The notes beneath the pieces were generated by a model, which saw only the letters and a program-made list of their open reading frames with translations, did no database searches and was not told the DNA's origin. Shown here in pieces: positions 1-32,563 of a stretch of 32,563 nucleotides of DNA (its first letter is position 1; every line of letters begins with the position of its first letter). Source of the DNA: Bacteroidaceae bacterium (GTDB lineage: Bacteria; Bacteroidota; Bacteroidia; Bacteroidales; Bacteroidaceae). A program made the position numbers and the translations under genes. The DNA lies in contig JAFYPU010000019.1 in the NCBI GenBank assembly GCA_017547385.1, forward strand, positions 1 to 32,563. Direction: 5' to 3'.

Positions 1-427
1 AGCGAACAAGCCGGATGGAGCTGTCCCCCTAAGGTAGGGGGACGAGCGAAGCGGAGGGGGTATGAGACAAAAGCTAAACAACATGTAAAGCTGCGGAAGC
101 TCATACCCCTCACCGCTACGCGGAGCTCCCCTGCCTCAGGGAAGCAGCACCATCCGGATGACCCGTAGGCTGAGGGAAACTGAATTAGTTTGCAGGTAAC
201 TAAACGCAGCGTGCGAACTGACCGGACGGGGATTTAAGTTAGCAAACGCAGCGAGCAAACAAGCCGGATGGAGCTGTCCCCCTAAGGTAGGGGGACGAGC
301 GAAGCGGAGGGGGTATGAAACAACATCCAAACAACGCTCCAAGCTGCGGAAGTTCATACCCCTCACCGCTACGCGGAGCTCCCCTGCCTCAGGGGAGCAG
401 CGCCGTCCGGATGGCCCGTAGGCTGAG
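1..427. repeat. Two tandem copies of a hairpin-rich REP/MITE-like repeat
   Basis: Copy 1 spans about 1-174 and copy 2 about 254-427, at a constant offset of 253 bp. Each copy is bounded by an inverted CCGGATGG / CC(A/G)TCCGG pair (11-18 with 150-157; 264-271 with 403-410). Inside each copy are a GTCCCCCTA-AGG-TAGGGGGAC hairpin (23-43 in copy 1), a GGGGTATGAG / CTCATACCCC type pair, and a CTCCCCTG-CCT-CAGGGGAG hairpin that is perfect only in copy 2. A single strand could fold into a cloverleaf. No coding potential is convincing; the open frames here simply run through the repeat. It could be a REP-type element or a non-autonomous mobile element. Confidence 0.8.
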
Positions 428-489
428 AGTTTCTGAAGAAGTTTGCAGATAGAGGAACGTCGCATGCAAACATATCCGATGAAATATAA

Positions 490-558
490 GCCCCCGAAAA
501 AAAACAAAAAAAGAAACGAGGACAACCGATGGGGAAAGTCCCATGGGTTGTCCTCGTT
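490..558 (-). terminator. Rho-independent terminator of the OmpA-like gene
   Basis: A 13-14 bp stem (515-528 with 545-558, arms AACGAGGACAACC and GGTTGTCCTCGTT) encloses a short loop. On the minus strand it is followed by a long T-rich run (490-514). It lies 34 bp past the lipoprotein stop codon. Confidence 0.9.
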
Positions 559-591
559 GTTAGGATTAAGCGAAACGGTTGTTCGCCTGAA

Positions 592-1305
592 TTATTGAGC
601 CTGAGCGTTGGCAGCCTCAATCATTTCGGGGCTTGCATAGAGATATACTTCCACACGACGGTTGGCTGCTTGGCCTTCCTTAGTGGCGTTGTCGGCAACG
701 GGGTTGCTTTCGCCAAGACCATCAACAGTCTTGATTTGGTCAGTGGTAGCACCTTGTGCCAAGCAGTAGTTGTAAACGGCCTGTGCACGCTTCTGAGAAA
801 GCTGACGGTTCTTCTCCTGGCTCTGAGCCTTGTTGCAGTTCTTCCAACCAACATTGTCAGTGTAACCGATGATGGCCACGTCCATATCCTTGTTCTCGTT
901 GAGAACTGTGGCGGCAAACTGGTTGAGTGCTTCCTTGGCTTGTGTGCTGAGAGTGGCTTCGCCAGTACCGAAGAGGATACCAGAATCGAAAGTAACGCGA
1001 ACATACTTCATGCCATTATCGGCAGTGAGCATTTCAGCTTGGGCAGCAGCAATCTTTTCGGCGGCAGCCTTAGCCTTGTCCATGCGGTTGCCAATCAGCA
1101 CACCGGCACCGGCACCTACAGCTGTTCCGATGGCAGCACCAATGGCTGCACCTTTGCCCTTACCGGCCAACTGACCGATCAATGCACCGAGGGCACCACC
1201 ACCGGCACCACCGATAAGACCACCCTTGGCTGTGTTGCTCATAGAACATCCGCTCAACAGGAGCGCAGCACTCAGAAAGAGCGCAGAAAACTTCATTTTG
1301 TTCAT
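592..1305 (-). CDS. OmpA-family lipoprotein with glycine zipper
   Basis: This is an outer-membrane lipoprotein predicted to tether the envelope to peptidoglycan. The first 20 residues form a lipoprotein signal with lipobox LLSGC, lipidated Cys at residue 20. Residues about 28-75 are a Gly/Ala-rich glycine-zipper segment (repeats of GGAGGGALGALIG type). A short helix follows, then an OmpA C-terminal domain from about 100 to 225, with the VTFDSGILF strand, the GYTDN motif and the NRQLSQKRAQAV helix that carries the peptidoglycan-contacting Arg. Length (237 residues) suits the Gly-zipper OmpA family. M4 is an alternative start. The gene stands alone, with its own promoter upstream and a strong terminator downstream. 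A large open frame on the opposite strand (529-1314) is a shadow. Confidence 0.9.
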   Translation of the reverse strand: MNKMKFSALFLSAALLLSGCSMSNTAKGGLIGGAGGGALGALIGQLAGKGKGAAIGAAIGTAVGAGAGVLIGNRMDKAKAAAEKIAAAQAEMLTADNGMKYVRVTFDSGILFGTGEATLSTQAKEALNQFAATVLNENKDMDVAIIGYTDNVGWKNCNKAQSQEKNRQLSQKRAQAVYNYCLAQGATTDQIKTVDGLGESNPVADNATKEGQAANRRVEVYLYASPEMIEAANAQAQ

Positions 1306-1338
1306 TTCTTTTAGTTTAAATGGTTATGAATTTGCGTG

Positions 1339-1370
1339 CAAAGGTAACACTTGACCGCTAATTTTCCAAA
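1339..1370 (-). promoter_or_regulatory. Promoter of the OmpA-like gene
   Basis: Read on the minus strand: TTTG (1370-1367), 20 bp, then TACCTTTG (1346-1339). This matches the Bacteroidetes consensus TTTG-N19/20-TAnnTTTG. The start codon lies about 33 bp downstream. Confidence 0.75.
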
Positions 1371-1375
1371 ACATA

Positions 1376-1407
1376 CTTGGTATTTCCCCATCATTACACT
1401 AATTTTG
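1376..1407 (+). promoter_or_regulatory. Probable proS promoter
   Basis: CTTG (1376-1379), 20 bp, TAATTTTG (1400-1407). The -7 element fits TAnnTTTG; the -33 element is one base off. It is divergent from, and just upstream of, the lipoprotein promoter. Confidence 0.55.
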
Positions 1408-1511
1408 CAAACTAATCTTAAGGGATGTTGATGTGAGGCACTTATCGTTTACACATGGTTCCCTCACACTTCAAGTCCTTTGAAAGGGAAGACAAAATAA
1501 TAATAGAATAT

Positions 1512-2996
1512 ATGGCAAAAGAATTAAAAGACCTGACAAAGCGTAGCACAGACTACTCGAAATGGTATAACGAATTGGTGGTGAAAGCCGACTTGGCAGA
1601 ACAAGCCGACGTGCGTGGCTGCATGGTGATTAAGCCTTACGGATATGCCATTTGGGAAAAGATACAACAAGAACTCGACGCCAAATTCAAGGAAACCGGC
1701 GTGCAAAACGTTTACTTCCCGATGCTCATCCCGAAATCGTTCCTCTCAAAAGAGGCCGAGCACGTGGAGGGTTTTGCCAAAGAATGTGCCGTGGTAACTC
1801 ACTATCGCCTCAAGGCCAATCCCGATGGCGACGGCGTGGTGGTGGACCCCGCAGCCCGCTTGGAGGAAGAACTCATCATCCGTCCCACCAGCGAAACCAC
1901 CATTTGGAACACCTACCGCAAATGGATTCACTCTTGGCGCGACCTGCCCTTGTGCTGCAATCAGTGGTGCAACGTGATGCGTTGGGAAATGCGCACTCGC
2001 TTGTTCCTCCGCACCAGCGAATTCCTTTGGCAAGAGGGACACACAGCCCATGCCACACGCGAAGAAGCTGAGGCCCGCGCACGTCAAATGTTGGACGTTT
2101 ATGCCGACTTCGCTCGCGACTTCATGGCCATCCCCGTGGTGCGTGGCGTGAAGAGTGCCACCGAACGATTTGCCGGCGCACTGGACACTTACACCATCGA
2201 AGCCATGATGCAAGACGGCAAGGCACTGCAAAGCGGCACGAGCCACTTCCTCGGCCAGAACTTTGGTAAGGCTTTCAATGTGCAATTTGTCGACAAGGAC
2301 AACAAACTCGATTACGCCTGGGCCACCAGCTGGGGTGTCAGCACACGCCTCATGGGTGCACTTATCATGACCCACTCTGACGACAATGGTCTTGTGCTTC
2401 CTCCGAAGCTCGCTCCGATACAGGTGGTCATTGTGCCCATCTACAAAGGTGATGCCGAATTGGCCGCATTCAATGAAAAACTCGGTGCACTGGCTGACCA
2501 ACTGCGCAGCATGGGCATCCGCGTGAAATACGACAATGCAGACAACAAGCGCCCCGGCTTCAAATTTGCCGACTACGAGTTGAAGGGTGTTCCCGTTCGC
2601 TTGGTAATGGGTGGACGCGACTTGGAAAACGGCACCATCGAATTGATGCGTCGCGACACACTGGAGAAAGAAACGCTTCCCTTCGAAGGAATTGCAGAAC
2701 ACGTTGCCGGCTTGCTCGACGACATTCAGCAGAACATCTACGCCAAAGCCAAGAAGCATCTGGACGACCATGTTTACACTTGCAACGATTACGCAGAATT
2801 CAAGGAGCGCGTAAAGGACGGCGGCTTCTTCCTCTGCCCTTGGGACGGAACAGAAGAGACCGAAGCCCAAATCAAGGCCGACACACAAGCCACCATTCGT
2901 TGCGTGCCCTACGGCTACAGCCAGGACGACCTTGGTGTGGACATGGTAAGCGGCAAGCCTGCCACATGCCGTGTTGTGATAGCCCGCAGCTATTAA
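1512..2996 (+). CDS. proS: Prolyl-tRNA synthetase (eukaryote/archaeal-like short form)
   Basis: Charges tRNA-Pro with proline in the cytoplasm. The 494-residue length, without the inserted editing domain of the long bacterial type, and the C-terminal extension ending in ARSY mark the short eukaryote/archaeal-like ProRS. Class II motifs are visible: motif 2 around RPTSETTIW and the following [14 protein letters not shown], a [15 protein letters not shown] segment, and the [20 protein letters not shown] region. The anticodon-binding domain follows (VVIVPIY and later). The chosen start is the ATG at 1512 (MAKELKDL), which matches the family N-terminus; an in-frame ATG at 1455 would add an unrelated 19 residues. 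A terminator follows. Nothing looks damaged. Confidence 0.97.
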
Positions 2997-3022
2997 GACG
3001 CCCTTTATTTTTAATTGTATAT

Positions 3023-3056
3023 AATTCCCTTGTCTCCGGATGGGGGAATTTTCTTT
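3023..3056 (+). terminator. Terminator after proS
   Basis: AATTCCC (3023-3029) pairs with GGGAATT (3044-3050), and a T-rich tract follows. Confidence 0.7.
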
Positions 3057-3262
3057 TTATATACACTTTGAGATACCCTGTGATACGTATTGTGTCAGCC
3101 CCATTACTTTCATTCACAACGTTACCCCGAGACACATGATTTCAGAGAGTTTATACATGAAAGCGAATTTGAAGCCGGCCGGTGGGATGACTACTTTTCT
3201 CAAACATAAAGCACAAGTGCCTCGCTTTCTAAATAATAGTTAATTAAAAACATGGGCTTTAT
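3057..3262. other. Intergenic stretch without a recognised feature
   Basis: This lies between the proS terminator and the tkt promoter. The short open frames here (for example 3040-3243) do not resemble a protein, and no RNA fold was recognised. Confidence 0.6.
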
Positions 3263-3293
3263 TTTGCCACTCAACATATAAGTTGTACTTTTG
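3263..3293 (+). promoter_or_regulatory. Promoter of the tkt-rpiB operon
   Basis: TTTG (3263-3266), exactly 19 bp, TACTTTTG (3286-3293): a full match to the Bacteroidetes primary-sigma consensus. Start codon at 3327, so the leader is about 27 nt. Confidence 0.85.
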
Positions 3294-3326
3294 TATCAAT
3301 TTTAGAAACGTAGCAAAGAGATTATA

Positions 3327-5351
3327 ATGGAAAATCCTACGACACAGCTTAATTTGGCTGCCGATAACATACGTATATTGGCTGCAAGCATGGTAGAAAA
3401 AGCACGCTCTGGTCATCCGGGCGGAGCAATGGGTGGTGCGGACTTTATCAATGTGCTCTTCAGTGAGTTCTTGGTTTATGACCCCGATCAGCCTTCGTGG
3501 CAGTGCCGCGACCGCTTCTTCTTGGATCCCGGCCACATGTCGCCCATGCTTTATGCACAATTGGCACTGGCAGAGCGCTTCACCATTGATGAGCTCAAGC
3601 AATTCCGTCAATGGGGCTCCCCCACTCCGGGCCACCCCGAAGTGAACGTGGAACGTGGTGTTGAGAACACCTCCGGTCCCTTGGGACAAGGACACACCTA
3701 TGCCGTGGGTGCCGCCATTGCTGCCAAAGCACTTTATGCACGTACCGGCAATCCCGGATTCAAGCGCGAAAAGATTTATGCTTACATCTCAGACGGTGGT
3801 GTGCAAGAAGAAGTGTCGCAAGGTGCCGGACGCATTGCCGGACACTTGGGATTGGACAACCTGATTATGTTCTTCGATGCCAACGAAATACAGCTCTCAA
3901 CCGAAACTGCAGCTGTAATTTCCGAAGACACAGCCATGAAGTATCGTGCATGGAACTGGAACGTGTTGGAAATCGATGGCAATAATGCAGAAGAAATCCG
4001 CAAAGCCCTGAAAGCCGCTAACGAAGAGACAGAACGTCCGACACTCATCATCGGTCATTGCGTGATGGGCAAGGGAGCACGTCAGGCTGACGGTTCAAGC
4101 TACGAAAGAAACTGCAAAACACACGGAGCACCCTTGGGCGGCGATGCCTATGTCAATACCATCAAGAACTTGGGTGGCAATCCCGATGATCCGTTTGTGA
4201 TTTGGGATGAAGTGAAAGAGCTCTATGCACGCCGCAAAGAGGAGTTGAAGCAAATAGTGGGAGCATTGAGAGCCGAAGAGGCTGCTTGGGCTGCCGCTAA
4301 CCCGGAGAAGGCTCAGATGCAAGAAGATTGGTTTGCCAATCGTCTGCCCGAACTTCCTTGGGACAGCGTTCAGCAAAAAGATAACGGCCCCACCAGAAAT
4401 GGTTCGGCAGCTTGCTTGCAAATGCTCTCTGCTCATGTGAAGAATATGATTGTGTCATCAGCCGATCTTTGCAATTCCGACAAGACCGACGGCTTCTTGG
4501 CACATACCACAGAAATCACTCGCGGCAATTTTGCCGGAGGTTTCTTGCAAGCCGGTGTATCAGAGTTGACAATGGCTTGTGTATGTATCGGTATGACCTT
4601 GCACGGAGGTATCATCACAGCGATGGGAACATTCTTTGTTTTCTCTGACTACATGAAACCTGCCATTCGTATGGCTGCCCTCATGAAGTTACCAGTTAAA
4701 TTTGTATGGACACACGATGCATTCCGTGTCGGCGAAGATGGTCCTACTCACGAGCCTGTGGAGCAAGAGGCACAAATCCGCTTAATGGAAAAACTTCGCA
4801 ACCACGATGGCGAAGACTCTGTACGCGTGTTCCGTCCTTGCGATGTTCATGCCACCACACAATGCTGGCGCATGGCTATGGAAAACATGAAGACCCCCAC
4901 AGCTCTCATCTTTAGCCGTCAAAACGTGAAAGATTTGCCGAAATCCACAGACTATACGCAAGTGGCACGTGGTGCTTACGAGGTGGTGCCCGAAGAAAAT
5001 CCCGATGTAATTCTCGTAGCTTCAGGTTCTGAAGTTTCAACATTGGCAGACACAGCAGCACTGCTGAAAGAGCGCAAACAAATCAATGCACGCGTGGTAA
5101 GTTGCCCCTCAGAGGGTCTCTTCCGTCGTCAATCTGCCGAATATCAAGAAATGTTGCTTCCGAAGAACGGCAAAATCTTTGGCTTGACTGCAGGACTCCC
5201 TGTTACTTTTGAAGGACTTGTGGGTGCTCACGGAAAAGTTTATGGATTAAACAGCTTCGGCTTTTCTGCACCTTTCACTGTTCTTGATGAGAAGTTAGGC
5301 TTCACAGCAGAGAACATCTACAATGAAGTATTGGAATATCTCAACGCATAA
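3327..5351 (+). CDS. tkt: Transketolase
   Basis: Thiamine-diphosphate enzyme of the non-oxidative pentose phosphate pathway; it transfers two-carbon ketol units between sugar phosphates in the cytoplasm. The 674-residue length is typical. Visible: the N-terminal RSGHPGGAMGGADF segment, GPLGQGHTYAVG, the cofactor/metal region ISDGGVQEEVSQGAGRIAGH with FFDANEIQLS, and in the pyrimidine-binding domain the GEDGPTHEPVEQEA signature. The C-terminal transketolase domain (VASGSEV..., VSCPSEGLF) is complete. The SDGG in place of the common GDG motif fits what I recall of Bacteroidetes homologues, not damage. It heads a two-gene operon with rpiB, 23 bp downstream. Confidence 0.97.
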   Translation: MENPTTQLNLAADNIRILAASMVEKARSGHPGGAMGGADFINVLFSEFLVYDPDQPSWQCRDRFFLDPGHMSPMLYAQLALAERFTIDELKQFRQWGSPTPGHPEVNVERGVENTSGPLGQGHTYAVGAAIAAKALYARTGNPGFKREKIYAYISDGGVQEEVSQGAGRIAGHLGLDNLIMFFDANEIQLSTETAAVISEDTAMKYRAWNWNVLEIDGNNAEEIRKALKAANEETERPTLIIGHCVMGKGARQADGSSYERNCKTHGAPLGGDAYVNTIKNLGGNPDDPFVIWDEVKELYARRKEELKQIVGALRAEEAAWAAANPEKAQMQEDWFANRLPELPWDSVQQKDNGPTRNGSAACLQMLSAHVKNMIVSSADLCNSDKTDGFLAHTTEITRGNFAGGFLQAGVSELTMACVCIGMTLHGGIITAMGTFFVFSDYMKPAIRMAALMKLPVKFVWTHDAFRVGEDGPTHEPVEQEAQIRLMEKLRNHDGEDSVRVFRPCDVHATTQCWRMAMENMKTPTALIFSRQNVKDLPKSTDYTQVARGAYEVVPEENPDVILVASGSEVSTLADTAALLKERKQINARVVSCPSEGLFRRQSAEYQEMLLPKNGKIFGLTAGLPVTFEGLVGAHGKVYGLNSFGFSAPFTVLDEKLGFTAENIYNEVLEYLNA

Positions 5352-5374
5352 CCTATACAATAATATATATATAA

Positions 5375-5821
5375 ATGACAACAATCATAGGGTTGGCATC
5401 CGATCATGCCGGATTTGAGCTCAAACAATATGTAAAGGCATATTTAGAGAAGCACAACATCGAATACAAAGATTACGGTTGTTATTCGGAAGAAAGCTGC
5501 GATTATCCTGATTTTGCTCATGCACTTGCCAAAGGAATTGAGACGGAAGAATGCATCAAGGGTATTGCCATTTGTGGAAGCGGTGAAGGAATTTCCATGA
5601 CGCTCAACAAACACAACCAAGTTCGTGCAGCCCTTTGCTGGATACCGGAGATTGCTCACATGACACGCCTTCATAATGACGCCAATGTATTGGTGATGCC
5701 GGGAAGATATATTGACCAAGAAGTGGCTACCGCTATCATGGACGAATTCTTCAATACCGAATTTGAAGGTGGCCGCCACATCCGCAGAGTCGAAAAGATT
5801 GCTTTACCAACATGCTGTTGA
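5375..5821 (+). CDS. rpiB: Ribose-5-phosphate isomerase B
   Basis: Interconverts ribose 5-phosphate and ribulose 5-phosphate, supplying substrate to the transketolase encoded just upstream. The 148 residues match the RpiB/LacAB family: N-terminal GLASDHAGFELK with the phosphate-binding Asp-His, the YPDFAHALA segment, the active-site GIAICGSGEGISMTLNKH loop and the RLHNDANVLVMPGR strand. The C-terminus (GGRHIRRVEKI) is complete. It starts 23 bp after the tkt stop, so co-transcription is likely. Confidence 0.96.
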   Translation: MTTIIGLASDHAGFELKQYVKAYLEKHNIEYKDYGCYSEESCDYPDFAHALAKGIETEECIKGIAICGSGEGISMTLNKHNQVRAALCWIPEIAHMTRLHNDANVLVMPGRYIDQEVATAIMDEFFNTEFEGGRHIRRVEKIALPTCC

Positions 5822-5887
5822 GACACTCAGAAAGCACAAATAAAGATAGCAAACTCAAATAAAAAGAATAAAAACAAGTCGGTTGTA

Positions 5888-5918
5888 TTTCTCAAATAAA
5901 CTGAAAATTATATCTTTG
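5888..5918 (+). promoter_or_regulatory. Promoter of the HU/IHF-family gene
   Basis: TTTC (5888-5891), 19 bp, TATCTTTG (5911-5918). The -7 element is consensus and the -33 element one base off. Start codon at 5957. Confidence 0.7.
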
Positions 5919-5956
5919 CAAAGTTTTTGAAAATACAAACCTAAAAAACGTTTAAG

Positions 5957-6232
5957 ATGACCAAAGCAGATATCGTAACCGAGATTTCTAAGAAAACCGG
6001 TATTGACAAAGCCACTGTGTTGACTACAGTTGAAGCTTTTATGGATAGTGTAAAAGATTCACTGATTAATGAGAAGAATGTGTATCTTCGTGGTTTTGGT
6101 AGCTTTATATTGAAAAAGCGTGCAAAGAAAACAGCTCGCAACATTTCAAAGAACACCACCATCATCATTCCCGAGCACCACATTCCTGCTTTCAAGCCCG
6201 CAAAGAGCTTTAGCCAATCCATCAAGAGCTAA
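5957..6232 (+). CDS. HU/IHF-family DNA-binding protein
   Basis: Small nucleoid protein that binds and bends DNA as a dimer. All 91 residues fit the family: helical N-terminus (MTKADIVTEISKKTGIDKA), VEAFMDSVKDSL helix, then the beta arm region (NVYLRGFGSFILKKRAKKTARN), PEHHIPAFKPAKSF and a basic end. The GFGSF and PAFKP motifs are diagnostic. The arm sequence ISKNTTIIIPEHHIPAF is IHF-like, but HU and IHF cannot be separated by eye. It has its own promoter and is followed by a ribosomal mini-protein. Confidence 0.93.
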   Translation: MTKADIVTEISKKTGIDKATVLTTVEAFMDSVKDSLINEKNVYLRGFGSFILKKRAKKTARNISKNTTIIIPEHHIPAFKPAKSFSQSIKS

Positions 6233-6275
6233 AAGAAACAAAGAACAATTATATTAACCGTAAAAACAAACGACT

Positions 6276-6365
6276 ATGCCTAACGGAAAGAAAAAGAAAA
6301 GACACAAGATGTCTACGCACAAGCGCAAAAAAAGACTGAGAAAGAACAGACATAAGAGCAAGTAA
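6276..6365 (+). CDS. AURKAIP1/COX24-domain (mS38/bS22-like) ribosomal mini-protein, 29 aa
   Basis: An ATG at 6276 opens a 29-residue frame that ends with TAA at 6363-6365. The product is extremely basic, beginning MPNGKKKKRHKMSTHKRKK and ending in RLRKNRHKSK. The basic K/R-rich block resembles the C-terminal AURKAIP1/COX24 domain of mitochondrial mS38 and actinobacterial bS22, which bind rRNA in the small subunit. Short proteins of this kind are, to my knowledge, annotated in many Bacteroidetes. Position supports a real gene: 43 bp after the HU/IHF gene and just before a stem-loop. It is too short for default gene finders. The role on the ribosome is inferred from the family. Confidence 0.8.
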   Translation: MPNGKKKKRHKMSTHKRKKRLRKNRHKSK

Positions 6366-6390
6366 ACAGCTCTTTGTTTACTCACACTAA

Positions 6391-6439
6391 GGACAAACTT
6401 GACTGCGCCATTCATAGCGCTTCGAGTTTGTTCTTAGTT
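6391..6439 (+). terminator. Stem-loop terminator after the HU/mini-protein pair
   Basis: GGACAAACT (6391-6399) and a GCGC segment pair with GCGC and AGTTTGTTC (up to 6433), with small mismatches. The 3' side is T-rich. It lies only about 20 bp before the RNase start, so it may be an attenuator instead. Confidence 0.55.
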
Positions 6440-6458
6440 TAATTAAACTTACAAATCA

Positions 6459-8033
6459 ATGACAAGCGAAGTAATTGTAGATGTACAACCGAAGGAAATC
6501 TCCATCGCGCTTCTTGAAGACAAAAAACTCGTTGAGTTTCACAAAGAAGGGCGCGCGGAGCATTTCTCTGTCGGCAACATCTATTTAGCAAAAGTCCGCA
6601 AGCTGATGCCCGGACTCAATGCAAGCTTCGTGAACGTTGGACATGAGAAAGACGCGTTCTTGCACTACCTTGATTTGGGAAGCAAGTATAATGCTATTTC
6701 CAGATACCTTCAGATTGTCAGAGATAAGACTAAGAAAATTCCACCCCTCACGAAAGTGCAGGGCGAACCCGACCTCCCTAAAGACGGAAGCATTCAGAAT
6801 TTGCTCAAGCAAGGCGATGAAGTTTTGGTTCAGATTGTCAAAGAACCCATCTCAACCAAAGGACCACGCATCACTTGCGACATATCCTTCCCCGGTCGTT
6901 ATCTCGTGCTTGTACCCTTCAGCGATAAAATCTCTGTATCTTCAAAAATCAAGAGCGAAGCTGAACGAGCACGTTTAAAACAACTCATTCATAGCATTAA
7001 GCCTAAGAATTTTGGCGTCATCATCCGGACTGTGGCGGAGAACAAGCGCGTTGCAGACTTGGATGCCGAGCTTAAAATTCTTGTAAAACGTTGGGAAGAT
7101 ACCATTCAAAGAGTGCGCAATGCTGAGAAAGCACCACAAGTGGTTTTTGAAGAGACAAGCCGCACACTTGCTTTGCTTCGAGATTTGTTCAATCCTTCTT
7201 ATGAGAACATCCACATCAACGATGCAGCCGTCTTTCATGAAATTCACGATTATGTGAGCCTTATTGCCCCGGAATGCAAAAACATTGTCAAGCAATACAC
7301 CGGCAATGTTCCCATTTTTGATAACTTCTCTGTAACCAAACAAATTAAGACTTCGTTTGGTCGCATCATAACTTACAAGCATGGGGCTTACATGTACATA
7401 GAGCACACCGAGGCTATGCATGTGGTGGATGTCAATAGCGGCAACCGCACGAAATCTGCAGACGGCCAAGAAGCCAATGCCCTTGATGTGAACCTTGGAG
7501 CAGCCGACGAGCTTGCCCGCCAACTGCGATTGCGTGATATGGGAGGCATCATTGTGGTTGATTTCATCGACATGAACCTTGCCGAGAACCGCCAGAAGCT
7601 CTATGAGCGAATGGTGGAAAACATGAAAAAAGATCGTGCCAAGCACAACATCCTCCCCCTCAGCAAGTTCGGATTGATGCAAATCACACGTCAACGAGTG
7701 CGCCCCGCCATGGACATCAAGGTGGATGAGAAATGTCCCACTTGCGGAGGTACAGGAAACATCAAGTCAAGCCTGCTTTTCACCGACACACTGGAAGGAA
7801 AAATAGACATCTTAGTCAACAAACACGGCATCAAGAAGTTCCAACTTCACGTACACCCTTTTGTCGCTGCCTACATCAATCAGGGAATTTTCTCGCTAAA
7901 AAACAAATGGCGTCTCAAGTACGGTATAGGTTTTCGCATCATACCCAGCCAAAAATTATCGTACTTGCAATATACTTTCTACGATGCTGCCGGCGAGGAA
8001 ATCGACATGAAAGAAGAGCACGAAAACCAATAA
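6459..8033 (+). CDS. rng: Ribonuclease G/E family endoribonuclease
   Basis: Single-strand-specific endoribonuclease of the RNase E/G family, acting in rRNA maturation and mRNA decay. The 524-residue length is RNase G-like, without the long C-terminal scaffold of RNase E. Order of parts: N-terminal strand (SEVIVDVQPKEISIALLED), S1-type RNA-binding domain (about 35-130, GNIYLAKVRKLMPGLNASFV), the 5'-sensor/DNase I-like region with VDVNSGNRT and the metal-binding IIVVDFIDMNLAENR segment, then a zinc-link CPTCGGTG and a C-terminal dimerisation domain. All expected catalytic features are present. A strong terminator follows. Confidence 0.95.
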   Translation: MTSEVIVDVQPKEISIALLEDKKLVEFHKEGRAEHFSVGNIYLAKVRKLMPGLNASFVNVGHEKDAFLHYLDLGSKYNAISRYLQIVRDKTKKIPPLTKVQGEPDLPKDGSIQNLLKQGDEVLVQIVKEPISTKGPRITCDISFPGRYLVLVPFSDKISVSSKIKSEAERARLKQLIHSIKPKNFGVIIRTVAENKRVADLDAELKILVKRWEDTIQRVRNAEKAPQVVFEETSRTLALLRDLFNPSYENIHINDAAVFHEIHDYVSLIAPECKNIVKQYTGNVPIFDNFSVTKQIKTSFGRIITYKHGAYMYIEHTEAMHVVDVNSGNRTKSADGQEANALDVNLGAADELARQLRLRDMGGIIVVDFIDMNLAENRQKLYERMVENMKKDRAKHNILPLSKFGLMQITRQRVRPAMDIKVDEKCPTCGGTGNIKSSLLFTDTLEGKIDILVNKHGIKKFQLHVHPFVAAYINQGIFSLKNKWRLKYGIGFRIIPSQKLSYLQYTFYDAAGEEIDMKEEHENQ

Positions 8034-8054
8034 ACATCAAACAACACTCTTACG

Positions 8055-8096
8055 GAAGACTGTGTCAGAACCAGGTTCTGCACAGTCTTCTTTTGT
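8055..8096 (+). terminator. Terminator after the RNase gene
   Basis: GAAGACTGTG (8055-8064) pairs with CACAGTCTTC (8081-8090), with an inner CAGAACC/GGTTCTG pair, followed by TTTTGTTT. Confidence 0.9.
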
Positions 8097-8470
8097 TTAT
8101 CCACGCCCCTAACGAATTCAACCAAAGTCTGAACCGAAAGCAACAAAGGCACATGAATGTGTAAAATAAAGGCCTAAAAGATGCTACAAAAATCCATATT
8201 GATTTATTATCATGCGCATGATTATTCATCAACGGTGCTTACAGGAAGCCGTTTTGATGCTTGCGGAAAGAGGTGAAAGGGCATGACGTATTCACTAAAA
8301 ATGAATAAAAATTGGAGCGAGGGGCAAAAAAATATGTTACTCGTACTTGTTTTTATCTTCTATGCCGTATATTCGCAGCCATTCGATATAACAGCAAGCG
8401 GAAAACAAGGCTGTCATTTCGTTAAGACGCTAATGCGCAATGCCGAACATTTCTGCATAAAAGAGAAAAC
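8097..8470 (+). promoter_or_regulatory. rpoD upstream region with a 14-bp perfect palindrome
   Basis: This 374-bp region holds no convincing gene. A 63-residue open frame (8283-8474) overlaps the rpoD start by 4 bp but resembles nothing. At 8209-8222 lies ATCATGCGCATGAT, a perfect 14-bp palindrome that could be an operator. I did not find a clear TAnnTTTG promoter close to rpoD. Confidence 0.4.
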
Positions 8471-9331
8471 ATGAGACAAATAAAGATAGGTCAGAGCATC
8501 ACCAACCGACAAGGCGACTCTCTGGAACGCTACTTGCAGGAAATTTCGCGTGAGCCCATGATCAGCACTGACGAAGAAGTACGCTTAGCTTCTCTCATCA
8601 AGAAAGGCGACGACGAGGCACTCGGACAATTGGTACGTGCCAACCTACGCTTTGTGGTCAGCGTTGCCAAACAATATCAAGGCCAGGGACTTAACCTCAC
8701 AGACTTGATCAACGAAGGAAACGTGGGACTCATCACAGCCGCAAAGCGTTTTGACGAAACACGTGGCTTCAAGTTTATCAGTTATGCCGTTTGGTGGATA
8801 CGCCAAAGCATTTTGCAAGCCTTGGCTGAGCAGAGCCGATTGGTGCGCATCCCCTCCAATCAGGTGGGCATCATGAGCAAAGTCAATCAATTCATTCACC
8901 AATACGTGCAGACGCACGAGCACCGCCCCACCATCGGTGAGATATGCGACGCACTCGAGTTGGACCCTGAGCGAGTGCAAAACGCCATCGAGAGTTATGG
9001 TCATCACATCTCGGTCGATGCTCCGCTTGTCGATGATGACCAAAGCAGTTTGCTCGATGTGCTGAGTGGCAGTGAGGCAGACACGGAAGAGAAAAATCTG
9101 ATTTATGAATCCCTTGCCAACGAACTGGAACGCAGTTTGGCTACCCTCCCCGACCGTGAACGCACCATTGTTAAGATGTTCTTCGGTATCGGATATTCAG
9201 AAAAGAGTCTTGAAGAAATCGGAGAGGAAATCGGGTTGAGCCGCGAACGTGTGCGCCAAATCAAGGAGAAGGCCCTGCGCCAGTTGCGTGAGAGTAGCAA
9301 CACGCCGGTGCTGCGATCATATTTGGGATAA
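8471..9331 (+). CDS. rpoD: Primary RNA polymerase sigma factor (RpoD/SigA)
   Basis: Housekeeping sigma factor that directs RNA polymerase to TTTG/TAnnTTTG promoters in Bacteroidetes. The 286 residues start at region 1.2 (DSLERYLQEISREPMI), with no region 1.1, as usual in this phylum. Region 2 is complete (ANLRFVVSVAKQYQGQGL, DLINEGNVGLITAAKRFD, GFKFISYAVWWIRQSI). Region 3 follows (about 120-190) and region 4 (LPDRERTIVKMFFGIG, SLEEIGEEIGLSRERVRQI) carries the -33 recognition helix-turn-helix. The start MRQIKIGQSITNR matches the family. It is single-gene, with a terminator downstream. The promoters noted elsewhere in this window agree with its expected specificity. Confidence 0.97.
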   Translation: MRQIKIGQSITNRQGDSLERYLQEISREPMISTDEEVRLASLIKKGDDEALGQLVRANLRFVVSVAKQYQGQGLNLTDLINEGNVGLITAAKRFDETRGFKFISYAVWWIRQSILQALAEQSRLVRIPSNQVGIMSKVNQFIHQYVQTHEHRPTIGEICDALELDPERVQNAIESYGHHISVDAPLVDDDQSSLLDVLSGSEADTEEKNLIYESLANELERSLATLPDRERTIVKMFFGIGYSEKSLEEIGEEIGLSRERVRQIKEKALRQLRESSNTPVLRSYLG

Positions 9332-9340
9332 CAAATTAAC

Positions 9341-9377
9341 AAAGTGGTAAGCCTTTGTCGAGGTTTACCACTTTTTG
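9341..9377 (+). terminator. rpoD terminator
   Basis: AAAGTGGTAA (9341-9350) pairs with TTTACCACTTT (9363-9373), followed by Ts. Confidence 0.85.
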
Positions 9378-9410
9378 TATCCGACCGGTCTTAACTCCCT
9401 TGGTCGGGAC

Positions 9411-9478
9411 AAATTTCTACAAGGCGTGCAGATTTTTCTACAAGGCGCGTAGAAATTTCTGCAAGGCGTGTAGAAATC
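9411..9478. repeat. Three tandem short palindromic repeats (CAAGGCG type)
   Basis: Three units of about 21-23 bp follow the pattern TTTCTxCAAGGCGxGxAGA. The middle and last units are themselves near-palindromic (TTTCTAC...GTAGAAA). The same CAAGGCG..TAGAAA core appears as a large inverted pair at 23306-23374, so it is a dispersed family. Confidence 0.7.
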
Positions 9479-9519
9479 GCCCAAAGGCAACTTGCAAATA
9501 AGCACTCCGCAAAGCAGCT

Positions 9520-9774
9520 GCGGCTCGGCATGAAAAGAAAAAGCATAGCTTTTCCTTTGTCCTGCACTCGCCTTTCACTACTTTCGCTTTGCGCAAGATA
9601 GGATGCGGCTCGGCATGAAAAGAAAAAGCAAAGCTTTTCCTTTGTCCTGCACTCGCCTTTCACCACTTTCGCTTTGCGCAAGATAGGATGCGGCTCGGCA
9701 TGAAAAGAAAAAGCAAAGCTTTTCCTTTGTCCTGCACTCGCCTTTCACTATCTTTGCTTCGCAATAACAGACAA
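9520..9774 (+). repeat. Three tandem 85-bp repeats carrying promoter-like elements
   Basis: Units begin at 9520, 9605 and 9690, each with GCGGCTCGGCATGAAAAG, a constant 85-bp period and only a few base changes. The third unit diverges near its end. Each unit carries an AAAAGC...GCTTTT inverted pair, a TTTG, and 19 bp later a TACTTTCG-like block. Only the third unit has a consensus TATCTTTG there. The open frames on both strands through this array are repeat artefacts, not genes. Confidence 0.9.
9726..9756 (+). promoter_or_regulatory. Promoter of the kinase/peptidase/PqqD cassette
   Basis: TTTG (9726-9729), exactly 19 bp, TATCTTTG (9749-9756): a full consensus match. It lies inside the third 85-bp repeat unit, about 54 bp before the first gene of the cassette. 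Confidence 0.8.
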
Positions 9775-9810
9775 TTAGCAAAACGACAAATACTTCAATC
9801 ATTCACGTCA

Positions 9811-10239
9811 ATGAAATTCTTTCGAATAGTTTGCACTCTCCTACTGCTCTTCGGCTTCATTGCATCAACAGATATGAGCGCAAAAGGTGGCGAAGAGAAA
9901 AAGCTCTACGTCTTTGGTTATGGCTTAAGCCTGAAAGACTCCACGGTGTTCCTCACTCCGATTGTTGAATTCCCTATCGCGGAACAAAACAAGAAGACAA
10001 AATTTCTTGACCATCAGGCTGAATATGCCAAACAGATGGAAAGTTTTCTGCATGCTCAGGGCATACCTTTTTGCACCTGTGTTCTGTTTTATGAAAATCG
10101 AAAAGAGAAACTTCAAAAACGCTTAAACAAACTGCGTGAACACACCATCAAGGAAGAGAAGTTCAGCATTCAGAACCTCAACGCTGAACAATTTTCTTTT
10201 TCCCTTGTGTCTTCCTCTAACCAGTCTGCTCAGCCATAA
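9811..10239 (+). CDS. Small secreted protein of unknown function (possibly DUF4858-like)
   Basis: First gene of a four-gene cassette. I chose the ATG at 9811, because the open frame further upstream runs through repeat DNA. The product is 142 residues: a signal peptide (MKFFRIVCTLLLLFGFIAST) and then a soluble, Lys-rich domain with strands such as EKKLYVFGYGLSLKDSTVFLTPIVEF, a helix around DHQAEYAKQMESFLHAQG, a strand FCTCVLFYENRKEKLQ and a basic helix. It resembles small Bacteroidales envelope proteins annotated as DUF4858, but this is from memory and not verified. It has no catalytic motif I recognise. It ends 5 bp before the kinase-like gene, so the two are surely co-transcribed. It could be the substrate or the sensor of the cassette. 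Confidence 0.75.
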   Translation: MKFFRIVCTLLLLFGFIASTDMSAKGGEEKKLYVFGYGLSLKDSTVFLTPIVEFPIAEQNKKTKFLDHQAEYAKQMESFLHAQGIPFCTCVLFYENRKEKLQKRLNKLREHTIKEEKFSIQNLNAEQFSFSLVSSSNQSAQP

Positions 10240-10244
10240 CCCTT

Positions 10245-11129
10245 ATGAACGATTTTTATTTCCGCGTGGCCGATGCCACCTTTCATGTGCGCTTTCACGA
10301 CATTGAAGATGCACGACCGCTTCTCCCCTCTTATGCCCCTTTCCACATCAAAGAGCAGGACCAACCTCTCATGTTCGAAATGAACGTGGCTGCCGGCCTT
10401 GTATCATCAGAGGCTGAAGGAGAAGAAGTGGGCAACTTCGATTGCGGAGGTTGCAATCACGGCATCTATCGTACGCACGACGGCGGTTATAAGATGCTTA
10501 TCAGCAACGTGGACGGTGAATTGGCTTGTGCGCTTCACACCTCAGCCGACTTCAGTCGTTGCGAAGCCAGTCTGCACGGCGATGAAGACATCATGAGCTT
10601 CGGTCTGAACAACGCGCTGATGATTGCTTTTGCCTTTGCCGGTGCCCGACACAACATTCTGCTCATACACGCCAGTGTCCCGATGAAGAACGGCAAGGCT
10701 TATTGTTTCCTTGGCAAGAGCGGAACCGGCAAGAGCACACACTCGGGATTGTGGCTTGAACACATAGCCGACACCGATTTGCTGAACGATGACAATCCTG
10801 CCATTCGCGTGATGGAAGGTGTGGTCTATGTCTACGGCACCCCCTGGAGCGGAAAGACCCCGTGCTATCGCAATCTGCGGATGTTGGCCGGAGGTTTTCT
10901 GCGTTTGGAACAAGCTCCCGAAAACAGCATCCGATGCGAATCTAAATTGCAAGGTTTTGCCTCCATCATATCGTCGTGCAGCAGCATGATTTGGGACAAG
11001 CCTTCATATCATGCCATTTGCGACACTGTTTCCATGGTGGCCGAACGCGTACCGGTCTTCTATCTTCGCAACCTCCCCAACCGTGATGCGGCTTTGCTGA
11101 GTCACGCCACAATGACAGGGGAAGCATAG
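10245..11129 (+). CDS. HPr-kinase-like (HprK-related) P-loop protein
   Basis: The 294-residue protein has an N-terminal alpha/beta domain (about 1-135) and a C-terminal HprK-type kinase domain. Visible motifs: IHAS at 141-144, Walker A GKSGTGKST at 157-165, the acidic NDDNPAI at 181-187 (Walker B/catalytic Asp pair of HprK), and GTPWSGKT at 198-205. There is no HPr-kinase N-terminal domain or PTS context here. Proteins of this class are found in RiPP clusters, where some phosphorylate a precursor peptide, for example in certain lasso-peptide pathways. The PqqD-family gene two steps downstream supports such a role. Substrate is unknown. Kinase activity is inferred from the intact motifs. Confidence 0.85.
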   Translation: MNDFYFRVADATFHVRFHDIEDARPLLPSYAPFHIKEQDQPLMFEMNVAAGLVSSEAEGEEVGNFDCGGCNHGIYRTHDGGYKMLISNVDGELACALHTSADFSRCEASLHGDEDIMSFGLNNALMIAFAFAGARHNILLIHASVPMKNGKAYCFLGKSGTGKSTHSGLWLEHIADTDLLNDDNPAIRVMEGVVYVYGTPWSGKTPCYRNLRMLAGGFLRLEQAPENSIRCESKLQGFASIISSCSSMIWDKPSYHAICDTVSMVAERVPVFYLRNLPNRDAALLSHATMTGEA

Positions 11130-11173
11130 GCACACACTACACTATCGCGTAACTCACACACCACACTGCATTC

Positions 11174-11623
11174 ATGAACACACGCACCATCCCCAACGAT
11201 GTATTGATTCCTGAAATCAAGCGTTTCATCAATGAAGGCCACACAGCCATCTTTCGAGTGCGTGGCAACAGTATGCGCCTGTTTCTGAAAGACGGACGCG
11301 ACAAAGTGGTGCTGGCTCCATGTCGGAAAGCAGAAGTGCGCGATGTGGTGTTGGCAGAAATCACCCCCGGACACTATGTGCTGCACCGCATCATCAAGAA
11401 AGAGGGAGACCGCCTCATCTTGAAAGGAGACGGAAACGTATACGGAACAGAGGAATGCACCACCCACGACATCGTAGGGATAGCAACGGGGTTCATACGA
11501 AAAGGGAGAAACAGCATCGACTCGGTAGAGGGGCGTAAGTGGCGCATCTACTCATCCCTGTGGCTGATGCTCACCCCGATGCGACGCTACATCCTTGGCA
11601 TCTGTCGTCGCTTGGGATTTTAG
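11174..11623 (+). CDS. S24/S26-family peptidase (SipW-like Ser-His type)
   Basis: A 149-residue signal-peptidase-like protein. The catalytic Ser is in VRGNSM (Ser33). In the next box the sequence VLHRI (His71) and KGDGN (84-88) fit the SipW/ER-type subfamily, which uses His instead of Lys as the general base. There is no N-terminal membrane anchor; the C-terminus (LWLMLTPMRRYILGICRRL) is amphipathic and could touch the membrane. It lies between the HprK-like and PqqD genes, with gaps of 44 and 53 bp. It could process a peptide or the secreted protein of this cassette. A LexA-like DNA-binding domain is absent, so a repressor role is unlikely. Confidence 0.82.
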   Translation: MNTRTIPNDVLIPEIKRFINEGHTAIFRVRGNSMRLFLKDGRDKVVLAPCRKAEVRDVVLAEITPGHYVLHRIIKKEGDRLILKGDGNVYGTEECTTHDIVGIATGFIRKGRNSIDSVEGRKWRIYSSLWLMLTPMRRYILGICRRLGF

Positions 11624-11676
11624 CCGCACCGACAACACTTCACACATAAGATAAATAACAATTTAGCACACACGAT

Positions 11677-11943
11677 ATGAAAATTAAACCCGGATTTGAA
11701 ATGCGCAATGTTTGTGGCGAAAAGGTAGTAATCGCCACCGGACTTGAGAACCTTGATTTCAGCAAAATGATCAGCTTGAACGAAACTGCCGCCTATTTGT
11801 GGGAAGCAGCTGAAGGAAAGGATTTCAGTGAAGCGCAATTGGTGGAAGCACTCTGCCAAGAATATGAAGTCAGCCCCGAGCAAGCAGCCAACGACGTGGC
11901 AGCACTCATCAAAAACTGGAAAGAACTTGGATTGGTGGAATAA
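11677..11943 (+). CDS. PqqD-family (RRE-type) protein
   Basis: An 88-residue PqqD-like protein. N-terminal strands (KPGFEMRNVCGEKVVIAT) are followed by ISLNETAAYLWEAAEG, the classic PqqD motif, and a winged-helix-like C-terminal half (LVEALCQEYEVSPEQAANDVAALIKNWKELGLVE). PqqD domains (RiPP recognition elements) bind the leader of a precursor peptide and deliver it to a modifying enzyme. It closes the cassette, with a terminator 20 bp later. No radical-SAM gene, cyclase or transporter is present nearby, so the partner must be the kinase-like or peptidase protein, or something encoded elsewhere. Confidence 0.9.
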   Translation: MKIKPGFEMRNVCGEKVVIATGLENLDFSKMISLNETAAYLWEAAEGKDFSEAQLVEALCQEYEVSPEQAANDVAALIKNWKELGLVE

Positions 11944-11963
11944 CGCATCCGAAACATTCCACA

Positions 11964-12003
11964 ACACAAGCCGAACACTTCATGGTCCGACTTGTGTTTT
12001 TTT
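11964..12003 (+). terminator. Terminator of the four-gene cassette
   Basis: ACACAAG (11964-11970) pairs with CTTGTGT (11991-11997), followed by seven Ts. Confidence 0.85.
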
Positions 12004-12058
12004 ATAGCCTTGACCGAGAATTACTTTCCTAATTCATAAAACAAAATAATCTCTCATT

Positions 12059-12628
12059 ATGAAAATGAAAAGCTTCGGACAGAAATCCTGGATGCTTCCA
12101 CAACCCGTGCTGATTATCGGAACATATAACCAAGATGGGACGCCCAATGCTATGAATGCCGCATGGGGCGGACAATGGGATGCCAAGGAAATCATCATCT
12201 CGATGGGAGCACATGCCACCACGGAGAACCTTGATAGATGCGGCGACTTCACCGTTGCTTTTGCCACACAGGAAACAATGGTGGCATCCGATTTTGTGGG
12301 CATCGTCAGTGCCAAAGACGATTCACTGAAAATGCAGAAAACCGGATGGACAGCCCTTGCTTCAGAAAACGTAAATGCACCGGTGTTCACCGATTTTCCC
12401 ATGACACTGGAATGCCGCATAAAACGCAAGATTGACGAAAGCGAGGAAGGATATTACATTGTAGCAGAAATTGTAAACATCCTGGTAGACGAAAACTACG
12501 TAGCAGAAGATGGAAAACCTGATGTGGAAAAAATGCGACTGATTTGCTATAACCCTATTCACCATGCATACATGAATTTAGGGACACAAGTCGGCAAGGC
12601 CTTCGCTGAAGGAAAAAAGCTGAAATGA
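12059..12628 (+). CDS. Flavin reductase-like / flavoredoxin (FMN-binding split barrel)
   Basis: A 189-residue protein of the flavin-reductase-like family, which binds FMN and may reduce it or carry electrons. The N-terminal PQPVLIIGTYNQDGTPNAMNAAWGG is the split-barrel signature, followed by ISMGAHATTENLDRCGDFTVAFA and the DFVGIVSAKDD segment. The C-terminal part (YYIVAEIVNILVDENYV) completes the barrel. It is monocistronic, placed after the cassette terminator, and probably unrelated to it. The physiological partner is not visible from the context. Confidence 0.88.
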   Translation: MKMKSFGQKSWMLPQPVLIIGTYNQDGTPNAMNAAWGGQWDAKEIIISMGAHATTENLDRCGDFTVAFATQETMVASDFVGIVSAKDDSLKMQKTGWTALASENVNAPVFTDFPMTLECRIKRKIDESEEGYYIVAEIVNILVDENYVAEDGKPDVEKMRLICYNPIHHAYMNLGTQVGKAFAEGKKLK

Positions 12629-12635
12629 ATTTCAC

Positions 12636-12881
12636 ACTTCAACAAAAGAAACTGAAGAACGGTAGTTATAAAAGTTGAGGATTTCATCATAGCGTTCATA
12701 AAATGTTGCCGCAATCACATTGAAAGAATGCAGTCCCTACAATTTTGTGCATGGAGTCAGACAAGTCGAGCGTAACTTCCATTACGGCATAACGCTGTTC
12801 TTCGTCAATCTTTTTCAACACAGTGAATACATCCTCTGATTTTGTGCCTGCCACGACGGCGACAAGGGATACCCTATCGTA
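12636..12881 (-). pseudogene. Decayed ISL3/ISAon1-like transposase fragment
   Basis: Read on minus from about 12872, the frame gives VSLVAVVAGTKSEDVFTVL, then KKIDEEQRYAVMEVTLDLS and DSMHKIVGTAFF, then a stop (12697-12699). This resembles the DDE-domain core of ISL3-type transposases (a GTKxEDV helix and an EVTLDMxxSM strand). After a frame change the text continues as FYERYDEILNFYNYRSS, which resembles a later part of the same family, so material between the two was lost. Start, catalytic domain and ends are missing. No terminal inverted repeats were found. It is a relic and is not expected to be active. Confidence 0.7.
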
Positions 12882-12892
12882 TCAAGGAAACA

Positions 12893-12922
12893 AAAAATAG
12901 GCAATAATATAGCTGTTGCCTA
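12893..12922 (-). terminator. Terminator for the minus-strand five-gene run
   Basis: TAGGCAA (12898-12904) pairs with TTGCCTA (12916-12922). On the minus strand it is followed by a T run (complement of AAAAAA, 12892-12897). It sits 46 bp past the small Cys-rich gene. Confidence 0.75.
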
Positions 12923-12968
12923 AAAATACACATTTAATACTTGATAACCGAGGCTGGCAGACGTGCAC

Positions 12969-13190
12969 TCAGTCGCATTGTTTCCTCACAGAGCGGTTCC
13001 GAATATCCAGAGTAATATCCATGTAACTCCGCTTGCCTTCGATATAGTCGGCATAGAGCACTTCGGCATCCCTACCTTTCAGGATGCGGCACTTGCCACA
13101 AGCCTCGCAATCGTGCAGGCATTTCCAGGCTTCTAAAACATAGGCCAGCCTTTCTTCTTTAGTGGAGTTATCTATCTTGGGAGGTTGCAT
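12969..13190 (-). CDS. Small Cys-rich protein of unknown function (73 aa)
   Basis: I do not recognise its function. The 73-residue product has a helical N-terminus (STKEERLAYVLEAWKCLHD) and a cysteine cluster at 24, 28, 31 and 34 (spacing C-x3-C-x2-C-x2-C in CLHDCEACGKC). The spacing could bind a metal such as zinc or an iron-sulfur centre. The C-terminal half (YADYIEGKRSYMDITLDIRN) looks like a small fold rather than disorder. It starts 26 bp after the HNH gene stop and ends just before a terminator. Similar small proteins occur in Bacteroidales as far as I recall, with no assigned role. Confidence 0.7.
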   Translation of the reverse strand: MQPPKIDNSTKEERLAYVLEAWKCLHDCEACGKCRILKGRDAEVLYADYIEGKRSYMDITLDIRNRSVRKQCD

Positions 13191-13216
13191 CTTTATTAAA
13201 TTATAATACCATATGT

Positions 13217-14044
13217 TTATTCTATCATTAAACTACGATGCTTCTCCAATAATTTCTTACTTGGCAAATACAAAGATGGTAATATTAACTGTTTTCCCTC
13301 GTAATTTCCAAAATAAGTTTTAGCTACTTCATTGGTATAATACTCCTTGATCTCTTTGCTAACAATCATTCGATAGTCGTTATCAAATGAAATTAGATGT
13401 TTATCAAAAGCAGCATCATAAGTCGCACTTAAGCACAGACCATTTTCTGGATTCATTCTGTTTGTTTTATCCGATGCCCACGCTACGATATGGCTTGCAC
13501 GAAGAGTTTGAGGTATATTTAGACCTGTTACACAACATTTGCCTCCGAAATTATGTAAAACCATTTTACGAAAATAGTTTTGTCCTAATCTTATTCTTGC
13601 TGTAACAGTTGCTTCATTGCCTTCTTTATCAATTTTAAATAGTGTAATCAAATCTTTTGAAATACTCTTTGCATTAGTTCTTTCTTTTAGAATTTTCGAA
13701 GCTTCTTTTTCCTTCAAATCATAGGAATAATAATTGAGTAATTGTTTGAGGGCAGCAGAACAAAATCCTTTGCCAGGATAGCTATTCTGTCCACTACTTA
13801 TATTACGAAAAATAGAATCCTCGCCCTTCTTAAAGAAAGATTGTTGTGTCCGAACAAACACTTCAATCCGTTTTAATAATTCTATATCATTTATGCAAGT
13901 GATGGATTCTCCTTGTAAATCAAAAACATCATCATACAAGAACATTTCATCTATAATATGGATTGCTGTTATATAACTCTTTGCTGTACCATTTTTGTAT
14001 CCATAGACAGCGAATATATAATCATTAAAACCTTGCTGTGTCAT
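13217..14044 (-). CDS. HNH endonuclease (HNH_2-like) with N-terminal helical domain
   Basis: A 275-residue nuclease. The C-terminal part holds the HNH fold: TARIRLGQNYFRKMVL, then GGKCCVTG, LRASHIVAWA (His185), NPENGLCLS (Asn201) and FDKHLISFD (His216). The N-terminal 140 residues are helical (YGYKNGTAKSYITAIHIIDEM) and may recognise DNA. This layout is usual for restriction-type or solitary HNH proteins; no methyltransferase is next to it. Its sequence is visibly more A+T-rich than the dehydrogenase genes beside it, and it adjoins a transposase relic, both of which suggest transfer. It lies 25 bp after the ADH gene. Whether it restricts phage is not shown. Confidence 0.85.
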   Translation of the reverse strand: MTQQGFNDYIFAVYGYKNGTAKSYITAIHIIDEMFLYDDVFDLQGESITCINDIELLKRIEVFVRTQQSFFKKGEDSIFRNISSGQNSYPGKGFCSAALKQLLNYYSYDLKEKEASKILKERTNAKSISKDLITLFKIDKEGNEATVTARIRLGQNYFRKMVLHNFGGKCCVTGLNIPQTLRASHIVAWASDKTNRMNPENGLCLSATYDAAFDKHLISFDNDYRMIVSKEIKEYYTNEVAKTYFGNYEGKQLILPSLYLPSKKLLEKHRSLMIE

Positions 14045-14069
14045 ATATACATCATTTTATGTAGTTACT

Positions 14070-15101
14070 TCAAATTATCGCCACCTTTATCACCCCATCC
14101 AACTTGTTCTCGAAGAGGCGATAGGCTTCCTCCATCTTGCTCAATGGAAAACGATGCGTGATGAGAGGTGTGGTGTCAATACTACCCTCTTCTATCAAGC
14201 GAAGAATTTCCTCGCCATCACATCCATCTACGCCACCCGTCTTGAAGGTCAAGTTCTTGCCATACATGTCGGGCAGAGGAAGAATCTGTGGTTGATCATA
14301 AAGGGCCACCACCGTGACGATAGCATTCGGGCGGGCACACTCCCACGCCAAGCGGAAAGTGTCATTGGCACCGGCCACTTCTAGCACTCGGTCGGCTCCA
14401 CCATGGTCGCTATGTTGGAGAACAAAGTCTTTACATTCTTCGGGAGTGGAGAGTAATACGTCGGGATAATGTTCTTGCACGAACCGACGTCTTTCTTCGG
14501 ACTTCTCACATACGATGATGCGTTTCGGTTGTTTCAACATCACGCAAAGCAAAGTACAAATGCCCGTAGGCCCCGCTCCTATGATGAGTACAGTATCGTC
14601 TTGGGTAATCTCTGAGATACGAGCAGCCCAAAAACCTGTAGCCAACACATCACCCACCAAGAGAGCTTGTTCATCTGTTACACTATCGGGAATACGGTTC
14701 AATCCTTGATTGGCAAGCGGTACGCGCACATATTCCGTCTGCCCTCCATCAATGCGGCATCCCAATGCCCAACCGCCATTCGGGTCAATACAATTGTTTA
14801 CATAGCCGTTCTTGCAAAAGAAACAATCTCCGCAGAAAGTCTCTACGTTGACGGTCACTCTATCTCCTGGTTTTACATGGGTTACCTCGACTCCCACCTC
14901 TTCCACCACACCCACCATTTCGTGCCCCAAGGTAATGCCCGGCACCGCACGAGGCACACTTCCGTGCTTGATATGCAGGTCGCTGGTACAGATGCTGCTC
15001 ATCGTTACACGAACAATGGAATCAGTGGGTTCAATGAGTGCAGGCTTCGGTTTCTCAACCCAAGCAAACTTTCCTTTTTCTATGTATGTGTAGGCTAACA
15101 T
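14070..15101 (-). CDS. Zinc-dependent medium-chain alcohol dehydrogenase
   Basis: A 343-residue MDR-family NAD(P)-dependent dehydrogenase acting on an alcohol or polyol. Catalytic zinc ligands are Cys38 (SSICTSDLH) and His60-Glu61 (GHEMVG). The structural zinc loop has four Cys at 90, 93, 96 and 104 (CGDCFFCKNGYVNNC). The Rossmann motif is VLIIGAGPTGICTL. The C-terminus is complete. It overlaps the preceding nucleotidyltransferase gene by 7 bp, so translation is coupled. The natural substrate is unknown. The neighbouring SDR gene suggests a shared small-molecule pathway. Confidence 0.93.
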   Translation of the reverse strand: MLAYTYIEKGKFAWVEKPKPALIEPTDSIVRVTMSSICTSDLHIKHGSVPRAVPGITLGHEMVGVVEEVGVEVTHVKPGDRVTVNVETFCGDCFFCKNGYVNNCIDPNGGWALGCRIDGGQTEYVRVPLANQGLNRIPDSVTDEQALLVGDVLATGFWAARISEITQDDTVLIIGAGPTGICTLLCVMLKQPKRIIVCEKSEERRRFVQEHYPDVLLSTPEECKDFVLQHSDHGGADRVLEVAGANDTFRLAWECARPNAIVTVVALYDQPQILPLPDMYGKNLTFKTGGVDGCDGEEILRLIEEGSIDTTPLITHRFPLSKMEEAYRLFENKLDGVIKVAII

Positions 15102-15754
15102 AATGTCTTAATCCTCTTTTTTGACCATTCGAACAACTTTAGGGATGCTTCATTAAAGTCAACAGCCTCTCCGCCTTTGTACTTCAAGAAAGTTTCTGTA
15201 ATCATCAGCTCCTCAGTCGATGCCACTTGAAGTAATTGGCTTTGATGCTTGATATAGTTACCGGTCTGCTTAAAAACGATAGCCTGCACCACAAAAGATG
15301 CAGCCTTGTACAATCCCTTCAAAATCTCCTCACTCTTTTCATGCAACATATTGTGAACGCATCCGTGATAGATGTTTCCTGCACCTATTTTGATGGCTCT
15401 ATCAATAGCTACATGGTCTATCAACGGAAGCAAATCATCCAAGCTTCCCTTTATGGGAATCGTATCGTAATAGAATTGGAAGAGGTCAGAAGGTTCCCAA
15501 TTCAGAATCTCACCTTTACCCGACACGAAACCGCAAATCAGTTCTCTATGAGGCAAAGTATCCAACAAATCCTTATAAGTCTGAATATCCGCTGCGGTCA
15601 ATTCATCCAAAATCACCACAATATCTATATCACTTGTTTCCGTTGCCTCGCCACGACCATAACTGCCTTGAAGACCAACAAACCAAATACGATTCGCAAA
15701 AACTTCATTCAACTTCAGGAGAAAGTCATTCATCCAAACATTTACATCAATCAT
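15095..15754 (-). CDS. Nucleotidyltransferase-domain protein
   Basis: A 219-residue protein with a pol-beta-type nucleotidyltransferase signature: GSYGRGEATETSDIDIVV, Gly30-Ser31 and Asp42/Asp44 as metal ligands, and a third acidic region around residues 85-100. The C-terminal half is helical (SEEILKGLYKAASFVVQAIVF) as in the aminoglycoside/streptomycin adenylyltransferase fold. It could modify a small molecule, a drug or a protein; none is identified. It sits between two dehydrogenase genes, 12 bp after the SDR and overlapping the ADH start. A partner HEPN toxin/antitoxin gene is not visible, so a MNT-HEPN toxin system is unlikely. Confidence 0.85.
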   Translation of the reverse strand: MIDVNVWMNDFLLKLNEVFANRIWFVGLQGSYGRGEATETSDIDIVVILDELTAADIQTYKDLLDTLPHRELICGFVSGKGEILNWEPSDLFQFYYDTIPIKGSLDDLLPLIDHVAIDRAIKIGAGNIYHGCVHNMLHEKSEEILKGLYKAASFVVQAIVFKQTGNYIKHQSQLLQVASTEELMITETFLKYKGGEAVDFNEASLKLFEWSKKRIKTLC

Positions 15755-15766
15755 AACCTATTTCAT

Positions 15767-16486
15767 TTAAATATTTTCCAACTTCCAACCATGGTCGCCA
15801 TGATAAATCATCTGACGGGTCATACCCCCGTCGATGCAGATATTCTCGCCCGTAATGAAGCCTGCCTTGTCGCTACAAAGGAACAGCACCATATTGGCAA
15901 TATCCATAGGGTTCCCCACCCTACCGGCTGGTTGCTGCGTGGCGTCGGGACCTTCGTAAATGGTGTAGGCTGTATCTATCCAACCGGGAGATATCGAGTT
16001 CACCCTGACTCGTCCTGCCAGACTGACTGCCAAGGCGTGCGTAAGTGCTGTAATGCCCCCTTTGGCTGCCGTATAGCTCTCGGTCTGTGGTTGGCTCATG
16101 CGGTCGCGTGAAGAAGAGATGTTGAGAATGGATGCACCTTCTGCCAAATGGTTCTTCAGCAGCTTTACCAGATAGTACGGTGCGGTAACGCCCACACTCA
16201 AGGCATATTGAAACTCCTCGTAGGAACATTCGTCTATCCCTTTCATCAGTGGCAAGGCATTGTTGATGATGACATCCACTTTGTTGTGCTTACTCAGCAC
16301 CGCCGCCACAAAAGCTTCCAGGACTTCTTTCCTAGAGATATCCCCAACGAAATGCGCTCCCTCCTGCTTGTCTATCACATACACTATGGCTCCTTCATTA
16401 CGGAACTCATCGGCAATACATCTGCCAATACCGTTGGCACCACCGGTAACGATGACTACTTTATCTTTGAATGTATCAGTTTGCAT
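15767..16486 (-). CDS. Short-chain dehydrogenase/reductase (SDR)
   Basis: A 239-residue NAD(P)-binding classical SDR. Motifs: TGGANGIG at 14-21 (cofactor binding), IINNA at about 73-77 (the family's NNAG has Leu where Gly is usual), catalytic Ser in ISSS (124-126), and YTAAK (Tyr138-Lys142). The C-terminus PGWIDT... and GENICIDGGMT is complete. It is the first gene of the SDR / nucleotidyltransferase / ADH run. No promoter consensus was clear in the upstream 16487-16660 region. Its substrate is unknown; with the ADH it may reduce or oxidise successive hydroxyls of one compound. Confidence 0.93.
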   Translation of the reverse strand: MQTDTFKDKVVIVTGGANGIGRCIADEFRNEGAIVYVIDKQEGAHFVGDISRKEVLEAFVAAVLSKHNKVDVIINNALPLMKGIDECSYEEFQYALSVGVTAPYYLVKLLKNHLAEGASILNISSSRDRMSQPQTESYTAAKGGITALTHALAVSLAGRVRVNSISPGWIDTAYTIYEGPDATQQPAGRVGNPMDIANMVLFLCSDKAGFITGENICIDGGMTRQMIYHGDHGWKLENI

Positions 16487-16661
16487 AATTTCTCATCAAT
16501 TTCAGTTTGCATAGTCCGCAAACAAGTGCAACATTACGAAGTAAATCTGAGAAAGCACTATTTTCGCGCAAAAAAGTGCTGCCTTATCGGGCTGTTTCAT
16601 TGAATTTATATAGCATTTTCTTTGCGCTTTTGTCAAAAAGAGTGCTATTAGGCAAACAAAA

Positions 16662-16693
16662 ACTCTCGGTGAATATCGTATTCGCCGAGAGTT
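16662..16693 (-). terminator. Terminator of the 1490-residue protein/peptide operon
   Basis: ACTCTCGG-GAATA (16662-16674) pairs with TATTCGCCGAGAGT (16679-16692), with one mismatch. On the minus strand it is followed by a T run. It lies about 32 bp past the small peptide gene. Confidence 0.85.
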
Positions 16694-16724
16694 TTATTTC
16701 ACAGTGTTATGCTCTTATGAGATC

Positions 16725-16916
16725 TTATTTGCTTGAATTACCCATGGAAGAGATGCCATCCGATGTCCCCCAGATTGTGTTGGGGCGACGCTTCTGACTC
16801 CACTCCGTATCAGTTTCTTCATCACGAAACGACATTTCAAGCAAAACCGCATTCTTGGTCTCCATTTCAATGGTCTCCACCTCGGGAGCAATATATTCTT
16901 TTCTAATCATAGTCAT
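16725..16916 (-). CDS. Small peptide 1 (63 aa), paired with the 1490-residue secreted protein
   Basis: Starts 12 bp after the stop of the large secreted-protein gene, so it is in the same transcript, and is followed by its own terminator. Residues: a basic start, then YIAPEVETIEMETKNAVLL, a mid-region MS (28-29), an acidic run, then SQKRR and NTIWGTS before a Gly/Ser tail. It has no membrane span or classical signal peptide. It resembles peptide 2 at 27357-27521 in order and spacing: Y-x-[AT]-P-x-V-E near the N-terminus, then MS, KRR and IWG-x-S near the end. ATG at 16910 is an alternative start. The function is not known. The resemblance suggests leader and core segments, or a protein-binding tag. 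Confidence 0.72.
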   Translation of the reverse strand: MTMIRKEYIAPEVETIEMETKNAVLLEMSFRDEETDTEWSQKRRPNTIWGTSDGISSMGNSSK

Positions 16917-16928
16917 TGCTGTTTTGTA

Positions 16929-19900
16929 TTACTTAATGAAGACTTTCTTACCATTCACAATATAAAGACCCTTCACAGGAGAGGTTACGCGACGACCGCT
17001 GAGGTCGTAAACTTCATCCGATTGGAACACCGATGTTACCTCTTCAATGCCTGTGGTGTTTCGGAAACTGAAAGTCAACGGCTGTGTGGTGCCAACTTCG
17101 TCACCACTGACGCGAGCACGGAAACCTGTGAGGTTCTTACCTATGTACTTATAGAACGCTACACCGCTCTTATTGGCCAACGAATAGTAAAGTCCATCGT
17201 TCACCTGGCTGAACACATCGCCCTTGAGCACATTGTCCGCATCGCTCACAAGGTCGGAAGTAGTGATTTCAAAGTTATAAGTACCGGCTCCGGCATCGGT
17301 TCTGAGCACCACACCCGTACCAGCGGGAATTACTTCATCAAGTTGGGTCAACACCAATTTCGTTCCTTCCACAACACCCGTGTATGCTTCCACTGTTGTG
17401 GGGATATTCAAAGCAACGGGAGTGTAGAGCGTTGCATATGCAAAGCCGTCCTTACCATCATTGAATTTCACAGGAAGTTCTTCAACCTCTTCAATCGCCC
17501 ATGCAGAAGCCAATTTCTTATTCCAAACGCCATCGTCTGTGAAGTTATTCTCGGCATCAACGATAAGGTATCTATCCCCCCAACCTAAAACACTGTTGCC
17601 TTCGTTTGATTTAATAAGATATTTACCAGGTTCGTGGCTCACCTTAAATGTAAAGGTATTGTAACCTGCTTCGGGCTTGCCTGTATTACAGAAGCCATAG
17701 GTAAAACCATAACCGCTTGAATAACCTACCATTTCCTTGCCGGGGGTGTAGTAGAAGATATTTTCAATCTTACTATCAGTCATAGCGGTAAGCGTGCGAT
17801 TGGTGTCTCCAGTTACTGTCTTGTCGTTCAAATAGAGGTCGTTGTACTTGAGCGTGTAGAAACCAGAAGTAAGGTCTAAAATTTCCTTGCTCTTAAGTTC
17901 ATTAAGAAGGTCTTGATCTATAGCCACAGTACTTTTATTGAATTGCATGGGTACACCAGCATCACCATCTGCGTAATATGTAATAACAGGGCCTGTATAT
18001 CCTGTAGAAACAGACATTGTATAACTATCACCCTCAATGTGGAAATAAGGAGTGTCCAAGGCTTTCATCGTGATAGTTACAGGGAAATCAGAGAAAATCC
18101 ATGTATTACCCCAGAAATCTCCCTTACCCTTTGAGTTTACAAACTGTCTCTTACCTACATTGTAGAGGTAGTAATCGCCAGTTTCCTCATCAAGATAGAA
18201 TCCCCAAAGATGATTTAGATTCGTAGCATCAACGTTATCGGTTGTCCAAACGAATTCTGAACTATACGCTTCGTCACGCTCTGTCTTATCAGCGTTATAC
18301 ACCAACGAGTAACCTCTGTTGGTAATTGTGAAGTAGCAATCAGTGGGGAAGAATACTTTCTTTTCCGCTTCCGCTACAACATTCATAGCACCATTAAGTG
18401 CGTCAGTCGCTTCCGCAAAAGTCTTACCATAGAGACCGCCATTGAAGGTGTCGTACAACGCATCTGTACTATTTTTATTTGCATAACCAGGAACGCCTAC
18501 ATTTGCTTGATAAGCGTCTGCCTGAGTTTCTGCGTAGCGAGCCTTGGCTTGTGCGATAAGGTTAACTAATTCTTGAGCTTCTTCATCGTAGATAACATCC
18601 CAACGTGAATTGGAGTCATCAATACCTCCCCAAGCAAGAATCTTATATGAATTACCTTCATTTCCTAAGTGCATGTGTTCATTTCCAGATACGAAATGCA
18701 CGGCTTGAACTTCATCCTGATAAATTTCAAAGGTGTAATTCGCTGCATCTGCACTATTCTCTGTGATGTTCGCGGAATTGGGATTTTGGAAATACTTGTT
18801 AGTTCCGAAGTGGAATAACTTATATGTGCCATCGTTGTTGTTGACTATTTGGAGGTACTCATCAACATACTTCTGCTCATCATTTTTAGGAGCAATACCG
18901 CCCATATATTTCACATCGTTAACCTCGATAACTCCCAACGCTCTACCAACACGACCATCCTCACTCGTAGATTTATTCACAAACTTGAACACCTTGCCAT
19001 CCAAGAGTCCTGCGAGTTGTTGACGTCCCAATACCCATGATGCGAAACTTGAGTTATTGGCATACGCAGTGTTGATGTCGGGATTAGCACCATTGCCTGT
19101 CCAAGGCGCCCATTCCTTCTTGAGATTTTCAACTACAGGAGAAAGACCTTCATCAAACACTTTTGTATAGAACACTTCGTTAATCATCATCACCGAACCA
19201 TCGGCATTGTAAGCTGCTCCGTTGTTCCACTTTGCCAAGTATTCGCCACGGTCGTTTAAGAAGTCGTCTTCAGAACCATGCGTGCGGATAAAGAATTGTC
19301 CCTTACCACCATTGAATGCGTGAAAGACAACATCGTAAGTTGAGGCTTCTGCAACGGGTTTCATCATGGTGCGTGCATTCTCTTCGCTACCAGTAGTAGC
19401 CAAAGCATAATCTGCGCCCCATGCGCGGTTGTAAATCTTATAACCATCAGTGTCGTTACCTACGAAGCACCACAATGCAGCCGAATTTGTTGCCACAGTG
19501 TTGTTGTTGAGCATCAAGTTGTTTGACCAATCGGTGTAAGCGGGTTCTGCACAAACACGATTGCCCGTGCCCAGTCCCTGGTTGACGGTATACCAGTTTG
19601 TATTATCCGCCCAATCGCCGTTAGGAGCATCTGAAGGCTTCAAACGAAGGTTTGCACCTGTTACTGTAATTGTACCTGCATTCTTATCCAAATTATGTCC
19701 CTGTTCACCAGTCAATTCTGGAGTGTTACATACGAAGTAACGGATTCTATATTCGCCTGCGGGAATATGCTCAAGAGTATAAGTGTTATTATTAACTGCT
19801 GTACCTGCAGTGCCTTGGTGATAGTCAAACTCGAAAGCCGTGCCGTCAAGATAAACAATATCAACACCTAAGATATTCAACAAGTGTCCGCCACCGTCAT

Positions 19901-21401
19901 ACGTAAATGTTACCGTGACATCACTACGTGAATTCACCTTGATAGCTGTGCTGGCACAATAAACTTCATGGGTAGTGTTGTTTTCTCCACCAACAACCCC
20001 ATGATTCAGCGAATTAATCAAAGTTTTCACAGAAGTGGGGCATTGTTTCTCATCATTGATATCTACAGCACCCTTATTCCAAAATGAAGTTCCTACTGGA
20101 TACTTTTGCACAAAACCGAGGTTGGTGTTGGCTGAAGATACTGTAGATACAGTGTATTTACAATGAGAATCTCTATTCCAATAGTAACCCTTTACAGAAG
20201 TATCCCCATAAAGATAATAAAAAGTCTCTACTGTGTTGCCGTAGCTAACGTTTGTAGTTGTACTGTAAAGGTACTTAAAATTGAAAAACGCATCTTCTCC
20301 ACCTAAATTAAAATAACTGGGAGTATCGCTCAAACCAATTGTTGTGCTCTTGACATTTTCCTCAAAGGAAATATATTTCTGTGCACCAATATTATAAAGA
20401 GCGTATGTGATAGCCAAACCTACGATTCGAGGTTTGATATACCACTGACTGTATTGATTGTTGTCACCAGTTTCTCCTGTTAATGTTGTTAACTTGTCGT
20501 CTACAACCGCCAAACGATTGTTTGTGTTTTGTTGGGGGTGAAGATATACAGGAACTTGCACGTAGTCACCCGTTACAGGGAAGGGGAAGTCAATGTCGCC
20601 TGTTATCGTATTTGTTTCCTCATTGTAGTAAACATTTGACACGTCACAACCATAAGCATCTCCACTCATGTAAAACTCATAGAAGTCACTCCAACCTTGG
20701 TGTGTGCCTGTAATGGTATTACCGCCTTGGCCTATCAAATTAACAGATGCTTCTACATACTTTACCTGTGAAGTAGACTTTGAAGTAACTTTGTAAATAT
20801 TGAAGTAAGTTTGATTAGTAATGCTACTTGCTTCAGTTATATTGTTGCGATTATCAACAGCCAAGTATGTTTGATTGCTATTATTAGCACACTGAATATT
20901 CCATTTGCCACTACCATCAGCAGCAGGTACAAACTTATAAGCACCGATACGGGAATCTTCCCCTGTTGTTCTCAAATAGGTATAGTCTTGGGTATTGTAA
21001 TCAAGTTGTCCTAAATAACATTTAGCATCGCCACCAATAATCATCATGTGCGCAGACTTAAGTTGGAACGTCCCTGCATTCACATCTATTGTTTTGGTCG
21101 TCCACACACCCACACCAACAGGTTTGTCCTGCATATACACAATGTGAGCAACACCATAAGTGGAAAGAGAGTAGATGGTGAGATACAAACCATCGCGCTC
21201 AATCATGATTTCCATGCCGTCCTCAATCTGATCAAGAGAGGTGAGCTTTTCCATCCCTGTGATTTCAGCCGCAAAAGGATAGTATCCCTTTTCTGCTCCT
21301 CGTTGAGCAATTTCCGCCTTTTGCTCCTCCGTCAATGCCTGCGCACATACTCCTAAAGTCATCAGAAGCGTCGCTAAGAAGAGTGTAATTTTTTTCATCA
21401 T
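16929..21401 (-). CDS. Giant secreted modular protein with T9SS-like sorting tail (1490 aa)
   Basis: A predicted secreted or surface protein. Signal peptide: MMKKITLFLATLLMTLGVCAQA. The body has no catalytic motif that I recognise. It contains repeated beta-rich units with a recurring LYNxGxxxYx type motif (for example ALYNIGAQKYISFEEN, KIYNRAWGADYALA, KLFHFGTNKYFQN, YLYNVGKRQFVNS), suggesting several beta-trefoil-like or ricin-like binding modules. A helical FIVAR-like part (LVNLIAQAKARYAETQADAY to MNVVAEAEK) lies in the second half. Residues about 1320-1430 form a beta domain shared with the sialidase at 27553-29598. The last 27 residues (EVYDLSGRRVTSPVKGLYI...) are a short Por/T9SS-like sorting signal. 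It is likely a glycan- or host-binding protein; this is inferred. A small peptide gene follows 12 bp later. Confidence 0.9.
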   Translation of the reverse strand: MMKKITLFLATLLMTLGVCAQALTEEQKAEIAQRGAEKGYYPFAAEITGMEKLTSLDQIEDGMEIMIERDGLYLTIYSLSTYGVAHIVYMQDKPVGVGVWTTKTIDVNAGTFQLKSAHMMIIGGDAKCYLGQLDYNTQDYTYLRTTGEDSRIGAYKFVPAADGSGKWNIQCANNSNQTYLAVDNRNNITEASSITNQTYFNIYKVTSKSTSQVKYVEASVNLIGQGGNTITGTHQGWSDFYEFYMSGDAYGCDVSNVYYNEETNTITGDIDFPFPVTGDYVQVPVYLHPQQNTNNRLAVVDDKLTTLTGETGDNNQYSQWYIKPRIVGLAITYALYNIGAQKYISFEENVKSTTIGLSDTPSYFNLGGEDAFFNFKYLYSTTTNVSYGNTVETFYYLYGDTSVKGYYWNRDSHCKYTVSTVSSANTNLGFVQKYPVGTSFWNKGAVDINDEKQCPTSVKTLINSLNHGVVGGENNTTHEVYCASTAIKVNSRSDVTVTFTYDGGGHLLNILGVDIVYLDGTAFEFDYHQGTAGTAVNNNTYTLEHIPAGEYRIRYFVCNTPELTGEQGHNLDKNAGTITVTGANLRLKPSDAPNGDWADNTNWYTVNQGLGTGNRVCAEPAYTDWSNNLMLNNNTVATNSAALWCFVGNDTDGYKIYNRAWGADYALATTGSEENARTMMKPVAEASTYDVVFHAFNGGKGQFFIRTHGSEDDFLNDRGEYLAKWNNGAAYNADGSVMMINEVFYTKVFDEGLSPVVENLKKEWAPWTGNGANPDINTAYANNSSFASWVLGRQQLAGLLDGKVFKFVNKSTSEDGRVGRALGVIEVNDVKYMGGIAPKNDEQKYVDEYLQIVNNNDGTYKLFHFGTNKYFQNPNSANITENSADAANYTFEIYQDEVQAVHFVSGNEHMHLGNEGNSYKILAWGGIDDSNSRWDVIYDEEAQELVNLIAQAKARYAETQADAYQANVGVPGYANKNSTDALYDTFNGGLYGKTFAEATDALNGAMNVVAEAEKKVFFPTDCYFTITNRGYSLVYNADKTERDEAYSSEFVWTTDNVDATNLNHLWGFYLDEETGDYYLYNVGKRQFVNSKGKGDFWGNTWIFSDFPVTITMKALDTPYFHIEGDSYTMSVSTGYTGPVITYYADGDAGVPMQFNKSTVAIDQDLLNELKSKEILDLTSGFYTLKYNDLYLNDKTVTGDTNRTLTAMTDSKIENIFYYTPGKEMVGYSSGYGFTYGFCNTGKPEAGYNTFTFKVSHEPGKYLIKSNEGNSVLGWGDRYLIVDAENNFTDDGVWNKKLASAWAIEEVEELPVKFNDGKDGFAYATLYTPVALNIPTTVEAYTGVVEGTKLVLTQLDEVIPAGTGVVLRTDAGAGTYNFEITTSDLVSDADNVLKGDVFSQVNDGLYYSLANKSGVAFYKYIGKNLTGFRARVSGDEVGTTQPLTFSFRNTTGIEEVTSVFQSDEVYDLSGRRVTSPVKGLYIVNGKKVFIK

Positions 21402-21492
21402 AACTTATAATATTTGCTTGTTGTTTATTCGATTATAACTACTCACCATGGGTCCTTATATGTAAAATTTATTAAACTGTCAGCAAATTTAC

Positions 21493-21510
21493 TATATATA
21501 TATATATATA
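21493..21510. repeat. (TA)9 simple repeat at the predicted transcription start
   Basis: Nine TA dinucleotides begin seven bases downstream (on minus) of the -7 element of the 1490-residue gene, at or just after the expected transcription start. Such tracts can change length by slippage. Confidence 0.9.
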
Positions 21511-21516
21511 AGTATA

Positions 21517-21547
21517 CAAAGATACAAAATTTCTCTGAATTAACAAA
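21517..21547 (-). promoter_or_regulatory. Promoter of the 1490-residue protein operon
   Basis: On minus: TTTG (21547-21544), exactly 19 bp, TATCTTTG (21524-21517). Full consensus match. The predicted leader is about 110 nt and starts in the (TA)9 run. Confidence 0.85.
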
Positions 21548-21768
21548 CTTTCTATCACATTTTATAAATAGTGTAATCCCTATATATCATTTACGCATAA
21601 CACCTAAGCAAACCTCATTCAACATATCCAGCACTGCTTAACACAAAAAAAAGACATGGGACTTCTTTGCCAACGAAGTGCCACTTCTTCAATGGAGATA
21701 TGGGACTTCTTTAAAAGTTCAAAAAACAATCTATCATAAAGGCTATATCGATTACCTACATCAAAACA
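21548..21768. other. Intergenic stretch; two copies of a 13-bp motif
   Basis: ATGGGACTTCTTT occurs at 21656-21668 and 21700-21712, with a GAAGTG/CACTTC palindrome between them (about 21676-21688). No gene or known RNA was recognised. Confidence 0.4.
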
Positions 21769-21802
21769 AAAAGAGGAAAAATCGTTGATTCTTCCTCTTT
21801 TT
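21769..21802 (-). terminator. Terminator after tRNA-Arg
   Basis: AAAAAGAGGAA (21769-21779) pairs with TTCCTCTTTTT (21792-21802) just downstream of the tRNA 3' end, with T-rich flanks on both strands. Confidence 0.8.
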
Positions 21803-21803
21803 G

Positions 21804-21878
21804 TGATTCCGTAGGGATTCGAACCCTAGACCCACGCCTTAGAAGGGCGTTGCTCTAATCCAACTGAGCTACGGAACC
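21804..21878 (-). tRNA. tRNA-Arg (TCT anticodon)
   Basis: A complete cloverleaf of 75 nt on the minus strand. The anticodon stem ACGCC/GGCGT encloses loop CTTCTAA (anticodon TCT). The T loop GGTTCGAATCC is intact. The acceptor GGTTCCG pairs with CGGAATC and the CCA end is not encoded. Confidence 0.95.
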
Positions 21879-21889
21879 AAAAAGTGATG

Positions 21890-21897
21890 CAAAAGTA
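21890..21897 (-). promoter_or_regulatory. Probable -7 element of tRNA-Arg
   Basis: TACTTTTG on the minus strand, 11 bp upstream of the tRNA 5' end. Its -33 element is weak (TTGG at about 19 bp). Confidence 0.5.
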
Positions 21898-22007
21898 ATG
21901 CTTTTTGAAAAAACAGCCAAGCGGCTTTGCGTTTTTTAGTTGAAATATGCTTTATCGTTATGACAACAGGAAATATTCACCCCCCATGCACACCGATTGC
22001 TGCCGCT

Positions 22008-22586
22008 TTACCCCACTTTCTGATCGACTTCCTCCTGTTGCAACTTTGTTCCCATATATTCGTATCGGAAACTGTTGCCACGCACTGAGGGAAACTGGCT
22101 TCGCAGGTCCACATCCTGACGACTCTTCAGATAGTTGATGATGCGATCGTAACAATGCTGACCGCTTTCAGCCCAAACAAGTGCAGAAAAACGTGTGTCC
22201 TGATATTGAAATTTTCCGGTACCCGGAATTTGAATGACACGTTTGAAGTTCAACTCTCCTCTGTACCAACCCAGCTGCACCACCGAGAGTTGCGTGGCAC
22301 GCACTTCCTTACGTGATCCCACATCATTGATTTGAAGCGCTTCCTCTTTTCGATGACTCTTAAACTCTTCAAGTGTTTGAGCCGCCGTCTTAATCATAAT
22401 GAAATAAACACGCGGACGTATTTTGTAACGTTTGGGATAAGGGATTTCGCTTTCTGCATACGCGCGCACCTCATTCACCATGGCTTCAGTGATTTGTATT
22501 TCGGGAATGGAAGCCAAAAAATCAATCACTTCCTCATAGTTGGTTGCTACGGTGTCGTAGTCAAAATATCGAACGTATATATTCAT
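22008..22586 (-). CDS. Conserved-looking protein of unknown function (192 aa)
   Basis: I do not recognise a family. The product starts MNIYVRYFDYDTVATNYEEV, with a folded-looking alpha/beta composition, no signal peptide and no membrane span. It contains a mixed charged region (KTAAQTLEEFKSHRKEE) and a C-terminal part with aromatic motifs (QLGWYRGELNFKRVIQIPGTGKFQYQDTRFSALVWAES). Clean coding length and the placement between two tRNA loci on the same strand argue for a real gene. It lies in the gap between the Gly-Leu-Leu-Gly tRNA array and tRNA-Arg. No promoter consensus was seen directly upstream, so it may be read from the tRNA promoter. Confidence 0.75.
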   Translation of the reverse strand: MNIYVRYFDYDTVATNYEEVIDFLASIPEIQITEAMVNEVRAYAESEIPYPKRYKIRPRVYFIMIKTAAQTLEEFKSHRKEEALQINDVGSRKEVRATQLSVVQLGWYRGELNFKRVIQIPGTGKFQYQDTRFSALVWAESGQHCYDRIINYLKSRQDVDLRSQFPSVRGNSFRYEYMGTKLQQEEVDQKVG

Positions 22587-22694
22587 TGTTTAGTTCGCAA
22601 CGTCTGGCCTTAAGCCTTGAGTTAAGGTTTATATATAAAAAAAAGAATTTTCCATCACGCACAACTCAAGAGTTGCAACGTGAAAGAAAATTAG

Positions 22695-22767
22695 AGCGGA
22701 AAACGAGACTCGAACTCGCGACCCCAACCTTGGCAAGGTTGTGCTCTACCAACTGAGCTATTTCCGC
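22695..22767 (-). tRNA. tRNA-Gly (GCC), copy 2
   Basis: 73 nt on minus with anticodon loop TTGCCAA and an intact T loop (GAGTTCGAGTCTC). The tRNA body is identical to the first gene of the array (22990-23062). CCA is not encoded. Confidence 0.95.
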
Positions 22768-22776
22768 AGGACTTGG

Positions 22777-22860
22777 TGAGGAGAAGGAGACTCGAACTCC
22801 CACGTCACAATTGACACTACCCCCTCAAAGTAGCGCGTCTACCAATTCCGCCATCTCCCC
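22777..22860 (-). tRNA. tRNA-Leu (GAG)
   Basis: 84 nt with the long variable arm of leucine tRNAs. The anticodon loop TTGAGGG gives GAG. The 3' end is followed by CCA in the DNA (22774-22776). Confidence 0.93.
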
Positions 22861-22882
22861 ATGTCTTTCTTTGAACCCCAAG

Positions 22883-22963
22883 TGCCCAGAACAGGACTCG
22901 AACCTGCACGTCTCTCAACACTCGCACCTGAAACGAGCGCGTCTACCATTCCGCCACCTGGGC
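22883..22963 (-). tRNA. tRNA-Leu (CAG)
   Basis: 81 nt with a long variable arm. The anticodon loop TTCAGGT gives CAG. The acceptor GCCCAGG pairs with TCTGGGC; CCA is not encoded. Confidence 0.93.
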
Positions 22964-22989
22964 AAAGATTCTCTTTGTGCAATATGTGG

Positions 22990-23062
22990 AGCGGAAAACG
23001 AGACTCGAACTCGCGACCCCAACCTTGGCAAGGTTGTGCTCTACCAACTGAGCTATTTCCGC
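22990..23062 (-). tRNA. tRNA-Gly (GCC), copy 1
   Basis: First gene of the array on minus. Its anticodon loop is TTGCCAA and the 73-nt body is the same as copy 2 at 22695-22767. Confidence 0.95.
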
Positions 23063-23094
23063 ATTACGAGGGGCGTTTTCTCTCAAACGCGGTG

Positions 23095-23125
23095 CAAAGA
23101 TACGACTAATTTGAGAACCTGCAAA
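23095..23125 (-). promoter_or_regulatory. Promoter of the tRNA array
   Basis: On minus: TTTG (23125-23122), exactly 19 bp, TATCTTTG (23102-23095), full consensus, about 33 bp before tRNA-Gly. Confidence 0.85.
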
Positions 23126-23305
23126 CTTTTACCCCATTTTTTTAGAAGTTTTTTTTGCTCGCACATGGCAGATTTGCACTTTCCGGAGGCGCAAATGCAA
23201 GAATTCAAACCCTTTACGGCATTTTTTGCGATGGCCAAACTTTTTTTCGGCAAAGCCGCTCTTTATGTCAGTCTTCGCACACAGCTGCCGCCCCACCCGA
23301 TGCAA

Positions 23306-23374
23306 GAAAACGCGCAAGGCGTTTAGAAATTTCTCCAGTGCTTCCGGAAAATTCTAAACGCCTTGCGCGTTTTC
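23306..23374. repeat. Perfect 23-bp inverted repeat (CAAGGCG family)
   Basis: Arms 23306-23328 and 23352-23374 are exact reverse complements, with a 23-bp loop. The core GCGCAAGGCGTTTAGAA links it to the short repeats at 9411-9478. It lies 36 bp past the stop of the membrane-protein gene, so it may also act as a transcript end or mRNA stabiliser. Confidence 0.85.
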
Positions 23375-23409
23375 GGGGAAAGCCGGGCTGTCCCCATTCA
23401 TCAACAATA

Positions 23410-24348
23410 CTAATCTTTCTGATGCTTTTCCTCTCTTCGATAAGGAAGAAAACGGAGCGCGAGCACCAATGGTTGCCACCCACGCACAAGATAAAAGAAA
23501 CTGCCCACCACCATTCCGACTAACGGATAGAGCCAATAAAAATAGGGAGGCAAGGCCGGAGCGTCGCCCATGATTTGACCAATGGCATCATAGGTGGCAT
23601 TGCCTTCGGGGACGGCATAAGGGAAGGCAAACATCAATGTGATTGGCAGCATGACAGCACCGGTAATAACGAGCAACAGCAACACCGAGCCCAACCTGCG
23701 TGCCCCATCTTTCACCACTGCCACATAAGACTTCAGCACCGACGTTGCACGAAAAGCAAAATGCAGACGCGCCACTGCCGCCCACAGCAGAAACAGCACC
23801 AACAGAACGACAGGAGCCACCGACCACCATGAGGACTTCAGCACCAGGAGGAGAACGACAGCCATGAGCAGCAGCCCCACCACTGATGCCACTGCATCAA
23901 ACAACAACAGCCTACGCCATCTGCCGAAGACCGACCGACGAAGAGGGAAGCAGCCGGCCGGCCAACAACCATGCATGGCCCAATGCTCGGCCTGCGACAG
24001 GAGGGCAGATCGCCACAACACGTGAGCACCCCACCACAGCAGGCAAAACAACAAAGGCATCCCCCACTCCACCATTGACGGTGCATAAAAGCTCCACACG
24101 TCTGCCACTTTCTCACCGGACTGCACCAAAAGATACATCGGGAGCAGGGTTTCGCGTGCCACCCTTCCACACATATATATAAATAATGTAAGACCTATGC
24201 CGGCCACCACCGAATAGGCAGCCATCGCGCGGAGATAAACTCTCCACTGAAACACTATTATCTTCCACGCATCGGCAATACACCGTTTCGTGCCACGCTC
24301 CACACGCCGTGCGTTTGCCATTTCGTTGATTGCATTGTTTGTCATCAC
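23410..24348 (-). CDS. Polytopic inner-membrane protein of unknown function (312 aa)
   Basis: About six membrane segments can be seen: AAYSVVAGIGLTLFIYMC, MPLLFCLLWWGAHVLW, LFDAVASVVGLLLMAVVLLL, VAPVVLLVLFLLWAAVA, LLLLVITGAVMLPITLMF and YWLYPLVGMVVGSFFYLV. The N-terminus is a cytoplasmic stretch with basic residues. No transporter or enzyme motif is recognised. It resembles small unassigned Bacteroidales membrane proteins. The start at 24348 faces, divergently, a Gfo/Idh/MocA gene only 63 bp away. Confidence 0.8.
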   Translation of the reverse strand: MMTNNAINEMANARRVERGTKRCIADAWKIIVFQWRVYLRAMAAYSVVAGIGLTLFIYMCGRVARETLLPMYLLVQSGEKVADVWSFYAPSMVEWGMPLLFCLLWWGAHVLWRSALLSQAEHWAMHGCWPAGCFPLRRSVFGRWRRLLLFDAVASVVGLLLMAVVLLLVLKSSWWSVAPVVLLVLFLLWAAVARLHFAFRATSVLKSYVAVVKDGARRLGSVLLLLVITGAVMLPITLMFAFPYAVPEGNATYDAIGQIMGDAPALPPYFYWLYPLVGMVVGSFFYLVRGWQPLVLALRFLPYRREEKHQKD

Positions 24349-24378
24349 GGGTTTTCTTTATTTTCTTGTTTGTGCGAG

Positions 24379-24386
24379 CAAAGATA
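24379..24386 (-). promoter_or_regulatory. Probable -7 element of the membrane-protein gene
   Basis: TATCTTTG on minus, about 30 bp before the start codon at 24348. No good -33 element is seen. Confidence 0.55.
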
Positions 24387-24399
24387 AGGAAAAAAGCAC

Positions 24400-24407
24400 T
24401 ACCTTTG
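24400..24407 (+). promoter_or_regulatory. Probable -7 element of the oxidoreductase gene, next to the start codon
   Basis: TACCTTTG with its G at 24407; the ATG begins at 24412, only 4 bp later. An in-frame stop at 24385-24387 rules out an upstream start. If this is the true promoter, the mRNA is leaderless. Confidence 0.55.
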
Positions 24408-24411
24408 CTTT

Positions 24412-25401
24412 ATGTCTGACAACTTAACAGTGAAATGGGGCTTTATCGGTTGCGGAGAAGTAACCGAGAAAAAGAGCGGTCCGGCTTTCGGCATTGTCGA
24501 AGGCTCGAAAGTGGTGGCCGTAATGAGCCGAAGCAAAGAGAAAGCGCGTTCGTATGCCGAACGCCACAACATACAACGGTGGTACACCGACGCTCAGGAG
24601 TTGGTGGACGACCCGGATGTCAATGCCGTGTATATTGCCACACCTCCCAGCACACACGCCACCTATGCCATCATGGCCATGAAAAGCGGAAAAGCGGTGT
24701 ATGTGGAAAAACCCATGGCCAGCAATTATGAAGACTGCTGCCGCATCAACCGCATTGCAGAAAAAACGGGAGTGCCGTGCTTCGTGGCTTACTACCGACG
24801 CTTCCTGCCTTATTTTCAAAAGGTGAAGCAACTCATCACCGAGGGATCCGTGGGAAATGTCATCAATGTGCAAATTCGCTTTGCCGTGCCGCCCCGTGAT
24901 TTGGACTACAATCGCACCAATCTGCCTTGGCGCGTACAAGCTGACATCGCAGGCGGAGGATATTTCTACGACCTGGCTCCGCACCAAATCGACTTGTTGC
25001 AGGAGATGTTCGGCCCTATCATCGAAGCTGAAGGATACACCGCCAACCGAGGCGGACTCTACGAAACGGAGGACAGCGTGAGTGCCTGTTTCCGCTTTAT
25101 GGGCGGACTGCCCGGCTCAGGCTCTTGGTGCTTCGTGGCACACGAGTCGGCCAAGGAAGACCGCATTGAGATTATCGGCGACCGCGGATCGCTAAGTTTT
25201 TCGGTGTTCACCTACGCTCCCATCACGCTTCACACACCGCAAGGACGCGAGGAAATTGTGGTGGACAACCCTCAATACGTGCAGCTGCCCCTTATCCGAG
25301 AAGTGGTGAACCATCTGCGAGCCATCAGTGTTTGCACCTGCGATTGTGTCAGTGCCACATCGGTCAACTGGGTGGTCGACAAAATTCTCGGAAAACTCTA
25401 A
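24412..25401 (+). CDS. Gfo/Idh/MocA-family oxidoreductase
   Basis: A 329-residue NAD(P)-dependent sugar/polyol dehydrogenase of the Gfo/Idh/MocA family. N-terminal Rossmann motif: KWGFIGCGEVTEKK. Then VAVMSRSKEKA, DPDVNAVYIATPPSTH, and the characteristic VYVEKPMA (catalytic Lys region). The C-terminal alpha/beta domain carries DIAGGGYFYDLAPHQIDLL, with the catalytic His in the DLAPHQID motif. It is the first gene of a plus-strand run with the DUF4421-like (30 bp gap) and glycosylase (38 bp) genes. The substrate is not known. The start is fixed by the stop codon upstream. Confidence 0.95.
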   Translation: MSDNLTVKWGFIGCGEVTEKKSGPAFGIVEGSKVVAVMSRSKEKARSYAERHNIQRWYTDAQELVDDPDVNAVYIATPPSTHATYAIMAMKSGKAVYVEKPMASNYEDCCRINRIAEKTGVPCFVAYYRRFLPYFQKVKQLITEGSVGNVINVQIRFAVPPRDLDYNRTNLPWRVQADIAGGGYFYDLAPHQIDLLQEMFGPIIEAEGYTANRGGLYETEDSVSACFRFMGGLPGSGSWCFVAHESAKEDRIEIIGDRGSLSFSVFTYAPITLHTPQGREEIVVDNPQYVQLPLIREVVNHLRAISVCTCDCVSATSVNWVVDKILGKL

Positions 25402-25431
25402 ACTATCTTTACTCAAACTCTGCCAAAAACG

Positions 25432-26604
25432 ATGCGTACCATCGCCCTCGCTTTCATGCTCATCACGATTTTTGTCTGCGCTTTTCCGCAAGAAGCAGAC
25501 AGCATTGTTGTGCCCGAAGCTGGCATCGACACATCGTCCATCGACAGCACCGACAGCCTCAGCCTCGCGGAGGACACCGCTTCGCTGAAGCAGAAAATCA
25601 AAAAAAAGGCCAACATATTTGCACGCTTCATCAAGAGTTTCGACGAATACGACACCACCTACATCAGCCCAAACTATTACAACTTCACGGCGATGATGCA
25701 AAACACCAACTTCTATCAGGTGTATCGCCTTCAGGCCACCAATCCGGCCGGACACACCCAGTCGTTGCACATAGCCCCGACCCCGAGTTTCAAGGTTGGA
25801 CCTTACATTGGCTGGCGATGGATTTTTCTGGGCTACACATTCGATATCGGCCATCCCAAATCTGCCACCAAGACCACAGAGTTCAACCTCAGCCTTTACA
25901 GTTCCATGCTGGGATGCGACCTCGTCTATATTCGCAACACCGGCGACTTCACCATACGCAAGGCCGAAGGCTTCGGCGAAGAAGCCGACAGGTTGGCCAA
26001 AGGCATGGAATTCTCCGGCCTTGACACCTACACGACGAGCCTGAATGCCTATTACGTGTTCAACCACCGCCACTTCTCCTATCCGGCGGGCTTCGCCCAG
26101 AGCACAGTGCAGCGAAAGAGTTGCGGTTCATGGATACTCGGTTTTCGATTCGACAAACAGCGCACCAAGTTCGACCACACCCGACTGCCACACTTCATCA
26201 CCGGCAACGAGCCGGGGGCGAAAACACCGCTAATCGACGAAATGAAGATTGCCCAACTCAACTACTTCAACGTAAGTGTCAGCGGAGGCTATGCCTACAA
26301 TTGGGTCTTTGCCCGAAACTTTCTTCTTTCCGTATCGCTATCACCGAGCATCGGCATCAAAAAAATGAAAGGCGAACGCCTCAGCGGAAAAGAATTCTGG
26401 AGCAACATCAAAAACTTTAACTTCGACTTCATCTCTCGCGCCGGAATCGTTTGGAACAACACCCACTGGTTTGCCGGTGCCTCTTTCGTGGGCCACCTCT
26501 ACGACTACCGACGCGACCGAATCAGTCTGAGCAATTCCATCAACTATTTCAATGTGTATGCAGGCTTCAACTTCAACCGAAAGAAGCAATACCGAAAGAA
26601 ATAA
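25432..26604 (+). CDS. DUF4421-like outer-membrane beta-barrel protein
   Basis: A 390-residue protein with signal peptide (MRTIALAFMLITIFVCAFPQ), a Ser/Asp-rich linker (about 20-60), then a strand-rich domain with alternating aromatic residues: GPYIGWRWIFLGYTFDIG, EFNLSLYSSMLGCDLVYIR, GLDTYTTSLNAYYVFNHRHFSY, YFNVSVSGGYAYNWVFARNF, and a last strand YFNVYAGFNFNRKKQYRKK. The layout fits the DUF4421 family of Bacteroidetes, assigned by memory. It probably sits in the outer membrane. Function is unknown. Confidence 0.8.
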   Translation: MRTIALAFMLITIFVCAFPQEADSIVVPEAGIDTSSIDSTDSLSLAEDTASLKQKIKKKANIFARFIKSFDEYDTTYISPNYYNFTAMMQNTNFYQVYRLQATNPAGHTQSLHIAPTPSFKVGPYIGWRWIFLGYTFDIGHPKSATKTTEFNLSLYSSMLGCDLVYIRNTGDFTIRKAEGFGEEADRLAKGMEFSGLDTYTTSLNAYYVFNHRHFSYPAGFAQSTVQRKSCGSWILGFRFDKQRTKFDHTRLPHFITGNEPGAKTPLIDEMKIAQLNYFNVSVSGGYAYNWVFARNFLLSVSLSPSIGIKKMKGERLSGKEFWSNIKNFNFDFISRAGIVWNNTHWFAGASFVGHLYDYRRDRISLSNSINYFNVYAGFNFNRKKQYRKK

Positions 26605-26642
26605 GACCGACTGCCGCTGCTCAGCCCACAATCCACAGAAAT

Positions 26643-27242
26643 ATGCACCCCACCCCCGACATCGAGCAACACCCCCTCTTGCCGTTTCTGCCCACCGAAG
26701 CCCGCATCCTGATGCTGGGCAGTTTTCCGCCACCGCAGAAACGATGGAGCATGAACTTCTTTTATCCCAATTTGCAGAACGACATGTGGCGCATCATGGG
26801 ACACTTGTTTTTCGACAACCAAAATCACTTTGTCGACACTGCCGAACGCCGATTCCGTCAGCCTGAAATTGAACAGTTTTGCACCAATCACGGCATAGCG
26901 CTCTATGATGCCGCTTCCGCTGTGCGCCGTCTGCAAGGAAACGCCTCCGACAAATTTCTGGAAGTGGTGCTTCCCACAGACATTGCCTCCTTACTGGAAA
27001 AACTCCCCCGATGCCAAGCCATCGTTACCACCGGACAGAAAGCCACCGACATTCTGCGCACCCAATTCAACGTGGACGAACCAAAAGTGGGCACGTACAC
27101 TTCATTTATCCACGAAGGCCGCCCCCTTCGCTTTTATCGCATGCCCAGCAGCAGCCGCGCCTACCCGTTGGCTTTAAGCAAGAAAGCTGCATTCTACCAC
27201 ACAATGATGACTGAAGTCGGAATGCTCCCCAACAACCGCTGA
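26643..27242 (+). CDS. Uracil-DNA glycosylase superfamily protein
   Basis: A 199-residue member of the UDG superfamily. I chose the ATG at 26643 (MHPTPDIEQHPLLPFLP), since the family core begins at about residue 18. Motif A region: RILMLGSFPPPQKRWSMNFF. A helix with NDMWRIMG follows, then LPRCQAIVTTGQKATD, and the motif B-like MPSSSRAYP (where many members have HPS/MPSxS). This class removes mismatched or damaged bases (Mug-like), but the exact substrate cannot be read. It follows the DUF4421-like gene by 38 bp and ends at a convergent terminator. Confidence 0.85.
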   Translation: MHPTPDIEQHPLLPFLPTEARILMLGSFPPPQKRWSMNFFYPNLQNDMWRIMGHLFFDNQNHFVDTAERRFRQPEIEQFCTNHGIALYDAASAVRRLQGNASDKFLEVVLPTDIASLLEKLPRCQAIVTTGQKATDILRTQFNVDEPKVGTYTSFIHEGRPLRFYRMPSSSRAYPLALSKKAAFYHTMMTEVGMLPNNR

Positions 27243-27294
27243 GGCCTCTTTCCCTCTCAAACCGCAAAGACAGACAAATCATCGAGAAGCGACA

Positions 27295-27335
27295 AAAAAT
27301 CAGGGATGACTCCACAAAGAGCCATCCCCGATTTC
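27295..27335. terminator. Bidirectional terminator between the glycosylase and peptide 2
   Basis: AAATCAGGGATG pairs with CATCCCCGATTT with small mismatches (27297-27334). The minus strand continues into a T run. It serves the convergent transcripts. Confidence 0.7.
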
Positions 27336-27356
27336 ATTATAGAGAAAAATTACTGC

Positions 27357-27521
27357 TTAAGACCAAGGAGAATTACCCCAAATTCCTTTGCTGCTCTCAA
27401 ACTCACGACGTTTTGAATGCTGCCCTTCCCCTCGCTCCGGAACAACCGACATAGTGCAAAGCATACTCTCAGCTTTCAGAGAGAGAATTTCAACTTGGGG
27501 AGTTCTATATGTTTTTTTCAT
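27357..27521 (-). CDS. Small peptide 2 (54 aa), paired with the sialidase
   Basis: Begins 31 bp after the sialidase stop on the same strand; too short for default ORF cut-offs. Sequence landmarks: MKKTYRTPQVEILSLKAES, a mid-region MS (24-25), then HSKRR (35-39), and SSKGIWGNSPWS at the end. The order Y-x-[AT]-P-x-V-E, MS, KRR, IWG-x-S is the same as in peptide 1 (16725-16916), although the rest differs. No signal peptide and no membrane span. A terminator follows at about 27335. Function unknown. Alternative: a small regulatory or chaperone-like peptide. Confidence 0.7.
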   Translation of the reverse strand: MKKTYRTPQVEILSLKAESMLCTMSVVPERGEGQHSKRREFESSKGIWGNSPWS

Positions 27522-27552
27522 TGCTAATTTCTGTTTTTGGTATGGTTAATCT

Positions 27553-29598
27553 TTATCGTACAATATATTTCTTTCCACCACGGATATAAACACCGGGCTG
27601 TGTGGCATCCTGCACACGACGACCACCAAGGTCATAAACCGGGACTTCTTCCCGCAACACATCCATGCCGACACCATTGATTTCGGTTGTCTCACCATCG
27701 ACAACTCTCAACATCAGTGAAGCGGCCTGAGGCTGTTCAATACGCAGATAAGCCAAATGAGCTTTGAGATAGCCGTTGGGAGGAAAATAGAAAGCTTCAC
27801 ACCGGCTGCCATGGCTGAGTACGTAATAGGACGCATAGTTATCGTCCGTAATCTCAATGTTTTCACTACAGCAGCCTTGAAGCAGGTTATCCGCACTCGC
27901 TTCTGCATAGGCATACACTTCCAATTTGATTTCCGTACGCTTCATTTCATCACGTAGCACCACAGGTTCACCGGCCGGCACCACATTTCCGATGGCCTCA
28001 ATATCAATAAGAGATTTGTCCTCTGATATGCCGGTTACCTTATATGCCGTTACACCTTCGGGCACATGCACAGTGAAAGGCAGGTAGAGCGTTGCCCACG
28101 AATAGGCAGAGGAGGCTTGCGTATGTGCTTCATCAGTGCACACATGCATCTTCTTATTAAGCAAATTCACATCCGAGATAATTTCCGCGCCTTCAGATTT
28201 GATGATGTCTGCAATGGATATTCGCTTGTACATAATGTCGTAACCTGTGGCATGATTACATTGACCCCAATGAGCAATGGATTGGGGCACTCCTCCGCAA
28301 GCATAGGCGTTTTTTTCATAAGCCGCACCAATTTTTCCATCGCTCTGAATAATCATTGTGGAATAGGCTGCCGTGCCCTCCGCAAGCATATAGGCATCTG
28401 CCGTAGAACACCAGCCGGAAGTGGCAAAACGGGTTACATTCGTATAGTCTGCCTCGCTCAGTTTCTTATAGTAAATTTTCACATCCGAACGTGCATTGTC
28501 AGTTGTCGGAATGGACTGCAAAACATAATACTCGAGCGTTCCGTCATTATTCACAGGCACAATGAGCATCTCGCCATTGGTGGCCGTGGACTGATTAAAG
28601 GTATATTCCACACCGCCATCACTCAGCCACTTATTTTCTTTAGGGTCGTAAATATTAAACTTACGAGTTCCATTTTTGTATTTGGCCGACACAACGATGT
28701 TTCCATTGGGCAGTTCCTCCGCCTTGGCTTCGTCACCGCCGGAAACAGCTATTTCGTCGCCGCAAAGCTGCCATGTAGCACCAAAATCGTCGGAACAAAG
28801 AAGAACACTGCTAGCTACAGATTTCTGATTATACCAGTTTCCTTCCCATTTGATTGTTGCAAGAACTGCATACAAACGGCAGTATCGTTTTCCCGAAGCT
28901 TTATAGGTGCTTTGCAAAATACGGCCGCTGGAAAAGAACATGCCATCATAGTCCAATTTTGTATAGATGTCCTCTGTCAAATCGGTATAGCCGTTTCCCC
29001 AGGTTGCACCGCCATCATTACTGTAATAACGACGAATTTGCAAGCGCCCACCAGCCTTATTCTCGGATTCAGTGAAAAACACATCACCACCGGCTGTTAT
29101 CACCAATATTTCTTCGCGATTCTCGCGGTTGGCCACTACAGCCACATCACCGCTGGCGTCCGAACCGGAAGTGGCACGCGACACAAATTCTCTCTTCGTC
29201 AAATCCCAAGTTACTCCAAGGTCCGTACTACGACGGAACACGATGTCAATTTGGCTGCTTGTGGCACCATTACATGCAACACCGACTTTGTGCTGTCCGA
29301 TGTCACCATATCCCCAGCGCTTATCCGCAAACACAAGTATCTCACCATGTGCAGCCTCCACAATGGCTGGAATGCGATGCGGCACATTCGTTTGATTGGC
29401 TTTCGTTACCGAATTGTAAATCTCGTCGCACGGAGATTTAAACACCTCCACTTCTGTCTGCGCCTGCACCATGTTTCCGGGAAACAGAAGAAGGGAACTG
29501 CAAAAAATGAGCTGAAGATGCTTCTGCCTCTCCAGAGCCTGACGGCAAATGCCCATCAAGCTTCTGATTTCACCTTTTGAATTTTTCATTTTCATCAT
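27553..29598 (-). CDS. Secreted sialidase (GH33-type) with T9SS-like tail
   Basis: An exo-alpha-sialidase that releases sialic acid from host glycans at the cell surface or outside. The 681-residue product has an N-terminal signal (LQLIFCSSLLLFPGNMVQAQ) after a long basic stretch; several Met starts are possible. The catalytic domain shows RIPAIV (Arg75), three Asp boxes (STDLGVTW 124-131, SNDGGATW 193-200, SDDFGATW 269-276), the AEELPNGN Glu region and AYSTMIIQSDGKIGAAYE, where GH33 enzymes have the nucleophile Tyr and its Glu partner. A beta domain (about 500-620, WATLYLPFTVHVPEGV) resembles the one in the 1490-residue protein. The last residues (VYDLGGRRVQDATQPGVYI) form the sorting tail. 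Followed by a small peptide gene. Confidence 0.93.
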   Translation of the reverse strand: MMKMKNSKGEIRSLMGICRQALERQKHLQLIFCSSLLLFPGNMVQAQTEVEVFKSPCDEIYNSVTKANQTNVPHRIPAIVEAAHGEILVFADKRWGYGDIGQHKVGVACNGATSSQIDIVFRRSTDLGVTWDLTKREFVSRATSGSDASGDVAVVANRENREEILVITAGGDVFFTESENKAGGRLQIRRYYSNDGGATWGNGYTDLTEDIYTKLDYDGMFFSSGRILQSTYKASGKRYCRLYAVLATIKWEGNWYNQKSVASSVLLCSDDFGATWQLCGDEIAVSGGDEAKAEELPNGNIVVSAKYKNGTRKFNIYDPKENKWLSDGGVEYTFNQSTATNGEMLIVPVNNDGTLEYYVLQSIPTTDNARSDVKIYYKKLSEADYTNVTRFATSGWCSTADAYMLAEGTAAYSTMIIQSDGKIGAAYEKNAYACGGVPQSIAHWGQCNHATGYDIMYKRISIADIIKSEGAEIISDVNLLNKKMHVCTDEAHTQASSAYSWATLYLPFTVHVPEGVTAYKVTGISEDKSLIDIEAIGNVVPAGEPVVLRDEMKRTEIKLEVYAYAEASADNLLQGCCSENIEITDDNYASYYVLSHGSRCEAFYFPPNGYLKAHLAYLRIEQPQAASLMLRVVDGETTEINGVGMDVLREEVPVYDLGGRRVQDATQPGVYIRGGKKYIVR

Positions 29599-30012
29599 AA
29601 GTTTGTTGATATATTTAAAATTGTGTTGGATATTTTTTGCCTATCTGCGCAGATAACGATAAGGTTCAATAACGCTCTGCCACCCCATGAATAAGCCCCT
29701 CAGAAGGAACACGATGCGAATATACGTCTTAAACAAATTTTAAACAATGGGGGGGTAAATTTGAATGTTTTTATTATTAATTAACTATATCTTATCGATT
29801 TTGATAAGCGCACTTCTCAAAACAAGGAAGAAAAAGAAGAAAATCGAGAATAAGTTCCGCATTTTTCTAAAACAAATGGCATTACACATGACGGTCTCAT
29901 CACCATCATGCAGCTTTATGCTTGCTTTCCAAAAGGCTAAATCAAGATGGAGCAAGCACCGGCGAAATGCCCGCCAACATCAAAGCAAACCTCACGGACG
30001 GAGTCAAAAAAA
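29599..30012. other. Intergenic stretch between the sialidase and rprY terminator
   Basis: About 410 bp without a gene. It holds a run of seven Gs at about 29750 and A-rich tracts. A 364-residue open frame (29765-30859) on plus crosses it but is an antisense shadow of rprY. No clear sialidase promoter was found. Confidence 0.5.
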
Positions 30013-30043
30013 AGAGAACTTCCCATGGCGAGGGAAGTTCTCT
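30013..30043 (-). terminator. Terminator of rprX-rprY
   Basis: AGAGAACTTCCC (30013-30024) and GGGAAGTTCTCT (30032-30043) form a perfect 12-bp stem. On minus it is followed by eight Ts. Confidence 0.92.
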
Positions 30044-30115
30044 TGTCGTTGTTATGTAGCATCGGTGCTTACGTTCTCCGAACGGCTTTTCGCACCATGC
30101 CATGCGGGGAGTTCA

Positions 30116-30817
30116 TCAAAACTCGGGGTCGGGCGTGATGAGTTTGTAGCCTTTGCCGTGAATGTTGATGATTTCCACATTTTCGTCTGCCTTGAGATGT
30201 TTACGCAACTTGGTGATGTAGACATCCATGGAACGGGCATTGAAATAGTTGTCATCAATCCAAATGGTCTTGAGCGCGAAATCGCGTTGCAGAATTTCGT
30301 TGGCATGTGCACAGAGCAGGCTGAGCAGTTCGCTCTCCTTGGTGGTGAGTTTCGTCTGTTCTTCACCGCGTGCCAAAATCTGCTTTTGGGTGTCAAACGT
30401 GAAGCTACCAATTTTGTAGAGCGTGCGTTCACGGCTTTTCTTTCCACGAACACGGCGCAAGATGGCCTCAATACGCAATGTCAGTTCCTCCATGCTGAAA
30501 GGCTTGGTGATATAGTCGTCAGCACCGAGCTTGAAGCCGGCAAGCACATCTTCTTTCAACGTTTTTGCCGTCAGGAAGATAACAGGTGTATCTTCGCTGG
30601 CTTGACGTATGTCTCTGGCCAATGTGAAACCATCCTTCTTAGGCATCATCACGTCGAGCACACAGAGGTCATACTTATCCTTGAGGAAAGCTTTGTAACC
30701 GGCTTCTCCGTCGGTGCAAAGTTCCGTATCGTATCCTTTAGCTTGCAGATATTCGCGAAGCAACATGCCGAGGTTTTCATCGTCCTCGCAAAGCAGGATT
30801 TTCATTTTGTCGTCCAT
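30116..30817 (-). CDS. rprY: Response regulator RprY (OmpR family)
   Basis: A 233-residue two-component response regulator. Receiver domain (about 6-120): acidic pair EDD at 11-13, phosphoacceptor Asp55 in CVLDVMMP, and Lys in YITKPFSMEEL. The C-terminal winged helix (about 135-230) includes LTTKESELLSLLCAHANEIL and NARSMDVYITKLRKHL, which binds DNA. The sequence is close to the Bacteroides RprY as I recall. M5 is an alternative start. It is 10 bp after the rprX stop, so the two are one operon. The window does not show its target genes. Confidence 0.92.
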   Translation of the reverse strand: MDDKMKILLCEDDENLGMLLREYLQAKGYDTELCTDGEAGYKAFLKDKYDLCVLDVMMPKKDGFTLARDIRQASEDTPVIFLTAKTLKEDVLAGFKLGADDYITKPFSMEELTLRIEAILRRVRGKKSRERTLYKIGSFTFDTQKQILARGEEQTKLTTKESELLSLLCAHANEILQRDFALKTIWIDDNYFNARSMDVYITKLRKHLKADENVEIINIHGKGYKLITPDPEF

Positions 30818-30827
30818 AATTGTAGTT

Positions 30828-32342
30828 TTAGATGGTTGGTAATGTTATTACGAATTTAGTGCCTTTTCCATACTCGCTTTCTGCATGTATGGTGCCTTTA
30901 TGATTGCTAATCACGCTCTTGACATAAGCCAAGCCGAGTCCGAATCCTTTCACATCGTGCACATTTCCGGTGGAAACGCGATAGAAGCGATCGAAAATCT
31001 TCTTCAGGTTTTCCTTCTTGATGCCGATACCATTGTCGGACACCGTGATGATGATTTTCCCATGATCGTTTCGGGTGCCCACTTTCAGTTGCAAATCACG
31101 ATCGGGGTGCTTGTATTTCACAGAGTTGTCCATGAGGTTGAATAACACGTTGGTGAAATGCATTTCGTCGGCAAACACATTGTCGTGCTCGGCTTTCAGC
31201 TTGGCTTCAATCTTACCACCCGAGCTTTCCACCTTGAGGCGGAAGGTGTCAACCACGTTCTCTGTGAGTTGGTTCACCGCCAATTCTCTTCGCTTAAAGG
31301 CACCGCCCTTCTTGTCGAACAAGGAGATTTGCAGCACTTTCTCCACTTGGAAACGCAGACGCTTTGTTTCGTCGTTGATGATGTTGGAGAGGTGCTTGTA
31401 CATGGCCTCGCTCTTTTTGACCGATGGGTCGGCCAGCATCTGTGCGGCCAATGAGATGGAGGATATCGGTGTCTTGAACTCGTGGGTCATGTTGTTGATG
31501 AAATCGTTCTTGATTTCGGTGAGGCGGCGTTGGCGGAAAATGGTGTAGATGGTGAAGACGAAAATCAGCAACAGCACGAAGGTGAGCACCAACATCGGAA
31601 CCATATACATGACTCCGGCCCACATGTATCGGCGCATCTCGGGGAAGTGGATGCGAATGATGCCCGACTGCGCTGCCGCATCATTGGGGAAGAGCGTTTG
31701 CGAATAGAACACATCGTCCGGCTCTGCCGTGTAGTCCGAGCAGCGATAGATTTCGCGTCCGTCCATGGTGGTTACGGAGAAGTGGTAGTCCAGATTGATA
31801 CCGTTGTTTCGGAGTTCGGTCTTTATCACACGGTCGAGTGTTCGGAAGTCCACACGTTCCTGCAACGACTTGTATCCGGGTTCTGCCAACATGGAGAGCA
31901 CCACTTGTTCCAGCAGTTCGCGCTTATAAACATAATGGTCGCGCACGGCATCGCGCATGCTCTCTTCCGCACTGACGAGCAATTTGGTGGAGAAGTGCTT
32001 GCCCGGTATGCGGCGGCCGGGTTTGGGCATGGCCAAAGGCAATCTCAGCGAATCGTGGTTCTGCAGCAAACTGTCCTCTGCGGCACGAGCCTCTTCCACA
32101 GCCTGGAGCGCGTTTCGCTCCTCGGGACGCAATTCTTTGCGTATCTCTTCTTCCAAGCCTTTCTTGGTTTCACCGAGTTCCATGGCATGCGAGGCTGCAT
32201 AGAGGCTGCGTTTCACAGACTCGTCAAAGTGCCCCCGTCGCACACTGAGCACTTCCTCGAAGTATTGCGACTGAAGATAGAGCAACGCCAGAAACGTTAC
32301 GCCCATCACTATTGCAATTAACCAAATCGTTGACTTCTTCAT
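30828..32342 (-). CDS. rprX: Sensor histidine kinase RprX
   Basis: A 504-residue membrane kinase, starting at the ATG at 32342 (MKKSTIWLIAIVMG). TM1 is at about 6-24, followed by a periplasmic sensor region (about 25-238), TM2 at about 240-269, then the HisKA motif NMTHEFKTPISS (His287) and an HATPase domain with NLMDNSVKYKHP (N box), VSDNGIGIK (G1), FDRFYRV and GFGLGLAYVK (G2). The Bacteroides RprX has a similar design. It is the first gene of the rprX-rprY operon. A -7 element lies only 5 bp upstream of this start; an ATG at 32387 would add 15 residues through that element and is less likely. Confidence 0.9.
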   Translation of the reverse strand: MKKSTIWLIAIVMGVTFLALLYLQSQYFEEVLSVRRGHFDESVKRSLYAASHAMELGETKKGLEEEIRKELRPEERNALQAVEEARAAEDSLLQNHDSLRLPLAMPKPGRRIPGKHFSTKLLVSAEESMRDAVRDHYVYKRELLEQVVLSMLAEPGYKSLQERVDFRTLDRVIKTELRNNGINLDYHFSVTTMDGREIYRCSDYTAEPDDVFYSQTLFPNDAAAQSGIIRIHFPEMRRYMWAGVMYMVPMLVLTFVLLLIFVFTIYTIFRQRRLTEIKNDFINNMTHEFKTPISSISLAAQMLADPSVKKSEAMYKHLSNIINDETKRLRFQVEKVLQISLFDKKGGAFKRRELAVNQLTENVVDTFRLKVESSGGKIEAKLKAEHDNVFADEMHFTNVLFNLMDNSVKYKHPDRDLQLKVGTRNDHGKIIITVSDNGIGIKKENLKKIFDRFYRVSTGNVHDVKGFGLGLAYVKSVISNHKGTIHAESEYGKGTKFVITLPTI

Positions 32343-32347
32343 GGCGG

Positions 32348-32355
32348 CAAAGATA
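32348..32355 (-). promoter_or_regulatory. Probable -7 element of rprX, next to its start codon
   Basis: TATCTTTG on minus with its G at 32348; the ATG begins at 32342, five bases later. If used, the transcript would be nearly leaderless. No good -33 element at 19-20 bp. Confidence 0.5.
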
Positions 32356-32482
32356 GGTTGGCAGCAAATCCATTCCTTAAAATTCACTCTTCTTTATTTA
32401 ATTTGCAGTAATAATTAACCATGTTTTGAAACTTTAATTGCTATTTTGATAATTATCACAAGCATCTCCGGGATTCGCAGAC

Positions 32483-32563
32483 CCCACTTCTGTATTTCCG
32501 AAGGGGTTTTGCAAAAAGTGGCAGGCCTTGCCACTTTTGTGGTAAGCCGTGCCACAAAAGTGG
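32483..32563. repeat. Nested palindromes at the end of the window
   Basis: CCCC...GGGG stem (32483-32507), then AAAAGTGGC / GCCACTTTT (32514-32538), then CCACTTTTGTGG (32531-32542) with its exact reverse complement CCACAAAAGTGG (32552-32563). The arms overlap, so alternative folds are possible. The window ends inside it. Confidence 0.7.

Follow-up and report, generated by a model that had tools for sequence, protein, structure and literature searches.

We propose, with a confidence of roughly three in four, that a 54-residue peptide encoded at positions 27357-27521 (minus strand) is a RiPP precursor that works like the LPP (linear polyphosphorylated peptides) of Bacillota and is translated from the 3' end of the mRNA of the exported cargo protein in front of it. 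The peptide gene lies in a window of 32,563 nucleotides, the whole stretch of DNA analysed here, which belongs to the draft genome of a Bacteroidaceae bacterium (G000; 2.35 Mb, 34 contigs, 86.5% complete). This proposal builds on observations of gene order, selection, conserved motifs, and the presence and linkage of a processing machinery. We narrowly favor a broader picture as well: a trans-acting RiPP system of Bacteroidota whose single kinase-RRE-protease operon matures at least a dozen phosphopeptides, the companions of exported proteins, and thereby couples export to peptide release.

The first-pass annotation had placed a 54-codon minus-strand ORF 31 bp behind a sialidase, and such an ORF, with an ATG start, is present at 27357-27521. 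The gene in front of it (27553-29598, minus strand; its ORF ends at 27553) encodes a 681-residue sialidase-like protein with BNR/Asp-box repeats and a sorting-type tail at the C-terminus. The sialidase label is based on the BNR repeats (PF02012, E = 1e-6) and on a neuraminidase model that remained below its threshold (160 bits, cut-off 900); no named orthologue was confirmed with this protein as the query. Its tail (27556-27696, minus strand) scored 82 bits against tail profile A3, which was itself built with this tail. A terminator-like hairpin followed by a T-run (27294-27335, minus strand; MFE -28.3 kcal/mol, z -7.5) lies 21 bp past the stop codon of the peptide. This hairpin was absent from the output of a simple terminator scan, in which the sole minus-strand site was a weak one within the 54-residue peptide gene (27483-27466); the scan gave no site between the sialidase and the peptide.

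A second small peptide, of 63 residues (16725-16916, minus strand; second ATG at 16910), is encoded 12 bp behind the gene for a 1490-residue protein without an assigned family (16929-21401, minus strand), and nothing was found near it by the simple terminator scan. The two peptides had been described as related by a shared order of landmarks. BLASTP agrees with this description, aligning 52 residues with 29% identity (E = 2e-5, a single comparison), and the listed landmarks occur in both. The two cargo proteins had been described as unrelated secreted proteins; both carry the same kind of tail, as claimed, but they are not wholly unrelated, having a C-terminal segment in common besides the tail (WATLYLPFTVHVPEGVTAY... 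and YATLYTPVALNIPTTVEAY...). Alignment of the DNA at cargo-peptide junctions showed no common motif beyond the coding ends. In the 54-residue peptide, the leader contains Y5xxP8, E18, and a candidate phospho-Ser25 (Y+20), and the variable tail contains W48 and W53.

The same arrangement was found repeatedly in the window's own genome. With the 54-residue peptide as the sole query, a search of the whole genome at any place gave 8 matches, and 7 of these, the query itself included, lie behind genes whose products carry a C-terminal tail of this kind. A 9-row profile (A1) gave 14 matches, 13 of which stand directly behind a tail gene, mostly at gaps of 12-42 bp with one at 407 bp; the exception (L002/L015) stands in front of a lipoprotein gene. 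The chance of a position behind a tail gene is 0.4% for each peptide, so about 0.06 would be expected compared with the 13 observed (binomial P ~1e-30). The predicted enrichment behind sorting-tail genes, on which the first-pass annotation had staked its claim, was thus borne out. Profile A3 matched the genome 49 times, and 42 matches finish near the C-terminus of an ORF; by hand count, six others were set aside for lying more than 10 residues from a stop codon and one for being a 15-codon fragment. A peptide follows 13 of these 42 tail genes (12 scored by script and one at contig C33 read by hand, which a start-codon filter had dropped) and is missing behind 29, counts to be read with the reservation that A3 was built from 8 of the 13 peptide-bearing tails and therefore leans to them. 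A 15-codon fragment resembling the end of a sorting tail is seen just behind a peptide (L033, G000:C5:56873-56908) and is possibly the remnant of a recombination at the tail-peptide junction.

Relatives were searched with profile A4, which has 14 rows taken from the place-blind whole-genome search plus the second window peptide. In 24 relatives it gave 109 further peptide matches; 14 of the 15 same-genus genomes had matches, and the 9 genomes of other families had none. The surroundings were read for 108 of the matches: 92 peptides follow a tail gene (tail score at least 17.7 bits), 8 are at a contig edge, and 8 are elsewhere. Thus, 92 of the 100 peptides with readable upstream DNA are directly behind a tail gene, and the suggested two-gene unit of a secreted protein with a sorting tail plus a small peptide recurs here as it does in the own genome (13/14). 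The gap between tail gene and peptide was 3-211 bp in 54 measured pairs and at most 50 bp in 41 of them. Seven of the eight peptides located elsewhere lie 19-239 bp before a gene whose product start appears, by eye, lipoprotein-like or secreted-protein-like; no exported-protein gene was seen near the eighth (L085).

Public contigs were examined as well. For the best 80 tail loci among the matches listed, mostly from Prevotellaceae or Bacteroidaceae MAGs and 77 of them with at least 250 bp of room, a peptide was found within 600 bp in 32, including those of Prevotellamassilia timonensis and Prevotellaceae bacterium HUN156; the tail loci of Prevotella ihumii and Breznakibacter xylanolyticus had none within that distance. 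In a survey of 151 genomes from 30 genera of the family, at least one peptide match (E 0.01) was detected in 111 genomes and 24 genera. Two or more matches were present in 80 of these genomes and a single one in 31; as some of the single matches are close to E 0.01, a few could be due to chance. Paralogues are numerous, with 14 in the own genome and 29 in G156.

Letter-identical or near-identical peptides were observed behind different cargo genes, namely a pair in one genome (L152 and L153; G001:C113:526-675 and 6600-6749) and three in another (L093, L159, and L164 in G013). They suggest a peptide able to travel as a cassette without having to match one particular cargo, and they argue against a strictly cargo-specific function. 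Two different peptides of the family are also encoded in tandem behind one cargo gene at L096 (G004:C1:1155054-1155152 and 1155230-1155343), and an apparent tandem pair stands in front of a lipoprotein gene at L104 (G001:C93).

The peptides combine a conserved leader pattern, YxxP...E...LAxS, with a variable and acidic tail containing Trp. YxxP is present in 117 of 117 peptides, a count that is partly circular given their selection by profile, and Glu occurs at Y+13 in 72% of them. Ser is found at Y+19 or Y+20 in 99 of the 117, compared with 9.6% Ser in the tails, and neither Ser nor Thr is found there in 10; in the LPP motif, as given in the accessible part of its description, Ser is at Y+18. 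Of 93 peptides, 92 have a Trp among their last 25 residues, often in the form W-x4-W. Six pairs of similar peptides, one member from G000 and the other from its relative G008, were chosen by eye with synteny unchecked; pN (0.05-0.34) was below pS (0.25-0.87) in all six. Scans of the peptides with Pfam and NCBIfam gave no telling family match, and the peptide profile found nothing in the PDB. A double-glycine leader was considered and rejected, as the conserved Ser is, by eye, not usually preceded by Gly. Two readings of LAxS place the cut differently, either at the -3/-1 positions of a signal peptidase site or, in an LPP-like manner, three residues before the Ser.

The candidate processing machinery is encoded in the window by an operon on the plus strand (10245-11943), 4.8 kb from the nearer peptide; in this genome the operon and the precursors are unlinked. 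Its first gene (10245-11129) encodes an HprK-like kinase, which we propose phosphorylates the peptides. The kinase weakly resembles HprK-related kinase A (TIGR04352, E = 4.4e-4, below cut-off) and reached no family cut-off, and the P-loop proteins that its profile found in the PDB were all weak matches. The P-loop SGTGKSTH (GKSGTGKSTH in the window) is invariant in 11 of 11 aligned kinases. The second gene (11174-11623, plus strand) encodes an S24/S26-type protease (PF00717, E = 8e-7) similar to archaeal/ER-type signal peptidases and proposed to be the leader peptidase. Its Ser33 and His71 are invariant in 8 of 8 aligned proteases, and the candidate Asp99 is present in 6 of 8; the layout Ser...His-Arg...GDGN is presumably that of archaeal/ER-type signal peptidases. 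In front of the kinase lies a gene for a putative exported protein (9688-10239, plus strand), and genes of similar appearance, by eye, occupy the same place at L318, L319, and L320.

The third gene of the operon (11677-11943, plus strand) encodes a PqqD-family RRE (PF05402, E = 1.5e-19; TIGR04353, E = 9.8e-6, below the curated cut-off), which is proposed to bind the YxxP leader. Its profile matched TfuB1 (E = 7.5e-6), PbaB1 (9x90, E = 0.0024), and TbiB1 (E = 0.014) in the PDB. Residues N35 and D73, present in all nine of the aligned RREs, face residues 60 and 97 of the 9x90 chain, which correspond to G42 and Q79 of PbaB1 with an offset of 18 that we derived from F83. According to the accessible text of the LPP study (PMC13381572), the substitutions G42N/Q79D make PbaB1 bind a Tyr leader much better, and N33 and D70 of LppB make contacts. 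By analogy, we infer that N35/D73 is a Tyr-selecting pair for the YxxP leader.

RRE and protease genes were found beside the kinase gene in 15 of 15 loci from 14 distinct genomes, comprising the 12 best kinase matches and L318, L320, and L322. Kinase matches were present in 122 of the 151 family genomes, or 118 after removal of four with weak matches alone. Peptide and strong kinase were both present in 104 genomes, the peptide only in 7, the kinase only in 14, and neither in 26 (odds ratio 28). The corresponding counts were 90, 5, 9, and 6 within SprA-positive genomes (p = 7e-4) and 14, 2, 5, and 20 within SprA-negative genomes (p = 3e-5); these Fisher p-values overstate independence because the genomes are related by shared ancestry, and gaps in draft genomes add noise to the co-occurrence. 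The 7 of 111 peptide-bearing genomes without a strong kinase include G091 (94% complete, 9 peptides), and 14 of the 118 strong-kinase genomes gave no peptide match.

The tail of the cargo proteins was examined in relation to the T9SS. The own genome encodes SprA (PF14349, E = 1.5e-226), indicating that the T9SS translocon is present. No sorting-domain family matched either window cargo protein (NCBIfam and Pfam, E up to 1). Tails of the form YDLSGRRV...GVYIxNGKKV in SprA-bearing genomes are similar to T9SS C-terminal sorting domains, the families of which we take to be TIGR04183 and PF18962. SprA was found in 110 and the tail in 109 of the 151 family genomes, and the two agree in 140 (both present in 104, both absent in 36; the tail alone in 5, SprA alone in 6). 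This agreement indirectly supports the tail, defined here by sequence, as a T9SS sorting signal. The peptide occurs together with SprA in 95 genomes, SprA without the peptide in 15, the peptide without SprA in 16, and neither in 25. Three genomes without a SprA match (G034, G153, and G156) carry at least 47 tails each and 17, 4, and 29 peptides, respectively; of 15 peptide places read in G034 and G156, 14 were behind a tail gene and one was at a contig edge. G034 is rated 100% complete, and its at least 47 sorting tails without a SprA_N match reflect either an assembly gap or tails without a translocon.

Peptide matches were also found in 12 genomes that have neither SprA nor tails. Eight of these, chosen for peptides without SprA and not for the kinase, hold 20 matches, many of which have the N-terminal half YxAPKCExIExxxEGxLCxSG in common. 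In 18 of the 20, the peptide gene stands directly before a gene with a lipoprotein-type signal according to our own motif test, the ATG of the latter lying -11 to +62 bp from the peptide stop codon. A partner restricted to the T9SS was rejected on these grounds. Five of the lipoprotein-type gene products were scanned: that of L314 was fimbrillin-like above the Pfam cut-off and that of L281 below it, that of L313 had GLUG motifs, and those of L315 and L316 had no match. Five of the 20 matches lie within 5.5 kb of a homologue of the kinase gene at 10245-11129, compared with 0.09 expected (P = 4e-8). At L317 (G086), genes for the kinase, protease, RRE, NTP_transf_5 (PF14907), ABC exporter, and peptide follow one another on one strand, so that a full LPP-type gene set ends in a peptide of this family in a SprA-less relative. 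At L313, the peptide gene belongs to an operon-like series that also includes genes for the kinase, RRE, and NTP transferase, beside export-like genes and one that we read, from its sequence, as Wzc-like. No protease gene was visible in the DNA retrieved for L313, L314, and L316, and that of L315 is separated from the kinase gene by about 7 kb. In the SprA-less genera of L313-L316, the RRE, kinase, and NTP-transferase-like genes were observed beside polysaccharide-export-like genes; LPP clusters of Bacilli are often within capsule loci, according to the accessible text (PMC13381572).

The LPP of Bacillota, published in 2026, are defined by the gene set lppAKBSDN, and the following points are taken from the part of that report available to us (PMC13381572). 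LppK phosphorylates the Ser at core position 3; the leader, whose YxxP is needed for efficient binding, is cut by the signal-peptidase-like LppS (catalytic triad Ser-His-Asp) together with the RRE LppB. The discussion calls LPP restricted to Bacillota, with an unknown role, while according to the results most, not all, protease matches are from Bacillota. On this partial view of LPP, both systems have an archaeal-type signal-peptidase-like leader peptidase, a discrete RRE with a Tyr-choosing N and D, and a kinase that is HprK-like in LPP and putatively so here, and both have precursors with a YxxP leader, a variable C-terminus, and, as a candidate counterpart of the LPP site, a Ser 18-20 residues further on; at L317, the whole gene set is joined to a peptide of this family. 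The differences are that the host phylum here is Bacteroidota, that the precursors in the window's genome are scattered, each beside an exported-protein gene, that the tails have Trp near the end, and that the window operon has no NTP transferase and exporter beside it, which belong to the LPP core set (the exporter there being MsbA-like). The latter finding applies to the surroundings of the operon, where the search was made. The HQxIxFET stretch is also missing here, its HQ, F, and T not being conserved; of the full LPP leader motif reported there (YxxPxVLxHQxIxFETxxS), Y, P, Glu at +13, and Ser at +19/20 alone are common to the two. Because the full leader motif and the operon-adjacent NTP transferase and exporter are missing, we classify the peptide system, on sequence features, as LPP-like and not as a member of LPP. 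The HPr-rel-A system of NCBIfam similarly combines a kinase (TIGR04352) with a PqqD-type protein (TIGR04353), but the matches to both models are below the curated cut-offs here. Literature searches on peptides behind T9SS cargo and on HprK/PqqD systems and LPP found no LPP paper besides PMC13381572, and none describing precursors scattered beside secreted-protein genes or peptides behind T9SS cargo; subscription papers were mostly outside the scope of these searches.

The following course of events would be consistent with these data, the binding, phosphorylation, and cleavage of the peptide being read from sequence alone. The gene arrangement suggests that the sialidase and the peptide are on one transcript, which would end at the hairpin behind the peptide. 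From its residues and solved homologues, the RRE (11677-11943) is predicted to bind the leader via Tyr5-x-x-Pro8. The HprK-like kinase (10245-11129) would then, by analogy with LppK, phosphorylate the Ser 19-20 residues after the Tyr, and the signal-peptidase-like protease (11174-11623) would remove the leader near the conserved LAxS. We speculate that a short, acidic, Trp-bearing, and highly variable core is released and probably exported, and that it might act at the cell surface with the cargo or under the same conditions as the cargo. One processing operon would serve many scattered precursors, each next to an exported-protein gene (for T9SS cargo or a lipoprotein), and the pairing may exist for the sake of co-expression with surface proteins.

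Among other explanations, bacteriocin-like RiPPs that serve competition and borrow the promoters of secreted-protein genes are possible, though we consider this function doubtful; it is a sub-reading of the LPP-like explanation that differs from it in function, and the odds of the two overlap. The leader/core layout, the rapid variation of the core, the RiPP-type operon, and the many paralogues (14 here and 29 in G156) are as expected for such peptides, but an unsystematic look around the two window peptides revealed neither a dedicated exporter nor an evident immunity gene, and the family stays with exported surface proteins even in genera of different context. Less likely still is an unmodified peptide that acts as a small partner of the cargo, such as a helper of export or folding or a regulator of the T9SS, with the RRE operon processing something else. 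The tight coupling to tail genes (41 of 54 pairs within 50 bp of each other, range 3-211 bp) and the strong co-occurrence of tail and SprA (tails in 104 of 110 SprA-positive genomes) would suit a partner of this kind. Against it, 29 of the 42 tail genes in the own genome have no peptide, 18 of 20 matches stand before a lipoprotein gene in eight genomes without SprA or tails, near-identical peptides occur behind different cargo, and the leader that fits the RRE is conserved, in contrast to the highly variable tails.

Lasso peptide precursors are a very improbable identity. As in Paeninodin-type lasso peptides, as far as they are described in the text available to us, an RRE, an HprK-like kinase, and a [Y/W]xxP leader occur together here; the RRE profile matched lasso-type RREs, and 4 of 46 peptides weakly matched NCBIfam lasso_cyano (best E = 0.063). 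However, the RRE has the Tyr-selecting N/D and not the G/Q given in that text, and the protease beside it is signal-peptidase-like and belongs to a different family from the B2 leader peptidase. The B2 peptidase (PF13471) was not found in the own genome or in any of the 8 same-genus genomes sampled, making a lasso pathway unlikely, and it was above the cut-off in 2 of the 151 family genomes; the lasso reading was rejected on its absence from the own genome and the same-genus sample. Chance ORFs or a profile artefact, which might be feared with very short ORFs in a draft genome, have next to no probability: this reading was rejected on the placement of the peptides, far beyond chance (13 versus about 0.06 expected), and on pN < pS in 6 of 6 pairs, and matches in 24 of 30 genera also speak against it. 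We retain the LPP-like precursor as the preferred reading.

If this LPP-like reading is true, a RiPP class whose 2026 description, in its accessible part, restricts it to Bacillota extends to Bacteroidota, and many short unnamed ORFs gain a meaning, with matches in 111 of 151 genomes of the family. The kinase-RRE-protease operon would gain a candidate substrate, LPP-like peptides would gain a recurring partner in exported proteins, and protein secretion would be tied to a peptide system; the question of what the peptides are for would become testable.

In addition to these genes, the window contains four consecutive tRNA genes (22694-23062), in which Gly(GCC) occurs twice, around Leu(GAG) and Leu(CAG). 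A tRNA-Arg(TCT) gene at 21803 lies about 0.8 kb from this run.
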